Assembly: GCF_002288225.1 (NCBI RefSeq) | Contig: NZ_CP016777.1 | Location: forward strand, 806,001-870,000 | Direction of reading: 5' to 3' | DNA from: Candidatus Planktophila dulcis | GTDB lineage: Bacteria; Actinomycetota; Actinomycetes; Nanopelagicales; Nanopelagicaceae | Length of the DNA: 64,000 bases | In this document: positions 1-64,000 of the stretch, piece after piece | Layout of the letters: each line of letters begins with the position of its first letter | How positions within the stretch are numbered: position 1 is the stretch's first letter | Translations under genes and position numbers: made by a program | The notes under the pieces: model-generated | The model's input: the letters and a program-made list of their open reading frames with translations, nothing else | Told to the model about the DNA's origin: nothing | The model's database searches: none

Positions 1-239
1 TTCAGGTGAGGGCCGAGGAGCTATCGATTCCTCTGGAAAATATGATTAGCCCAGAACTTGTGCGCCGCATCTGCTGGCAGCCTCCCGAGGGATCTGTGGA
101 GCAAGCCCTTCTAGCCCTGGGAGCGCGCCGCTGGCAGGCTGAAATAGCCTCTCCCATCCTGGAGCAGGCCCTGACTGAGCGTGAGCCCCTTGAAATCCCT
201 GAGGTCGCCGCAGAGGCAGAGGCTGCCCCAGAAGAGTGA
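1..239 (+). CDS. rnd: Ribonuclease D, C-terminal fragment (HRDC domain)
   Basis: Open from the left edge; only about 79 C-terminal residues are present. The pattern LPLEN..SPELVRRICWQPP followed by LGARRWQAEIASPIL is the end of the helicase-and-RNase-D C-terminal region of actinobacterial RNase D, a 3'-5' exonuclease acting on tRNA precursors. The catalytic exonuclease domain lies outside the window. The last 15 residues are an acidic Ala/Glu tail. RNase D directly upstream of the fadA/fadB/dxs block is a known actinobacterial arrangement, which supports the call. Confidence 0.75.
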   Translation, partial: QVRAEELSIPLENMISPELVRRICWQPPEGSVEQALLALGARRWQAEIASPILEQALTEREPLEIPEVAAEAEAAPEE

Positions 240-243
240 TGAA

Positions 244-267
244 TTACGCAACATAAGAGTTGCGTAA
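244..267. promoter_or_regulatory. Perfect palindrome TTACGCAAC-N6-GTTGCGTAA over the iron permease promoter
   Basis: Two 9-bp arms (244-252 and 259-267) are exact inverted repeats with a 6-bp spacer. The right arm contains TTGCGT (260-265), which lies 17 bp before a TACCCT -10 element (283-288). A protein bound here would cover the -35 region of the permease promoter. It could also fold as a hairpin after the RNase D stop, but no T-run follows. The regulator is unknown; an iron-responsive repressor is only a guess from the target gene. Confidence 0.55.
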
Positions 268-282
268 ATAGGCGGGCTCAAT

Positions 283-288
283 TACCCT
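283..288 (+). promoter_or_regulatory. -10 element TACCCT of efeU, leaderless
   Basis: TACCCT ends 6 nt before the ATG at 295, so transcription should begin at or next to the A of the start codon. No Shine-Dalgarno sequence precedes the ATG. The matching -35 is TTGCGT at 260-265 (17-bp spacer). Confidence 0.6.
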
Positions 289-294
289 CACACC

Positions 295-1113
295 ATGCTT
301 AGTACATTCATCATCGCCCTTCGCGAAGGCCTCGAGGCCGCGCTCATCGTTGGAATTCTTGTTGCCTACCTCGTGAAGAGTGATCAAAGAAGCCATTTAC
401 GGGCACTCTGGACCGGTGTCTCTCTGGCCCTTTTCGCCAGCTTGGCACTCGGAGCATTCCTCTCCTACACCTCAACCGAGCTTTCCGATAAGGGTGAAGA
501 GCTCTTTGCTGGCACAACATCATTTGTTGCAGTTGCGATGGTGACATGGATGGTCTTCTGGATGAAGCGCACAGCACGTGGTCTGCGCGATCAACTCCAT
601 GGCAAGGCAGAGGTTGCAGTTTCATCAGGAGCTCTCTCTATTGCAACCCTTGCCTTCTTCGCAGTTGCCCGTGAAGGCCTTGAAACATCACTCTTTCTCT
701 ACTCCAATTTCAAAGCAGTGGGAGCTTTCTCAACAGCAACTCTTGGACTGATCCTTGGACTCGCATTGGCTGTAGTACTTGGTTATGGAATCTACAACCG
801 CTCACTCAAACTTAATTTGGGTAAGTTCTTCACATACTCAGGTGTGGCGCTGATCGTTGTTGCAGCAGGAGTTCTCTCCTATGGAATCCATGAATTCCAA
901 GAATTCGGCATCTTGCCAGGACCTGATGCCTTTGCATGGGATGTCACATCATGGATGCCGAAGGAATCATTTATCGCATCCTTGCTCGGTGGAACTATCG
1001 GCTTCGATACAACGACCTCATGGCTGCAGCTCTTTGCATGGGCTGCCTACCTCGGTCTAACAATTGCGGCCTACCTCTCACCTGCAAAGGTAAAAACTCC
1101 CCTCAACGCATAG
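295..1113 (+). CDS. efeU: FTR1/EfeU-family iron permease
   Basis: Integral membrane protein of 272 residues for high-affinity iron uptake. Two REGLE motifs, at residues 10-14 and 126-130, are the iron-binding signature of the FTR1 family, one in each half of the seven-helix fold. Hydrophobic helices fill nearly the whole length. The partners usually found with EfeU (EfeO lipoprotein, EfeB peroxidase) are not adjacent: the neighbours are RNase D and fadA. It looks like a single-gene unit with its own leaderless promoter and a palindrome over the -35. The family call is firm; use of ferrous or ferric iron cannot be read from the sequence. Confidence 0.9.
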   Translation: MLSTFIIALREGLEAALIVGILVAYLVKSDQRSHLRALWTGVSLALFASLALGAFLSYTSTELSDKGEELFAGTTSFVAVAMVTWMVFWMKRTARGLRDQLHGKAEVAVSSGALSIATLAFFAVAREGLETSLFLYSNFKAVGAFSTATLGLILGLALAVVLGYGIYNRSLKLNLGKFFTYSGVALIVVAAGVLSYGIHEFQEFGILPGPDAFAWDVTSWMPKESFIASLLGGTIGFDTTTSWLQLFAWAAYLGLTIAAYLSPAKVKTPLNA

Positions 1114-1125
1114 CCTTTTGCCCTA

Positions 1126-1157
1126 CTGGCGAGTAACCTTTGGAACATACTCACCAG
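1126..1157. promoter_or_regulatory. Inverted repeat before fadAB (operator candidate)
   Basis: CTGGCGAGTA (1126-1135) and TACTCACCAG (1148-1157) are inverted repeats matching at 9 of 10 positions with a 12-bp spacer, directly upstream of the fadA ribosome site (AAGGAAG, about 1160-1166). Position and symmetry suit a TetR-type fatty-acid regulator, but the protein is not identified. Confidence 0.45.
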
Positions 1158-1170
1158 CGAAGGAAGTTCT

Positions 1171-2367
1171 ATGTCTGAAGTCCGCTCTGTTGTTCTCGTC
1201 GATGCCGTCCGCACCCCCTTTGGTAAGGCGGGAAGTATTTATGCAGGCACTCGCGCCGATGACCTCATGGTTCGCGCGATGCGAGGGCTCTTAGAACGTA
1301 ATCCGAAGGTGGATCCTGCATCGATCGATGATGTTGCCATCGCTGCTGCAACGCAGACTGGTGATCAGGGAATGAACATTGGTCGAAGCGCCACACTTCT
1401 TGCCGGATTACCTAAGACTGTTCCTGGTTACTCCATTGATCGTTGGTGCGCTGGTGCGCTAACTGCAACCACCACTGTTGCGGGTGCGATTGCGATGGGT
1501 GCAATCGATATCGCTATCGCAGGCGGCGTTGAACATATGGGTAACCACCCTATGGGCGAACTTATGGATCCTAATCCTCGCTACTTAGCTGAGAAGTTGG
1601 TGGAACAAGATGCGCTCGCTATGGGTGCAACTGCAGAGCGCTTACATGATCGCTTCCCACATTTAACGAAGGAGCGCGCAGATGCATATGCGCTCGCCTC
1701 TCAGATGAAGACCGCTAAGGCATATGCCGATGGAAAGATTCAACGCGATCTCATTCCCACGGCATCTCGCAGCCCAGAACTCGGTTGGGGTATTGCAACG
1801 GTTGATGAAGCACCACGCCCCACAACAACGATGGAAGGACTTGCTGGCCTTAAGACTCCATTTCGTCCAGCAGGTCGCGTTACTGCGGGAAATTCTTCAG
1901 GGCTTAACGACGGTGCAACTGCAGCTCTTCTTGCTAGTGAAGATAAGGCGAAAGAACTTGGTCTAACAATCAAAGCTCGCATGGTCACATTCGCATTCGC
2001 TGGCGTTGAGCCAGAAGTGATGGGATATGGACCCGTTCCTTCAACGATAAAGGCTCTTAGTAAAGCAGGCTTAAAGATTGAAGATATCGGCGCCTTTGAA
2101 GTCAATGAAGCGTTTGCTGTGCAGGTACTTGCATTCCTCGATCACTTTGGAATCGCAGATGATGATCCTCGCGTGAATCCTTATGGTGGTGCAATTGCTG
2201 TGGGCCACCCACTTGCCTCATCCGGTGTTCGATTGATGCTCAACTTAGCGCGCACCTTTGAAGAGAAGACTGATGTGCGATACGGAATTACAACAATGTG
2301 TATTGGCCTTGGCATGGGCGGCACAATCATTTGGGAAAATCCACACTTTGTTGGAGGTAAGAAGTAA
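1171..2367 (+). CDS. fadA: Acetyl-CoA acyltransferase (thiolase, FadA)
   Basis: Beta-subunit of the beta-oxidation complex: cleaves 3-ketoacyl-CoA with CoA to acetyl-CoA and a shortened acyl-CoA. The 398 residues match the usual thiolase length. The nucleophile Cys93 is in SIDRWCAG, His346 in VGHPLASSG and the acid/base Cys377 in TTMCIGLGMGG, so the catalytic set is complete. An AAGGAAG ribosome site sits 4-5 nt before the ATG. Its TAA shares one base with the ATG of fadB (TAATG), so the two subunits are translationally coupled. An inverted repeat upstream may be the operator. Confidence 0.93.
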   Translation: MSEVRSVVLVDAVRTPFGKAGSIYAGTRADDLMVRAMRGLLERNPKVDPASIDDVAIAAATQTGDQGMNIGRSATLLAGLPKTVPGYSIDRWCAGALTATTTVAGAIAMGAIDIAIAGGVEHMGNHPMGELMDPNPRYLAEKLVEQDALAMGATAERLHDRFPHLTKERADAYALASQMKTAKAYADGKIQRDLIPTASRSPELGWGIATVDEAPRPTTTMEGLAGLKTPFRPAGRVTAGNSSGLNDGATAALLASEDKAKELGLTIKARMVTFAFAGVEPEVMGYGPVPSTIKALSKAGLKIEDIGAFEVNEAFAVQVLAFLDHFGIADDDPRVNPYGGAIAVGHPLASSGVRLMLNLARTFEEKTDVRYGITTMCIGLGMGGTIIWENPHFVGGKK

Positions 2368-4478
2368 TGACTACAGCTACTCAGCTCCCAGAAGGTGCAC
2401 CAGAAGAAGTTGTTACCAACGCATTAGTTCGCGATGTTGACCTCTCCCCCTTTGGATTTATGGGCACCCTCGCTCTCATCACTCTCGATAACGGTCTCGA
2501 TCACACCCGCCCAAATACTTTTGGTCCACAATCACTTGCAGCGCTAGATGCTGCAATAACAGATGCAGCCTCACGCAAGCCATCGGCTATCGCAATCACA
2601 GGTAAGCCATTTATCTTTGCAGCAGGTGCTGATCTATCAGCGCTCTCATTCTTGAGTAAGCGCGAGCAATCACTTGCCATTGGAAAGCTCGGCCACGATG
2701 TTTTTCGTCGTCTCGATGAGATTGGAATTCCTACCTTTGCATTTATCAATGGCTTAGCCCTTGGTGGCGGACTCGAAGTCGGACTTCACTGCAACTACCG
2801 CACATTATCTGCAACAGCGCTCACCGGATTACCTGAGGTCTTCCTGGGACTCGTTCCTGGCTGGGGTGGAGCAACGATTGTTCCTAAGTTAATTGGACCA
2901 GAACGCGCTGTTCAAATCATTATCGGCAACGCACTCAATAACAACACAATGATGAAATCTAAGGATGCACTCGGCCTTGGAATCGTTGATGCCGTCTATG
3001 CACCCGCTGATTTTCTTGAAAAATCTGTCGCATTTGCTGCATCTGTCTTAAGTGGTGCAACAAAGATAGAGCGCAAAGATTATTCGAATGATCCTGCATG
3101 GGATTCAGCACTTGCTGCAGGTCGCGCAGCAGCTCTTAAGAAGTATGGTGGTGCAGAAATTGCATCTCCCATGAGAGCGCTAGAACTTATTGCTGCAGCT
3201 AGAACCAATACCCGCGCTCAAGGCTTTGATGCAGAAGATGTCGCACTTGCTGATCTGACCATGTCAGATCCACTTCGTGCATCCCTCTATGCATTTAATG
3301 TGATTCAGAAGAAGCGCAAGAAGGTAGAGGGTGCTCCAAAGCCAGCACTTGCTCGCAAGATCTCACGCGTGGGTGTTGTTGGCGCTGGTCTGATGGCATC
3401 ACAGCTTGCTCTCCTATTGCTTCGCAATCTCAAATGTCCTGTTGTGATGACAGATATCGACCAAGAGCGCGCCGATAAGGGCGTTGCATGGGTCAAGAAT
3501 GAACTTGCAAAGCTCGTTGAAAAAAAGCGCATGAGTGCAGAGTCTGCTGGGCGTCTCTCACTTCTTATTAGTGGATCCTCTGATCAGCAAGTTTTCGCCG
3601 GCTGTGACTTCATCATTGAAGCAATCTTTGAAGAGCTCTCGCTGAAGCAAGAACTCTTTAAGAAGCTGGAGAAGATTGTGGGGCCTGAATGCGTTCTTGC
3701 TACCAATACCTCATCACTTTCTGTTGAGCGCATGAGTGAGAGACTTGAACATCCTGAGCGCGTTGTGGGATTCCACTTCTTTAACCCTGTTGCTGTGATG
3801 CCACTTCTTGAAGTAGCTCGAACATCAAAGACAGATGATGCAACTACTGCAACGGCTGTGAGCATCGGCAAAGAACTCAAGAAGACGATGATCATCTGTA
3901 AAGATGCTCCGGGCTTTGTGGTAAACCGGCTACTTACTCGCTTTATGGGCGAGATCACTGATGCGGTGGATGAAGGAACAGATCCAGCAACTGCTGATAA
4001 TGCGATGCGCAGTATTGGCTTTCCTATGTCTCCCTTTGAACTCCTTGGCCTCGTAGGCCCTGGCGTTGCACTCCATGTTTCAGAGACACTGAATGCAAAT
4101 CTTGGCCCTCGCTATCGCATCTCTCCAACGATGCAGGCTATGGTCAAAGAAGGTGTTAAAACTTTCTACATTAAAAACGAAGACGGTTCATTTGGACCAA
4201 ACCCTGCAGCACTTGCCCTCGTCCACAAAGGATCAACTCCATCAACTGCTGAGCAGGTTCGTTCTCGAGCGCTGAAAGCTCTTGCGGAGGAAGCCCGCAT
4301 GATGCTCGATGAAGGTGTTGTTTCAACTCCTGCAGAGATTGACCTGTGCATGTTGATGGGTGCTGGTTGGCCGATGCATCTCGGCGGAATCTTGCCCTAC
4401 TTAGATCGTGAAGGAATTAGCGAGTCTGTTTGCGGTCAGCGTTTTCATGCGCCGGGAATTGCATCTCTTCCACAGTAG
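2367..4478 (+). CDS. fadB: Enoyl-CoA hydratase / 3-hydroxyacyl-CoA dehydrogenase (FadB)
   Basis: Multifunctional alpha-subunit of beta-oxidation, 703 residues. The N-terminal crotonase fold (about residues 15-220) carries the GLALGGG and [13 protein letters not shown] segments of enoyl-CoA hydratases. From about residue 330 an NAD-binding Rossmann domain begins with [12 protein letters not shown], then NTSSL and HFFNPV of 3-hydroxyacyl-CoA dehydrogenases, followed by two C-terminal helical dehydrogenase domains. Coupled to fadA. The last 62 bp (4417-4478) overlap the 3' end of dxs on the other strand, so part of the C-terminus is encoded antisense to dxs. Confidence 0.93.
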
Positions 4479-6333
4479 AACTCCACTCGACAATGTCGCG
4501 TGAAATCTTCTGAGCAGTAATTCCAAGATCTTCTAGGATTTCTGCACGCTTTGAATGCTCAATGAAGGCAAGTGGCACACCGATGCTGTGCAGCGCAACA
4601 TTAAGGCCTGCCTCACGGAACATCTCAGAAATCGAACTTGCGATACCCGCATGGCGAATTCCATCTTCAAGCACAACAACACTCTTATAGCGCTGAGCCA
4701 TGGTGATGAGTGACTGTGGAAGTGGCTTAACCCAACGAGGATCAATCACTGTGACTCCAACACCTTCACGGTATGCCTGTGAGGCAGCTTCGACTGCAAT
4801 TGCAGCCATAGAACCAATACTGACAAGAAGAACGTCTGCACTCTCACCACGATAGAGAACATCTATGCCATCGCGTCGCTCAAATGCGGGAATATCACTT
4901 TGCACAGCGCCCTTTGGAAAACGAACCAGAGATGGCGCATCAGAAATTTCCACAGCTTCGCGCAACGTTTCACGAAGCCTGGCTGCATCGCGAGGAGCCG
5001 CCACATGCATAGTCGGCACGATTCCTGTCAGTGCCAGATCCCACACGCCATTATGTGAAGGACCGTCATCACCGGTAACACCTGAGCGGTCGAGTACGAA
5101 TGTAACGCCCGCCTTGTGGAGTGCAACATCCATCAACATTTGATCAAATGCGCGGTTTAAGAATGTGGAATAAACAGCAACTACTGGGTGCATTCCGGCA
5201 AATGCCAAACCTGCAGCACTTGTCACAGCATGTTGCTCTGCAATACCAACATCAATGGTGCGATCTGGGAATGCTGCCTCAAACTTATCAAGGCCAGTAG
5301 GTCCAAGCATCGCAGCGGTAATTGCCACAATATCTTTGCGCTCATGGCCAAGGGCGACTAGTTCCTCAGAAAAAACGCTGGTCCAGGTGGTTACAGATTT
5401 ACCAAGTGGGGTGCCAGTCTCAGGATCCACGATTCCAACAGCATGGAACTTCTCGGCTTCATCTTCAATTGCAGGCTTATGTCCCTTACCTTTTTCGGTG
5501 ATGACGTGAAGAAGAACTGGTTCGCCAAATTCCTTGGCTTGAACAAGTGCGCGCTCCATAGCTGCAACATCATGTCCATCGATAGGTCCGACATACTTCA
5601 AACCAAGATCTTCAAACATTCCCTGTGGGGCAATGATGTCTTTGATGCCTTTTTTCACACCGTGGAGAGTTTCATAGATGGGATTTCCCACGACTGGGGT
5701 CTTTGTAAGAACCTCTTTGCCCCAATCCAAAAAGCGCTCATAACCGCGCGTGACACGAAGTGTTGAAAGATATGTGGCAACTCCACCAATAGTCGGTGAA
5801 TAAGAACGTTCATTGTCGTTAACGACGATGATGAGATTTCTATCGGTGGCTGCCGCAATGTTGTTGAGAGCCTCCCATGACATTCCACCTGTGAGTGCGC
5901 CATCTCCTACGACTACGACAACGTGGCGATCAGATTGGCCAGTAAGTGAGAAGCCACGTGAAATTCCATCACCCCATGAGAGGGCAGTGGATGCATGTGA
6001 ATTCTCGATAACGTCGTGAACACTCTCGCTACGGTTTGGATACCCGGCAATTCCTCCACGTTGACGTAACTTATCGAATTGATCTGCGCGCCCTGTCAGA
6101 ATTTTGTGAACGTAAGATTGATGACCTGTATCGAAGAGAACAACATCTTTCGGTGAATCAAAGATGCGATGGATAGCGATTGTTAGCTCAACAACTCCAA
6201 GGTTGGGACCTAAGTGGCCACCAGTCTTAGAGACTTGAGTAATGAGGAATTGGCGAATCTCTTCAGAAAGCTGAGCTAGCTGCTCAAGGCTGAGCGCTTT
6301 GAGGTCGCTAGGACTTTTGATCGATTCGAGCAT
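4417..6333 (-). CDS. dxs: 1-deoxy-D-xylulose-5-phosphate synthase
   Basis: First enzyme of the non-mevalonate isoprenoid pathway: condenses pyruvate with glyceraldehyde 3-phosphate, using thiamine diphosphate. At 638 residues it is full length. [13 protein letters not shown] and [16 protein letters not shown] are near the N-terminus, and [15 protein letters not shown] is the thiamine/magnesium motif. [15 protein letters not shown] is the transketolase pyrimidine-domain motif. The start is supported by a TAGACT -10 box 6 nt upstream, in the 14 bp after the acnA stop, so it may have its own leaderless promoter as well as read-through from acnA. Its 3' end overlaps fadB. Confidence 0.95.
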
Positions 6334-6339
6334 GGAGGC

Positions 6340-6345
6340 AGTCTA
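6340..6345 (-). promoter_or_regulatory. -10 element TAGACT of dxs, leaderless
   Basis: Read on the minus strand, TAGACT-GCCTCC-ATG: hexamer 6 nt before the dxs start and no Shine-Dalgarno sequence. It sits in the 14-bp gap after acnA. Confidence 0.45.
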
Positions 6346-6347
6346 GA

Positions 6348-9005
6348 TTAGCCACGGAGCTGACGCAGTACGTATTGCATGATTCCGCCGTGGCGATAGT
6401 AATCAGCCTCTCCTGGCGTATCGATACGTACCTTGGCAGTGAAGGTCTTATCCCCCGCAGTCACAGTGACTTCCTTAGGGATACCACCGTTATTGAGTGC
6501 CATCACTCCTGTGATTGCAAAGCTCTCATCACCCTTGAGTCCCAGTGATTGAGCATTTGCTCCATTGGTAAATTGCAAAGGAAGAACTCCCATACCAATC
6601 AGGTTAGAACGGTGAATACGTTCGAAGCTTTCTGCAATTACTGCGCGAACTCCAAGGAGTGCTGTGCCCTTTGCCGCCCAGTCACGGGAAGAACCAGATC
6701 CATATTCCTTACCTGCAAGGATGATCAGACCAACACCTGCTGCTTGATATGCAACGGATGCATCATAAATTGTTGTCTGCTCGCCATTATTAAGGAAATT
6801 CTTTGTGAAGCTTCCTTCAACACCATCGAGAAGTAAGTTCTTCAAACGAATATTGGCAAATGTTCCACGAATCATTACTTCATGGTTTCCGCGGCGTGAG
6901 CCATATGAGTTGAAGTCTTTGTGGTCAACTCCATTTGCCTCTAAGTACTTACCAGCAGGTGAATCAGCCTTGATGTTTCCAGCTGGTGAAATGTGATCTG
7001 TAGTTACTGAATCACCAAGAATCGCAAGAACGCGAGCTCCGGTGATATCTGTTACCGGCTTAGGTTCAGCAGGCATTCCATCAAAGTAAGGAGGTTTGCG
7101 CACATAGGTTGATTTAGGGTCCCACTCAAATGTTTTCCCTGTTGGGGTATCAAGTGACTTCCAGCGATGATCGCCATCAAAGACGGTTGCATAATCCTTC
7201 TTAAACATCTCAGATGAGATAGAGGAATCAATCACTGATTGAATCTCTTGGGCAGATGGCCAGATATCTTTCAGAAGTACTGGATTTCCATCTTTATCGT
7301 TGCCCAGTGAATCCTGTTCGAAGTCGTGATCCATCGTGCCAGCGAGTGCATAGGCAACAACGAGTGGAGGTGATGCTAAGTAGTTCATCTTCACATCAGG
7401 GCTAATGCGCCCTTCAAAGTTACGGTTTCCTGAAAGAACTGCAGTGACTGCAAGATCGTTCTCGTTGACTGCCTTACTGATTTCGATAGGAAGGGGACCT
7501 GAATTTCCAATACAGGTAACGCAGCCATAACCAACAAGGTTGAAGCCAAGTGCTTCCATATATTTGGTCAGATCTGCGCGGTCGTAGTAATCGGTAACGA
7601 CCTTAGATCCTGGAGCAAGAGTTGTCTTTACCCAAGGCTTTGACGTTAGGCCCTTCTCTACTGCTTTCTTTGCAAGCAAGGCTGCACCAATCATGACTGA
7701 AGGATTTGATGTATTGGTGCACGATGTAATCGATGCAATAACAACATCGCCATTCTTAATCGTTGTCGCCTTTGCTCCTACCTTGACTGGATATGCCTCT
7801 TTGCCAGTCTTATCGGAGAAGTAGGTAGGAAGAATCTTTTCAAAAGATGACTTTGATGCGGTCAGTGAGATGCGATCTTGCGGACGCTTAGGACCTGCAA
7901 TGGATGAGACCACAGTCGAGAGATCAAGTTCTATATGTTCTGAGAATCGAGGAGAAACAGCTGGGTCATGCCACATGCCTTGAGCCTTTGCATACTGCTC
8001 AACAAGTGCAACCTGATCATCGCTGCGACCTGTAAGACGCAGGTAGCGAAGCGTCTCTTCATCAATTGGGAAGATGGCACATGTTGAACCATATTCAGGC
8101 GACATATTTCCGATTGTTGTGCGGTTAGCCATCGGTACGGAGACAACACCAGGACCGTAGAACTCAACGAATTTACCAACCACTCCGTGCTTACGAAGCA
8201 TCTCAGTAATGGTCAGAGCCATATCTGTCGCAGTTGTTCCAACAGGTAGTTCGCCAGAGAGCTTAAATCCGACAACGCGTGGAATAAGCATTGAGACTGG
8301 CTGGCCAAGGAGTGCTGCCTCTGCTTCGATGCCGCCAACACCCCAACCAAGAACACCGAGTCCGTTGACCATGGTTGTGTGTGAATCTGTTCCCACGACA
8401 GTGTCAGGGTATGCGCGCAACACACCGTTGACTGTTCGAGTCATTACAACGCGCGCTAAGTATTCAATATTTACTTGGTGAACAATTCCCGTTCCCGGTG
8501 GAACAACCTTGAATTCATCAAAGGCTCCTTGGCCCCAACGCAGGAAGCGATAACGCTCACGGTTGCGTTCATATTCAATATCAGTGTTCTTCTCGAAGGA
8601 ATCCTTCGTGCCAAAGACATCAGCAATAACGGAGTGATCGATTACCAGTTCGGCTGGAGCGAGCGGATTGACCTTGGAAGGGTCTCCCCCAAGATCCACG
8701 ATGGCTTCACGCATCGTTGCAAGATCGACGATGCAAGGAACTCCTGTGAAGTCCTGCATGACAACGCGAGCAGGAGTGAATTGAATTTCAGTATCTGGCT
8801 CAACTGATGGGTCCCACTGCGCAAGAGCTTTGATGTGATCGGCGGTGATGTTGGCGCCATCTTCTGTGCGCAGGAGATTTTCAAGAAGGACTTTGAGTGA
8901 GAAGGGAAGGTTTGTTGCACCATCGACTGTTGAGATATCAAAGATTTCATACTCTTTGCCGGCAACTGTGAGGTTCTTCTTCGTTCCAAGTGAGTTCTTG
9001 CTCAT
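6348..9005 (-). CDS. acnA: Aconitate hydratase A
   Basis: TCA-cycle enzyme converting citrate to isocitrate through cis-aconitate on a 4Fe-4S cluster. The 885 residues match the AcnA/IRP1 type. [10 protein letters not shown] (near residue 428) supplies the first cluster cysteine and [11 protein letters not shown] (near 493-496) the other two. The swivel domain with [13 protein letters not shown] and [15 protein letters not shown] follows in the C-terminal quarter. An 18-bp perfect palindrome is centred 32 bp upstream of the ATG and overlaps the stop of the upstream methyltransferase gene. Downstream dxs follows after 14 bp. Confidence 0.96.
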
Positions 9006-9028
9006 CGCGCTTCTTCTTTCAAGGGAGA

Positions 9029-9046
9029 TATCTTGACGTCAAGATA
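9029..9046. promoter_or_regulatory. Perfect 18-bp palindrome TATCTTGACGTCAAGATA upstream of acnA
   Basis: All 18 bases pair symmetrically. It starts 24 bp before the acnA ATG and runs through the stop codon (9039-9041) of the upstream RNA methyltransferase. The placement suits a dimeric repressor of acnA. A T-run is absent on either side, so it does not look like a terminator. The protein is not identifiable from the window. Confidence 0.6.
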
Positions 9047-10253
9047 CCTTACTTGGCATGAATTTCGCAACAGATTCGATGTGGTGAGTCATTGGGAAGA
9101 GATCGAATGCACGCATAGATTCGAGTTGGTAACCAGCATCACGTAGGTATCCGGTATCTCTGGCAAGGGCTGCTGGGTCGCAGGCAACATAGACGATTGT
9201 TCGAGGTTTCAACTGAGCACAGTGCGCGATGACATCTTTACCTGCACCTTCGCGAGGTGGGTCCAAGACAATGACATCAGCTTGTGAAAAGCGTGTGATG
9301 AGCCGTGCAACATCACCGGTGTGAATATGAACATTGCTCTTGCCATCAAAGTTGCGTGAAGCATCCGCCGTTGCGTTCTTACTTCCTTCAACAATTTCAA
9401 CTGATCCAGTTTCGCCAATAAGCGATAAGAAACTTGCTGCAAAGAGACCGACTCCCCCGTATAGGTCAAGAACGCGATCGCCTTCACGCGCCTTGGCATA
9501 TTGCAGAACTGCATCAGTAAGTACTCGAGGTGCATCTTTGTGGCTCTGCCAAAATGATTTCTGGCTTACTTCAAATGAATTCTCACCCACTATGTAGTGA
9601 GCGATATCAGGCCCATCACTGACTCGCAGTGGAGATTCATCGCGAGAGTTTGCGGTAGCGATGGTTCTCTCACCTGTGTTGGAAATCGAAATTTCAATGC
9701 GCTGATCACCTTTGGCACCGCGCTGGGCAAGTTCTGAATATCGCATTTCCGGAACGAGAATCCGGCAATCATCAACCGGGATAATTGTGTGGGAACGGGC
9801 TTGATAGAACCCCAGTGCTCCAGCTTTTGTGGTGACTGCAGAGCATCGAGTTCGCCATCCCAGAGGACCAGCAACTTCTTCGACCTCAACTTCAATATCT
9901 ATCTTCGCAATGCGTGCGAATTGCTCTGTAATCACATCGCTCTTGAGGTTTCGCTGTCGAGGAAGTGAAATATGTTGAAAATCGCACCCTCCACAGCCGC
10001 TTCGATGCGCGAATCGACATGGGGCGCTCACGCGATCACCGGATGCTGTGATGACTTCAATAACGTCGGCCCGGTTAAATGAAGAACCTGTGCTTGTTAT
10101 CTCGATATCGCATTCTTCGCCTGGAATTGCATGTCTGACGAAGATGACTGCGCCTTCAAATCGAGCGATGAAATGGCCACCGTGGGCAACTTTCTCTATC
10201 GTCACCCTTATTTTCTGCCCTACTGCCAGGGTTGTTCTCTTCGTGGATGACAT
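9039..10253 (-). CDS. TrmA/RlmD-family 23S rRNA or tRNA (uracil-5-)-methyltransferase
   Basis: SAM-dependent RNA m5U methyltransferase, 404 residues from this start. An N-terminal TRAM domain (VGQKIRVTIEKVAHGG...) is followed by a four-cysteine iron-sulfur site including SGCGGCDF. The Rossmann core has LDLYGGVGLFA and VLDPPREGAG, and the catalytic cysteine is in VYVACDPAALARD. The reading frame extends upstream to an ATG at 10325, but that would overlap the divergent ceoB start. The ATG at 10253 begins just before the TRAM domain and has a TAGGCT -10 box 7 nt upstream. Whether the target is U54 in tRNA or a 23S rRNA uridine is undecided. Confidence 0.88.
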   Translation of the reverse strand: MSSTKRTTLAVGQKIRVTIEKVAHGGHFIARFEGAVIFVRHAIPGEECDIEITSTGSSFNRADVIEVITASGDRVSAPCRFAHRSGCGGCDFQHISLPRQRNLKSDVITEQFARIAKIDIEVEVEEVAGPLGWRTRCSAVTTKAGALGFYQARSHTIIPVDDCRILVPEMRYSELAQRGAKGDQRIEISISNTGERTIATANSRDESPLRVSDGPDIAHYIVGENSFEVSQKSFWQSHKDAPRVLTDAVLQYAKAREGDRVLDLYGGVGLFAASFLSLIGETGSVEIVEGSKNATADASRNFDGKSNVHIHTGDVARLITRFSQADVIVLDPPREGAGKDVIAHCAQLKPRTIVYVACDPAALARDTGYLRDAGYQLESMRAFDLFPMTHHIESVAKFMPSKVS

Positions 10254-10260
10254 AAAGCTA

Positions 10261-10266
10261 AGCCTA
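10261..10266 (-). promoter_or_regulatory. -10 element TAGGCT of the RNA methyltransferase gene, leaderless
   Basis: On the minus strand, TAGGCT is followed by 7 nt and the ATG at 10253. This supports that start over the longer frame at 10325. Confidence 0.45.
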
Positions 10267-10307
10267 GTCGAGTTTGCCGTAAGGGAGATTTTTCTCGCAA
10301 GCAGTAG

Positions 10308-10313
10308 TAAGTT
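10308..10313 (+). promoter_or_regulatory. -10 element TAAGTT of ceoB, leaderless
   Basis: TAAGTT-ACTCCT-GTG: the hexamer ends 6 nt before the GTG at 10320 and there is no Shine-Dalgarno sequence. Confidence 0.45.
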
Positions 10314-10319
10314 ACTCCT

Positions 10320-10979
10320 GTGCACGTAGTGATTATGGGTTGCGGTCGAGTCGGTTCATCTTTAGCCATCGAACTTGAAGCTGCTGGCCATTCCGTTGCA
10401 ATCATCGATCAAGCAAAAGAAGCCTTCCGTCGCCTTGGACCAGATTTCAAGGGTCGCACAGTTGTTGGCGTAGGTTTTGATCGCGACACCTTGCTTGAAG
10501 CAGGTATTGAAGGAGCTCAAGCTTTTGCAGCCGTGAGTAATGGCGATAATTCAAATATTTTGGCAGCACGCGTTGCGCGCGAAAGTTATGGTGTTACCAA
10601 TGTTGTTGCTCGTATCTATGACCCAGGCCGTGCGGAAATTTATCAGCGCCTTGGAATTCCAACAGTTGCAACAGTTATCTGGGCAACAGATCAAATTTTG
10701 CGTCGTATCGCACCAGGTGGTGCTCGCTCTGAATGGCGCGATGCAACAGGCACAGTCCAACTTCTTGAGGTTCATCCTCACCTGGATTGGTATGGACGTC
10801 CTATCTCAGAACTTGAATCCGCCTCCCATGCGCGCGTTGCATTCTTAACTCGTCTTGGTGAAGGCCTCATTCCTGAAGCTCACACAGTTCTTCAAGATGG
10901 CGACCTCGTTCACATGACAATTCGCGACGATGCGATGGCTGCAGCTGAAACTGCTCTCACACAAGGGCCAGGTGCTTAA
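10320..10979 (+). CDS. ceoB: TrkA-type potassium uptake regulator (CeoB)
   Basis: Cytoplasmic RCK protein of 219 residues that gates a Trk/Ktr-type potassium channel by binding NAD(H). The N-terminal Rossmann segment MHVVIMGCGRVGSS carries GxGxxG, with the acidic IIDQ turn at the end of beta-2; a C-terminal RCK_C domain follows from about residue 140. It starts with GTG. The second copy begins 3 bp after its stop, so the two-domain TrkA of other bacteria is split into two single-unit proteins, as in actinobacterial ceoB/ceoC. No membrane channel subunit is in the window. Confidence 0.88.
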   Translation: MHVVIMGCGRVGSSLAIELEAAGHSVAIIDQAKEAFRRLGPDFKGRTVVGVGFDRDTLLEAGIEGAQAFAAVSNGDNSNILAARVARESYGVTNVVARIYDPGRAEIYQRLGIPTVATVIWATDQILRRIAPGGARSEWRDATGTVQLLEVHPHLDWYGRPISELESASHARVAFLTRLGEGLIPEAHTVLQDGDLVHMTIRDDAMAAAETALTQGPGA

Positions 10980-10982
10980 AGA

Positions 10983-11642
10983 ATGAGAATTGCAATTGCT
11001 GGAGCTGGAAATGTCGGTCGTGCTATTGCGCGCGAACTTCTTGATAATGGTCATCAAGTCCTTCTAATTGACCGCGACCCTAAGGCTCTCAAAATAGATT
11101 CTGTCCCCGATGCTGAGTGGCTCATGGCTGATGCGTGTGAGATTGCATCCCTAGATAACGCTCAGCTCAACACCTGCCAAGTTCTTGTTGCAGCAACCGG
11201 TGATGACAAAGTTAATCTTGTTGCATCACTACTTGGAAAGACCGAATACGGAGTACCCCGCGTTGTTGCCCGCATTAATCACCCAAAGAATGAATGGCTC
11301 TTTGATCAATCGTGGGGTGTAGATGTTGCTGTATCCACTCCTCGCATCATCTCAGCGCTCGTAGAAGAGGCAGTCAGCGTTGGCGATGTAGTTCGTCTCT
11401 TCTCATTCCGAAAAGGTCAAGCAAACCTTGTAGAACTCACACTTCCTGATTCATCAACATGCATTGGCAAAACTGTTGAAGAAGTAACTCTTCCAGATGA
11501 TGCATCCCTTGCAGCAATCGTTCGTGATGGTCGCGTCATTGCACCAGTGCCAAGTGATGTGTTTATCGCAGGAGATGAACTTCTCTTTGTTGCATCAGCT
11601 ACTGCTGAAGATCTTATTAAGGGCTGCTTTATTGCTCAGTAG
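10983..11642 (+). CDS. ceoC: TrkA-type potassium uptake regulator (CeoC)
   Basis: Second RCK protein of the pair, 219 residues. MRIAIAGAGNVGRAIARELLDNGHQVLLIDRD gives the GxGxxG fold and acidic ribose-binding residue; the RCK_C part (VELTLPDSSTCIGKTVEEV..) is C-terminal. Three bp separate it from ceoB, so the two are co-transcribed and probably form a hetero-oligomeric ring. Its last 14 bp overlap the 3' end of the DUF3159 gene on the opposite strand. Confidence 0.88.
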   Translation: MRIAIAGAGNVGRAIARELLDNGHQVLLIDRDPKALKIDSVPDAEWLMADACEIASLDNAQLNTCQVLVAATGDDKVNLVASLLGKTEYGVPRVVARINHPKNEWLFDQSWGVDVAVSTPRIISALVEEAVSVGDVVRLFSFRKGQANLVELTLPDSSTCIGKTVEEVTLPDDASLAAIVRDGRVIAPVPSDVFIAGDELLFVASATAEDLIKGCFIAQ

Positions 11643-12243
11643 GTAGTTTGGGTGCGTTTTTAAGCACCATCCATGAACCGTATGCGGTTGCGATAAAGAG
11701 TGGGTAACCCATAGCCAAGTTCACTGTTCCAAGTAAATTGACATTTCCACTGCGATAAATTGGATACTGCACAGCGATACGGGTAAAGAACATTGCAACC
11801 CATAACCAGCTTGCAAGTATGTATGCACGCTTTCGCTCAGGATGATTTCGCCATTTGAGGTTCTCTCCCAAGATTGGCCCCAGCATCAGACCTAGGATTG
11901 GCCACCCAGCGAGGTTTGCCACAAGATAGAGCGTGCCGTAACCAAGGTTGGTTAGCAGCTTTGGAATGTAGAGATCACTCGCATTTCCTGTGCGGTTCGC
12001 AAACCAAGCGCAGATGAGCACGCCAATAAACCCACTGATTGCATGTTGGATGGTGTCGCGGCGAGCTAATCGAAAGATTGTAAGAATCGCAGAGATTGCA
12101 ATGGAGGCAAAGAGTGCGCTATTGAGTTGATCGGTTACATTGAAAACAACAAGAAAGATAACGGCTGGAATTCCAGAGTCGATGAGACCTTTCTTACCAC
12201 CGAAGGCAGCTAGAACTTTGTCGCGATCTTCATGTTGTGTCAT
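11629..12243 (-). CDS. DUF3159 family membrane protein
   Basis: 204 residues with four to five hydrophobic helices after an N-terminal charged segment (EDRDKVLAAFGGKKGLIDSGIPAVIF, typical of DUF3159). The function of the family is unknown. It lies last in an operon with dut and a thioesterase (dut stop and this ATG overlap by 4 bp), the same order seen in other actinobacteria. An acidic/basic loop, ENLKWRNHPERKRAYILAS, sits between predicted helices. I cannot assign a function. Confidence 0.8.
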   Translation of the reverse strand: MTQHEDRDKVLAAFGGKKGLIDSGIPAVIFLVVFNVTDQLNSALFASIAISAILTIFRLARRDTIQHAISGFIGVLICAWFANRTGNASDLYIPKLLTNLGYGTLYLVANLAGWPILGLMLGPILGENLKWRNHPERKRAYILASWLWVAMFFTRIAVQYPIYRSGNVNLLGTVNLAMGYPLFIATAYGSWMVLKNAPKLPTEQ

Positions 12244-12683
12244 TTGCGCCCCGTTGATCCAAAGCCACCAGTGCCTCGACCAGAACCTGGCAACTCATCT
12301 ACTTCGACAAATTGCGCACGCTCAACTTTTTGAAAGACTAATTGTGCGATGCGATCTCCACGTTTAAAGGTGACGCTCTCTTTAGGATCGTGATTGATCA
12401 TGATGCATTGAAGTTCCCCGCGAAAGCCTGCATCCACCGTGCCTGGCGCATTGACCATGGTGACCCCATGCTTAATGGCAAGTCCCGAACGGGGATGAAC
12501 CAGTGCCACATATCCATCAGGAAGTGCGATGGATATACCTGTTGGGACTAGTGCGCGCTCACCAGGCGCTAACGTGATGTCGATGCGAGAGACGATATCC
12601 GCCCCTGCATCTCCGCCCTTTGAATACTGAGGAATCGGCAAATCTGGATCTAGTCGCTTAATGAGAACTTGGAAATCGCTCAT
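12240..12683 (-). CDS. dut: dUTP diphosphatase
   Basis: Hydrolyses dUTP to dUMP and diphosphate, keeping uracil out of DNA and feeding thymidylate synthesis (thyX is at 55223). At 147 residues it is the usual trimeric size. The five motifs are visible: AGADIVSR (1), PRSGLAIKHG (2), NAPGTVDAGFRGEL (3), RGDRIAQLVFQ (4) and the glycine-rich GSGRGTGGFGSTG (5) that closes over the neighbouring active site. The ATG overlaps the stop of the upstream thioesterase gene by 4 bp. Confidence 0.95.
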   Translation of the reverse strand: MSDFQVLIKRLDPDLPIPQYSKGGDAGADIVSRIDITLAPGERALVPTGISIALPDGYVALVHPRSGLAIKHGVTMVNAPGTVDAGFRGELQCIMINHDPKESVTFKRGDRIAQLVFQKVERAQFVEVDELPGSGRGTGGFGSTGRK

Positions 12684-13264
12684 GGGTTGATATCAAACTC
12701 TGGATCGACAAAGGAGAGAAGTTCAGGGTTCTTACGCAGCGCTTCCATATATTCAGCTGGAGCATTTTCCAAGAAGTGTTTCATTGGAACAATCACAAAG
12801 AGAGATGCAGCACGGACTGCAACCTCACCATCAGGACCACCTAAGCGTCCTTCTGCCTCTGAATACACCTTGCGGTTAACCTGACCTGTAATGCGCGCTG
12901 TGATGTATAGCTTTGTCCCAATAGGAACAGGCTTAAGAAAATCAGTTTCAAGACGAGCAGTAACAGCAGGTGCGCGAAGCAACCACATCAACTTTCCAAG
13001 TGCTTCATCAAAAGCGAGAGAAAGCAATCCACCGTGTGCCAAGCCTGGCGCACCTTGATGATTTTCAGTAACAACAAACTCTGCAGTGATATCTGCGCCC
13101 TGTCCGACATGAGCAACAAGGTGCAAACCTGTTGGATGTAGTTCTCCGCAACCAAAACAATGTTTAAAGTGAGATGGAATCTGTGATCCGGTAGTTGGTG
13201 AGAGTGGATGGCGTTCTGGAATCTGCGCTCCGTCAGGAGGCGTAGTACTTGCAACGCGACTCAT
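12680..13264 (-). CDS. PaaI-family hot-dog thioesterase
   Basis: 194 residues with one hot-dog domain: HFKHCFGCGELHPTGLHL at about residues 32-50, then GAPGLAHGGLLSLAFDEALG with the conserved HGG loop, and FLKPVPIGTKLYITARI. Such enzymes hydrolyse acyl-CoA thioesters; the substrate is unknown. It heads the operon with dut and DUF3159. A TAACCT -10 box lies 6 nt before the ATG, in a 42-bp spacer shared with the divergent DUF3093 gene. Confidence 0.82.
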   Translation of the reverse strand: MSRVASTTPPDGAQIPERHPLSPTTGSQIPSHFKHCFGCGELHPTGLHLVAHVGQGADITAEFVVTENHQGAPGLAHGGLLSLAFDEALGKLMWLLRAPAVTARLETDFLKPVPIGTKLYITARITGQVNRKVYSEAEGRLGGPDGEVAVRAASLFVIVPMKHFLENAPAEYMEALRKNPELLSFVDPEFDINP

Positions 13265-13270
13265 GTGGAT

Positions 13271-13299
13271 AGGTTACTTGATGATTTGCACGATAACCT
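13271..13299. promoter_or_regulatory. Interlocked divergent leaderless promoters (PaaI / DUF3093)
   Basis: AGGTTA at 13271-13276 is TAACCT on the minus strand, 6 nt before the thioesterase ATG (13264). TAACCT at 13294-13299 is on the plus strand, 7 nt before the DUF3093 GTG (13307). Exactly 17 bp separate the two hexamers, so the -10 box of each promoter occupies the -35 position of the other. The two genes would compete for polymerase. Confidence 0.5.
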
Positions 13300-13306
13300 A
13301 GCGCTC

Positions 13307-13744
13307 GTGCCCTTTAAAGAAGTGATACGTCCCCCACTGTGGCTTCTCGCCTTCATCTATTTCCTTTTTCTTTCCCTCGTTATTGCAATATGGGCGGCTT
13401 TTGATAATCAGAGCGCCTTCATCGCTTGGCTCGCTGCAACCATAGGAATAGTTGGCATCGCTTTCTCCGCACGTTCAGAGATAACTGTTGATGAGAAGGA
13501 GTTGCGCATTGGACGCGCTCACATCGAGTTGAAATACCTCGACAAAGTTGAGCTGCTGACTAAGGATGAAATGAGACTTCTTCGGACCCGAGATGCAGAT
13601 CCTGCTGCTTATCTAGCGATTAAGTTCTGGATGTCAACGGGTGTGAAAATCACGCTTAAGGATCAACGTGATTCCACTCCGTATTGGTTGGTAAGTTCTA
13701 GAAAATCTAAAGAACTTACGAGCACTCTTTACAAATTGCTTTAG
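13307..13744 (+). CDS. DUF3093 family membrane protein
   Basis: 145 residues from the GTG at 13307, which follows a TAACCT -10 box by 7 nt. The frame stays open upstream to 13208, but that would lie inside the divergent thioesterase gene. Two adjacent transmembrane helices (about residues 8-58) precede a compact soluble domain (ITVDEKELRIGRAHIELKYLDKVELL..) resembling a PH-like fold. DUF3093 beside dut and DUF4193 is a conserved actinobacterial arrangement; function unknown. The 3' end overlaps the DUF4193 gene by 29 bp, tail to tail. Confidence 0.75.
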   Translation: MPFKEVIRPPLWLLAFIYFLFLSLVIAIWAAFDNQSAFIAWLAATIGIVGIAFSARSEITVDEKELRIGRAHIELKYLDKVELLTKDEMRLLRTRDADPAAYLAIKFWMSTGVKITLKDQRDSTPYWLVSSRKSKELTSTLYKLL

Positions 13745-14012
13745 CGCCTTCGCCCTTAGCAAGTTGTGTGATGTGATGAATCAAGAAACAACGTGAACAG
13801 GTGAATTCATCTAACTGAACTGGAACAACTCGAACTGCTAGTTGCTCACCCGAAAGGTCTGCTCCTGGAAGTTCAAGATTCTCTGCAGCTTCTGCCTCAT
13901 CAACATCAATCTGTCCTGATTGTGCATCAACGCGCTTAGCTTTGAGTTCTTCTAACGATTCTTCGTGAAGCTCCTCGTCGGTCTTTCTGGGTGTGTCGTA
14001 ATCTGTTGCCAC
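13716..14012 (-). CDS. DUF4193 family protein
   Basis: 98 residues from the GTG at 14012. MATDYDTPRKTDEE...EESLEELKAKR is the family's conserved opening. The acidic middle (VDEAEAAENLELPGADLSGEQLAVRVVPVQ) leads to a C-terminal zinc-ribbon-like CSRCFLIHH...CKEC with two CxxC pairs. Another GTG lies 9 nt upstream, but the family start and a GAGGTG ribosome site at the right distance favour 14012. Function unknown; conserved in actinobacteria next to dut and DUF3093. Confidence 0.82.
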   Translation of the reverse strand: MATDYDTPRKTDEELHEESLEELKAKRVDAQSGQIDVDEAEAAENLELPGADLSGEQLAVRVVPVQLDEFTCSRCFLIHHITQLAKGEGAKAICKECS

Positions 14013-14064
14013 TGCTATCACCTCGCTTCCATAGATCTCTTATGAGCGGGTGAAGTTACCCGAC

Positions 14065-14084
14065 ATGCGCGAATAGTTGCGCAT
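14065..14084. other. Small inverted repeat between hflX and the DUF4193 gene
   Basis: ATGCGC (14065-14070) and GCGCAT (14079-14084) pair with an 8-nt loop. It could be a weak hairpin after hflX or part of the DUF4193 promoter; no T-run is present. Confidence 0.25.
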
Positions 14085-14124
14085 TCTCTCCTGTATAGAC
14101 CATACAACCGACGGCGTGTCGCCT

Positions 14125-15597
14125 TTATTCCTGCTTTGAGGTGGCAATTTCAATCGCTTTTGCCAGCCCACCATCAACATAGGCATGGATTGCCGTTCCT
14201 TCTGCCAGATGTTCTTCACTGAGGATTTCACCATGCTCATGGATAGCGCTCACAAGATCGCCGCGTTGATAAGGAATAACAGTTGTGATTTCCACACTCG
14301 GATGTGGCAGTGATTTCTCAATTGCATGGACTAATCCATCAACACCAAATCCGGAGCGGACGGAGAATGCATAACTGTTCGGTTCTCTGCGCAAAATCTC
14401 CATCACAACATCAGGGCTTGCAATATCCACCTTATTGATTGCGATGATTTCAGGGATGTCTCCCCCGCCAATTTCAGTAATAACTTGCCTGACCGCACGA
14501 ATTTGTTCAAAGGGATCAGAGTGTGAGCCATCGACAACGTGCACAATCAGATCTGCCCCAGATACCTCTTCAAGAGTGGATTTAAAGGCATCGACCAATT
14601 GATGAGGAAGGTGGCGCACGAATCCAACTGTGTCAGAGAGCGTATAAACGCGTCCCTCTGCCGTTTCACACTTACGCACAGTTGGATCTAGTGTTGCAAA
14701 GAGTGCATTCTCAACAAGTACCCCCGCACCTGTCAGTGCATTGAGCAGTGATGATTTACCAGCATTGGTATAACCAGCGATTGCAACCGATGGGATATTA
14801 AATCGCTTACGCTCTTGGCGCTTGGTATCGCGAGAAACTTTCATCTCAGCGATTTCACGGCGCAACTTCGCCATCTTGTCGCGAATACGACGGCGATCAG
14901 TTTCAATCTTTGTCTCACCAGGGCCTCGGCCACCAATACCTGCTCCACCTGCTGCGCGACCACCCACCTGGCGCGAGAGTGAATCACCCCAGCCGCGAAG
15001 ACGTGGAAGAAGGTAGGCAATCTGTGCAAGCTCAACCTGCGCCTTACCTTCCTTACTCTTTGCATGCTGAGCAAAAATATCGAGAATCAACGCAACTCGA
15101 TCGACAACCTTGACCTTCAACTTATCTTCTAAGGTACGTAGTTGTGCTGGAGAAAGTTCACCATCGCAGACAACGGTGTCGGCGCCCGTTGCCACAACAA
15201 TCTGACGAAGTTCAATGAGCTTTCCAGAACCAATGTATGTTGCAGGATCTGGTTTATCGCGTCTTTGAATGAGTGCATCCATAACTTCAGAACCGGCTGT
15301 TTCAGCAAGTGCTTTGAGCTCTGCCATGGAATTTTCTGCCATCTCAGCAGTTCCTTCAGTCCACACACCCACTAACACAACTCGCTCTAATTGAAGCTGG
15401 CGGTATTCAGCCTCAGAAATATCTTGAAGTTCAGTAGAGAAACCCTTGATACGACGGAGAGCATTACGGTCTGAAAGCTCTTGTTGATCATTTTCTTGAA
15501 AATCACTCTCATCGTAATCAAAATCAGCAGCAGCTCGCGCACTCTCACGTAGGAGTTCATCGAATAACTTGTCGTAGCCGTCCTCAGGAGTCGTCAT
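14125..15597 (-). CDS. hflX: GTPase HflX
   Basis: Ribosome-associated GTPase that splits stalled or heat-damaged 70S ribosomes. 490 residues: the N-terminal HflX domain ends in the glycine-rich GGRGPGETKIETDRRRI linker. The G domain has GYTNAGKSSLLNALTG (G1), ATLDPTVRK (G2), DTVGFVRHLPHQLVDAF (G3) and NKVD (G4), and a C-terminal domain follows. The N-terminus has an acidic extension of about 60 residues (YDESDFQENDQQEL..). It follows dapF with a one-base TAATG overlap. Confidence 0.94.
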   Translation of the reverse strand: MTTPEDGYDKLFDELLRESARAAADFDYDESDFQENDQQELSDRNALRRIKGFSTELQDISEAEYRQLQLERVVLVGVWTEGTAEMAENSMAELKALAETAGSEVMDALIQRRDKPDPATYIGSGKLIELRQIVVATGADTVVCDGELSPAQLRTLEDKLKVKVVDRVALILDIFAQHAKSKEGKAQVELAQIAYLLPRLRGWGDSLSRQVGGRAAGGAGIGGRGPGETKIETDRRRIRDKMAKLRREIAEMKVSRDTKRQERKRFNIPSVAIAGYTNAGKSSLLNALTGAGVLVENALFATLDPTVRKCETAEGRVYTLSDTVGFVRHLPHQLVDAFKSTLEEVSGADLIVHVVDGSHSDPFEQIRAVRQVITEIGGGDIPEIIAINKVDIASPDVVMEILRREPNSYAFSVRSGFGVDGLVHAIEKSLPHPSVEITTVIPYQRGDLVSAIHEHGEILSEEHLAEGTAIHAYVDGGLAKAIEIATSKQE

Positions 15598-16403
15598 TAC
15601 GCTAAGAACTTTGTGAGGTCGTGATCTTCAAGAATGACAGCAGGCCCAGTCAATGTGGCATTGGAATGGCCATCAATATCAACAATCAAACGTCCACCTG
15701 GTGGGTAGATAGTCCATCGAGATGGAAGTTTTCCATTTGTCTTTAGGGTTGCAGCAAGTGCGACAGCGCATGTTCCAGTGCCACAGGAGCGAGTCTCTCC
15801 ACTTCCACGTTCGTGTACTCGCATCTTTGCTTCAAAGTTAGGCAGGAGCTCAACAAATTCAACGTTAACACCTTCTGGGTATGAGGATGCAGGAGCTACA
15901 GCAGGTGCATCAGCAAGTGAACCAACATCTTCTAAGGAATCCACAAAGACAACCGCATGAGGGTTTCCCACATTGATGTTGTATCCACTCCAGGTATGGC
16001 CGTTATTGCTGGCTTCAATCTCTTCCATCTCATCAGTGACATGACCCATATTCACTGAGATATCTCCATCCATTGGCACACGCAAATGCTTCATTCCAGC
16101 CCTGGTATCAATGGCAAAGATTCCTTCAGGTTGAATCGAACGTGTGACAAGATATTTTGCCATCACACGAATTCCATTGCCGCACATCTCAGCGATCGAA
16201 CCATCGGCATTGCGGTAATCCATAAACCATTTGCCGTCGTTCTTCACAATGCGGATAAGCCCATCCGCACCAATTCCAGTGGCGCGATTACAGATTGCAG
16301 CGATCTGTGATTCAGTAATAGAGACATCATTTTCTGGGTCAAAAATGAGGACAAAGTCATTCTCAGTTCCGTGGCCATATGTGCCAATTACTGGATGCGT
16401 CAT
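15597..16403 (-). CDS. dapF: Diaminopimelate epimerase
   Basis: Converts LL- to meso-diaminopimelate for lysine and peptidoglycan. 268 residues in two pseudo-symmetric halves, each giving one catalytic cysteine: MCGNGIRV in the first and RSCGTGTCAVAL in the second. It sits between miaA (4 bp upstream) and hflX, the usual actinobacterial order. The other lysine genes here, dapA (54310) and dapB (57238), are in separate operons. Confidence 0.95.
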   Translation of the reverse strand: MTHPVIGTYGHGTENDFVLIFDPENDVSITESQIAAICNRATGIGADGLIRIVKNDGKWFMDYRNADGSIAEMCGNGIRVMAKYLVTRSIQPEGIFAIDTRAGMKHLRVPMDGDISVNMGHVTDEMEEIEASNNGHTWSGYNINVGNPHAVVFVDSLEDVGSLADAPAVAPASSYPEGVNVEFVELLPNFEAKMRVHERGSGETRSCGTGTCAVALAATLKTNGKLPSRWTIYPPGGRLIVDIDGHSNATLTGPAVILEDHDLTKFLA

Positions 16404-16407
16404 GATG

Positions 16408-17310
16408 TTATGAGTTTATCTTCTGGAGGATAGTTTCAAGACGAGGTTGGTGCTGTGCAACCCACTGAATGCGAGCATCACGAGAGAACCAGGTCTCTTG
16501 GCGACGGGCATATTGCCTACTTGCTCGCTTTGTATCCTCTTTCGCTTCCTCTTCTGTCATTGTGCCACTTCGCATTGCAATGATCTGTGCATACCCTAGA
16601 GCGCGCTGAGCGGTGCTGCCATTTCCAATACCTTGGCTGATTAATCGATCTACTTCATCAACAAAGCCCGCATCCCACATGCGATCAACACGTTGGTCAA
16701 TTCGCTCTCGCAAATGTTCGCGATCCATCACTAGGCCAAATTGCAAGGCATCGGGATATCTCGAACTATCTTCTCGAGGCAGGTTTGCAGTAAATGGCAT
16801 ACCCGTAATTTCAATAACTTCGAGTGCTCGAATAACGCGCCTTGTATTAGCGCGATCTATAGCAAGTGCTGCAGCAGGATCTAACTCTTCAAGACGAGCA
16901 AAGAGTGCAGCTGCTCCAAATTCCGCTAACTCAGCCTCTAACTTTGCTCGAACTTCTGGATCTGTATCGGGGAAGTTTAAATCATCCAATATTGCTTTGA
17001 TGTAGAGACCGGTACCTCCAACAATCACCACATCTTTACCGCGACCATGGATCTCTGTAATCGCAGCGCGAGCTTGCTCTTGATACCAAGCGACTGTCGA
17101 ATCTTCGCTCACATCTAGAACATCGAGAAGGTGATGTGGGATCCCTTCACGTTCTTCAACAGTTAGTTTTGCAGTTCCGATATCCATACCTCGATAGAGC
17201 TGCATGGAGTCGGCATTGATAATTTCAGCACCAAGCTCTTGCGCAATTTCAATTGCAATATCGCTCTTGCCTGTGGCTGTTGCACCACAAATAACGATCA
17301 CCTTGCTCAT
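16408..17310 (-). CDS. miaA: tRNA dimethylallyltransferase
   Basis: Transfers the dimethylallyl group from dimethylallyl diphosphate to N6 of A37 in tRNAs reading UNN codons, the substrate for MiaB next door. 300 residues. The P-loop [15 protein letters not shown] is at residues 8-22, [18 protein letters not shown] follows, and [10 protein letters not shown] and the R-rich tRNA-binding region come after it. The start overlaps the miaB stop by 4 bp, so the modification pair is translationally coupled. Confidence 0.95.
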
Positions 17311-18719
17311 GCACGAACTTTCGGCATACCAAGGGTTGTAGAAGCTGGAGCGGTGCGCGCAGCATGAGCATCTCCCCCACGAGTGCGATGAACTGCAACT
17401 GAATCACCGATCAAATAGTGGGCCGAGCTCTGTAAAATCTTCACATCCACAAAATCTCCAGGACGTGCATCTGTATCGCTGCTGAAGTGAACCAATCTAA
17501 AGTCTTCTGAGCGGCCCGTCATGCGTGATTGCGCTTCATCGCGGCGACCTTCAATTTCAGAGACCATCACGCGATGTGTTGTCCCGATAGCTTCTTCATT
17601 GACCGATTGTGAAATCTTCTGCTGATGTTCATGAAGGCGCGTATATCGCTCACCCACAACATCTTCAGGAACTTGATTCTCCATAGCACCAGCAGGAGTT
17701 CCCGGACGAATGGAATATTTGTATGTATAGGCAGCTGCAAAACGCGCCTGCGTTGCGATATCGAGAGTTCCTTGGAAATCTTCTTCTGTCTCACCAGGGA
17801 ATCCAACGATGATGTCGGTTGTAATCATGGCCTGTGGCATCGCAGTTCGAACTCGCTCCAAAATCCCTAAGTACTTATCAGTTCTATAAGAGCGTCTCAT
17901 GGTCTGCAAGATTGCATCGCTTCCTGATTGAAGTGGCATATGCAGATGCGGCATCACATTAGGAGTCTGCGCCATAGCTTCAATGACATCATCAGTGAAA
18001 TCTCGTGGGTGCGGTGACATAAAGCGAACACGCTCAAGCCCCTCAATCTTGCCCGCCTCACGCAGTAGCTTTGCAAAAGCGCCACGATCGCCGAATTCAA
18101 CACCGTATGCATTCACATTCTGTCCAAGCAGCGTTATCTCAATGACGCCTTGATCTACCAATGCTCGCATTTCTGTCAGAACATCAACTGCTGGGCGATC
18201 TTTTTCAACCCCACGCAAAGTGGGCACGATGCAGAAGGTGCAGGTGTTATTGCAGCCCACTGACACTGAAACCCACGATGTGAAGGCTGAGAATCTGCGC
18301 GCTGGAAGCGTTGATGGGAAATGCTCGAGAGCTTCAAGAATCTCAATCTGTGACTCTTCTTCAATGCGTGCACGCTCTAGAAGCACAGGAAGGGAGCCAA
18401 CATTATGTGTACCAAAGACCACATCCACGTAGGGAGCTTTCTTGAGAATGATTGATTGATCTTTCTGAGCAAGACATCCACCCACGGCAATCTGCATTGC
18501 TGGATTCTTCTTCTTAATGGGAGCTAAGAAACTCAAATTTCCATAGAGTTTATTGTCTGCGTTCTCACGCACAGCACATGTATTAAAGACGACGATATCT
18601 GCTTGTTGTCCTTCAGGAACTGGCAAATATCCTGCTTCATCGAGCAATCCGGCAATACGTTCAGAATCGTGCACGTTCATCTGACACCCGTAGGTCTCAA
18701 CCAGATAAGTGCGCGCCAT
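17307..18719 (-). CDS. miaB: tRNA-2-methylthio-N6-dimethylallyladenosine synthase
   Basis: Radical-SAM methylthiotransferase that adds the 2-methylthio group to i6A37. 470 residues: an N-terminal UPF0004 domain ([20 protein letters not shown]), then the radical-SAM centre CNNTCTFC (CxxxCxxC) with the following LRGVEKDR, then a TRAM domain and an Ala/Thr-rich tail of about 25 residues. TAAGAT lies 7 nt before the ATG and suggests a leaderless mRNA for the miaB-miaA-dapF-hflX operon. Confidence 0.95.
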
Positions 18720-18726
18720 GGCACCT

Positions 18727-18732
18727 ATCTTA
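18727..18732 (-). promoter_or_regulatory. -10 element TAAGAT of miaB, leaderless
   Basis: Minus strand TAAGAT-AGGTGCC-ATG. The AGG within the 7-nt gap could also act as a weak ribosome site. Confidence 0.4.
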
Positions 18733-18740
18733 TTTGAGGT

Positions 18741-19709
18741 CTAGTTAGTGATGCGAATTGGTTGAATACCACGAGCTATTTGACGCTCGAAGTGGACTTC
18801 ACGCTTATCGTTAAATGTCGCAGCAGTCTTATAAGTCGCATCCATAAATGCGCTGAGCTCTTCACGTGCCTTGAGGCCATCGCCTGAGAGATCAGTGCGC
18901 TCGAATACATTCCACGCACGAAGAACGGGCGCAACAACATCATCGAGGTGCTGCTGGAGATCATAAATTCCAGCAAGTGCGATCTGCACAGCCTTGCGAC
19001 CAAAGCCTGGCATATTCGCACCTGGCATATCAAAGTTAGTGACGACATCCGCAATTGCTCGCATTGCAGCATTTGGTTCCATATCGAGCGCTGCTGAAAG
19101 AGTATTGCGATAGAAGAGCATGTGAAGGTTCTCATCGAGTGCAACGCGCTGCATCATACCTTCTGCAATCGGATCATCTGAAAGCTTTCCAGTGTTACGG
19201 TGTGAAATACGGGTAGCAAGTTCTTGGAAAGAAACATAGGCAATGGTGTGCAACATATCGTTCTCATATGGTGTCTGATAGCCAAGAGACATATGTGCCA
19301 TGCGAAGATCTTCGAGTACATATGGATCAACGCCACGAGTTGCCATCAGGTAATCACGAATCACAATGGCGTGGCGTGCTTCTTCAGCAGTCCAGCGTTC
19401 AATCCAATTACCCCACGCGCCATCGCGACCCATAGAGATAGCAATCTCGGTGTGATAGCTCGGCAGATTATCTTCAGTCAGAAGATTGAGAATCAGTGAA
19501 TCCTGAGCAACGGGAGTTAGACGTGAATCTTTTGCTTCCCACGCATCGCCATTGAGAGGACCTGCATAATCGCGGCCTTCAGACCATGGGACATATTCGT
19601 GGGGATACCAGTTCTTTTGAACTGAGAGGTGGCGTTCGAGCTCAACTGCAACAACAGGTTCAAGATCACGAATAAGACGTGCTTGGATTGCTGCCGACTC
19701 TTCACTCAT
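18741..19709 (-). CDS. Acyl-ACP desaturase (DesA-like)
   Basis: Soluble di-iron enzyme of 322 residues that introduces a double bond into acyl-carrier-protein-bound fatty acids. The ligand set of the stearoyl-ACP desaturase family is visible: E79, then E110-A-R-H113 and E163, then E193-N-L-H196. It sits alone between the tRNA-modification operon and trmD, with its own TACTGT -10 box 7 nt before the ATG. Mycobacterial DesA1/DesA2 are the closest described relatives; substrate chain length and double-bond position cannot be inferred. Confidence 0.88.
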   Translation of the reverse strand: MSEESAAIQARLIRDLEPVVAVELERHLSVQKNWYPHEYVPWSEGRDYAGPLNGDAWEAKDSRLTPVAQDSLILNLLTEDNLPSYHTEIAISMGRDGAWGNWIERWTAEEARHAIVIRDYLMATRGVDPYVLEDLRMAHMSLGYQTPYENDMLHTIAYVSFQELATRISHRNTGKLSDDPIAEGMMQRVALDENLHMLFYRNTLSAALDMEPNAAMRAIADVVTNFDMPGANMPGFGRKAVQIALAGIYDLQQHLDDVVAPVLRAWNVFERTDLSGDGLKAREELSAFMDATYKTAATFNDKREVHFERQIARGIQPIRITN

Positions 19710-19716
19710 GGGCGCA

Positions 19717-19722
19717 ACAGTA
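19717..19722 (-). promoter_or_regulatory. -10 element TACTGT of the desaturase gene, leaderless
   Basis: Minus strand TACTGT-TGCGCCC-ATG, 7-nt gap, no Shine-Dalgarno sequence. Confidence 0.4.
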
Positions 19723-19747
19723 CGGCAGTCACTCGGTTACTAACGAG

Positions 19748-20431
19748 TTAGAAATTATCTTCTGCCCTTTTTTGCGCCTGTTGTGTGCGCCATTTCGCAA
19801 TTTCGGCATGGTTACCACTCAAAAGAATCTCGGGAACCGAGATTCCGCGCCACTCTTGAGGCTTAGTGAAATTCGGATATTCAAGATATCCCTCACTGTT
19901 ATGTGACTCCTCTGCCAGTGATTCTGGATTGCCAAGAACTCCAGGGATCAAACGGGTGATTGCTTCAATCATGACCATAGAAGCAACCTCACCCCCACCG
20001 AGGACATAATCGCCGATAGAGACTTCATGCACACGAATATTGCGTGTTTGGAATTCTGGCTGCGAGTAATACTGGCGCACGCGATCGTCAATGCCTTCAT
20101 AACGACCACAGGCAAAGATCAGTTGAGTAGATGTTGAAAAACTCTCAGCCATCTTCTGGTTGAACTTCTTGCCTGCAGGGGTGAGGATGATCAAATCAGC
20201 ACCATCGGCAATCACAGAATCGATTGTTTTTGCCCACACCTCAGGCAGCATCACCATTCCAGCTCCACCACCATAAGGAGTGTCATCGACTGTGTTGTGA
20301 TTGTCATTGGTCTGTGCGCGAAGATCGTGAACAGCAATATCAACAAGACCTGCGCTCTGCGCTTTACCGAGCAGAGATAGCTTCAGCGGTGAGAGGTATT
20401 CAGGAAATATCGAGATGACATCAATTTTCAT
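19748..20431 (-). CDS. trmD: tRNA (guanine-37-N1)-methyltransferase
   Basis: Methylates G37 of tRNAs with a G at position 36, preventing frameshifting. 227 residues with the trefoil-knot SPOUT fold: [12 protein letters not shown] start, [24 protein letters not shown] and the knot loop [11 protein letters not shown]. Last gene of the rpsP-khpA-rimM-trmD operon; its start codon shares a base with the rimM stop. Confidence 0.95.
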
Positions 20432-20931
20432 CAGATACTCCCTGCAATCTCTGGTGGAATCACTGTCATCATCTTCTTCTTGATATCAACAACTGGAACC
20501 AATTGGCGAACAAAGGGAATAAGTACTTCACCCGTTGCAGTCTTAATGGATAAGACATCTTGGCCTGGAAGGTTGAGGACATCGCTCACAACGCCGAACT
20601 CATCACCGTCGACGAGAAAGGCTTTACAGCCAACAAGCTGTAGGACGTGATAATCATCTTCATCCACACCTGGAGCATCGATATCAACATCGCTATAGAG
20701 AAGTTCATTGCGAAAAGCTTCGATGGCGTTGCGATCTTCGATTCCTTCAAAGCCGAGCAACAAAATTCCGTTGTGTACACGTGCAGAAACCACGGTTAAT
20801 TCACCGTGGTTTTCTGTCTGTAAGACTGCGCCGATGGCGAAGCGATCTTCTGCCTCATCTGTTCGGACTTCGATAGTTGCTTCACCAAGAATTCCGTGAG
20901 CTTTACCGATGCGGCCCACGTTTAATTTCAT
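20431..20931 (-). CDS. rimM: 16S rRNA processing protein RimM
   Basis: Assists 30S head maturation through ribosomal protein S19. 166 residues from [22 protein letters not shown], the normal opening of the family; the frame runs upstream to 20997 but that would overlap khpA. A C-terminal PRC-barrel domain ([34 protein letters not shown]) is complete. Operon order rpsP-khpA-rimM-trmD is standard. Confidence 0.92.
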
Positions 20932-20944
20932 GGGTGCTAAAGAG

Positions 20945-21184
20945 TTAACGAACCTCGTCGGTATCGATGAGATCGACACGTACTGAGCGACCAGCAAGTG
21001 CGCTTACGACTGTGCGAAGCGCCTTTGCTGTACGTCCATTACGACCGATTACCTTGCCGATATCGTCAGGATTAACACGCACTTCGAGCGTTGTGCCACG
21101 ACGGTGTGTTTTTTCCTTGACATTGACATCGTCAGGGTTATCAACGATTCCCTTTACGAGATGTTCGAGAGCTTCATCAATCAT
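20945..21184 (-). CDS. khpA: RNA-binding protein KhpA (KH domain)
   Basis: 79 residues, essentially one KH domain with the GxxG loop in IGKVIGRNGRTAKALR. KhpA pairs with KhpB/Jag in other bacteria to bind RNA and influence cell division; KhpB is not in the window. Its start overlaps the rpsP stop (TAATGA). Length and position between S16 and RimM are typical for Gram-positive bacteria. Confidence 0.92.
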   Translation of the reverse strand: MIDEALEHLVKGIVDNPDDVNVKEKTHRRGTTLEVRVNPDDIGKVIGRNGRTAKALRTVVSALAGRSVRVDLIDTDEVR

Positions 21185-21753
21185 TATTCAGCAGGAGTTT
21201 CCGCTACAGGTGCTTCTTCAGCAACAGCTTCTACTGCAGGAGTCTCTTCAACTACTACTTCAGCAACAGGTGCTTCAACTACTGCTTCTTCAGCAACAGC
21301 TTCAGCAACAGGTGCTTCAACTACTGCTTCTTCAACAACTGGTGCTGACTTTGCAGCAAGCTTCTCTTGCGCCTTCTTCTTCAAAGTTGTTGCACCTTCT
21401 GCAGGTTCTGCAGCAGCAGCCTTAACAGCTGCTTCATATGCAACGCTCTTTGCAGGCTTTGGAGCTGCAAATCGAAGAGTGCCTTCAGTTCCTGGAAGAC
21501 CCTTGAACTTCTGCCAATCGCCTGTCACCTTCAGAAGCGCCTCTACAGCCTCTGATGGTTGTGCGCCAACGCCGAGCCAGTACAGAGCGCGCTCTGAGTT
21601 AACTTCGATGATTGATGGCTCTTGTCCTGGGACGTAGCGACCGATCTCTTCAATAGAGAGTCCGTTACGTGCCTTGCGTGAATCTGTAATAACAATGCGG
21701 AAATAAGGTGTGCGAATTTTTCCCATGCGCATTAAACGAATTTTTGTTGACAA
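21184..21753 (-). CDS. rpsP: 30S ribosomal protein S16 with long acidic C-terminal tail
   Basis: Early-assembling 30S protein. The start is a TTG at 21753 giving (M)[21 protein letters not shown]-type sequence, preceded by AGGAG; no ATG fits the family start, and the frame upstream to 21822 has no S16 homology. The S16 core covers about 85 residues. The rest of the 189 residues is low-complexity: a basic [11 protein letters not shown] patch followed by about 50 residues of Ala/Val/Glu/Pro repeats. The tail is encoded partly by a 34-bp direct repeat. Tails are common on actinobacterial S16, but the function is unknown. Confidence 0.93.
21259..21334. repeat. 34-bp direct repeat in the S16 tail
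   Basis: Identical 34-bp units at 21259-21292 and 21301-21334, 42 bp apart (14 codons). They encode the repeated [11 protein letters not shown] of the tail. This is in-frame duplication inside a gene, not an intergenic element. Confidence 0.8.
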
Positions 21754-21840
21754 AGAAGTAGTGCTCCTAAAAAGTGTGTCGTACCAATTTGCTACAGCGG
21801 GGTGCGTAGCCAAGAGGTCCAACTTTGGATTGGATTGTTA

Positions 21841-21872
21841 CCGGGGTAGAGGGCCCTGTAACAGGTGGCTAA
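21841..21872. other. ffh-rpsP spacer with small inverted repeat
   Basis: The 148-bp gap between the ffh stop and the rpsP TTG must contain the promoter of the rpsP operon. The only clear symmetry is CCTGT-A-ACAGG near 21855-21865. No tRNA or other RNA gene is recognisable in the gap. Confidence 0.3.
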
Positions 21873-21901
21873 TCTTGCCAGTTACGCTCACAATGTGGAA
21901 A

Positions 21902-23344
21902 TCAGCCGTTTTCCAACGCTCGTTTAGCGGGATTTCCTGACTTCGACTTCTTCTTCTGAATCGGGGCAGCCTTCTTGGGCCCTTGCGGCATCGGTGGCAT
22001 TCCTGGGGGCAGCGCCATCCCAGCAGGCATTCCCCCGCCATTGCGCATCTGCTTCATCATCTTCTGAGCTGCTGAGAATTTATCCACGAGGGCATTCACG
22101 TCAGAGACTTTGCGACCAGAACCAAGAGCGATGCGCGCACGACGTGAACCGTTGAGCACTTTGAGATCTCGACGTTCAAGCGGCGTCATTGACTGCACAA
22201 TCGCCTTAGTGCGAGTGATCTCTGATTCATCAAAGTTATCTATCTGCTTCTTCATCTGACCTGCACCAGGCAACATTCCTAGCAACTTACCCATCGAACC
22301 CATCCTGGACATCGCCTCAATTTGTTCAAGGAAATCATCGAGTGTGAAGTCTTCTCCTGCCATGAATTTCTCTTCGAGCTTCTTTGCCGAATCTCCATCA
22401 AATGCCTTCTTTGCTTGTTCGGCAAGAGTTGCGACATCGCCCATACCAAGGATGCGAGATGCCATACGTTCTGGATAGAAGATATCGAAATCACTGAGTT
22501 TTTCACCAGTTGATGCAAACATAATTGGACGACCGGTAAGTGCTGCAATCGAAAGTGCCGCACCACCTCGTGCATCACCATCGAGCTTGGTAAGAACTAC
22601 ACCATCAAAGCCAACGCCGTCTTGGAAAGCCTTTACTGTGCGAACAGCATCTTGACCGATCATCGCATCGACAACAAAGAGAATTTCATCAGGTTTAACA
22701 GCATCGCGAATAGCGATTGCTTCCTTCATAAGCTCTTCATCAATACCCAGGCGGCCTGCGGTATCAACAATGACAATGTTGTGAAGTTTGGACTTTGCAA
22801 ATGCAATTCCATCTTGCGCAACCTTGACGGGATTGCCCACACCATTTCCTGGTTCAGGAGCAAATACGGGAACTCCTGCAGATTGACCAACTACTTGAAG
22901 TTGATTGACTGCATTTGGTCGCTGAAGGTCGGAAGCAATAAGGATTGGTGTATCGCCCTGATCTTTATAGAACTTGGCAAGCTTTGCCGCAAGTGTTGTC
23001 TTACCAGCACCTTGCAGACCGGCAAGCATGATGACCGTTGGTGGGCTTTTAGCAAAGCGCACACGACGAGCTCCACCACCGAGAATTTCGGTGAGCTCTT
23101 GGTTTACGACATCAAAGATTGCTTGCGCCTGATTGGTTCCTGATTGCAGAGTCGGAAGGACTTCCAAAGCTCTCTGACGCACTTTTTGAGCAAAGCTTTC
23201 AACCACTTCAAGTGCAACATCTGCCTCTAGAAGCGCCTGACGGATATCTGCCGTAGTTGCATCGACATCCTTCTCAGATATCTTTCCACGCGAACGCAGG
23301 GTGCTAAAGGCACCAGCGAATTTGCCTGAGAGTGTGTCGAACAT
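21902..23344 (-). CDS. ffh: Signal recognition particle protein Ffh
   Basis: SRP54 GTPase that binds signal peptides and 4.5S RNA and docks with FtsY. 480 residues: helical N domain, G domain with GLQGAGKTTLAAKLA, DTAGRLGIDEEL and TKLDGDARGGAALS, then the methionine-rich M domain with MTPLERRDLKVLNGSRRARIALGSG. The tail GGGMPAGMALPPGMPPMPQGPKK is a Gly/Met/Pro-rich extension. Its receptor FtsY is encoded 1.8 kb upstream, beyond glnB-amtB. Confidence 0.96.
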   Translation of the reverse strand: MFDTLSGKFAGAFSTLRSRGKISEKDVDATTADIRQALLEADVALEVVESFAQKVRQRALEVLPTLQSGTNQAQAIFDVVNQELTEILGGGARRVRFAKSPPTVIMLAGLQGAGKTTLAAKLAKFYKDQGDTPILIASDLQRPNAVNQLQVVGQSAGVPVFAPEPGNGVGNPVKVAQDGIAFAKSKLHNIVIVDTAGRLGIDEELMKEAIAIRDAVKPDEILFVVDAMIGQDAVRTVKAFQDGVGFDGVVLTKLDGDARGGAALSIAALTGRPIMFASTGEKLSDFDIFYPERMASRILGMGDVATLAEQAKKAFDGDSAKKLEEKFMAGEDFTLDDFLEQIEAMSRMGSMGKLLGMLPGAGQMKKQIDNFDESEITRTKAIVQSMTPLERRDLKVLNGSRRARIALGSGRKVSDVNALVDKFSAAQKMMKQMRNGGGMPAGMALPPGMPPMPQGPKKAAPIQKKKSKSGNPAKRALENG

Positions 23345-23391
23345 AGTGGTGGAACTCTACTTGAGCACCGACCTGATCTTGGACACGCTAC

Positions 23392-25031
<1,640 letters not shown>

Positions 25032-25130
25032 ATCTAATTCCATTTCCAAAGATGAGGGACACTCGTCGTTGAGATGGCGTAAAGATGCATCAGCTGGGTT
25101 ACAGAGAAAGGATTCTCAGGTTAAGGCGGG

Positions 25131-25155
25131 GTCACAAAAGGCCACCTTTTGTTAC
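25131..25155. promoter_or_regulatory. Inverted repeat between ftsY and amtB
   Basis: ACAAAAGG (25134-25141) and CCTTTTGT (25145-25152) are perfect inverted repeats around a 3-bp centre. They extend outward with one mismatch to GTNAC at both ends (25131-25135 and 25151-25155). It could be the ftsY terminator (weak U-tract inside the stem) or an operator for amtB. The outer GTNAC halves resemble part of the actinobacterial GlnR box, but the full four-half-site pattern is not there. Confidence 0.45.
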
Positions 25156-25162
25156 AAGTGGG

Positions 25163-25999
25163 TTACGCGAGCAGGCCTTCTATGTAGGAATCGGGCTCAA
25201 AGGCGGCAAAATCCCCAGCAGACTCCCCTGTACCAATAAATTTGATCGGGATATCCAGGGAGCTTTCAATCGCGAGAGCAACCCCGCCCCTGGCACTTCC
25301 ATCGAGTTTGGTAACAATCAACCCTGTTACTTCAACAGCCTCACTAAATATCTTTGCTTGAGCTAAACCGTTCTGACCCGTGGTGCCATCAATAACTAAG
25401 AGAACTTCGGCAAGCGGTGCACCTTTTTCAATCACACGCTTTACTTTTCCAAGTTCATCCATGAGATCACTCTTATTGTGAAGACGTCCTGCTGTATCCA
25501 CAATTAAATACTTGCTACCGATTTCAACCGCTCGCTTAACGCTGTCGAATGCAACAGATGCCGGCTCTGCGCCTTCCTTGCCAGCGATGACTTCAACGCC
25601 AATGCGCTCACCCCATGTGGTGAGCTGATCTACCGCTGCAGCTCGAAAAGTATCTGCCGCAGCCAAAGTGACAGAGTCACCATTGCTATGCAGAAGAGTT
25701 GCCAGTTTTGCAACCGATGTCGTCTTACCTGTTCCATTCACACCAACAACCATGATCACATTTGTTGGCAGCCCACTGCTAATCGCACGATCTTTTGAGG
25801 ACAGTTTTGAAACGAGGATCTCTTTGATCGCTGCTTCTGCATCATCACCGCGCATCTTCTTGGCAGCTGCAAGTAGCTCTGTGACAAGTGCTGGACCTAG
25901 ATCAGAGGCAAGAAGTTCAACCTCAATCTCATTCCAATCGAGTGCTGAGGCGCTCGATGTTCCACGAACTTTGGCAATTATCCGATTAAAGAGACCCAT
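25163..25999 (-). CDS. ftsY: Signal recognition particle receptor FtsY (NG domains only)
   Basis: Docking GTPase for Ffh-ribosome complexes at the membrane. 278 residues, almost exactly the N and G domains: GVNGTGKTTSVAKLA, DTAGRLHNKSDLMDEL, TKLDGSARGGVALAIE, and FIGTGESAGDFAAFEPDSYIEGLL at the end. The acidic N-terminal A domain of longer FtsY proteins is absent; the first helix (MGLFNRIIAKVRG) is amphipathic and could serve as the membrane anchor. It follows smc by 19 bp, with AGGG 8 nt before the ATG. Confidence 0.94.
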   Translation of the reverse strand: MGLFNRIIAKVRGTSSASALDWNEIEVELLASDLGPALVTELLAAAKKMRGDDAEAAIKEILVSKLSSKDRAISSGLPTNVIMVVGVNGTGKTTSVAKLATLLHSNGDSVTLAAADTFRAAAVDQLTTWGERIGVEVIAGKEGAEPASVAFDSVKRAVEIGSKYLIVDTAGRLHNKSDLMDELGKVKRVIEKGAPLAEVLLVIDGTTGQNGLAQAKIFSEAVEVTGLIVTKLDGSARGGVALAIESSLDIPIKFIGTGESAGDFAAFEPDSYIEGLLA

Positions 26000-26018
26000 C
26001 GCTTACACCCTGATAAAA

Positions 26019-29000
26019 CTAGGCAGTTTCAGATTCGCGAAGGCGCTGCGAAATTACTTCAGTGACACCATCTCCGCGCATCGTCACGCCATAGAGCGCA
26101 TCAGCAATCTCCATAGTGCGCTTCTGGTGAGTAATGATGATCAACTGTGAACTCTCGCGAAGCTCTTCAAAGATTGTGAGCAGTCTTCCGAGGTTGACAT
26201 CATCGAGCGCTGCTTCAACTTCATCGAGCACATAGAACGGGCTAGGGCGCGCTTTAAAGATCGCAACGAGCATTGCAACCGCGGTGAGTGACTTCTCTCC
26301 ACCTGATAGAAGTGAAAGACGCTTGACGCGCTTTCCTGGTGGACGCGCTTCCACATCAACACCAGTATTAAGAAGATCATCAGGATTGGTAAGGAATAGA
26401 CGACCATCTCCACCTGGGAATAAGCGAGAGAAAATATCCTTAAAGTGTTCAGCTACTTCTTCATACGCTTCCATAAAGATCTGCTGCACGCGATCATCGA
26501 CTTCCTTGATGATGTCCAGGAGATCCTTCTTGGTGCGTTTTAAATCCTCAAGCTGTTCTGCCAAGAACTTCAAGCGCTCTTCCAGTGCGTTGTATTCCTC
26601 GAGTGCAAGAGGGTTAATCTTTCCAAGCAGAGTTAGAGAGCGCTCAGTTGCAGCAAGGCGCTTCTCTTGTTGATCACGGCGATAAGGAATGAGCTCAGTT
26701 GCAACAATTTCACCCAACTCAGTCTCAATAAATGTAGGAACATCCTTATCTGGACCGTATTCAGAGATCAGAGTTGGGATATCAATACCAAGTTCTTCCA
26801 CAGCCTTGGTCTGAAGTGCTTCAACACGCATACGTTGTTCAGCGCGAGCAATCTCATCGCGGTGAACGCTAGAGGTCAGTTGATCAAGTTCTTGAGTGAG
26901 TTCGCGGTTACGAGAACGCACGGTGAGCGTCTCACCTTCACGATCGGTGCGAGCAGTCTCAAGTCGTGAACGCTCTACCTGAGCTTTTGCAATCGAACGC
27001 TCGATGTTAATCAACGCTTCATATGCCGCCTCTGCAATTGCTTGAGAGATGACTGCACCGCGCGCACGAGCTCCGCGTCGAGATACTGCGCGCTCAGATG
27101 CTTCACGCTCTGCACGAGCAGATTCTTCTAGCGCAAGTGCTCGTGCTGAAATTGATGCAACGCGCTCTTCTGATGTGCGCACAGCAAGGCGGGCTTCAAC
27201 TTCTGTCGTACGCGCATTCGACACTTCATTACGGAGAGATTCTGCGTGAGCATGATCAGGTTCAGCAATCTCACCATGATTTTGCATCTGGTTGGAAGCA
27301 ATAGAGAGTTCATTCTCATCGCGCGACTTTGCAGCCGTTGCTTCATTAATTGCTGTAGTAAGGCGATCTACTTCAGCAGTTGCAGATTTGATGTTCTGCC
27401 CAGAGACAGCAAGTTGTTCAGTTAAAGCTGCAATGCGAGCATCGGATTCATTGAGTTTACCCAGTGCTGCATCAAATGCTGACTGCTTTGCATCAACATC
27501 AGTTGCTGCTGTAGAGATTTCAAATTTAAGACGATCACACTTGTGATTGAGATCTTCAAGCTTCTTCGCTAGATCTTCAATAAGGGCTCTGATTTCGATC
27601 AGAGATGTAGAAGATGCTGATCCACCACGTGCACGGTGAGATGTGATGACATCACCATCGCGAGTAACAACTGTGACTTGTGGATGCTGGGAAAGAATGG
27701 ATTCTGCTGCGCGCGCATTATCTACAACAACAGTTGTAGCAAGAAGGGATGTGAGAAGTTCAGATATCTGTGATGAGCGAACATGGCTCAGCAGTGAGGT
27801 CTGACCTGCAGGTGTCTGACCCCCAGCGCGCTGTCCTGGTTCATAGACCAAGACATCTGCTTGTCCTAAGTTTTCACTGCGAAGAGTTGTAAGCGCACTC
27901 ACGGCAGATGAAAGATCCTTCACAACGACAGCGTCAGCAAGTGAGCCCAGTGCCGCAGCAGTTGCTGCCTCCCAACCAGAATCAATCTGAATGAGGGATG
28001 CAATGCTTCCAAGAATCTGAACTCCACGAGAATCTTTAATGAGGGCTGCGGCGCCATCTCGAGAATCTGAAGTTAAGCGCATCGCCTCAAGCTTGGATTC
28101 AGTTGCATTACGTTCACGATCTGCAGCACGCTCTGCATCAACTAATTCAGTGTGTGCTTTCTTCGCTGATTCAAGTGAGTTCTTAGCTCCCTGGAATTGT
28201 GAATCTAGGCCTTGCTCACCAGCATCGGCGTTACCAATCTCCATCTCAAACTTTGCATAGTCACCCTTTGCAGAATCAACACGAGATTGTGCTTCTGCGC
28301 GAGCTGCTGCAAGGCGTGAGATTTCTTCTGTGATTGCTTCAAGTCGAGCTGCAAGAGATTTGATGTGACCTTCTTGGCGCGCAGTGCCTTCGCGTTGATC
28401 TGCAATGGCGCGCATTGCGGCCGCAATCGTGTCTTCTTCAGCTTTCAGAGCCGCTTCAGCGCTTGCAAGTGCAGCAGTAGATCGTGCAAGTGCATTCTGC
28501 GCCTCAAGTACTGCTGCGCGAAGTTGAGCTTCCTCTTGGCGAAGGGCAGCAGCTTCTTGATCCAAAATTTCTGGGTCGCGACCTGCACTACGTGCTTCCT
28601 CTGCTTCTTCTGCAAGAAAGCGTGAACGCTCTTGCGCCAGTGATTGAGTACCGCGGAATTTTTCACGAAGAGCGCTCAGTGAGTAGTAATTCTCTTGAGC
28701 CTTGATAAGAAGTGGACTTTCAAATGCAGATTGGGCATCGAGTTCTTCTTCCCGCCTGCGCACCTTGTCGAGTTCACCTTCGACTTGAGAGCGACGCTCA
28801 CGCAACGCATTCTCATCGGCTACTTCAGCATCAACCGTCTTTGAAAGAGAGATGTAATCATCTGCCAATAGGCGAAGCTTTGCATCACGCAGATCTGCTT
28901 GAATCGTTGCTGCCTTCTTCGCAACTTCGGCTTGCTTACCCAATGGGCGAAGCTGGCGACGAAGTTCAACAGTGAGGTCGTTAATACGTGCAAGGTTTGC

Positions 29001-29555
29001 CTGCATCGAATCCAGCTTACGAATCGCCTTCTCTTTACGTTTGCGATGCTTAAGAACTCCCGCTGCCTCTTCGATAAATCCGCGACGCTCTTCAGGTGTT
29101 GCCATCAAGATTGCATCGAGCTGGCCTTGGCCAACGATTACGTGCATCTCGCGACCGATTCCGGAATCGCTTAGGAGTTCTTGAATATCCAGAAGTCGTG
29201 ATGCTTCACCATTTATTTGGTACTCACTCTGTCCATTACGAAAGAGAATGCGAGAGATAGTTACTTCGGTGTAATCAATCGGTAGTGCGCCATCGGTGTT
29301 ATCAATGGTGACGGCAACTTCTGCGCGACCAAGAGGAGCACGGCCGGAAGTTCCAGCGAAGATGACATCTTCCATCTTTCCACCGCGCAGAGACTTCGCG
29401 CCTTGCTCGCCCATTACCCAGGTCAGAGCATCAACAACGTTAGATTTTCCAGAACCATTGGGACCGACCACGCAGGTGATGCCGGGTTCGAGGCGAAGAG
29501 TGGTCGCCGAAGCAAAGGATTTAAATCCCTTGAGGGTCAGACTCTTCAAATACAC
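26019..29555 (-). CDS. smc: Chromosome segregation protein SMC
   Basis: Structural-maintenance ATPase of 1178 residues that compacts and segregates the chromosome. Walker A GPNGSGKS is at residues 31-38. Long coiled coils flank a central hinge (about residues 500-650, with GVQILGSIASLIQ and VVTRDGDVI). The ABC signature LSGGEKSLTA and Walker B FYVLDEVEAALDD are near the C-terminus. It starts with GTG; TAGGTT lies 6 nt upstream and there is no Shine-Dalgarno sequence, so the mRNA may be leaderless. The kleisin partners ScpA/ScpB are outside the window. Confidence 0.96.
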   Translation of the reverse strand: MYLKSLTLKGFKSFASATTLRLEPGITCVVGPNGSGKSNVVDALTWVMGEQGAKSLRGGKMEDVIFAGTSGRAPLGRAEVAVTIDNTDGALPIDYTEVTISRILFRNGQSEYQINGEASRLLDIQELLSDSGIGREMHVIVGQGQLDAILMATPEERRGFIEEAAGVLKHRKRKEKAIRKLDSMQANLARINDLTVELRRQLRPLGKQAEVAKKAATIQADLRDAKLRLLADDYISLSKTVDAEVADENALRERRSQVEGELDKVRRREEELDAQSAFESPLLIKAQENYYSLSALREKFRGTQSLAQERSRFLAEEAEEARSAGRDPEILDQEAAALRQEEAQLRAAVLEAQNALARSTAALASAEAALKAEEDTIAAAMRAIADQREGTARQEGHIKSLAARLEAITEEISRLAAARAEAQSRVDSAKGDYAKFEMEIGNADAGEQGLDSQFQGAKNSLESAKKAHTELVDAERAADRERNATESKLEAMRLTSDSRDGAAALIKDSRGVQILGSIASLIQIDSGWEAATAAALGSLADAVVVKDLSSAVSALTTLRSENLGQADVLVYEPGQRAGGQTPAGQTSLLSHVRSSQISELLTSLLATTVVVDNARAAESILSQHPQVTVVTRDGDVITSHRARGGSASSTSLIEIRALIEDLAKKLEDLNHKCDRLKFEISTAATDVDAKQSAFDAALGKLNESDARIAALTEQLAVSGQNIKSATAEVDRLTTAINEATAAKSRDENELSIASNQMQNHGEIAEPDHAHAESLRNEVSNARTTEVEARLAVRTSEERVASISARALALEESARAEREASERAVSRRGARARGAVISQAIAEAAYEALINIERSIAKAQVERSRLETARTDREGETLTVRSRNRELTQELDQLTSSVHRDEIARAEQRMRVEALQTKAVEELGIDIPTLISEYGPDKDVPTFIETELGEIVATELIPYRRDQQEKRLAATERSLTLLGKINPLALEEYNALEERLKFLAEQLEDLKRTKKDLLDIIKEVDDRVQQIFMEAYEEVAEHFKDIFSRLFPGGDGRLFLTNPDDLLNTGVDVEARPPGKRVKRLSLLSGGEKSLTAVAMLVAIFKARPSPFYVLDEVEAALDDVNLGRLLTIFEELRESSQLIIITHQKRTMEIADALYGVTMRGDGVTEVISQRLRESETA

Positions 29556-29561
29556 GCGGTA

Positions 29562-29567
29562 AACCTA
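29562..29567 (-). promoter_or_regulatory. -10 element TAGGTT of smc, leaderless
   Basis: Minus strand TAGGTT-TACCGC-GTG, 6-nt gap. It lies in the 73-bp rnc-smc spacer, which also holds a small hairpin TTGGT-ATAAA-ACCAA at 29583-29597. Confidence 0.45.
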
Positions 29568-29628
29568 CCGTTGCACGCCTCATTGGTATAAAACCAACTC
29601 GGTTCAAGTTCTACTTGAGGGTTGTTCG

Positions 29629-30366
29629 TTAAATGGGCTGTTGTTGAGAAAGTATTTCAAAAGCAGTGCGTGCAGCTGATTGTTCAGCCTCTCGCTTGCT
29701 CTTTCCAAGGCCTTGCGCGATTGCTTCTCCTGTAACCATTGCAACTGCCGTAAAACTTTTATCATGATCTGGACCTGTCTCAGTCACCAGATATTCAGGT
29801 GAGCCCTTACCAAGGGAGGCAAGTAATTCTTGAAGAGCTGTCTTTCCATCAAGGCCAGCGCCCTTTGCCATGGCACTTTCGAGAGTATCTGCAATTAATC
29901 GCTTCACTACTTCGGTGCATTGCGTAAAGCCACAGCCGAGATAGATAGCGCCAATGAGCGCCTCTAAAGCATCTGCAAGGAGTGAATTCTTATCGCGACC
30001 GTTGGTGACTTCTTCACCTTTTCCAAGGCGAATGTATGTGCCCAAATCAAGGGTGCGAGCGATATCTGCGAGCGCACGCATATTGACAATGCCTGAACGC
30101 AGTGGAGAGAGACGACTTTCATCGAGATCGGGATACTTTAAGTAAAGCTCTTCGGTAACAATCAGACCTAATACAGAGTCACCGAGAAATTCAAGACGTT
30201 CATTGGTAGTTGTAATACCGGTTTCATAGGCGAAAGAGCGGTGGGTAAAAGCTAACTCGAGCAGTTCAGGAGAAAGTTCAACACCTAATTGCTCAAGAAG
30301 TTTTGAGAACAGATCAGACCTCGAGAACCTGACGGCGGTTATATGTTCCGCATGTAGGGCATGCAA
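29629..30366 (-). CDS. rnc: Ribonuclease III (start uncertain)
   Basis: Double-strand-specific endonuclease for rRNA and mRNA processing. The catalytic domain shows LELAFTHRSF and the signature NERLEFLGDSVLGLI, and the C-terminal dsRNA-binding domain starts near DGKTALQELLASLG. The only ATG/GTG/TTG start that keeps the domain intact is the ATG at 30366, which overlaps rpmF by 53 bp and lacks a ribosome site. A CTG at 30312, one nt after the rpmF stop and 6 nt after GAGG, has better context and would give 227 residues. Operon rpmF-rnc-smc-ftsY. Confidence 0.92.
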   Translation of the reverse strand: MHALHAEHITAVRFSRSDLFSKLLEQLGVELSPELLELAFTHRSFAYETGITTTNERLEFLGDSVLGLIVTEELYLKYPDLDESRLSPLRSGIVNMRALADIARTLDLGTYIRLGKGEEVTNGRDKNSLLADALEALIGAIYLGCGFTQCTEVVKRLIADTLESAMAKGAGLDGKTALQELLASLGKGSPEYLVTETGPDHDKSFTAVAMVTGEAIAQGLGKSKREAEQSAARTAFEILSQQQPI

Positions 30367-30487
30367 CGTGGTTGAGCTTTGGCTGCTGGCACTGCTGGCA
30401 GGTTGAGATCGCCGCTGCAGTTGTCTTCCACATGCTTCGACGTGAACGTGTCTTCGAACGAGACATCTTTCGCTTTGGTACTGGCAC
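30314..30487 (-). CDS. rpmF: 50S ribosomal protein L32
   Basis: Short gene of 57 residues. It starts with GTG at 30487, with AGGA 8 nt upstream, and reads (M)PVPKRKMSRSKTRSRRSMW, the L32 opening. It then has a four-cysteine zinc ribbon: CQQC and CPTC, CxxC pairs spaced by 11 residues. It ends RRQVLEV-stop at 30314. L32 directly before rnc is standard in actinobacteria. The zinc-binding (C+) form is present. Confidence 0.93.
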   Translation of the reverse strand: MPVPKRKMSRSKTRSRRSMWKTTAAAISTCQQCQQPKLNHVACPTCGTYNRRQVLEV

Positions 30488-30568
30488 GGTAATCGTCCTT
30501 AATCTTGGAGCTACAAATCTAAATTTGCTGCTGGTGTTGCGATGGGGGTAAGTATCGCTTATTTCTGG

Positions 30569-31138
30569 TTAATTGCCAAAATCGAGCTTTTCAAGGCCAG
30601 ACCAACGGGCATCGACGACCTCATGGGCATGGCCCTCGGGAAGCTTCTCCCACTTCTCCCCGCAGTCAGGGCATAGTCCAAGGCACTCCTCTGAGCAGAG
30701 CGGATTGACCGGCAAGGCCAAGATGATGGCATCGATAATCGGAATCTCAAGGTTCATCACATCGCCCTCCATCTGAAGTTCATCCTCCATATCGAGATCA
30801 ACATCATCTTCTTCACGTCGCTTCTTGCGTCCCTTTTCATTGGTCGGCTCATAGCGATAGAGCTCTTGAATCTTACGTTCGACTACCTGCTCAACTGGAT
30901 CTAAACAACGGATGCATTCACCGATAGCAACTGCATAGATATCTGCGCTCAATAAGACGCCTTCTGTCACAGATTCAAGGCGCACATCTACTTCAATGAC
31001 ATCGCCTTCAGGAACAGCAATGAGCGGAACGCCAATACGGGCGTTGGATTCAATATCAAGCTGATACTCCTTCATCTCCCCTGTGCGACGCGGGAGTTCG
31101 TGAGTATTCAGTAGGAAAGGGTTGGCAGATTTAGTCAT
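30569..31138 (-). CDS. YceD/DUF177 family protein
   Basis: 189 residues from the ATG at 31138, which overlaps the stop of the upstream gene by 8 bp. The frame stays open to 31198, but the family start is MTKSANPFLLNTHELPRRTG. The C-terminal CSEECLGLCPDCG is the cysteine-rich end typical of DUF177. YceD-like proteins precede rpmF in most bacteria and are implicated in 23S rRNA or L32 biogenesis. A KKRREEDDVDLDMEDE charged stretch sits in the middle. Confidence 0.88.
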   Translation of the reverse strand: MTKSANPFLLNTHELPRRTGEMKEYQLDIESNARIGVPLIAVPEGDVIEVDVRLESVTEGVLLSADIYAVAIGECIRCLDPVEQVVERKIQELYRYEPTNEKGRKKRREEDDVDLDMEDELQMEGDVMNLEIPIIDAIILALPVNPLCSEECLGLCPDCGEKWEKLPEGHAHEVVDARWSGLEKLDFGN

Positions 31139-31619
31139 CAGCATTGAGCTGCGAAAGTACATCTTTATCGTCAGCGCCTTCAAGTCGTTCGCGGCCACGT
31201 GCCACAGCTTCCATCGTCTTATTAAGAATTACTTCTAGTGTGGCAAGGCGACCATCGATATAGGCCTCAACCTCGCGGCGCTCATCTTCGGCAACATCGC
31301 GAGCTTCATCCAAGATGCGCTGAGCTTCATCGCGAGCTGCCTGAACGATTGATGTCTGCTCCACCATTCGTGAAACATCTTCACGCGCTGTGGCAATCAT
31401 CGACTCAGCGCTGGTGCGCCCCTCTTCAATGATCTGATCACGCTTGGCAATGATGTCCTCTGCGCCAGATAAATCTGCTGGAAGGAATTCACGGGCACCT
31501 TCAAGAATTTCAAGCATCTCACCGCGGTGCACAACGCAGGATGCAGAAAGTGGAACACCGCGAGCTTCTTCAACGATGGCGATTGCTGTGTTCAGTTTCT
31601 CAATTGAATCCATTGTCAT
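31131..31619 (-). CDS. DivIVA-like coiled-coil protein (SepIVA-like)
   Basis: 162 residues, mostly charged coiled coil (EDIIAKRDQIIEEGRTSAESMIATAREDVSRMVEQ...). The N-terminal MDSIEKLNTAIAIVEEARGVPLSASCVVHRGEMLEILEGARE and the location between coaD and the DUF177/rpmF/rnc genes match mycobacterial SepIVA (Rv2927c), which organises septum and polar wall growth. It is shorter than the mycobacterial protein. The ATG overlaps the coaD stop by 4 bp. An F-type ATPase b-subunit is an alternative reading of the coiled coil, but the context argues against it. Confidence 0.75.
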   Translation of the reverse strand: MTMDSIEKLNTAIAIVEEARGVPLSASCVVHRGEMLEILEGAREFLPADLSGAEDIIAKRDQIIEEGRTSAESMIATAREDVSRMVEQTSIVQAARDEAQRILDEARDVAEDERREVEAYIDGRLATLEVILNKTMEAVARGRERLEGADDKDVLSQLNADD

Positions 31620-32098
31620 TTCTTTACTCCTGCTCGTGCTTTCAGTGCTGCATTGACATTTGCTGGAACCATCGAAGAGACATCGCCACCGTAGTGGGCA
31701 AGTTCCTTCACAATGGATGAAGATAAGAATGAATGTGTGGGCGATGTAGCCATAAACATGGTCTCAACACCAGATGCTTGGATATGCACCTGAGCCATCT
31801 GAAGTTCGTAATCAAAGTCAGTGACTGCGCGAAGCCCCTTCACGATTGCCTGCACGCCGTTCTTCTTGCAATACTCAACAAGAAGTCCGCTTCCTGTATC
31901 GACTGAGACATTAGGAAACTTCTTCACATTTTCAGCAATCAAAGCCATGCGCTCCTCTACTGAGAAGAGCCCTGACTTATTGCGATTGACGAATACTGCA
32001 ACGATTACCTCATCAAATTGGTTGCTGGCGCGCTCAATAATGTCCAAGTGGCCAAATGTGATGGGATCAAAGGATCCTGGGCACACAGCGCGTTTCAT
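31616..32098 (-). CDS. coaD: Phosphopantetheine adenylyltransferase
   Basis: Penultimate step of coenzyme A synthesis: 4'-phosphopantetheine plus ATP to dephospho-CoA. 160 residues, hexameric family. The nucleotidyltransferase motif TFGHLDIIERA (T/HxGH) is at residues 15-25 and SFLSSSIVKELA carries the second ATP-binding motif. TAGCGT lies 7 nt before the ATG with no Shine-Dalgarno sequence. rsmD precedes it in the same direction. Confidence 0.95.
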   Translation of the reverse strand: MKRAVCPGSFDPITFGHLDIIERASNQFDEVIVAVFVNRNKSGLFSVEERMALIAENVKKFPNVSVDTGSGLLVEYCKKNGVQAIVKGLRAVTDFDYELQMAQVHIQASGVETMFMATSPTHSFLSSSIVKELAHYGGDVSSMVPANVNAALKARAGVKK

Positions 32099-32105
32099 GG
32101 TGCAA

Positions 32106-32111
32106 ACGCTA
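32106..32111 (-). promoter_or_regulatory. -10 element TAGCGT of coaD, leaderless
   Basis: Minus strand TAGCGT-TTGCACC-ATG, 7-nt gap, in the 29-bp spacer after rsmD. Confidence 0.4.
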
Positions 32112-32127
32112 GCAATGATTCCAGCGG

Positions 32128-32715
32128 TTATCCATTCTCACCCTCTATTGCGCGTGGAACACCATAAAAGATTGTCGCTTGGCCGTAATTCTTTTCGCGC
32201 AATGGCTCAAGGCCATCGGGCCATGAAATCTCTTTCACTCGTGAATTTCGTTCGATTGCAATGAGTGCTTGTGGGTGGATGAAATTGCCATCTCGCAATT
32301 GAATGAGCGTTTCAATCACATCAAGGTCATCAACTTCATACGGTGGATCGATATAGATGAAGTGATAGGGCTGCGCAGCCTTATCTTGCAAGAATCGGTG
32401 AACACTCATTGCATATAAGTGAAAAGTTCCAGGGCATTGCGCACTCTTTAAGTTTTCGAAATTACTGGTAATCGCCTTTGCAGCCGCATCATCTTTCTCA
32501 ACTGCGTGCACGAGGGCAGCACCACGTGAGAGGGCTTCGAGTGCAATAGCTCCCGTACCGGCATAGAGATCGAGAATATGAAGTCCGTCGAATTCACCAA
32601 ATTCTGATGCAAGAGTAGAGAAGAGAGCCTCACGAGCGCGATCTGAGGTAGGGCGAGTTGATGAGGCAACAGCATCGATGGTGCGACCTTTTGCAAGCCC
32701 GGCAATGATTCGCAT
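32128..32715 (-). CDS. rsmD: 16S rRNA (guanine-966-N2)-methyltransferase
   Basis: SAM-dependent methyltransferase of 195 residues acting on assembled small subunits. MRIIAGLAKGRTIDAV and RPTSDRAREALFSTL open the protein, LDLYAGTGAIALEALSRGA is the SAM-binding loop and YIDPPYEVDD is the catalytic N-methyltransferase motif (DPPY). It follows recG after 2 bp and precedes coaD. Confidence 0.93.
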   Translation of the reverse strand: MRIIAGLAKGRTIDAVASSTRPTSDRAREALFSTLASEFGEFDGLHILDLYAGTGAIALEALSRGAALVHAVEKDDAAAKAITSNFENLKSAQCPGTFHLYAMSVHRFLQDKAAQPYHFIYIDPPYEVDDLDVIETLIQLRDGNFIHPQALIAIERNSRVKEISWPDGLEPLREKNYGQATIFYGVPRAIEGENG

Positions 32716-32717
32716 TC

Positions 32718-34883
32718 TTATGCCTTATCTATATATTCGGATGCAGCATCAGCTTGAATCTGTGCAAGCTCTGCAGCAAGAAGTGGATACCCGGAAATTC
32801 CAGATTCGATAATTGTAGATGCATCATCACGTGCTTGTTCAATCATCGATTCATCTCTCAATACTCGAAGAAGACGCAGATGAGAGCGAGATCCTGATTG
32901 GCTCGCTCCCAAAACATCGCCTTCTCGACGTTGTTCAAGATCAATACGAGAGAGTTCAAAACCATCAACAGTTCCAGCAACTGCATCTAGTCGCATCCGT
33001 GCAGGACTTTCTGGCTCTGCATTAGTCACAAGCAGACACAATCCAGGTGAAGTTCCTCGCCCCACACGTCCGCGCAACTGATGAAGCTGAGAAACACCGA
33101 ATCGATCAGCATCCATAATCACCATCACTGTGGCATTAGGAACGTCCACACCAACTTCAATGACAGTGGTTGATACCAAAACATCTATTTCTTTATTGGT
33201 AAAGGCCTGCATTGTTGAATCTTTCAGCTCTGCACTCTGGCGTCCATGCAGTGGCGCCACTTTCACTGCCTTCAGCGCTCCCCCGGATAGCAGGGGCCCA
33301 AGCTCTTCTACCGATGCAATCTCTGTTGAACTCTCGCCCATCAAGAAATCCATATCGCTATCTTCTGAAGTTCCTGCAGCAATTCGAGGAGCGACGATGT
33401 ATGCCTGATGCCCTTGCGAAACTTCTTCGGTTATCCGCTCCCATGCACGTTCAAGAAATCCTGGCTTTTCTAAGACAGGAATGACATGAGTTGTGATGGG
33501 CTGGCGACCCAAAGGCAGTTCGCGCAACGTTGAAACATCAAGATCGCCAAAGACAGTCATCGCAACTGTTCGTGGAATAGGTGTTGCAGTCATCACCAGA
33601 AGATGTGGTGGAATTGTCGCTTTACTCTTGAGTGCATCACGTTGTTCAACTCCAAAGCGATGTTGTTCATCGACAACAATCAAACCTAAATCCTTAAAGG
33701 CCACACTCTCGCCAAGGAGCGCATGCGTTCCAATCACAATACCTGCAGCTCCTGATGCTGCAAGTGCTAGGGCATCTTTGCGCGCAGCAGCGTTCTGGGA
33801 TCCCGTAATGAGAGTTACCTGTGTTGCTAATTCAGATCCACCCAGCATTCCACCTTGAGCAAGTGGACCAAGTAACTTCTGCATGGTGCGCAGATGCTGC
33901 GCTGCAAGAACTTCAGTCGGTGCAAGAAGGGCTGCCTGTCCCCCGTTATCAATGACAGTCAACATCGCACGCAGTGCAACCACTGTCTTACCAGAGCCAA
34001 CTTCGCCTTGTAGCAAGCGATGCATCGGATGTGGTTGGGCCAGATCATGTGCGATCTCTTGCGCCACAGTGTTCTGACCTGCCGTGAGCTGGAATGGAAG
34101 TTGTGCATCAAATGCATCTAGTAACCCACCAAGGTGGGCAGGCCGTGCAACAGCATCGAGATTTTTCAACTCTTTTCTGCGAGAGAGCAGAAGTAGTTGG
34201 AGCATAAATGCTTCATCGAAGGTCAGGCGCTGACGTGCTTTCTCGGCGCTATCGAGATCTGCAGGGTTATGTAGCTGCACGAGAGCTTGGTGCAGAGTGG
34301 GATAGCCATACTTCTCTCGCACAGATTCAGGAAGATAGTCAGGAACTTCATCGAGTGCACCGATTGCAAGTTCAATGCACTGTGCAATCTTCCACGAAGG
34401 CAACTTCGCGCTTGCCGGATACATCGGTAAGTACTTGCCAGCAAAGCCCTCCACCGCAGCATCAACATCATTGCCATCGGGAATGAGTTCGTAATCAGGA
34501 TGTGCCAATTGCCGTTTGCCGTTAAAGACTCCCACTTTTCCCGCAAAGAGGGCTTGCTTTCCCACCTTTAAATCTTTCTCGCGCCATGCCTGGTTAAAGA
34601 AGGTGAGTGAAAGTTTTGCAGAGCCATCGGTCACAATGACTTCAAGAATATTTCCTTTACGCGCATGCAAGCGTCTACTGGTTGCGCTGAAAACCTCAGC
34701 AAGAATGGTGACTTCATCGCCCTCATTGAGTTCTGCGATATCAGAGAGCTCACCGCGCACGAGATAGCGGCGGGGGTAGTGATGAAGTAAATCCCCTACG
34801 GTCACATATCCAAATAAGTCGCGAAGGACTTTAGTAGTGCGATCGCCCACGACACTGACAAGTTTGGAGTCGAGGGTGGCCAT
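32718..34883 (-). CDS. recG: ATP-dependent DNA helicase RecG
   Basis: Branch-migrating helicase that regresses stalled replication forks and processes Holliday junctions. 721 residues: an N-terminal wedge OB-fold (about 60-150), then helicase motifs GEVGSGKTVVALRAML (I), DEQHRFGVEQR (II, DEQH), MTATPIPRT (III), VSTTVIEVGVDVPNA (V) and QLRGRVGRG (VI), then the TRG region. The start is just after a divergent spacer shared with rpmB. No ribosome site or TANNNT box is obvious before it. Confidence 0.96.
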   Translation of the reverse strand: MATLDSKLVSVVGDRTTKVLRDLFGYVTVGDLLHHYPRRYLVRGELSDIAELNEGDEVTILAEVFSATSRRLHARKGNILEVIVTDGSAKLSLTFFNQAWREKDLKVGKQALFAGKVGVFNGKRQLAHPDYELIPDGNDVDAAVEGFAGKYLPMYPASAKLPSWKIAQCIELAIGALDEVPDYLPESVREKYGYPTLHQALVQLHNPADLDSAEKARQRLTFDEAFMLQLLLLSRRKELKNLDAVARPAHLGGLLDAFDAQLPFQLTAGQNTVAQEIAHDLAQPHPMHRLLQGEVGSGKTVVALRAMLTVIDNGGQAALLAPTEVLAAQHLRTMQKLLGPLAQGGMLGGSELATQVTLITGSQNAAARKDALALAASGAAGIVIGTHALLGESVAFKDLGLIVVDEQHRFGVEQRDALKSKATIPPHLLVMTATPIPRTVAMTVFGDLDVSTLRELPLGRQPITTHVIPVLEKPGFLERAWERITEEVSQGHQAYIVAPRIAAGTSEDSDMDFLMGESSTEIASVEELGPLLSGGALKAVKVAPLHGRQSAELKDSTMQAFTNKEIDVLVSTTVIEVGVDVPNATVMVIMDADRFGVSQLHQLRGRVGRGTSPGLCLLVTNAEPESPARMRLDAVAGTVDGFELSRIDLEQRREGDVLGASQSGSRSHLRLLRVLRDESMIEQARDDASTIIESGISGYPLLAAELAQIQADAASEYIDKA

Positions 34884-34982
34884 GGCGTTATTCTCTCGTT
34901 ACTAGCGCCTACTCGCCCTTCTTTATGCACGGATTTTGGCGGATTCGCCCTACCCCGCCCCCTCTTGCTACCCTTACGCCCT

Positions 34983-35021
34983 GTTCCTCACAGGAACGAG
35001 AATTCTTTAGATCTAAGGAAT
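34983..35021 (+). promoter_or_regulatory. Two-hairpin leader upstream of rpmB
   Basis: GTTCCT-CAC-AGGAAC (34983-34997) is a perfect 6-bp hairpin. Immediately after it, a 20-bp near-palindrome at 35002-35021 is centred on AGATCT with one pair that becomes a G-U wobble in RNA. The ribosome site AGAAGGAG (about 35031-35038) follows. Placement suits an autoregulatory ribosomal-protein leader; the ligand is unknown. Confidence 0.45.
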
Positions 35022-35045
35022 TTGTAATCTAGAAGGAGTACCAAC

Positions 35046-35231
35046 ATGGCATCTTCATGCGACATCTGTGGCAAAGGCCCAAGCTTTGGCAATAACGTTT
35101 CACACTCACAGGTGAAGACACGTCGTCGTTGGAATCCAAATATCCAGCGCGTTAAGACAATCGTTGCAGGCGCATCAAAGCGTCAGAACGTATGTACTTC
35201 ATGCCTTAAGGCTGGCAAAGTAACTCGATAA
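35046..35231 (+). CDS. rpmB: 50S ribosomal protein L28
   Basis: 61 residues, complete. Two CxxC pairs (C5/C8 in CDIC and C50/C53 in CTSC) make this the zinc-binding (C+) form. An AGAAGGAG ribosome site is well placed before the ATG. The upstream leader has two hairpins and downstream there is a strong intrinsic terminator inside the convergent thiL gene, so this is a single-gene unit. Confidence 0.96.
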   Translation: MASSCDICGKGPSFGNNVSHSQVKTRRRWNPNIQRVKTIVAGASKRQNVCTSCLKAGKVTR

Positions 35232-35240
35232 CTCTTTTTC

Positions 35241-36155
35241 TTACTGAAAGTGGCTCCAGGAGACTGGGGCCTTTTTCCTTTCTACACCAGAAACTCCTAC
35301 GCCTGCGAGCACCGAACCAATACGGATTCCAGGCAGATTAACGCCCGTTGCAAGCAGAACATGATCTTCTCCCCCAGCAAGAATCCACTGAAACACATCA
35401 ACCTTCAGTTCATCAGCAAGGCTAGATAGCTCTGCAAATTCACTTGCTTGGGAAATCAGGGATTGATCCAGCGCGAGTTGCACGCCAGATGCTTCTGCAA
35501 TCTGCTCAGCTTGAATAAGCACTGAATCACTGACATCAGCCATCGCAGTTGCCTTGCTGAAATCACATGTGTAATCCAGGGTAGGTGCAGAAAATTCTGA
35601 GAGTGCTCTTTCAGCAATGGAGCTATTGATTGAAACTTCGCGTGTGAGTAATTCAAGTCCAGCAGCTGACCATCCTGTTAATGAGGAGAGATAGAGGCCA
35701 TCTCCCACCTGTGCACCACTTCGCAGAATTGGCGATTGCGCACTTCCCACAGCAGTCATCGAAATAACAATCTTCGGACCACGTGCAATATCTCCACCCA
35801 CAATGAGCGCACCCGCTGAATCTGCCTCATGTTTCATTCCACGCGCAAGGTTTTCAATCCATTGCATCGTCTCATTGCCAGTCAGTGCAACCGATGCGGT
35901 GAGGAAGTCACACTTTCCACCCATCGAGAGGATGTCAGCAACGTTGGCTGCCGTAATTTTGCGCCCGATATCAAATGCTGAAGACCATTCCAGCTTGAAG
36001 TGCACATCCTCAACGGCCATATCTGAGGTGAGAATCGATTGAGATTGCGTTGCAACTACCGCTGCATCATCACCAATACCAACTTTCAGGCGAGGATCAG
36101 CGGTTGCGAATATCTTCTGCAGCGCAGTGACAACTTCGCGCTCAATTAAACCCAT
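35241..36155 (-). CDS. thiL: Thiamine-monophosphate kinase
   Basis: Phosphorylates thiamine phosphate to thiamine diphosphate, the cofactor of Dxs encoded at 4417. 304 residues from the ATG at 36155, which has TAGTCT 7 nt upstream; an in-frame GTG lies 6 nt before it. GIGDDAAVV and SDMAVEDVHFKLEW are the magnesium and ATP motifs, GGDIARGPKIVISMTAVG follows, and DVSDSVLIQAEQIAEAS and GGEDHVLLAT are C-terminal signatures. The 3' end carries the rpmB terminator on the other strand. Confidence 0.93.
   Translation of the reverse strand: MGLIEREVVTALQKIFATADPRLKVGIGDDAAVVATQSQSILTSDMAVEDVHFKLEWSSAFDIGRKITAANVADILSMGGKCDFLTASVALTGNETMQWIENLARGMKHEADSAGALIVGGDIARGPKIVISMTAVGSAQSPILRSGAQVGDGLYLSSLTGWSAAGLELLTREVSINSSIAERALSEFSAPTLDYTCDFSKATAMADVSDSVLIQAEQIAEASGVQLALDQSLISQASEFAELSSLADELKVDVFQWILAGGEDHVLLATGVNLPGIRIGSVLAGVGVSGVERKKAPVSWSHFQ
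35252..35276 (+). terminator. Intrinsic terminator of rpmB, inside thiL
   Basis: GGCTCCAG (35252-35259), GAGA tetraloop (35260-35263), CTGGGGCC (35264-35271): an 8-bp stem with one G-U pair and a GNRA loop, followed by TTTTT (35272-35276). It lies within the last codons of thiL on the opposite strand. Confidence 0.85.
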
Positions 36156-36162
36156 AGCCACA

Positions 36163-36168
36163 AGACTA
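36163..36168 (-). promoter_or_regulatory. -10 element TAGTCT of thiL, leaderless
   Basis: Minus strand TAGTCT-TGTGGCT-ATG (36155), 7-nt gap. It supports the ATG over the GTG 6 nt upstream. Confidence 0.4.
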
Positions 36169-36208
36169 GGTCATGAGATAGCGTTAGGTCGAAGCGAAAG
36201 GAACCCAC

Positions 36209-36442
36209 ATGTCAGTACACGCTTACATCTTGATTCAAACAGAAGTCGGCAAGGCATCATCGGTTGCGACTGCAATTAGATCGATCCCTGGAGTCTCACT
36301 GGCTGAAGGAGTTACTGGTCCTTACGATGTCATCATGCGCGCTGAGGCACCATCAATGGAAGAGTTCGGTCACACAATCCTGACAAAGGTGCAAGCAGTG
36401 CCAGGAATTACTCGCACCTTGACCTGCCCCGTAACTAATTAA
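36209..36442 (+). CDS. Lrp/AsnC ligand-binding-domain protein (stand-alone RAM)
   Basis: 77 residues that make up one RAM domain: MSVHAYILIQTEVGKASSVATAIRSIPGV..TGPYDVIMRAEAPSMEEFG..VQAVPGITRTLTC. There is no DNA-binding helix-turn-helix. Stand-alone RAM proteins can bind amino acids and modulate full-length Lrp regulators or enzymes; the role here is unknown. AAAGGA lies 6 nt before the ATG. The gene overlaps the 3' end of ddl by 4 bp, tail to tail. Confidence 0.85.
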   Translation: MSVHAYILIQTEVGKASSVATAIRSIPGVSLAEGVTGPYDVIMRAEAPSMEEFGHTILTKVQAVPGITRTLTCPVTN

Positions 36443-37482
36443 CGCGCTAACGCACTCTGCAATAGGTGCGTTATTACTTCTGTATAGCCAATACCGCTTG
36501 CAGCCCACATCTTTGGATAAGCCGAAGTTCTCGTAAAACCTGGCATGGTGTTGATCTCATTGATAATGATTTCTCCACCCGGCGTTACAAAGAAGTCCAC
36601 ACGCGCTAAGCCCTTTGCTCCTATCGATTTAAATGCAATGAGTGCAAGCTTCTGAATCTTTTCAATAATCTCTGCACTAAATGGTGCAGGGATATCTATC
36701 CGGGTTGCACCATCGAGATATTTAGCTTGATAGTCGTAGAACTCATATACAGGATCAATCCACACTTTTCCAGGAGTAGATGCCTGCGCACTGCCATCAA
36801 TTTCTAGAACGGCACATTCAACCTCTGCCCCATCAATGGCGCTTTCAATCAATACTTTAGAATCAAAAGAGAGCGCCTCTTCCATTGCAGATGCAAAGGC
36901 AGCTAACTCTTTAACTTTGACAGTTCCCCGACTGGAACCACCACGGGATGCCTTTACAAATACTGGCATGCCAAGTGGCTTAATTGATTGCATGATTGCC
37001 TCAGGATTGCGCTTCCACTCAACTTCGGTGACGGTAACACTTGGAGCAATAGCAATACCTGCTGATGAAAAGAATTTCTTAGCATCTGACTTATCCATCG
37101 CCTGCTCAGATGCGACAGCTCCGCTTCCAACATAGGCAATACCGAGCTGATCAAGATCGCTTTGCAGCTGCCCATCTTCTCCATAAGTGCCGTGCAGAAC
37201 AGGAAAAATCACATCAACTGCAAGCAAGGCGCCGCCAACGCTCATCCCATTTTTTCCTCGAATTACTTCAGGGAAATTCCCGCTCACGGATGGAAGTGTT
37301 CCGTTCTCAAGTGATAACGGATAATCAAGCGGCAGAGACATCCACTTTCCTTGAGGTGTGATGCCAATCAGAAATGGTTCATATTCATTGCGATCTATAG
37401 CTGAGAGAACGCCAGCTGCGGAGAGACAAGAAATCTCGTGCTCGCTACCAGGGCCACCGCATAAAATTGCTACGCGTCTCAT
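36439..37482 (-). CDS. ddl: D-alanine--D-alanine ligase
   Basis: ATP-grasp enzyme that joins two D-alanines for the peptidoglycan stem. 347 residues: RRVAILCGGPGSEHEISCLSA at the N-terminus, LHGTYGEDGQLQ, the ATP-binding FVKASRGGSSRGTVKV and EINTMPGFTRTSAYPKMW at the end. The start overlaps the gpsA stop by 4 bp in the plsC-gpsA-ddl operon, joining phospholipid and wall precursor synthesis. Confidence 0.95.
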   Translation of the reverse strand: MRRVAILCGGPGSEHEISCLSAAGVLSAIDRNEYEPFLIGITPQGKWMSLPLDYPLSLENGTLPSVSGNFPEVIRGKNGMSVGGALLAVDVIFPVLHGTYGEDGQLQSDLDQLGIAYVGSGAVASEQAMDKSDAKKFFSSAGIAIAPSVTVTEVEWKRNPEAIMQSIKPLGMPVFVKASRGGSSRGTVKVKELAAFASAMEEALSFDSKVLIESAIDGAEVECAVLEIDGSAQASTPGKVWIDPVYEFYDYQAKYLDGATRIDIPAPFSAEIIEKIQKLALIAFKSIGAKGLARVDFFVTPGGEIIINEINTMPGFTRTSAYPKMWAASGIGYTEVITHLLQSALAR

Positions 37483-38480
37483 CGAATGAAGTTCTCGCCC
37501 TTCGTTGTTATCTCCATCAACTTCTGGAGAGCATCTGCTGGTGACAATTGTTCACTGACAATCTCTGCAACAGCTTCAATGACGGGCACTTCAACGCCCA
37601 CGCGGTGAGCAATTTCAACAACTGCCTGAGCAGAGGCAACGCCTTCAACAGTCTTTGCCACTTGCTCGCGGGCTTTAGCCATTGATCCGCTGCGTCCTAG
37701 AACTTCGCCAAAGGTTCGATTACGTGACAGAGGGGAACCACAACTTGCAACGAGATCTCCCATTCCAGCAAGGCCAGCAGCAGAGAGCGGGTCAGAGCCA
37801 TGCGCTGCGCACAGTCGCGCCACTTCATTAAGTCCTCGAGTAATCAGCATCGCCTGTGTATTTTCACCAAAGCCCATACCAATGGAGATTCCCACTGCAA
37901 GCGCAATCACGCTCTTGATAGCACCTGCGAGTTCGCAACCCATCACATCGATAGATGTGTAAACGCGGTAATACGGAGTGCGGAAAAGATCACGAATGAA
38001 CTCTGCAAGCTCTGTCGTCGATGCTGCAGCAACTGCACCAGCAGGCTGACGAAGAACAAGCTCATCAGCCAAGTTGGGCCCTGTAATGATGGCAATCTTG
38101 TGAGGGCCGAGAACATCCACAATGACCTCTGTCATGCGCATCTGAGAGCTGATTTCAATGCCTTTGAGAGTACTAACTATCGTGCAATCGCTACTGAAAT
38201 TACCCTTCCACTCCTGCAAAGTGCTGCGTAATTGTTGAGCAGGAATTGCCAGAACATAAATATCAGTGAATTCAAAAGCAGATGCGAGATCTGTTGTTGC
38301 GGCAATGGCAGATGGCAGGACATGAGAGCCGAGATACTTGGTATTTGTGTGAGATGAGTTGATTTCATCAATAACTTGTTGGCTTCGACCCCACAGCAGA
38401 ACATCATTACCGGCATCGCTTAAGACCTGCGCCATGGTGGAACCCCATGCGCCTGCTCCGAATACCGTTACTTTGCTCAT
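37479..38480 (-). CDS. gpsA: Glycerol-3-phosphate dehydrogenase [NAD(P)+]
   Basis: Reduces dihydroxyacetone phosphate to sn-glycerol 3-phosphate, the backbone of phospholipids. 333 residues; the dinucleotide fold VFGAGAWGSTMAQVL is at residues 6-20. STLKGIEI, GPNLADEL and the catalytic-lysine segment CELAGAIKSVIALAVGISIGMGFGENTQAML follow. It overlaps plsC and ddl by 4 bp each. Confidence 0.95.
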   Translation of the reverse strand: MSKVTVFGAGAWGSTMAQVLSDAGNDVLLWGRSQQVIDEINSSHTNTKYLGSHVLPSAIAATTDLASAFEFTDIYVLAIPAQQLRSTLQEWKGNFSSDCTIVSTLKGIEISSQMRMTEVIVDVLGPHKIAIITGPNLADELVLRQPAGAVAAASTTELAEFIRDLFRTPYYRVYTSIDVMGCELAGAIKSVIALAVGISIGMGFGENTQAMLITRGLNEVARLCAAHGSDPLSAAGLAGMGDLVASCGSPLSRNRTFGEVLGRSGSMAKAREQVAKTVEGVASAQAVVEIAHRVGVEVPVIEAVAEIVSEQLSPADALQKLMEITTKGENFIR

Positions 38481-39256
38481 GCTCTCTTCTTTTTGAAGTT
38501 TCCCGTGCGCGGCAGTTCTGATGTGTGAGGGTCAAAGATTACTTGAGGTCGCTTCTGCCCACGAATTTCTTCCAATAAATCTGTAATTGCCCGCATGATT
38601 GCAGCCGTTGCTTCAATCAGCGCCTGTGGGTCATCGCTCTTGCCATACCACTTCGACAAATCCACAGGCTTTCCTGCCCGAATGATGATCGTCTTTCGAG
38701 GAAAGAGGCTGAGCTTTTTTGTGTAATTAGGAACAACGAGTTGTGATCCCCATTGAGCAATAGGAATAACAGGGGTATTGGTCAAGAGCGCAAGACGAGC
38801 ACATCCAGTCTTTGCCACCATCGGCCACATATCAGGATCACGCGTCAGCGTTCCTTCAGGGTAGACACCGAGCATGTGACCTTGCTCGAGAATAATCCTT
38901 GCGTGATCAACAGCCTTCTTAGCATCCGAGCTTTCGCGCTCTACTGGAACTTGTCCCGCTGCAAGAATGATCTTTCCAATAATTGGAACTTTAAAGACGC
39001 CAGATTTTCCTAAGTAGCGAGGGGCTCGCCCATTGCGATAGAGAAAGTGGGTAAAGACAAGAACATCAAGGTATGACATGTGATTGCTTGCCACAATAAC
39101 TCGGCCCTGCGCTGGAATATTCTCGGCGCCCTTCCAATCCCTACTCATAAAGAGATTGAAGATTGGGATGATCAGATTTGCGCAGATTTTAAAGGTCAGA
39201 TTTGTGCCGAGCGGATACCCTCGAGGCGGTTCGTATCGAACTTTGAACTGCGACAT
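38477..39256 (-). CDS. plsC: 1-acyl-sn-glycerol-3-phosphate acyltransferase (PlsC family)
   Basis: Makes phosphatidic acid by acylating lysophosphatidate; 259 residues from the ATG at 39256. AGGA lies 8 nt before it. An upstream ATG at 39274 directly follows the U-tract of the HU terminator and is rejected. The catalytic HX4D is in SNHMSYLDVLVF; the second block is FKVPIIGKIILAAGQVPVER and the third VYPEGTLTRD. An N-terminal hydrophobic helix (NLIIPIFNLFM) anchors it to the membrane. The C-terminus is basic (GNFKKKRA). Confidence 0.9.
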   Translation of the reverse strand: MSQFKVRYEPPRGYPLGTNLTFKICANLIIPIFNLFMSRDWKGAENIPAQGRVIVASNHMSYLDVLVFTHFLYRNGRAPRYLGKSGVFKVPIIGKIILAAGQVPVERESSDAKKAVDHARIILEQGHMLGVYPEGTLTRDPDMWPMVAKTGCARLALLTNTPVIPIAQWGSQLVVPNYTKKLSLFPRKTIIIRAGKPVDLSKWYGKSDDPQALIEATAAIMRAITDLLEEIRGQKRPQVIFDPHTSELPRTGNFKKKRA

Positions 39257-39273
39257 GTATGAAATCCTAGCCA

Positions 39274-39312
39274 TAAAAAAACTGGGGCCACACGATGTGC
39301 GACCCCAGTTTT
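39274..39312. terminator. Intrinsic terminator of hup
   Basis: AAAACTGGGG (39278-39287) and CCCCAGTTTT (39303-39312) form a 10-bp stem with a 15-nt loop that can pair internally (CACA/TGTG). Read on the minus strand it is followed by a run of T, the hallmark of intrinsic termination after HU. The symmetric A/T flanks allow some function in the other direction. Confidence 0.9.
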
Positions 39313-39324
39313 AATAAAGAAGAT

Positions 39325-39783
39325 TTAACGCTTCTTTGCTGCCTTCTTAGCTGGCTTACGCTTTGCAGGAGCCTTCTTAGCTGCCTTCTTCTTAGCAGGA
39401 GCCTTCTTAGCTGCCTTCTTCTTAGCAGGAGCCTTCTTAGCTGCCTTCTTTGCAACTGGCTTTGGAGCAGCCTTTACCTCTGGCTTTGGTGCTGGACCGA
39501 GCTTACGATCGCCAGCAACAATCTCCTTGAGCGCCTTTGCAGGAAGGAAGCGAGCCTTCTTTGAAGCTTTGATCTTGATGGTCTCGCCAGTAAATGGGTT
39601 ACGTCCCATACGTGCCTTGCGATCGACCTTCTTGAACTTACCGAAATCGTTAATCATGACATCGTTTCCAGCTGACATGTTGCGTGTAATTGTGTCAAAA
39701 ACGATATCTACAGCGTGTGTAGCTTCTCTCTTGCTGCCGTTGAAGTGTGGGGCCAACGCAGCGATAAACTGGGCCTTATTCAT
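39325..39783 (-). CDS. hup: DNA-binding protein HU with lysine/alanine-rich tail
   Basis: Nucleoid protein of 152 residues. Residues 1-92 are the HU fold (MNKAQFIAALAPHFNGSKREATHAVDIVFDTITRN...GRNPFTGETIKIKASKKARFLPAKALKEIV). The remaining 60 residues are a PAKKAAKKA-type tail like that of actinobacterial HupB, resembling histone H1. Part of the tail comes from three copies of a 30-bp repeat. AAGGGG lies 7-8 nt before the ATG, a TATAAA -10 candidate is at 39850-39855 (minus), and a strong terminator follows the stop. GCGTAAA motifs cluster upstream. Confidence 0.95.
   Translation of the reverse strand: MNKAQFIAALAPHFNGSKREATHAVDIVFDTITRNMSAGNDVMINDFGKFKKVDRKARMGRNPFTGETIKIKASKKARFLPAKALKEIVAGDRKLGPAPKPEVKAAPKPVAKKAAKKAPAKKKAAKKAPAKKKAAKKAPAKRKPAKKAAKKR
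39367..39450. repeat. Tandem 30-bp repeat in the HU tail
   Basis: Two complete units (39367-39396, 39397-39426) and a partial third (39427-39450) of identical sequence encode the KKAAKKAPAK decapeptide. Exact identity at the DNA level suggests recent expansion or slippage. Confidence 0.85.
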
Positions 39784-40011
39784 TCAATTCCCCTTAAGTT
39801 TACGCGTAAATAATTAAGCTTTTGCCTAACTGCGTAAAACTTAAACCTATTTATAGGGTGAGAGCGTTATTGACGCGTGCGTGTCGCAAGTAAATATTTT
39901 GCGAAAACTCCACTATTTATGCGTAAATAACTCTCATTCTTTCATTGAGACTTTTACACATTTCACTCACCCCACAAGAAAAATTAGCGATTTACGCTCA
40001 CTTTTCTTACC
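39784..40011. promoter_or_regulatory. HU upstream region with repeated GCGTAAA / TTTACGC motifs
   Basis: AT-rich 228-bp spacer without a gene. Heptamer GCGTAAA or its complement occurs at 39799-39810 (as the 12-bp palindrome TTTACGCGTAAA), 39832-39838, 39921-39927 and 39991-39997. A minus-strand TATAAA (39850-39855) is the best -10 candidate for hup, with a leader of about 60 nt. The repeated motif may bind HU itself or a regulator. Confidence 0.5.
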
Positions 40012-40617
40012 TTAAATGCGGATAGGAAGTGTTGTTGGCTTATACGCAGCGCGCTTGGCCTCAAATACATCGATGGAATCAGTGTGTTTCAAGGTTAATC
40101 CGATGTCATCAAGACCTTCCATCAGACGCCAGCGGGTGTAATCATCGAGTTCAAATGGCACGCTGACATCGTTATAGGAAACGGTGCGAGTATCAAGATC
40201 CACAGTGATTGCAGTGCTTGGCGCAGCCTCTACAGCCTGCCAGATAGCTTCTACAGCCTCCTGAGGCAAGATGACGGTGAGTAGGCCGCCCTTGAGTGAA
40301 TTCCCACGGAAGATATCTGCAAAGCGGCTTGAAATCACTGCCTTAAATCCATAGTTCTGCAGCGCCCACACAGCGTGCTCGCGCGATGAACCAGTACCGA
40401 ACTCAGGACCTGCAACCAGAACTGTGCCGCCCTTGTATTCACCCTTATTCAGAACGAACTCAGGATCGTTGCGCCAAGCTGAGAAGAGACCATCTTCAAA
40501 GCCATTACGTGTCACACGCTTTAAGTAGACAGCCGGAATGATCTGGTCGGTATCGACATTGCTGCGACGAAGAGGAACTCCAGTGCCGGTGTGCTTAATG
40601 AATTTTTCCATTGTCAT
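40012..40617 (-). CDS. leuD: 3-isopropylmalate dehydratase small subunit
   Basis: Swivel-domain subunit of isopropylmalate isomerase in leucine synthesis. 201 residues with [21 protein letters not shown] at the N-terminus and [27 protein letters not shown], the substrate-binding loop. It follows leuC by 9 bp in a leuCD operon divergent from its IclR-type regulator. Confidence 0.95.
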
Positions 40618-40626
40618 ATCCCCCTC

Positions 40627-42018
40627 TTACAAATCTGCCGGTGATGAGAGTGTGCCGCGGATTGCTGTTGCTGCTGCAACCAGTGGGCTAACCAGGTGAG
40701 TACGCCCACCCTTACCTTGACGACCTTCGAAGTTTCGATTTGATGTTGATGCAGAACGCTCGCCAACAGCTAACTGATCAGGGTTCATACCAAGACACAT
40801 AGAGCATCCCGCATTACGCCATTCAGCACCGAAATCTAAGAAGACCTTATCTAGGCCTTCCTTCATCGCTTGCTGGCGAACGCGCTCAGAACCAGGAACT
40901 ACCAACATGCGTAGCTTGGGAGCAATCTTCTTTCCTTCAATCACAGATGCTGCTGCGCGCAAATCTTCAATACGGCCGTTGGTGCAGGAGCCTAAGAAAA
41001 CAGTGTCAATAGCTATCTTTTTTAGTGGTGTGCCAGCTGTAAGACCCATATATTCAAGTGCGCGCTCTGCAGCACCACGCTCTTCTGCATCTTTAATATC
41101 TGCAGGATTGGGAACGGATGCATTGAGCGGCAAGCCCTGTCCTGGGTTAGTTCCCCATGTAACAAATGGCTCTAGTGTGTTGGCATCAAGTGTGATTTCA
41201 ACATCAAACTTGGCATCGCTATCGGTAAAGAGAGTCTCCCAATAGCTTTGCGCAGCTGCAAAATCTTCAGGCGCATGTGGCTTACCCAAGATGTAATCAA
41301 AGGTCTTTTGATCAGGTGCGATAAGGCCAGCACGAGCACCTGCTTCAATCGACATATTGCAGACAGTCATGCGGCCTTCCATGGAAAGCTCGCGAATTGC
41401 TGAACCGCGATATTCGATGATGTAGCCCTGTCCCCCACCTGTGCCGATTTGAGCAATGATGGCAAGGATGATGTCCTTTGCAGTAACGCCAGTCTTGAGA
41501 GTTCCTTCAACGTTAATCGCCATAGTCTTGGGACGACTTGATGGAAGGGTCTGTGTTGCAAGTACATGTTCAACTTCAGATGTACCAATACCAAATGCGA
41601 TTGCGCCAAATGCGCCATGTGTTGATGTATGGGAATCTCCACAGACGATGGTCATGCCAGGTTGAGTAATTCCAAGTTGTGGTCCCACAACGTGCACAAC
41701 GCCTTGATCAGCATCTCCCAAGGAGTGGATGCGGATACCGAACTCTTTTGCATTATTACGCAAAGTATCGATCTGAAGCTTGGAGACAGGATCTGCAATC
41801 GGCTTTAAAATATCAAGGGTGGGAGTATTGTGATCTTCAGTTGCAATCGTTAAATCAGGACGGCGCACCTTGCGACCTGCAAGACGCAATCCATCGAATG
41901 CCTGTGCGCTTGTTACTTCGTGCACAAGTTGGAGATCGATGTAGAGAAGATCTGGCTCTCCCTCGGCCTGTCGAACGATGTGGTCATCCCATATCTTCTC
42001 GGCTAGCGTCTTACCCAT
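40627..42018 (-). CDS. leuC: 3-isopropylmalate dehydratase large subunit
   Basis: 4Fe-4S subunit of isopropylmalate isomerase, 463 residues. Cluster ligands are in [12 protein letters not shown] and [13 protein letters not shown]. It opens [14 protein letters not shown], with [15 protein letters not shown] and [31 protein letters not shown]. The start is the ATG at 42018; AAGGAG is present but unusually far (about 11 nt) upstream. The palindrome in the 67-bp spacer to the regulator gene probably controls it. Confidence 0.95.
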
Positions 42019-42050
42019 CAGCTGGTGTGCTCCTTTAAAACTTGAATATT

Positions 42051-42079
42051 TTGCATCTCATTAGATGGGATGCTAATAT
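42051..42079. promoter_or_regulatory. leuC/iclR operator and leaderless iclR promoter
   Basis: Inverted repeat GCATCTCA (42053-42060) / TGGGATGC (42066-42073) with a 5-bp centre and one mismatch. It fills the 17-bp spacer between TTGCAT (42051-42056) and TAATAT (42074-42079), the -35 and -10 of the regulator gene. The GTG start (42086) is 6 nt past the -10. The layout indicates autorepression and control of leuCD. Confidence 0.65.
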
Positions 42080-42085
42080 CACTCC

Positions 42086-42805
42086 GTGGATAAGAAGAAT
42101 AGCGGAGTCGGCGTATTAGATAAAGCCGTGGGCATCCTTGCAACGCTGGAATCTGGGCCTCACTCCCTCGCAGAGCTTGTTGCTGCAACGGGAATAGCCC
42201 GCCCTACCGCCCATCGCCTTGCTGTTGCCCTTGAATTTCATCGCCTCGTAGCTCGCGATCTCAACGGTCGATTTATCTTAGGTCCTCGCTCTGCCGAACT
42301 TGCAGCAGCAGCTGGTGAAGATCGCCTTATTGCAGCTGCAGCCCCTGCACTGGCTGCCCTTCGCGATGCAACAGGTGAATCAGCCCAGCTCTATCGCCGT
42401 CAAGGTGATATCCGTATCTGTGTTGCAGTCGCTGAACGTCTCTCAGGTTTGCGTGACTCAGTTCCTGTTGGAGCATCGCTGACAATGCAGGCAGGATCTG
42501 CGGCTCAAATTCTTATGGCGTGGGAAGACTCAGAGAAGATTCATCGCGGTTTAAAGAATGCTCGTTACACAGCCGCTCACCTTGCTGCAGATCGTCGCCG
42601 TGGTTGGGCGCAATCTGTCGGAGAGCGCGAAGCAGGCGTTACATCTGTTTCAGCACCTGTGCGCGGACCGAATGGAAAAGTTATTGCAGCTGTCTCTATT
42701 AGCGGTCCAATTGAACGACTTGGACGTCAACCAGGTCGATTACATGCTGCAGCCGTTGTTGCCACTGCTGAGCGCCTTACAGAGCATTTAAAGCAGGGCA
42801 AGTAA
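42086..42805 (+). CDS. IclR-family regulator of leuCD (NdgR/LtbR-like)
   Basis: 239 residues, winged helix N-terminal (GVLDKAVGILATLESGPHSLAELVAATGIARPTAHRLAVALEFHRLV, about residues 9-55) and an IclR effector domain. Divergent position to leuCD matches NdgR of Streptomyces and LtbR of Corynebacterium, which repress leucine and tryptophan genes. It starts with GTG immediately after a TTGCAT-17-TAATAT promoter, so the mRNA should be leaderless. The 3' end meets recX with a 1-bp gap. Confidence 0.9.
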   Translation: MDKKNSGVGVLDKAVGILATLESGPHSLAELVAATGIARPTAHRLAVALEFHRLVARDLNGRFILGPRSAELAAAAGEDRLIAAAAPALAALRDATGESAQLYRRQGDIRICVAVAERLSGLRDSVPVGASLTMQAGSAAQILMAWEDSEKIHRGLKNARYTAAHLAADRRRGWAQSVGEREAGVTSVSAPVRGPNGKVIAAVSISGPIERLGRQPGRLHAAAVVATAERLTEHLKQGK

Positions 42806-42806
42806 G

Positions 42807-43307
42807 TTAGTTATTGACCAGATCGAGTTCGCGAAGGACTCTTGAAATAATCGTAAAGTTAAATCCTTTTCGCGCAAGTAGCGATTGAATTCGTCTGATC
42901 TGAACATCAGGTTCTAGGCGTGACATGGTGTTGTATTTCTTAAAGCCTAAATCAAATGCAACGCGGTATTCAGATTCATCATCAATGCCATCGAGGGCTT
43001 CATCGATCTGCTCTTGAGTAACGCCCTTTTGGCGAAGCTCGCCAGCAATGATTCGCTTGGATAATTTCTTATGTGAATGGCGCGATGTTGCCCAGGCAGC
43101 AGCGAACTCACGATCGTTAACAAGACCAGTCTCCTGCAGACGAAAGACGACAGCTTGCGCAATATCGTCTTCGACGCCACGGGTTTTCAAGTGAGCGAGG
43201 AGCTCGCCCTTACTTTTCGCTCTCGCCACAAGTGCGTTGAGCGCAATTGTGTGAGCTACTTCGTAAGGGTCGGAGCCTTCGCCTCTTTCAACCTTTGCAA
43301 ATTGCAG
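42807..43307 (-). CDS. recX: Regulatory protein RecX (non-standard start proposed)
   Basis: Modulator of RecA filaments. The first ATG/GTG/TTG in frame is the GTG at 43229 (140 residues), but the conserved first helix of RecX is encoded upstream: DPYEVAHTIALNALVARAKSKGELL runs continuously into it. The frame is open only back to 43319, where TGA occurs, and offers only CTG (43307) or ATT (43313) as initiators. The CTG version gives 166 residues, the normal length. recX starts just after the recA stop, so translational coupling could support the unusual start. The three RecX helical repeats are complete. Confidence 0.85.
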   Translation of the reverse strand: MQFAKVERGEGSDPYEVAHTIALNALVARAKSKGELLAHLKTRGVEDDIAQAVVFRLQETGLVNDREFAAAWATSRHSHKKLSKRIIAGELRQKGVTQEQIDEALDGIDDESEYRVAFDLGFKKYNTMSRLEPDVQIRRIQSLLARKGFNFTIISRVLRELDLVNN

Positions 43308-43312
43308 TGAAA

Positions 43313-44404
43313 TTAGAAGTCAACCTCTGCTGCAGCTTCATCGATCTCTGCAATCATCTCCGCATCGACCTCAATAGGTACGAAGCTGGCGCGGATCTTA
43401 GATTCGATCTCATTGGCAAGATCTGGATTATCGATAAGGAATGCACGTGAATTTTCCTTACCTTGGCCGAGTTGATCAGCTTCATAGGTATACCAAGCGC
43501 CAGACTTCTTCACGATTCCAAGCTCAACGCCCATATCGATAAGAGATCCTTCACGAGAGATTCCAACACCGTAGATGATGTCAAACTCTGCCTGCTTAAA
43601 TGGTGGAGCCATCTTGTTCTTAACAACCTTCACGCGTGTGCGGTTACCAACTGCTTCAGTTCCCTCTTTAAGAGTTTCAATGCGGCGGATATCAAGACGA
43701 ACTGATGCGTAGAACTTCAGCGCCTTTCCACCTGTTGTTGTCTCAGGTGAACCGAAGAAGACACCAATCTTCTCACGAAGCTGGTTGATAAAGATTGCAG
43801 TGGTCTTTGATTGATGCAGCGCGCCAGTGATCTTACGAAGGGCTTGTGACATCAAGCGTGCTTGAAGACCCATATGTGAGTCGCCCATCTCGCCTTCAAT
43901 TTCAGCGCGAGGAACAAGGGCAGCAACTGAGTCAACAACGACGAGATCGAGAGCACCAGAGCGAATCAACATATCCATAATTTCAAGTGCTTGCTCGCCA
44001 GTATCTGGCTGTGAGACAAGAAGAGCATCGATATCAACGCCGAGCTTCTTTGCATACTCTGCATCGAATGCGTGTTCAGCATCGATAAATGCACAGATGC
44101 CACCAGCTTTCTGTGCATTAGCAATTGCATGCAGCGTCAGAGTTGTCTTACCTGAAGACTCAGGTCCATAAATTTCAACGATACGACCACGTGGAAGGCC
44201 GCCAATACCAAGTGCAATATCGAGTGCGATAGAGCCAGTTGGAATAACTTCGATTACTTGTGCTTGTCGTTCTGACATCTTCATTACTGAGCCCTTACCA
44301 AACTGTCGTTCGATTTGAGCTAGTGCGGTATCTAACGCCTTCTGGCGATCAGAGACATTCTTATCTTCAGGCTTTGCTTTTTCTGCAGCCACTGTCTTCT
44401 CCAT
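43313..44404 (-). CDS. recA: Recombinase RecA
   Basis: DNA strand-exchange and SOS co-protease, 363 residues, no intein. Walker [11 protein letters not shown], Walker [14 protein letters not shown]1 [21 protein letters not shown] and L2 [29 protein letters not shown] are all intact. The C-terminus is acidic ([11 protein letters not shown]). An SOS box lies about 140 bp upstream, with a TACCCT -10 candidate next to it, so the leader would be long. recX follows at once. Confidence 0.97.
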
Positions 44405-44535
44405 TTCATCTCGAACGTCTGCGAGCGCAGCCGTTGGTATTCGGCCCAGAAGGTACGGAAATTCTCTGCGACGGCCCTGGCGTTATAGAGACGCTGTGGG
44501 CGGAAAGCTGAGCACCGCTCTGGTTGAACTTGCTT

Positions 44536-44557
44536 AGGGTATCCGAACATCTGTTCG
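44536..44557. promoter_or_regulatory. LexA/SOS box between recA and yaaA
   Basis: CGAAC-ATCT-GTTCG (44544-44557) is a perfect actinobacterial/Bacillus-type SOS box (CGAACN4GTTCG). On the minus strand it is followed by TACCCT (44536-44541), a recA -10 candidate. On the plus strand it lies about 40 bp before the yaaA start, so both genes could be LexA-controlled. Confidence 0.75.
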
Positions 44558-44582
44558 AAAGGTAGCAGGAGCCACTGACAAG

Positions 44583-44588
44583 TAGGGT
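44583..44588 (+). promoter_or_regulatory. -10 element TAGGGT of yaaA, leaderless
   Basis: TAGGGT-GTGTCGC-ATG: 7-nt gap to the ATG at 44596, no Shine-Dalgarno sequence in the right position. Confidence 0.45.
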
Positions 44589-44595
44589 GTGTCGC

Positions 44596-45150
44596 ATGCT
44601 GATCCTGCTTCCCCCTTCCGAGAAGAAGATCCAGACCGATAAACCCACCCCCGCCATGAGCGTCTATGCGGGCGTCCTCTACCAAGCCCTGGATTGGGCC
44701 TCGCTCTCCCCTGCTGCGAAAAAGCGCGGTGAGCTAGCCGTAGCCATCATCTCGGCCAAGTACGCAGTTGTTCGCCCATCCCAGCGGATTGAAAGTTATA
44801 AAGAGAAGATTGATAACAAGGCGATGCGAGAGCCAGTAGCTGCAGTCCTAGATCCCATTAAGACAGGGCTCATAGTCGATTGCAGGTCCTCTACCTATAA
44901 AACTGTCTGGCACGCACCCGTTGATATCACTGTTGAAGTACGCATCTCAACGGTGGTCGATGGCGTTCGCACCGTTGTGACACATATGTCCAAGAAAACT
45001 CGCGGTGAAATCACTCGGTGGTTACTGCAGTCCCGCTCAATTCCAAAGACTGCCGAAGATCTCTATGCCATCGTCTCTGAGAAATATCCCTGCGCACTTA
45101 CTCCATCAGATGGAGTTGAACCGTGGATCTTGGAAGTAATCGCCGTTTAA
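44596..45150 (+). CDS. yaaA: YaaA-family protein (peroxide-stress/DNA-protecting)
   Basis: 184 residues beginning MLILLPPSEKK, the characteristic YaaA opening; an in-frame GTG nine nt earlier is not needed. Later blocks (AIISAKYAVVRPSQRIESYKEKI, LIVDCRSSTYKTVW, HMSKKTRGEITRWLL) correspond to the conserved family core. E. coli YaaA lowers intracellular iron and limits DNA damage under peroxide. The SOS box in its promoter fits a DNA-protection role. It ends 1 bp before the convergent hydrolase gene. Confidence 0.8.
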   Translation: MLILLPPSEKKIQTDKPTPAMSVYAGVLYQALDWASLSPAAKKRGELAVAIISAKYAVVRPSQRIESYKEKIDNKAMREPVAAVLDPIKTGLIVDCRSSTYKTVWHAPVDITVEVRISTVVDGVRTVVTHMSKKTRGEITRWLLQSRSIPKTAEDLYAIVSEKYPCALTPSDGVEPWILEVIAV

Positions 45151-45151
45151 A

Positions 45152-45949
45152 TCAGGGGCGTGAGAAAGCTGTCTTCTTAATCAAATCAACGGTGAGTTTT
45201 GGGTAGTTCCACATAATCACATGGGCACAGTTATCAACAACTATCCATCGTGAATGCCGTGGCGCCACTTCTCGCTCTTGCGCTCTTGGATGTGGAAGCG
45301 TTAAATCGTAATCACCAAAGATGATTGAGACTGGAATGCTTTCTGGGATTGATGCATCAAATTTCTGAAAGCGCAGTGCACGCCAGATTGGCATATAGCC
45401 CACTGAACGGGCCATCGCAATGACAGAATCTTTGCAGGACTCAAAGGAGAGTTCTCTCCAGAGATGGGTAATCTTCTTATAGCCCATAGCTTTCAATGGT
45501 GGCAGATGATAAGCAAGGCGAAGAAAGTGTTGTGAAATCTTTGCAAGGATGCGCGCTAATAAACTCGGTGGCACCTTACCTGTGGGGCCTTCATGCCATA
45601 GCCCAGCTGGAGCAAGGGCAGTCACGCTCTTGATGCGATCTGGATAGTGCGCAGCAAGTTCTAGCGCAATCCATCCACCTAGCGAATTACCTGCCACATG
45701 GAATTCCTTCACTCCATGATCTTTCTCCAGCGCTGTAACAATTGCGTGAGCAAGTGAGCGTGGATCAAGGCTTTCATCATGAAGGGGCGCACTTCCATGG
45801 CCCGGAAGATCAACGGGATAGATCGTAAATGTTGACTCAAGCCCTGCATGCAGCGTCTTCCAGATATTTCCTGCAGAGCCAAGGCCGTGCACGAGCACAA
45901 GTGCTGGAAGTCCGGGCGCTCTTGCAATGACTTCAGATGTAACAGGCAT
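45152..45949 (-). CDS. Alpha/beta hydrolase
   Basis: 265 residues with LVLVHGLGSAGNIW (oxyanion loop), the nucleophile elbow AGNSLGGWIAL (serine in GNSLGG), the acid in FGDYDLTLPHP and the histidine in NCAHVIMW. The catalytic triad is complete. The substrate is unknown. It follows the DUF3046 gene with a shared TAATG, which suggests co-expression with it and the TetR gene upstream. Confidence 0.85.
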   Translation of the reverse strand: MPVTSEVIARAPGLPALVLVHGLGSAGNIWKTLHAGLESTFTIYPVDLPGHGSAPLHDESLDPRSLAHAIVTALEKDHGVKEFHVAGNSLGGWIALELAAHYPDRIKSVTALAPAGLWHEGPTGKVPPSLLARILAKISQHFLRLAYHLPPLKAMGYKKITHLWRELSFESCKDSVIAMARSVGYMPIWRALRFQKFDASIPESIPVSIIFGDYDLTLPHPRAQEREVAPRHSRWIVVDNCAHVIMWNYPKLTVDLIKKTAFSRP

Positions 45950-46149
45950 TAGTAACGATATTTCTGGGTTTCAGTGGGGCACTGCTTACACACTGCTCGC
46001 CAAATTTCATCTGCTTCGCGCCCTGCAGTGAGCGCTTCATTAACTGTCATGGAGCCAAGTTCGCTGATGGCGATATCTTGTGAGAACGATGGCGCCCATG
46101 CTTCACCAAATGAGAGCACAAGTCTTTCCCGTAGATCTGAGATGCGCAT
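45949..46149 (-). CDS. DUF3046 family protein
   Basis: 66 residues, soluble: MRISDLRERLVLSFGEAWAPSFSQDIAISELGSMTVNEALTAGREADEIWRAVC. DUF3046 is a small actinobacterial family usually encoded near recA-recX (for example Rv2738c), which is the case here. Function unknown. It is sandwiched between the TetR gene (3 bp) and the hydrolase gene (one-base overlap). Confidence 0.85.
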   Translation of the reverse strand: MRISDLRERLVLSFGEAWAPSFSQDIAISELGSMTVNEALTAGREADEIWRAVCKQCPTETQKYRY

Positions 46150-46152
46150 ACG

Positions 46153-46701
46153 CTAAAAGAGCGTGCGCTCTACAAGGAGTTCAGCTTGTTCGCGAGATTG
46201 CTTAGGTGAGATTGGTTGCATGACCTGCCCCAATAACCAACGCATAGCGAGTCCGGTTCCTGCCTCAGATTTCGTTGCCTCATAAATACATGTTGCAAGA
46301 ACGAGATAGAGCGGATTTTCAGCGTGAGACATGATTGCAATAAGCATTTCAGCATCGTGGATGCGCATGGAAGCAAGTGCGCTATCTGATGAAATCGCCT
46401 TTGATAAAGTCTCGAGGGCATCCGCTGGAGTTCCTGAGCGCTGCGCAAGCTCGACTAACTTTTCTACCTCTAAAGTTACGAGAGCTTCAAGAACTGCGTT
46501 CTTATCGCGGTAATGGTTATAGAGAGTTGCGCGAGATACTTCAGATGCATCAGCAATATCGATCATTGAAATATGAGAGATACCGTGGAGAGCAATCAGT
46601 GATTTGGTGCCTTCGAGAATTGCGCTCTCGGTGCGACGATGAATTCCGCCTTGCAAGGCGTACTTAGGCTGCGTCGACAACGGAGAGCTTTGCGCTTTCA
46701 C
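46153..46701 (-). CDS. TetR-family transcriptional regulator
   Basis: 182 residues. N-terminal helix-turn-helix [51 protein letters not shown] (about residues 25-75), then a helical ligand domain. The ATG lies inside the 3' end of clgR (38-bp overlap), so it is probably coupled to it. The target genes are unknown; the hydrolase downstream is a candidate. Confidence 0.85.
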
Positions 46702-46930
46702 GAGATTTGAGTTCGTGTGTAACGCCAGTCATCACAGATGACAAGGTAAGACCGAGTGCTTCACAGATTGCATTAAGTAACTCTGATGATGCTTCCTTCT
46801 GTCCACGTTCTACTTCTGAGAGATAACCCAGTGAGACTCGTGCTTGACGCGCAACATCACGCAACGTGCGAGATTGTGAGGTGCGGGCATCGCGAAGTGT
46901 GTGACCAACTGCTTCACGTAATAGCGCCAT
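46664..46930 (-). CDS. clgR: XRE-family regulator ClgR-like
   Basis: 88 residues with one Cro/C1-type helix-turn-helix: [58 protein letters not shown]. Length, sequence and the place directly after cinA and pgsA match ClgR, the activator of clp protease and other stress genes in actinobacteria. A strong AAAGGAGG precedes the ATG. No obvious ClgR box is present in its own short upstream region. Confidence 0.85.
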
Positions 46931-46956
46931 TGCCTGCCTCCTTTACTTCTTCTGCG

Positions 46957-47433
46957 TTAGCTAAGGATACGGGCAAAGGTGCCTATCGCGCTGGATATAG
47001 CCCCTTCTCGCACGCCATCACGCCCGCCATCGAGGGTGAGTTGAAGGGTCTGGTTCACAGGTCCTGCGATGGCGATCCAGACTGTTCCTTCTCGGATTCC
47101 TAAGTAATCGCCAGGGCCAGCAATGCCAGTTGTTGAAATTGCCCAGGTACTTCCAATTTTCTTTCGTGCACCTTCTGCCATCGCTATCGCAACTTCTTCG
47201 CTGACAACGGTATACGCCTCAATTGTCGAACGTGGAACTCCAAGGAAATTTACTTTCACATCTGTTGTGTAGGCGATGATGCCACCAAGGAAAACTTCAG
47301 ATGCGCCAGGAATCCGAGTGAGCTCATGCCCAAGTCCTCCGCCTGTCAGAGATTCTGCAACAGAGACGCTCTCGTTGCGAGAGCGAAGTTTTTCGATAAT
47401 GGTCCGCGCATGGGCCTGTGTTGGCATAAGCAT
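46957..47433 (-). CDS. cinA: Nicotinamide-nucleotide amidohydrolase domain protein (CinA C-terminal)
   Basis: 158 residues from the ATG at 47433; the frame extends to 47472 but that lies within pgsA. It consists only of the C-terminal PncC domain of CinA: SVSVAESLTGGGLGHELTRIPGASEVFLGGIIAYTTDVK, STTGIAGPGDYLGIREGTVWIAI. PncC deamidates nicotinamide mononucleotide to nicotinate mononucleotide. The N-terminal MoCF domain is absent, as in other actinobacteria. Confidence 0.88.
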   Translation of the reverse strand: MLMPTQAHARTIIEKLRSRNESVSVAESLTGGGLGHELTRIPGASEVFLGGIIAYTTDVKVNFLGVPRSTIEAYTVVSEEVAIAMAEGARKKIGSTWAISTTGIAGPGDYLGIREGTVWIAIAGPVNQTLQLTLDGGRDGVREGAISSAIGTFARILS

Positions 47434-47437
47434 GAAT

Positions 47438-47980
47438 CTATCGCTTCTTATACCAAGAGCGTAAGTAGTCATATCCTGAAGTAATCGTCAAGATAATTGC
47501 GATGCTGATAAATCCATACTTAAACCAGTCAAGCCATGATGGAAGAGGAAGGATAAAGAAACCGACTCCAAAATTCTGCATGAGCGTCTTGAGCTTGCCA
47601 CCCTTACTTGCAGGAATCACTCCACCTTTAATGACAAATAAACGAAAGAGCGTAATTCCAATTTCACGAGTGAGAATGAGGATTGTTATCCACCATGGAA
47701 AGCGATCGAGAATCGACAGAGAAATCATCGCAGCACCGATTAGGGCTTTATCGGCCACCGGATCTAGGAAGGTGCCAAGTGCCGTAATGCGATTTGATTG
47801 TCTGGCCCACTTGCCATCGACAATATCGGTCATGCCTAAGGTGAAGAAGATTGCATAAGAAATCAACTGATAGGAAGTGTTATCTCCACCATCGTAGAAA
47901 AGTGTGTAAACACCAAAGGGAATAAGAAGGATGCGAGTAACGGTCAGAGTATTGGGAGTGATGAAGGATGGAACTCTCAT
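47438..47980 (-). CDS. pgsA: CDP-diacylglycerol--glycerol-3-phosphate 3-phosphatidyltransferase
   Basis: Membrane enzyme of 180 residues making phosphatidylglycerol phosphate. The CDP-alcohol phosphotransferase motif is complete: [27 protein letters not shown] (DGx2ARx8Gx3Dx3D) with four to five membrane helices around it. The start overlaps the rimO stop by 4 bp. With gpsA and plsC elsewhere in the window it covers the route from glycerol phosphate to acidic phospholipid, except CdsA. Confidence 0.92.
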
Positions 47981-49359
47981 TGCACTTGCGCAACCAAATC
48001 TGCACCCATTGAGTCGATAACCACAGCATCAATATATTGGCCTACTTCAAAATTAGTGCCAATAAAGGTAGTTGTTCCATCGACTTCAGGGCCTTGGTGG
48101 GCAGCTCGACCTTCTTGTAGTTCAGCATCCTCAATCAGCACTCGTACTGATTCACCAATGCGAGCCTGGGCGCGAAGTGAAACCATTTCATCTGCAAGGG
48201 ATGAAAGTGCTTCAACTCTTTCACGAATGACTTCTTCCTCAACTTTATCGCTGAGATCGAGAGCCTCTGTGTTGTCCTCATCCGAGTAACCAAATATGCC
48301 AACAGCATCAAGCTTTGCTGCCGTGATGAAATCTGCAAGGTCGTCATAATCAGCTTGCGTCTCCCCCGGAAAACCAACAATAAAATTAGAACGAATTCCT
48401 GCCTCAGGAGAGAGTGCGCGAATTTGTGAGATCAGATGAAGGAATTTCTCAGAGTCACCAAAGCGTCGCATGCGACGTAAGACGGTGGGGCTTGTGTGCT
48501 GGAAGGAGAGATCAAAGTAGGGCGCGACCTTATCTGTCTCGATCATTGCTTGAAGCAGTGATGGGCGCATTTCAGCTGGCTGTAGATAGGAAAGTCTGAC
48601 TCTCTCCACGCCTTCGATCTCTGCAAACTCATGAAGGATCTTCTCCATCAATTTGAGATCACCTAAGTCTTTGCCATAGGAAGTTGTGTTTTCACTGACT
48701 AAGAAGAGTTCGCTCACGCCATTTTGTGCAAGCCATGCCCCTTCCTGCAAGATTTCAGTCGGACGTCGTGAGATGAATGAGCCTCGGAAATATGGGATTG
48801 CACAGAATGAACATCTGCGATCGCAGCCTGATGCAATCTTCAGAGGTGCCCACGGTGCATTTCCTAAGCGCTTACGAAAGAGTGAGCCACCAGCACCCAG
48901 GGATGATGCATAACTCTCATCGCGAGCAGCAGCGCGCTCTACCGGTGCAATAGGAAGCAAGGCGCGACGATCACGTGGAACGTGAGGCGTGTGTGCATTA
49001 CCGCTAACAATTGATTGAAGTCGCACTGAAATATCTTGATAGTCATCAAAGCCTAGGATTGCATCAGCCTCAGGTAGCGCTTCTGCTAACTCTTTTCCAT
49101 AGCGCTCAGCCATGCATCCCACAGCAACTACTGCGCGAGTTACCCCATGGCCTTTAAGGGAATTAGCTTCAAGGAGGGCATCAACTGAATCTTTCTTTGC
49201 TGATTCAATAAATCCACAGGTATTAACCACAGCAACTTCTGCTGATTCAACATCTTCAACAAGTGTCCAGCCATCGGCTGCTAAACGGCCAGCAAGCTCT
49301 TCGGAATCTACTTCATTGCGCGCGCACCCCATAGTGACAATAGCGACGGTGCGAGACAT
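47977..49359 (-). CDS. rimO: Ribosomal protein S12 methylthiotransferase
   Basis: Radical-SAM enzyme that methylthiolates the conserved Asp of ribosomal protein S12. 460 residues from [24 protein letters not shown] (ATG at 49359). The frame continues upstream to 49431 inside the rodZ gene, without homology. The radical-SAM centre CDRRCSFC follows PLKIASG; a TRAM domain ends the protein. It is a paralogue of miaB in this window, with the RimO-type IGFDDY region instead of the MiaB one. Confidence 0.93.
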
Positions 49360-49369
49360 GAGGGTGATG

Positions 49370-50113
49370 CTATCGGAAGGTGCGACGAACCTCTTCATTT
49401 TGGCCACCCAATGGAGGCAATTGCTTTCCATTGAGAGTCAGATCAAGTCCTGCTGGGTTACTCAGATAAATACTTACAACATTCTTGCCGGTAAATGATT
49501 TCGTTTCGCCTTGAAATAGCGAGCCTTTCTCAGCCGTTTTCCCATCGACAATAATGTGGATATAGGAATTTCCACGGGATGCAACAAGAGTGAGTGAGAC
49601 TGGACCGCTCTTACTTGTGACTGCAGGAGTAGGCGCTGCACTCTCAGTTGTTGCGGCACTCTGACTTGGCGTCGGTGCTGGTGCTGCACTCTTGCTCGAA
49701 GAGACAGTTGGAGCAGGAGCTGGAGAAGAACTTTGATTTGAAGTAACAATCTGCGCAGATGCAATGACGAAGAGAACTGTTACAGAGATTAGAGCTGGAA
49801 CTTTCCAAGAGATTGTCTTCTTCTCACGGGGTACCTGCATAATGTTATTTTCGACAAGAAGATCTTGCATCGCTCGCTTCTCAGTTGAATGCTGATCGTC
49901 GTAGAGATCAAGAAGAATTTGTGGATTCAATCCAATGCGGTTTGCAATATTTCGCAGATGACCACGGGCGTAAGTATCTCCACCGCAGTGCTTAAAATTA
50001 TTATCTTCCATCTCTGTTAAGAGACCCATACGAATACTGGTTGAATCTGAGAGCGACTCAAGAGTTATGCGCGCGGCTTCGCGAGCATCGCGAATTGTGC
50101 TTCCTAGAGTCAT
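49370..50113 (-). CDS. RodZ-like protein (HTH, membrane helix, DUF4115)
   Basis: 247 residues: N-terminal helix-turn-helix ([51 protein letters not shown], residues 4-64), a single membrane helix near residues 104-124, then a Ser/Ala/Pro-rich linker. A C-terminal extracellular DUF4115 domain follows ([34 protein letters not shown]). This is the layout of RodZ, which links MreB to the wall machinery. It lies between ftsK and rimO, as in other actinobacteria. Confidence 0.85.
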
Positions 50114-50169
50114 GAGTTGCCGCCTTGCTATGGGGAATTACCTGTGGCTAATTCTAACTTTAGACTGAT

Positions 50170-50211
50170 GGGTGATTAATAGGAAGTGTCCCCTATTCGG
50201 TTAAATCACCC
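50170..50211. other. Two-part stem-loop in the ftsK-rodZ spacer
   Basis: Outer stem GGGTGATT (50170-50177) / AATCACCC (50204-50211), inner stem AATAGG (50178-50183) / CCTATT (50192-50197), an 8-nt loop, and a 6-nt one-sided bulge (50198-50203). No T-run follows on the minus strand. It could be an mRNA processing or attenuation structure, or a dyad operator for rodZ. Confidence 0.45.
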
Positions 50212-50239
50212 CTAAATTGCACCCAACAGAAGATGAAAT

Positions 50240-52561
50240 TTAGTAGTCGCGCAGGGTTGCAAGGACTGAATCGAGTTCATCGGGTTTTACCATCACGGTG
50301 CGAGCCTTGGAACCTTCTGATGGCCCGACGATTCCACGAGATTCCATCAAATCCATTAAACGTCCAGCCTTTGCAAAACCAACACGAAGTTTGCGTTGCA
50401 ACATAGATGTTGATCCAAATTGAGTTCCAACAACAAGCTCTACGGCTTGGATCAGAATTTCAAGATCATCACCGATCTCTTTATCAATATTCTTACTGGC
50501 TTGAGCTACTTGAGTGACATCATCGCGATATCGCGGAGAAAGTTGCTTCTTCACATGGCTAGTAACAGCTTCAATTTCACGCTCTGACACGTAGGCGCCT
50601 TGAATACGGATAGCACGGCTTGCACCCATAGGAATAAAGAGGGCATCACCTTGTCCGATAAGTTTCTCAGCGCCCGGGCTATCGAGAATAACTCGTGAAT
50701 CGGCCAAGGAAGAAGTTGCAAAAGATAGACGGGAGGGAACATTTGCCTTAATAAGACCGGTCACAACATCTACAGAAGGACGTTGAGTTGCAAGAACTAA
50801 GTGAATACCGGCAGAACGAGCAAGCTGAGTGATGCGCACAACTGACTCTTCTACTTCACGTGCTGCAATCATCATCAGATCTGCAAGTTCATCGATGATG
50901 ACAAGAAGGTATGGATAAGGCTCAACAATACGATCAGAACCAGGAGGTGCAACAACTTTCCCAGCTCGCACAGCCTTATTGAAATCATCGATATGCCTAA
51001 ACCCAAATGTTGCTAAATCTTCGTAGCGAAGATCCATCTCACGCACTACCCATGTCAGCGCATCTGCCGCCTTCTTTGGATTGGTAATAATTGGAGTAAT
51101 CAAATGTGGAATACCTTCATAGGCGGTGAGTTCAACACGCTTTGGATCAATCAAAATAAGGCGAACATCATCAGGTGTAGCGCGCATCAAAATCGATGTA
51201 ATCATCGCGTTAATCATCGAAGATTTACCAGCACCTGTTGCACCTGCAACAAGTAAGTGCGGCATCTTTGCAAGGTTTGCACAGACAAAATTGCCCTCAA
51301 CGTCTTTGCCAAGTGCGACCAGCATGGGGTGGTGATCTTGGCCTGCAACGCTTGAGCGCATCACATCACCAAGGGCGACGATTTCTCGGTCAGCGTTTGG
51401 AATCTCAATTCCGACTGCTGATTTACCCGGAATGGGCGAGAGGATGCGAACTTCACTGCTTGCTACAGCATATGAAATATTCTTTGAAAGAGCGGTAATG
51501 CGCTCTACCTTCACAGCATTACCCAGCTCCACCTCATAGCGTGTAACTGTTGGCCCACGCATAAAGCCTGTGACCTGAGCATCAATATCAAATTGTTTAA
51601 AGACTTCTGTTAGCGAAGCAACAACGACCTCATTTGCTTTGCTCTTAGCCTTTGCAGCCGGTCCCAATTTAAGGAGATCATGGGAAGGAAGCTCATACTT
51701 CACATCACTTGTCAGCAGTAGTTGTTCTGGGCGGCGATCAGATTTAGGAGCTTCCTTAAGTTGTGCCTCCAGTGGAATTCTGGGCACTTCAACGGTGAAC
51801 TCCTGATCAAATTCTTCTTCATCAATCTCATCATCTGCTTGATTCCACGCCACAACAGGTGATTCAAAGGGCGGTGTATCTGAGATTTCAAAGTCATCCT
51901 TGTTACGGGCAGGCTTTTTTGACCAGAGCCAGATAGCAATAACCTTCAGTCGTATACCAACTTTTGATATTGGCGTACCAGTAATGATCAGTAGGCCGAA
52001 GAAGAAAATAACAAAGAGAACTGGATATGCCAGCAGTGATGTCATAAGTGCTACGAGAGGTTTTGCTACCCAATATCCAAGTAGCCCTCCCCCATCACGG
52101 ATCGCAGTTGCACCAGTTGGATTGATTGCACCCAGTGAGCCGTTGAGTAAATGCGTTAGCCCTGTTGCACTCACAAGAAGTGTCAGAGTTCCAACAGTGA
52201 TGCGACCTGTTGTGTGCTTATCATCTGGTTTTCTAAATAGGCGCACCGCAAAATAGAGAAGGACTAAAGGAGCTAATAGACCGATTCGCCCAAATGCCCC
52301 GTAGAAGAAGGAGTACAAATTTCGTCCGACATAGTTATCTGCCTTAAACCATGTTCCTGCAAAGGCTGAGAGAGAGAAGAGGAGAACAAGAAGGGCTGCG
52401 CCATCTCTATGGTGCTCAGGATCGAGATCTCGAGCTCCACGTGCAACAAAGCGGATGGATGAACCTAGAGTTTTAGCTAGAAGGCGCCAGAGAGTTGTGA
52501 GGGCAGAACCAATTACCTTAAGAAAAGACTTCTTAGTTGTGCGTTTCTTCTTGGTAGCCAC
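50240..52561 (-). CDS. ftsK: DNA translocase FtsK
   Basis: Septal DNA pump of 773 residues. Four to five N-terminal membrane helices (about residues 45-195), a short acidic linker (DEIDEEEFDQEFTVEVPR) in place of the long linker of E. coli, then the motor with GATGAGKSSMINAMI (Walker A), LLVIIDELADLMMIA (Walker B) and LATQRPSVDVVTGLIK. A C-terminal gamma winged helix (GSTSMLQRKLRVGFAKAGRLMDLMESRGIVGP) reads polarity sequences. It starts with GTG; TAAGAT lies 7 nt upstream. Confidence 0.95.
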   Translation of the reverse strand: MATKKKRTTKKSFLKVIGSALTTLWRLLAKTLGSSIRFVARGARDLDPEHHRDGAALLVLLFSLSAFAGTWFKADNYVGRNLYSFFYGAFGRIGLLAPLVLLYFAVRLFRKPDDKHTTGRITVGTLTLLVSATGLTHLLNGSLGAINPTGATAIRDGGGLLGYWVAKPLVALMTSLLAYPVLFVIFFFGLLIITGTPISKVGIRLKVIAIWLWSKKPARNKDDFEISDTPPFESPVVAWNQADDEIDEEEFDQEFTVEVPRIPLEAQLKEAPKSDRRPEQLLLTSDVKYELPSHDLLKLGPAAKAKSKANEVVVASLTEVFKQFDIDAQVTGFMRGPTVTRYEVELGNAVKVERITALSKNISYAVASSEVRILSPIPGKSAVGIEIPNADREIVALGDVMRSSVAGQDHHPMLVALGKDVEGNFVCANLAKMPHLLVAGATGAGKSSMINAMITSILMRATPDDVRLILIDPKRVELTAYEGIPHLITPIITNPKKAADALTWVVREMDLRYEDLATFGFRHIDDFNKAVRAGKVVAPPGSDRIVEPYPYLLVIIDELADLMMIAAREVEESVVRITQLARSAGIHLVLATQRPSVDVVTGLIKANVPSRLSFATSSLADSRVILDSPGAEKLIGQGDALFIPMGASRAIRIQGAYVSEREIEAVTSHVKKQLSPRYRDDVTQVAQASKNIDKEIGDDLEILIQAVELVVGTQFGSTSMLQRKLRVGFAKAGRLMDLMESRGIVGPSEGSKARTVMVKPDELDSVLATLRDY

Positions 52562-52568
52562 ACCTTCA

Positions 52569-52574
52569 ATCTTA
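52569..52574 (-). promoter_or_regulatory. -10 element TAAGAT of ftsK, leaderless
   Basis: Minus strand TAAGAT-TGAAGGT-GTG, 7-nt gap; the same hexamer is used before miaB and dapA. Confidence 0.4.
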
Positions 52575-52611
52575 GGTGGAGGGTATTTTTCAAGCCCGTA
52601 GGCGCGCCGAC

Positions 52612-54297
52612 TTAGACCTCAACGACAACGGGAACGATCATCGGACGGCGGCGGTGTTTTTGACCGACCCAACTACCGATAGTTCTACGAACTACTTGTG
52701 AAAGTTGATGAGTTCCATTTACTCCATCTGCAACTGCAGCTGTTAGCGCCTTCTCGATTTGTCCTCGAACCTCATCAAAGAGCGCTTCATCTTCATTAAA
52801 TCCTCGAGCATGAATATCAGGGCCAGCAACAATCTTTCCAGTCTGCGATTCAATAACAACAATGACTGAGATAAATCCTTCTTCTCCCAGAATGCGACGG
52901 TCTTTCAGTGATGACTCTGTAATGTCACCAATACTGTGGCCATCGACATAGACAAATCCGCATGGAACAGAGCCAACAACTTCTGCCTCATGGTTAATAA
53001 GATCTACAACAATTCCATTTTCGATGATGAATGCATTCTCACGTGGCACACCTGCCTGTATTGCAATCTCAGCATTGGCCTTGAGGTGGCGCCATTCACC
53101 ATGGACAGGAAGCACATACTTAGGCTTTACGATGTTGTAGCAATAGAGAAGTTCGCCAGCTGCAGCATGACCTGAAACGTGCACCATGGCATTAGCTTTA
53201 TGGACCACCTTGGCACCAAAGCGTGTGAGTTCGTTGATCACTCTAAAGACAGAGTTCTCATTCCCAGGAATGAGGGAGGAAGCAAGAATCACAGTGTCAC
53301 CATCGCCCACACGAATCTGATGATCACCATTTGCCATACGTGAGAGTGCAGCCATAGGTTCACCTTGTGAACCAGTACAGATAAGTACTACGCGATCATC
53401 ATAATTATCGAGCTCTCGTGCATCAAAGAGAATCCCTGATGGCACATTGAGATAGCCCATATCTTGTGCAATCTTCATATTCCGAATCATGGAGCGGCCA
53501 ATAAATGCCACCCTGCGATCATGTAGAGCCGCGGTATCAATGACTTGCTGAACGCGGTGCACATGAGAAGAGAACGATGCAACGATGACGCGTCGTTTAG
53601 TTGATGCAATCACTCTATTGAGCGCTGGCATGATTTCGCGCTCAGAGGGAGTAAATCCAGGAACATCAGCATTCGTTGAATCAACGAGGAAGAGATCCAC
53701 GCCTTCTTCACCCAAGCGTGCAAAGGTGCGAAGGTCTGTGATGCGACCATCTAGTGGCAACTGATCCATCTTGAAATCACCGGTGTGTAGAACTGTTCCA
53801 GCCTTGGTATGAACTGCCACAGCAAGTGCATCAGGGATGGAGTGATTGACTGCAATGAATTCGAGTTCAAAGGGGCCAACATCTTCGCGATTGCCTTCGC
53901 GGACTTCATGGGTAAGAGGCGAGATGCGGTGCTCTTTACATTTTGCTGCAATCAAAGCAATAGTCAGCGCTGATCCATAGACAGGAATATCCCCACGTTC
54001 GCGCAAGAGATAAGGAACTGCGCCGATATGGTCTTCGTGGCCATGTGTAAGAAATAGTCCAACAACATCATCAAGGCGATCACGGATATAACTAAAGTCA
54101 GGAAGGATCAGATCAATTCCTGGTTGATTATCTTCAGGAAAGAGAACACCGCAATCGATAATAAGTAGCTTGCCATTGGTCTCATAGACAGTCATATTGC
54201 GACCGATTTCAGAGATTCCACCGAGTGCAACTATGCGCAGTCCCCCATTAGCAAGCTTGCCTGGAGTACCGAGGTTGGGATGGGGATGTTGTGTCAT
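52612..54297 (-). CDS. rnj: Ribonuclease J
   Basis: Metallo-beta-lactamase/beta-CASP nuclease with 5'-exo and endonuclease activity, central to mRNA turnover. 561 residues: LFLTHGHEDHIGAVPYLL is the HxHxDH metal motif, HTGDFKMD follows, VASFSSHVHRVQQ and HVSGHAAAGEL are beta-CASP blocks, and a C-terminal RNase J domain follows. rnj-dapA-thyX order is the normal actinobacterial arrangement. RNase III and PNPase are also in this window. Confidence 0.95.
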   Translation of the reverse strand: MTQHPHPNLGTPGKLANGGLRIVALGGISEIGRNMTVYETNGKLLIIDCGVLFPEDNQPGIDLILPDFSYIRDRLDDVVGLFLTHGHEDHIGAVPYLLRERGDIPVYGSALTIALIAAKCKEHRISPLTHEVREGNREDVGPFELEFIAVNHSIPDALAVAVHTKAGTVLHTGDFKMDQLPLDGRITDLRTFARLGEEGVDLFLVDSTNADVPGFTPSEREIMPALNRVIASTKRRVIVASFSSHVHRVQQVIDTAALHDRRVAFIGRSMIRNMKIAQDMGYLNVPSGILFDARELDNYDDRVVLICTGSQGEPMAALSRMANGDHQIRVGDGDTVILASSLIPGNENSVFRVINELTRFGAKVVHKANAMVHVSGHAAAGELLYCYNIVKPKYVLPVHGEWRHLKANAEIAIQAGVPRENAFIIENGIVVDLINHEAEVVGSVPCGFVYVDGHSIGDITESSLKDRRILGEEGFISVIVVIESQTGKIVAGPDIHARGFNEDEALFDEVRGQIEKALTAAVADGVNGTHQLSQVVRRTIGSWVGQKHRRRPMIVPVVVEV

Positions 54298-54309
54298 AAA
54301 GAGAGTGCG

Positions 54310-55206
54310 TTAATTCTTTAGCGTGACGCCACCGGCAGTGAGATCTTTACGTAATTGTTCGATCTGTGCTTCGGTTGCATCAACGAGTGGCAGACGTGTT
54401 GTTCCTCCGGGTAGCCCCATGAGAGACATCGCTGCCTTGGTCAAAATTGCACCTTGTGTGCGGAATGTGCCGGTGAATACTGGCAAGAGTTGCTGATGAA
54501 TCTCAAGTGCTTTAGTTGCATCTCCTGCAAACCAAGCATCGAGCATCGCTTTGAGTTGAAGTCCCACTGTGTGGCCACAGACAGAGACAAAGCCCACTGC
54601 GCCTACTGAGAGGAAAGGCAAGTTCAAGATGTCATCACCTGAATACACAGGAATACCGCAGCGCTTAATGACCCATGAGGTTGCAGCGATATTTCCCTTT
54701 GCATCTTTGAGGGCAACGATGTTCTTTACTGATTCAAAGAGTTTGACGATGGTGTCAGATTCAATTTCAACGCCTGTGCGGCCTGGAATGTCATACATCA
54801 TGATCGGCAAGTCAGTTACAGCAGCAACTGCGCGAAAGTGCGCCTCAATTCCCGCTTGCGGTGGTTTGTTGTAATACGGAGTAACGACGAGAAGCCCATC
54901 TGCACCAGCATCTTGTGAACGCTTTGCTTGCTCCACTGTGTAAGCAGTTTCATTATCGCCAGCACCTGAGAGAACCTGAATCTTTGACCCAACAACTTTC
55001 TTCACAACCTTGATGATCTCAAGCTTCTCAGAAGACTTTGTCGTTGGTGCTTCACCTGTTGTGCCATTGACTGCAATACCGTCATGGCCAGTATCAACGA
55101 GATGTTGTGCAAGTTTTTCAACGCCAGCCCAGTCAATTGCCCCATCCTTATCGAAGGGGGTCACCATTGCGGTGAGAAGTCGACCGAAAGGCGCTTGCGT
55201 ACTCAT
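54310..55206 (-). CDS. dapA: 4-hydroxy-tetrahydrodipicolinate synthase
   Basis: First committed lysine/diaminopimelate enzyme: pyruvate plus aspartate semialdehyde. 298 residues, TIM barrel. NGTTGEAPTTKSSEKLE (substrate loop), VTPYYNKPPQAG (catalytic tyrosine), MYDIPGRTGVEI and the Schiff-base lysine in VALKDAKGN are all present. A TAAGAT -10 box lies 6 nt before the ATG in the 16-bp gap after thyX, so it may be transcribed independently as well. Confidence 0.95.
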   Translation of the reverse strand: MSTQAPFGRLLTAMVTPFDKDGAIDWAGVEKLAQHLVDTGHDGIAVNGTTGEAPTTKSSEKLEIIKVVKKVVGSKIQVLSGAGDNETAYTVEQAKRSQDAGADGLLVVTPYYNKPPQAGIEAHFRAVAAVTDLPIMMYDIPGRTGVEIESDTIVKLFESVKNIVALKDAKGNIAATSWVIKRCGIPVYSGDDILNLPFLSVGAVGFVSVCGHTVGLQLKAMLDAWFAGDATKALEIHQQLLPVFTGTFRTQGAILTKAAMSLMGLPGGTTRLPLVDATEAQIEQLRKDLTAGGVTLKN

Positions 55207-55212
55207 TTGGTC

Positions 55213-55218
55213 ATCTTA
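55213..55218 (-). promoter_or_regulatory. -10 element TAAGAT of dapA, leaderless
   Basis: Minus strand TAAGAT-GACCAA-ATG, 6-nt gap, between thyX and dapA. Confidence 0.4.
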
Positions 55219-55222
55219 TCGC

Positions 55223-55942
55223 TTAAGGCGCGATACGACCAGATTTTTCAAATGCCCCGTATGTAAGAGGCATTAATTTCGCGAATTCGGCTTCCATTTT
55301 TTCAGCCACCATCTCAATTTCACGTTGTGGATAGCTAGGAAAATGTGAACCCTCGCGCGCTGTGCGAAGTGATAGGAAATTCATCAATGCGCGCGCATTC
55401 ATAGTCACATACATAGAAGAGTAGGTAGCAACAGGAAGCACTGCGCGAGCTACTTCACGAGCAACGCCTGCCTCAAGCATCTTCTGATAAGAATCGTAGG
55501 CAACGAGGTATGCCTCTTTCATCGCAGCTACTGTGATATCAAATTGCTCTTTCGTTCCATCAACAAATGTATATGCACCGGTTTTGCCAACTTGAATCAA
55601 TTTACGTTCCTTGGAGGGAATGTAAAAGACTGGCTTGAGTTCGCGATAGCGACCAGATTCTTCGTTATAGGAAGCGATGCGATGGCGCATAAATTCGCGG
55701 AATACAAAGATCGGAGCTGAGATAAAGAATGTCATCGAGGTGTGTTCGAACGGTGAGCCATGGCGTTCGCGTGCGAGGTAATTAATCAACCCAGCAGAAC
55801 GAGCCGGATCCTCACCAATCTCATCCATCGATTGCTCGCCGGCAGTTGATACGCGAGCGGCCCAAATGACATCAGCATCGCTAGCGCTAGCTTTGATGAG
55901 TTCGACGGATACATCGTCTCTAAATATTACGGTCTCAGACAT
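55223..55942 (-). CDS. thyX: FAD-dependent thymidylate synthase
   Basis: Makes dTMP from dUMP with methylenetetrahydrofolate and FAD; 239 residues. The ThyX motif RHRIASYNEESGRY (RHRxxSxNxxSxRY) is in the middle. It uses the dUMP delivered by Dut (12240). TAAGGT lies 6 nt before the ATG, so the thyX-dapA-rnj unit probably begins leaderless. The 60-bp divergent spacer to azlC holds both promoters. No thyA is seen in this window. Confidence 0.95.
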   Translation of the reverse strand: MSETVIFRDDVSVELIKASASDADVIWAARVSTAGEQSMDEIGEDPARSAGLINYLARERHGSPFEHTSMTFFISAPIFVFREFMRHRIASYNEESGRYRELKPVFYIPSKERKLIQVGKTGAYTFVDGTKEQFDITVAAMKEAYLVAYDSYQKMLEAGVAREVARAVLPVATYSSMYVTMNARALMNFLSLRTAREGSHFPSYPQREIEMVAEKMEAEFAKLMPLTYGAFEKSGRIAP

Positions 55943-55948
55943 GTGCGC

Positions 55949-55996
55949 ACCTTATCTTTCAACCCCCCTCCACCCTTCGGATATCTAGGGCACAAT
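55949..55996. promoter_or_regulatory. Divergent leaderless promoters of thyX and azlC
   Basis: Minus-strand TAAGGT (55949-55954) is 6 nt before the thyX ATG. Plus-strand CACAAT (55991-55996), a weaker -10, is 6 nt before the azlC GTG at 56003. No Shine-Dalgarno sequence precedes either start. Confidence 0.4.
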
Positions 55997-56002
55997 AACC
56001 GC

Positions 56003-56671
56003 GTGTCCAAAGTGAACCGCGCCACCGCAACGCAAAGTCTGAGCGTCTCCTTCACAGTCGGCCTCTATGGAACCGCTTTTGGAGCAGCTTCTATCGCAGC
56101 TGGATTCTCAATTCTTCAAACATGCCTGCTCTCACTCCTCACCTTTTCAGGGGCCTCGCAATTTGCGATCGTTGGCGTCATGGGCGCTGGTGGAAGTGCG
56201 ATTTCAGGAATTGCGACCGCTTCCTTACTCGGTATTCGAAACGGTCTCTATGGATTGCGCATGGCGCCACTTCTTAAAGTCCGTGGAGTAAAGCGCGTCA
56301 TCGCAGCACAAGTAACCATCGATGAATCAACAGGTGTTGCCATCGGCCAAGAAGATCTAGGTATCAATGCAATGAAGCAGGGCTTTTGGTTAACGGGCTT
56401 TGGAGTCTATATATTCTGGAATTTCTTCACATTGCTGGGAGCTCTCGGTGCGCAAGCGATGGGTAATCCTTCTGCATGGGGCCTTGATGCCGCAGTTCCT
56501 GCTGCATTTCTTGGACTCGTTTGGCCTCGACTTACAGGAAGATATGAGCGCACACTCGCGGCATCTGCCGTCACTCTGGCAATTGTCTTAAGCCCCATCA
56601 TTTCTGCGGGTCTTCCGATTATTGCCACAGCATTACTTGCAGTTGCATTCGGTTGGAAGGTGCGCTCATGA
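56003..56671 (+). CDS. azlC: AzlC-family branched-chain amino acid exporter, large subunit
   Basis: 222 residues from the GTG at 56003; the frame is open from 55943 but that abuts the thyX start. Several membrane helices with the AzlC blocks AFGAASIAAGFSILQTCLLSLLTFSGASQFAIVGVMGAGGS and LLGIRNGLYGLRMAPLL. AzlCD (BrnFE) complexes export branched-chain amino acids or methionine. The ATG of azlD overlaps its stop by 4 bp. Confidence 0.88.
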   Translation: MSKVNRATATQSLSVSFTVGLYGTAFGAASIAAGFSILQTCLLSLLTFSGASQFAIVGVMGAGGSAISGIATASLLGIRNGLYGLRMAPLLKVRGVKRVIAAQVTIDESTGVAIGQEDLGINAMKQGFWLTGFGVYIFWNFFTLLGALGAQAMGNPSAWGLDAAVPAAFLGLVWPRLTGRYERTLAASAVTLAIVLSPIISAGLPIIATALLAVAFGWKVRS

Positions 56672-56973
56672 ACGCGTTGTGGATAGGAGTTCTGGGAACG
56701 AGCGCTATCGCATTTACCCTTAAATATCTCGGGCACTCAATTCCCGAAAAGTATTTGACCAACCCTCGCATGCTGAGAATTAACACGCTGATTCCTATTG
56801 CACTCTTAAGCGCACTTGTCGGAGTGCAGACAATTACTGAAAAAGGTAAGTGGGTCATTGATCAACGTCTTGCAGGAGTTGCAGTAGCACTGATTGCACT
56901 GAGCCTGAAAGCACCGTACTTCGTAGTGGTTATCTCTGCAGCCATTACATCGGCTGCGCTTTATAGACTTTAG
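56668..56973 (+). CDS. azlD: AzlD-family exporter, small subunit
   Basis: 101 residues with four hydrophobic helices (ALWIGVLGTSAIAFTLKYLGHSIPEKYL..LIPIALLSALVGVQTI..AGVAVALIALSLKAPYFVVVISAAITSAALYRL). It is the standard small partner of AzlC, coupled by an ATGA overlap. The 3' end overlaps the glutaredoxin gene by 4 bp. Confidence 0.87.
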   Translation: MNALWIGVLGTSAIAFTLKYLGHSIPEKYLTNPRMLRINTLIPIALLSALVGVQTITEKGKWVIDQRLAGVAVALIALSLKAPYFVVVISAAITSAALYRL

Positions 56974-57227
56974 ATTATCCCAAGGGATGTGAGCTTTGCC
57001 TTCAAGTCATTATCTGAAGGTTCAGTCATATGAGTTCCATCAGAGAAGACGAGTACGGGAATTGATTTCGCTCCCCCATTGATCTCTTGCACTTTGGCAG
57101 CAGCTGATGGATCGGCTTCTACATCAATGTGATTGACCTGAACATCAAGCTCTTCAAGAAGACGCTTTGAGCGACGGCAATCTCCGCACCAATCAGCGCC
57201 ATACATTGTGATATCTGCGTGTGCCAT
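56970..57227 (-). CDS. Glutaredoxin/mycoredoxin-like protein
   Basis: 85 residues from MAHADITMYGADWCGDCRRSKRLLEEL; the ATG at 57227 is chosen because the frame further upstream lies in dapB. Thioredoxin fold with active site WCGDC, VNHIDVEADPSAAAKVQEINGGAKSIPVLVFSDGTHMTEPS including the cis-proline in SIPVLV. Actinobacterial relatives reduce mycothiol mixed disulfides, usually with CGYC; the Asp variant is uncommon. Last gene of the dapB strand. Confidence 0.85.
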   Translation of the reverse strand: MAHADITMYGADWCGDCRRSKRLLEELDVQVNHIDVEADPSAAAKVQEINGGAKSIPVLVFSDGTHMTEPSDNDLKAKLTSLGII

Positions 57228-57237
57228 TTCAATCTCC

Positions 57238-59246
<2,009 letters not shown>

Positions 59247-59250
59247 CTAC

Positions 59251-61452
59251 TTATTCAGCAGCTGGAGTCGTTCCATCTTCGAGAACTGGAACCAATGAGA
59301 GCTTGCCCTTTGGATCAATCTCGCCGATTTCAACCTGAATCTTGTCGCCAACCTTCATGACTTCTTCAAGGTTTTCAATGCGCTTTCCACCATGCATCTT
59401 GCGAATCTGAGATACGTGGAGCAAGCCATCTTTACCTGGCATCAATGAAACAAATGCACCGAATGTTGCAAGCTTTACGACGGTTCCGAGGTAACGCTCT
59501 CCCACTTCTGGCATCTGTGGATTAGCAATGGCATTGATCTGTGCGCGAGCAGCTTCTGCTGAAGGCCCATCGGTTGCACCGATATAGATAGTTCCATCAT
59601 CTTCAATAGAGATATCTGCGCCAGTTTCATCTTGAATCTGGTTGATGATCTTGCCCTTAGGCCCGATTACTGCACCAATCTGATCTACAGGAATCTTTAC
59701 AGAGATGATGCGAGGAGCGTATTGGCTCATCTCATCCGGTGTATCGATTGCTTCGTTCATGACATCGAGAATCGCAAGACGCGCTTCCTTTGCCTGGTGA
59801 AGTGCGCCAGCAAGAACAGATGCAGGGATTCCATCGAGCTTTGTGTCCAGCTGTAGAGCTGTAACGAAGTCCTTTGTTCCTGCGACCTTAAAGTCCATAT
59901 CTCCAAATGCATCTTCTGCACCGAGGATATCTGTAAGAGCTACGTACTCAATCTTTCCATCGACAGTATCTGAGATCAGACCCATTGCAATACCTGCAAC
60001 AGGAGCCTTAAGTGGCACGCCTGCTTGAAGCATTGACAGCGTTGATGCACAGACAGATCCCATAGATGTTGATCCATTGGAACCAAGTGCTTCAGAGACC
60101 TGACGGATTGCGTAAGGGAACTCCTCACGTGTTGGAAGTACTGGAATCAAAGCACGCTCAGCAAGTGCACCGTGGCCGATTTCGCGGCGCTTAGGTGTAC
60201 CAACACGACCTGTTTCACCAGTTGAATATGGTGGGAAGTTGTAGTTGTGCATGTAACGCTTTGATTTATCAGGGCTCATAGTGTCGAGCTGCTGCTCCAT
60301 TTTGAGCATATTCAGAGTTGTTACTCCAAGAATCTGAGTCTCACCGCGTTCGAAGATTGCTGAACCGTGAACGCGAGGAATCACTTCAACTTCAGCTGAG
60401 AGCGCACGGATATCGCGAAGACCGCGACCATCAATACGGATCTTGTCGCGAAGTACGCGCTGACGAACAAGCTTCTTTGTCAGTGAGCGAAACGCTGCAG
60501 GAACTTCCTTCTCGCGGCCTTCAAATGCTGCTGAGACAGATTCCTTAGTTGCAGCTGAGATCTCATCGATCTTTGTTTCGCGCTCTTGCTTACCTGAGAT
60601 CGTAAGTGCCTTTGCAAGGTCATCCTTGGCAGCCTTTTCAACTGCAGCAAATACATCATCTTGGTAATCAAGGAACACTGGGAATTCAGCTGTTGGCTTT
60701 GCAGCAACTGCTGCAAGCTTTGACTGTGCTTCACAGAGAATACGAATAAATGGCTTTGCTGCGTCCAGTCCCTGCGCAACGATCTCTTCAGTAGGCGCCT
60801 TAGCGCCTTCTGCAATAAGACCAATTGTGCGAGTTGTTGCTTCCGCTTCCACCATCATGATTGCTACATCGTCAGCTGTGACGCGACCTGCAACGACCAT
60901 ATCGAAAACAGCGTTCTCGACCTGTGAATGGTTAGGGAATGCAACCCACTGCCCTTCGATAAGTGCAACACGCACTCCACCGATAGGACCTGAGAATGGC
61001 AAACCTGCAAGCTGTGTAGACATTGACGCTGCATTGATAGCAATGACGTCATACATGTGGTCTGGATCGAGTGCCATAACTGTCACAACGATCTGAACTT
61101 CATTACGAAGTCCCTTAATAAATGATGGACGCAATGGGCGGTCGATCAAACGGCAGGTAAGAATTGCCTCTTCTGATGGACGACCTTCACGACGGAAGAA
61201 TGAACCAGGAATCTTGCCAATGGCATACATCTTCTCTTCAACATCCACTGTAAGTGGGAAGAAGTCGAATTGATCCTTAGGTGTCTTTGATGCTGTTGTT
61301 GCTGAGAAGATCATTGTCTGATCATCGAGATACACAGCTGCAGCTCCTGCTGCTTGCTTTGCGAGACGTCCTGTTTCGAACTTAATCTCGCGCTTTCCGA
61401 ACTTTCCGTTATCGATAACGGCTACTGCTGTCTTAACGTCTTGACCCTCCAT
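59251..61452 (-). CDS. pnp: Polyribonucleotide nucleotidyltransferase
   Basis: Phosphorolytic 3'-5' exonuclease of 733 residues forming a trimer ring. Two RNase PH domains (first [33 protein letters not shown].., second [32 protein letters not shown]), a helical linker, a KH domain ([23 protein letters not shown]) and a C-terminal S1 domain ([32 protein letters not shown]). AAAGGAGGA precedes the ATG. Hairpins in the rpsO-pnp spacer may mediate RNase III control. Confidence 0.97.
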
Positions 61453-61533
61453 GGGTCCTCCTTTGTTTCAAATTCCAAGGCACGTAGATTGCACCTTAGA
61501 GCGGTAACTACACGCGAGGCGAAACAAATGAAT

Positions 61534-61565
61534 CTTCGATCGAAGTTCACAGATGCAAACATCTG
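61534..61565. promoter_or_regulatory. Stem-loop cluster in the rpsO-pnp spacer
   Basis: CTTCGATCGAAG (61534-61545) is a perfect 12-bp palindrome, and CAGATG-CAAA-CATCTG (61550-61565) is a 6-bp hairpin with a 4-nt loop. Both would be in the pnp leader. In E. coli the same spacer carries a hairpin cut by RNase III to allow PNPase autocontrol; the analogy here is inferred. Confidence 0.45.
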
Positions 61566-61614
61566 GAAACCACTACCGAGGACCATTGTCCCCCGGCGTG
61601 TAATTAATTCTTAA

Positions 61615-61884
61615 TTAGCGGCGAATACCGAGCTTCTCGATAATTGCGCGATAACGATTGATATCTGTCTTCGCGAGGTACTGAAGGATGCGACGACGCT
61701 GACCTACGAGCAACAAGAGACCACGACGGTTGTGGTGGTCATGCGGGTTGGTCTTGAGGTGAGTTGTAATGTCTTCGATACGACGGGACAAAAGAGCGAC
61801 CTGAGCTTCAGGGCTTCCTGTATCAGTAGCTGATGATCCGTACTTCGCAATGATTTCTTTCTTTACTTCTGGTGTTAATGACAT
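61615..61884 (-). CDS. rpsO: 30S ribosomal protein S15
   Basis: Primary-binding 30S protein of 89 residues, complete: [69 protein letters not shown]. An AAGGAAA ribosome site is upstream of the ATG, and the leader holds a T-arm-like hairpin at 61933-61954. Confidence 0.97.
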
Positions 61885-61932
61885 ATCTGTATTTCCTTTT
61901 CATGTTAAGTACATCAGTACTGTTCAAGAGGC

Positions 61933-61954
61933 TTCCCGGTTTGAATCACGGGAA
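61933..61954. promoter_or_regulatory. Hairpin in the rpsO leader
   Basis: TTCCCG (61933-61938) / CGGGAA (61949-61954) with a 10-nt loop, about 50-70 nt before the rpsO start. S15 binds structured leader RNA of its own mRNA in several bacteria; this is a candidate site. It is not a tRNA. Confidence 0.4.
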
Positions 61955-62026
61955 ATCACTTTCTCGTTGGACAGAGGGAAGTTTACCTGTGGGCTATGGA
62001 TAAGTGAAATTGAGGCTGGAATACGC

Positions 62027-62914
62027 CTATTTCTCCGTTAATTCTCGGGCCTGATCGCAATCTTTCTTCATCTGCTCAAGAAGTGGTTCAAGACCATCGA
62101 ATTTCAGAGTCGGACGTAAATACCAACCAAATTCAATCGATGCGTTCTTGTCATAGAGCTCAAGACCTTCTTGATCGAGTGCATACGCCTCAACTTGACG
62201 ACCACGAGCACCTTCAAATGTTGGATTCGTACCAATTGAAATTGCAGCTGGCCAGAAATTAATGCCAACCGTCAACCAACCTGCATACACGCCATCTGCT
62301 GGAATTGTCTGCCCATCAATATTTCCTAGGTTTGCAGTGGGATATCCAATTTCACGCCCACGCTTTTCACCATGAACAACTACTCCATCAAGGCGATGGG
62401 GGCGAGATAAAAGCTCACGCGCCTTCTCAACATTTCCTTCAATCACCAGTTTGCGAATACGTGAAGATGAGATGACTTCAGTATCTGCCTTAAGTTCCTG
62501 CACATCAACTGTGAAGTTGTGTGTGAGTCCAGATTTGATCAAGGTATCAACGCTTCCAGCAGCTTTATGTCCGTAGGTGAAGTTCTTTCCCACAATCACG
62601 GTGCTTGCATGAAGCTGATTGACCAACACAGTCTCTACGAAATCCTCCGGTGACATCGCAGCAAACTTCTCATTGAACTTCATGACAGCTACTTGATCTG
62701 CGTGATGAATCTTGAGTAACTCAACGCGATCTGCCAAGGTGGTAAGCATTGTGGGCGCTTTATCGGGTGCAAAGACAGTTGTTGGATGAGGATCAAAGGT
62801 AAGTGCCACAATCGAACGTCCATCAGCAATCTCTTTGGCGTGATTGAGCAGAAGTTGATGGCCCTTATGGACGCCATCAAAGACGCCTATGACTACGACG
62901 CTGCTCTGGCTCAT
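62027..62914 (-). CDS. ribF: Bifunctional riboflavin kinase/FAD synthetase
   Basis: Makes FMN and FAD; 295 residues. The FMN adenylyltransferase half has GVFDGVHKGHQLLL and SSRIRKLVIEGN; the riboflavin-kinase half has HRLDGVVVHGEKRGREIGYPTANLG, PADGVYAGWL and SIGTNPTFEG. FAD is the cofactor of ThyX. It lies between truB (18 bp) and rpsO. Confidence 0.95.
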   Translation of the reverse strand: MSQSSVVVIGVFDGVHKGHQLLLNHAKEIADGRSIVALTFDPHPTTVFAPDKAPTMLTTLADRVELLKIHHADQVAVMKFNEKFAAMSPEDFVETVLVNQLHASTVIVGKNFTYGHKAAGSVDTLIKSGLTHNFTVDVQELKADTEVISSSRIRKLVIEGNVEKARELLSRPHRLDGVVVHGEKRGREIGYPTANLGNIDGQTIPADGVYAGWLTVGINFWPAAISIGTNPTFEGARGRQVEAYALDQEGLELYDKNASIEFGWYLRPTLKFDGLEPLLEQMKKDCDQARELTEK

Positions 62915-62932
62915 ACTCGAATCTTGCCTTAC

Positions 62933-63808
62933 CTAGTTCGCCGCTGCAAAGACAGCAATCGGCTTAGCCTTGCCGCCTTCATCTTTCAGAAGTGCAATCA
63001 GATGATTATCCGGAGACATTGCAGCGTTAATGACTGTATTTCCATTTTCAGATAGTGGGCGACCAAATGAGAGTTCTTTGACTTCATCAACTGATAGCTC
63101 ACGGGGCGTGAAAGTCACACGAGCAACATCGGAAAGGCCCAGCGCCGTGAATTTCTGCGCTTTCAGATCTTCAAAGCTCACAGCATCTTTCTCGCTAAAG
63201 CCAGCAACGCGCGTGCGGCGCAGAGCGCTGAGGTGTCCCCCAACGCCAAGACCATCACCTAAGTCGCGAGCAATGGCGCGAATAAATGTGCCGGCAGAAC
63301 ATGTAACTCCGATATCTACTTCAGTAGTTGCAGCAAGGTGGCGAATAGCAAGAATATCGAGTTGAGAAATAGTCACACTGCGAGCTTCGAGTTCAAATGT
63401 CTCACCTGCTCGAACGCGATCATATGCACGCTCTCCCCCGACTTTAACGGCAGAGACTGATGAAGGGCGTTGTGCAATCGTTCCAATCATCGCTTTAAGA
63501 ATCTTTTCAATATCGGCATCTACAACCTTTGAGGCATCGGTACTGGTAAGTACTTCGCCCTCTTTATCATCTGTGACAGTAGATGCGCCAAGAACAATGG
63601 TTGCAACATAGGACTTGTCACCATCGGTGATGTATTGCAAAAGACGAGTTCCATTACCGAATCCCAGTACAAGAATGCCTGTGGCCATTGGATCAAGAGT
63701 GCCCGCGTGACCTACTTTGCGTGTGCCCAATGCTTTGCGTCCCACCGCAACAACATCGTGGCTCGTCATTCCGCCCGCTTTATCGACAACAAGGAAGCCA
63801 TCAACCAT
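62933..63808 (-). CDS. truB: tRNA pseudouridine(55) synthase
   Basis: Converts U55 of the T-loop to pseudouridine in all tRNAs. 291 residues: VDGFLVVDKAGGMTSHDVVAVGRKAL, KVGHAGTLDPMATGILVLG with the catalytic aspartate in TLDPMATG, and YDRVRAGETFE, followed by a C-terminal PUA-like part. It follows rbfA in the usual order rbfA-truB-ribF-rpsO-pnp. Confidence 0.95.
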   Translation of the reverse strand: MVDGFLVVDKAGGMTSHDVVAVGRKALGTRKVGHAGTLDPMATGILVLGFGNGTRLLQYITDGDKSYVATIVLGASTVTDDKEGEVLTSTDASKVVDADIEKILKAMIGTIAQRPSSVSAVKVGGERAYDRVRAGETFELEARSVTISQLDILAIRHLAATTEVDIGVTCSAGTFIRAIARDLGDGLGVGGHLSALRRTRVAGFSEKDAVSFEDLKAQKFTALGLSDVARVTFTPRELSVDEVKELSFGRPLSENGNTVINAAMSPDNHLIALLKDEGGKAKPIAVFAAAN

Positions 63809-63818
63809 GAGAAATTAC

Positions 63819-64000
63819 TTACTCTTCGATTTTAATACGTGGGACCTTATAAGCATCTTCAACAACTGGCTTTGCATTCTCGCGCGCCTTTGCAACCTCT
63901 GCATCGAGTTGGTGAACTCGCTCAAGGAGAGTGTCTAGTGCTTTGGCAGATTCTGGAAGACCATCAAGGATAAATTCAAGAGAAGGCGTAATGCGAGTTC
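63819..64000 (-). CDS. rbfA: Ribosome-binding factor A, C-terminal fragment
   Basis: Runs off the right edge. The visible 60 codons read TRITPSLEFILDGLPESAKALDTLLERVHQLDAEVAKARENA..., the end of RbfA with its RxTPxLxF strand and the LL-containing helix, plus a charged tail ending VPRIKIEE. RbfA is a KH-type cold-shock factor for 16S rRNA maturation. It stops 10 bp before the truB start. Confidence 0.85.
   Translation of the reverse strand, partial: TRITPSLEFILDGLPESAKALDTLLERVHQLDAEVAKARENAKPVVEDAYKVPRIKIEE

Follow-up and report, generated by a model that had tools for sequence, protein, structure and literature searches.

The 42-bp spacer between the divergent thioesterase and DUF3093 genes of Candidatus Planktophila dulcis most probably contains two independent leaderless promoters, which lie back to back, are driven by their -10 boxes and are read by the housekeeping sigma factor (estimated probability about 0.85). 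The window, i.e. the whole analyzed stretch of 64,000 nucleotides, is part of a genome of 1.348 Mb that consists of a single contig. The features in and around the spacer (13265-13306; all positions refer to the window) are:

12240..12683, minus strand: dUTPase gene (dut), 4-bp overlap with the end of the thioesterase gene
12680..13264, minus strand: 4HBT-fold thioesterase gene, predicted leaderless (from the translation; PF03061 4HBT, E 1.8e-8)
13271..13276, minus strand: thioesterase -10 box TAACCT (AGGTTA on the plus strand), 6 nt from the ATG, preceded by AAG
13277..13293, no strand: 17-bp gap between the boxes, length differs among relatives
13294..13299, plus strand: DUF3093 -10 box TAACCT, 7 nt from the GTG, preceded by CGA (CGN-TANNNT form)
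13307..13744, plus strand: DUF3093 gene, predicted leaderless, GTG at 13307 is the predicted +1 (PF11292, E 7.4e-30)

The spacer was read directly from the sequence and agrees with the initial annotation in its coordinates, the length of 42 bp, the two boxes, the 17-bp gap and the distances of 6 and 7 nt. The ATG of the thioesterase gene begins at 13264 on the minus strand, which is the predicted +1 of this gene, and residue 1 was aligned in 55 of 55 same-genus loci. The protein is 100% identical to actinobacterial MAG proteins and 88% identical to that of Candidatus Planktophila versatilis; dut and the thioesterase gene probably belong to one operon. Inspection of the window spacer revealed no Shine-Dalgarno site. 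The 3′-end of the DUF3093 gene overlaps that of a convergent DUF4193 gene (13716-14021) by 29 bp. The true start codon of DUF4193 is probably the GTG at 14012, which follows the Shine-Dalgarno site GAGGTG, rather than the GTG at 14021.

For the analysis of conservation, DUF3093 was found in 83 of 100 relatives, including 55 of the 61 genomes of the genus (the genome of the window counted), and in all 55 genus genomes with a DUF3093 match the thioesterase gene divergently adjoins it. After the addition of named loci, 135 of 150 loci were analyzable; many of these represent the same genome reached twice, and all counts refer to the 96 distinct spacers, one of which (L056) is from another family. 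The 15 loci left out comprise L085, which is without DUF3093, and 14 loci of other families, in which no thioesterase was found, or its alignment began only after residue 3, or that of DUF3093 only after residue 10.

In all 96 distinct spacers, a TANNNT box was found on both sides, with the T1, A2 and T6 of each box kept 6 to 8 nt from its own start codon. The offset of the minus strand (thioesterase) box was 6 nt in 77, 7 nt in 18 and 8 nt in one of the spacers, and the corresponding numbers for the plus strand (DUF3093) box were 29, 66 and one. When the same spacers were scanned at single offsets, each side had 0 to 3 matches per offset for 0-5 and 9-17. At the minus-side offsets 18 and 19, 11 and 14 matches were counted in these scans.

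Since both boxes are kept in every distinct spacer, the two promoters are probably real, as far as can be judged from the sequence. This supports the earlier proposal that the minimal spacer carries a promoter for each direction. The comparison across relatives that the initial annotation had suggested gave a divided result, since both hexamers were conserved (96 of 96) and the 17-bp spacing was found to vary. A loose 4-mer test identified Shine-Dalgarno-like motifs upstream in 7 of the 96 spacers on the plus side and in 2 of 96 on the minus side.

In the other-family loci that hold the thioesterase gene (L056, L057, L059, L061, L062, L064 and L065), its box was TAGGGT in seven of seven cases, 6-8 nt from a possible start, and a DUF3093 box was found in one of the seven. 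From this difference, seen in few loci, the thioesterase-side box may be older than the DUF3093-side box. TAGGGT appears to be an unusually fixed leaderless promoter in these thioesterase loci.

Two DUF3093 frames, G060:C75 and G030:C34, were found to have one internal stop each (TAG in one; TAA, with two pieces, in the other) and are pseudogenes or assembly errors. The contigs L075, L094, L106, L124, L127 and L143 are titled Bifidobacterium breve and bear Planktophila-like genes; these MAG labels look wrong.

The frequency of the leaderless signature was determined in a sample of 1.264 Mb, consisting of the window, 20 stretches of G000 and ten stretches each of G014, G015, G040 and G052. In this sample 1,237 genes were called by a simple codon-usage caller, with nearby in-frame starts allowed. 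The TANNNT motif was located at offset 6 in 171 and at offset 7 in 78 of these genes, compared to 3-23 genes at each of the other offsets between 0 and 39. The reversed motif was also elevated at offset 6 (61), which is expected as some boxes fit both motifs.

Among 147 divergent pairs from five genomes, a box was detected on the minus side of 74, on the plus side of 76 and on both sides of 43, and four control offset pairs gave 1-8 boxes per side and 0-1 on both. Divergent genes with a box each are frequent among these tiny freshwater bacteria, and the arrangement does not amount to a special switch.

Due to the distance of 6-7 nt between box and start codon, both mRNAs should be leaderless, an implication that was absent from the initial annotation, and both genes most likely start transcription on their own start codon. 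RNA polymerase would recognize and melt the TANNNT box and initiate right on the first nucleotide of the start codon, leaving no 5′ leader, with one promoter serving the thioesterase-dut operon and the other one DUF3093. The shortness of the spacer would be what remains once a streamlined genome dispenses with a leader, a Shine-Dalgarno site and a strong −35 region, and the exact length of 17 bp would be inherited within lineages rather than demanded. The spacer thus illustrates how a streamlined actinobacterium can pack divergent genes without these three elements.

The gap between the two boxes was −2 bp in 4, 5 bp in 25, 7 bp in 12, 15 bp in 3, 16 bp in 13 and 17 bp in 21 of the 96 spacers. 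Longer gaps of 29 bp (9 spacers), 30 bp (1), 32 bp (1), 33 bp (3), 44 bp (1), 51 bp (1) and 54 bp (2) were also found. The fixed distance of 17 bp claimed previously does not hold in the relatives, and such variation had been named in the initial annotation as refuting its reading. Exactly 17 bp was found in 21 of 96 spacers within a range of −2 to 54 bp; a gap of 15-17 bp occurs in 37 spacers, and the other 59 keep both boxes too.

A quick tree built from both proteins, with long branches flagged, requires 11 changes between the gap classes. Gaps of 15-17 bp are present on most major branches of this tree and may be ancestral, and their spread could reflect some preference. The gap of 5 bp is confined to one group. 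With just 11 class changes, the orthologous series is too small to infer preferred values.

In the genome sample, the gaps of the 43 two-box pairs ranged from −7 to 153 bp, and the most common value was −2 (5 of 43; two of these five are orthologous). A gap of 17 bp was found in 2 of 43 pairs, namely thioesterase/DUF3093 and one pair in G052 at the EPSP synthase/SRAP place. Pattern searches in 62 genus genomes, with the two offsets set to 6 and 7 or to 7 and 6 and totals summed by hand from the tables, resulted in 27 matches for gap 17 (control 32), 31 for gap 12 (control 19) and 9 for gap 22 (control 41). By these counts 17 bp is not a preferred distance, and the exact value occurs no more often than by chance.

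Helical phasing, hinted at by the steps of 5, 16-17 and 29 bp, was rejected, since no period of 10, 10.5, 11 or 12 bp was detected in the 42 sample gaps of up to 80 bp (p 0.67-0.95; Rayleigh p 0.95 at 10.5 bp; the gap of 153 bp was dropped from the 43). Selection on a length specific to 17 bp was rejected as well: four orthologous leaderless divergent pairs between the sampled genomes also keep their gaps exactly (20, 4, −2 and 26 bp), which makes a stable length the usual case and no peculiarity of the 17-bp gap. In two more matched pairs, with the genes on opposite sides, the gaps were unequal (70/41 and 45/36 bp).

At the upper end of the range, the long spacers of L005, L017, L088 and L095 (gap 44-54 bp) show partial direct repeats by eye and may have grown by short duplications. 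At the lower end, the thioesterase and DUF3093 boxes of L125, L132 and L134 overlap by 2 bp (AGAGTAACCT).

RNA polymerase covers about −40 to +20 of a promoter. For the predicted starts at 13264 and 13307, the estimated footprints overlap at approximately 13267-13304, a region that includes both boxes. From this geometry the two complexes should not be bound together, and they likely exclude each other physically at the spacer. In 40 of the 43 leaderless divergent pairs the start codons are 80 bp or less apart, and most of these pairs would overlap by the same measure. Unless evidence to the contrary emerges, the exclusion is therefore regarded as a side effect of compactness, and a regulatory use of it is not supported.

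It is unlikely that the spacer is a conserved competition device, in which the choice of direction by the polymerase balances the two genes and the gap changes (−2, 5-7, 15-17, 29-33 and 44-54 bp) tune the competition, including the passage to a bidirectional promoter with a shared element. The orthologous spacers represent a natural distance series from −2 to 54 bp in which both boxes are always kept. With this series, the distance at which divergent polymerases start competing could be measured on natural sequences.

Positions beside the boxes are partly conserved in the 15-17 class, where the consensus CTTGATGA adjoins the thioesterase box. If a spacer-specific regulator bound this block and set the firing direction of the two promoters, the partial conservation, which extends to the 7-bp class, and the divergent gene order kept in all 55 genus genomes with a DUF3093 match would be accounted for. 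However, the block is missing from the 25 gap-5 spacers, which hold TCCGA only, and there is no adjacent regulator gene; such a regulator is quite unlikely.

The initial annotation had described each box as the −35 element of the partner promoter. At the spacing of 17 bp, AGGTTA matches TTGACA in 2 of 6 positions in both directions, a level that does not sustain this claim. The best TTGACA match at spacings of 15-19 bp around the window promoters was 3 of 6, and the gap (13277..13293) holds no −35-like hexamer for either side. Likewise, a scan of 12900-13700 with the sigma-70 consensus revealed no promoter-like site, which is expected since there is no −35.

For 312 leaderless promoters of the genome sample, the mean −35 match at spacing 17 was 1.96, compared to 1.35-1.75 at the other scanned spacings, and 9.6% of these promoters match at 4 of 6 or more positions at spacing 17, slightly above other spacings. 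A weak −35 thus exists in the genus and its contacts are not wholly absent; the −10 box of the partner is not its source here.

A switch dedicated to mutual exclusion, with an exact spacing that lets each −10 box double as the −35 of its partner, would explain the exact geometry in the window and could draw on the spread of the 15-17 class (37 of 96 relatives, on most branches). It is nevertheless very unlikely, given the 2 of 6 match, the 59 of 96 spacers that lie outside 15-17 bp and retain both boxes, and the lack of enrichment of the 17-bp gap (2 of 43 pairs; 27 matches versus 32 in the control of 62 genomes). An operator for a dimeric regulator in place of two promoters, formed by the inverted repeat TAGGTTA-N15-TAACCTA with its perfect 7-bp arms in the window, is highly improbable and was rejected together with the earlier notion of a symmetric element, since no more than 11 of the 96 spacers carry two identical boxes, and since the boxes keep T1, A2 and T6 relative to their own start codons and are separated by a gap that varies by more than 50 bp.

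Two back-to-back leaderless promoters have parallels in M. tuberculosis, for which Cortes et al. (2013; PMC3898074) reported leaderless mRNAs with a TANNNT −10 motif and without a −35 motif, and called closely juxtaposed divergent promoters common. PrpD/Rv1129c is described there as a divergent pair of which both mRNAs are leaderless. The promoters reported in that study share with the present ones the TANNNT −10 box, the start codon at the start site and the lack of a conserved −35 region, and a CGN before the box is found both there and on the DUF3093 side here (PMC3898074). They differ in that M. tuberculosis belongs to another genus and its starts were mapped, whereas those described here are predicted. 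Both features, TANNNT promoters of leaderless genes and divergent promoters lying close together, are already published for M. tuberculosis (PMC3898074); the spacer itself is ordinary. At the level of titles and abstracts, no paper on the thioesterase/DUF3093 spacer was found in the open-licence literature.

The bidirectional promoters described by Warman et al. (2026; PMC12825309) share one −10 element, which the start sites flank or fall within, and these sites are most often 18 bp apart, with 10 and 23 bp also being common. According to this report, the basal activity of five tested E. coli promoters with a shared element was too low for competition, which appeared once one direction was substantially activated. 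Common to these promoters and the spacer are the divergent mRNAs from one short stretch and an expected competition of polymerases. In contrast to the single −10 element of that study (PMC12825309), the boxes here are separate, 17 bp apart, and the predicted starts are 43 bp apart, so the designation as a compact symmetric bidirectional promoter does not apply in the sense used there. In the three relatives with a gap of −2, the predicted starts lie 23-24 bp from each other, and this arrangement would be consistent with the shared-element geometry of PMC12825309.

The second pair with a gap of 17 bp is also present in the genome of the window, in the spacer between EPSP synthase and SRAP (L211 1238-1285, corresponding to G000:C1:191137-191184). 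Its two TANNNT boxes are located 17 bp apart and 6 and 7 nt from the ATG codons, and this geometry is unchanged in G052, G040 and G018. The box geometry is the same as that of thioesterase/DUF3093, whereas the genes and the spacer sequence are unrelated. Further EPSP synthase/SRAP-like matches, by sequence only, were found in G019, G022, G051 and G060.
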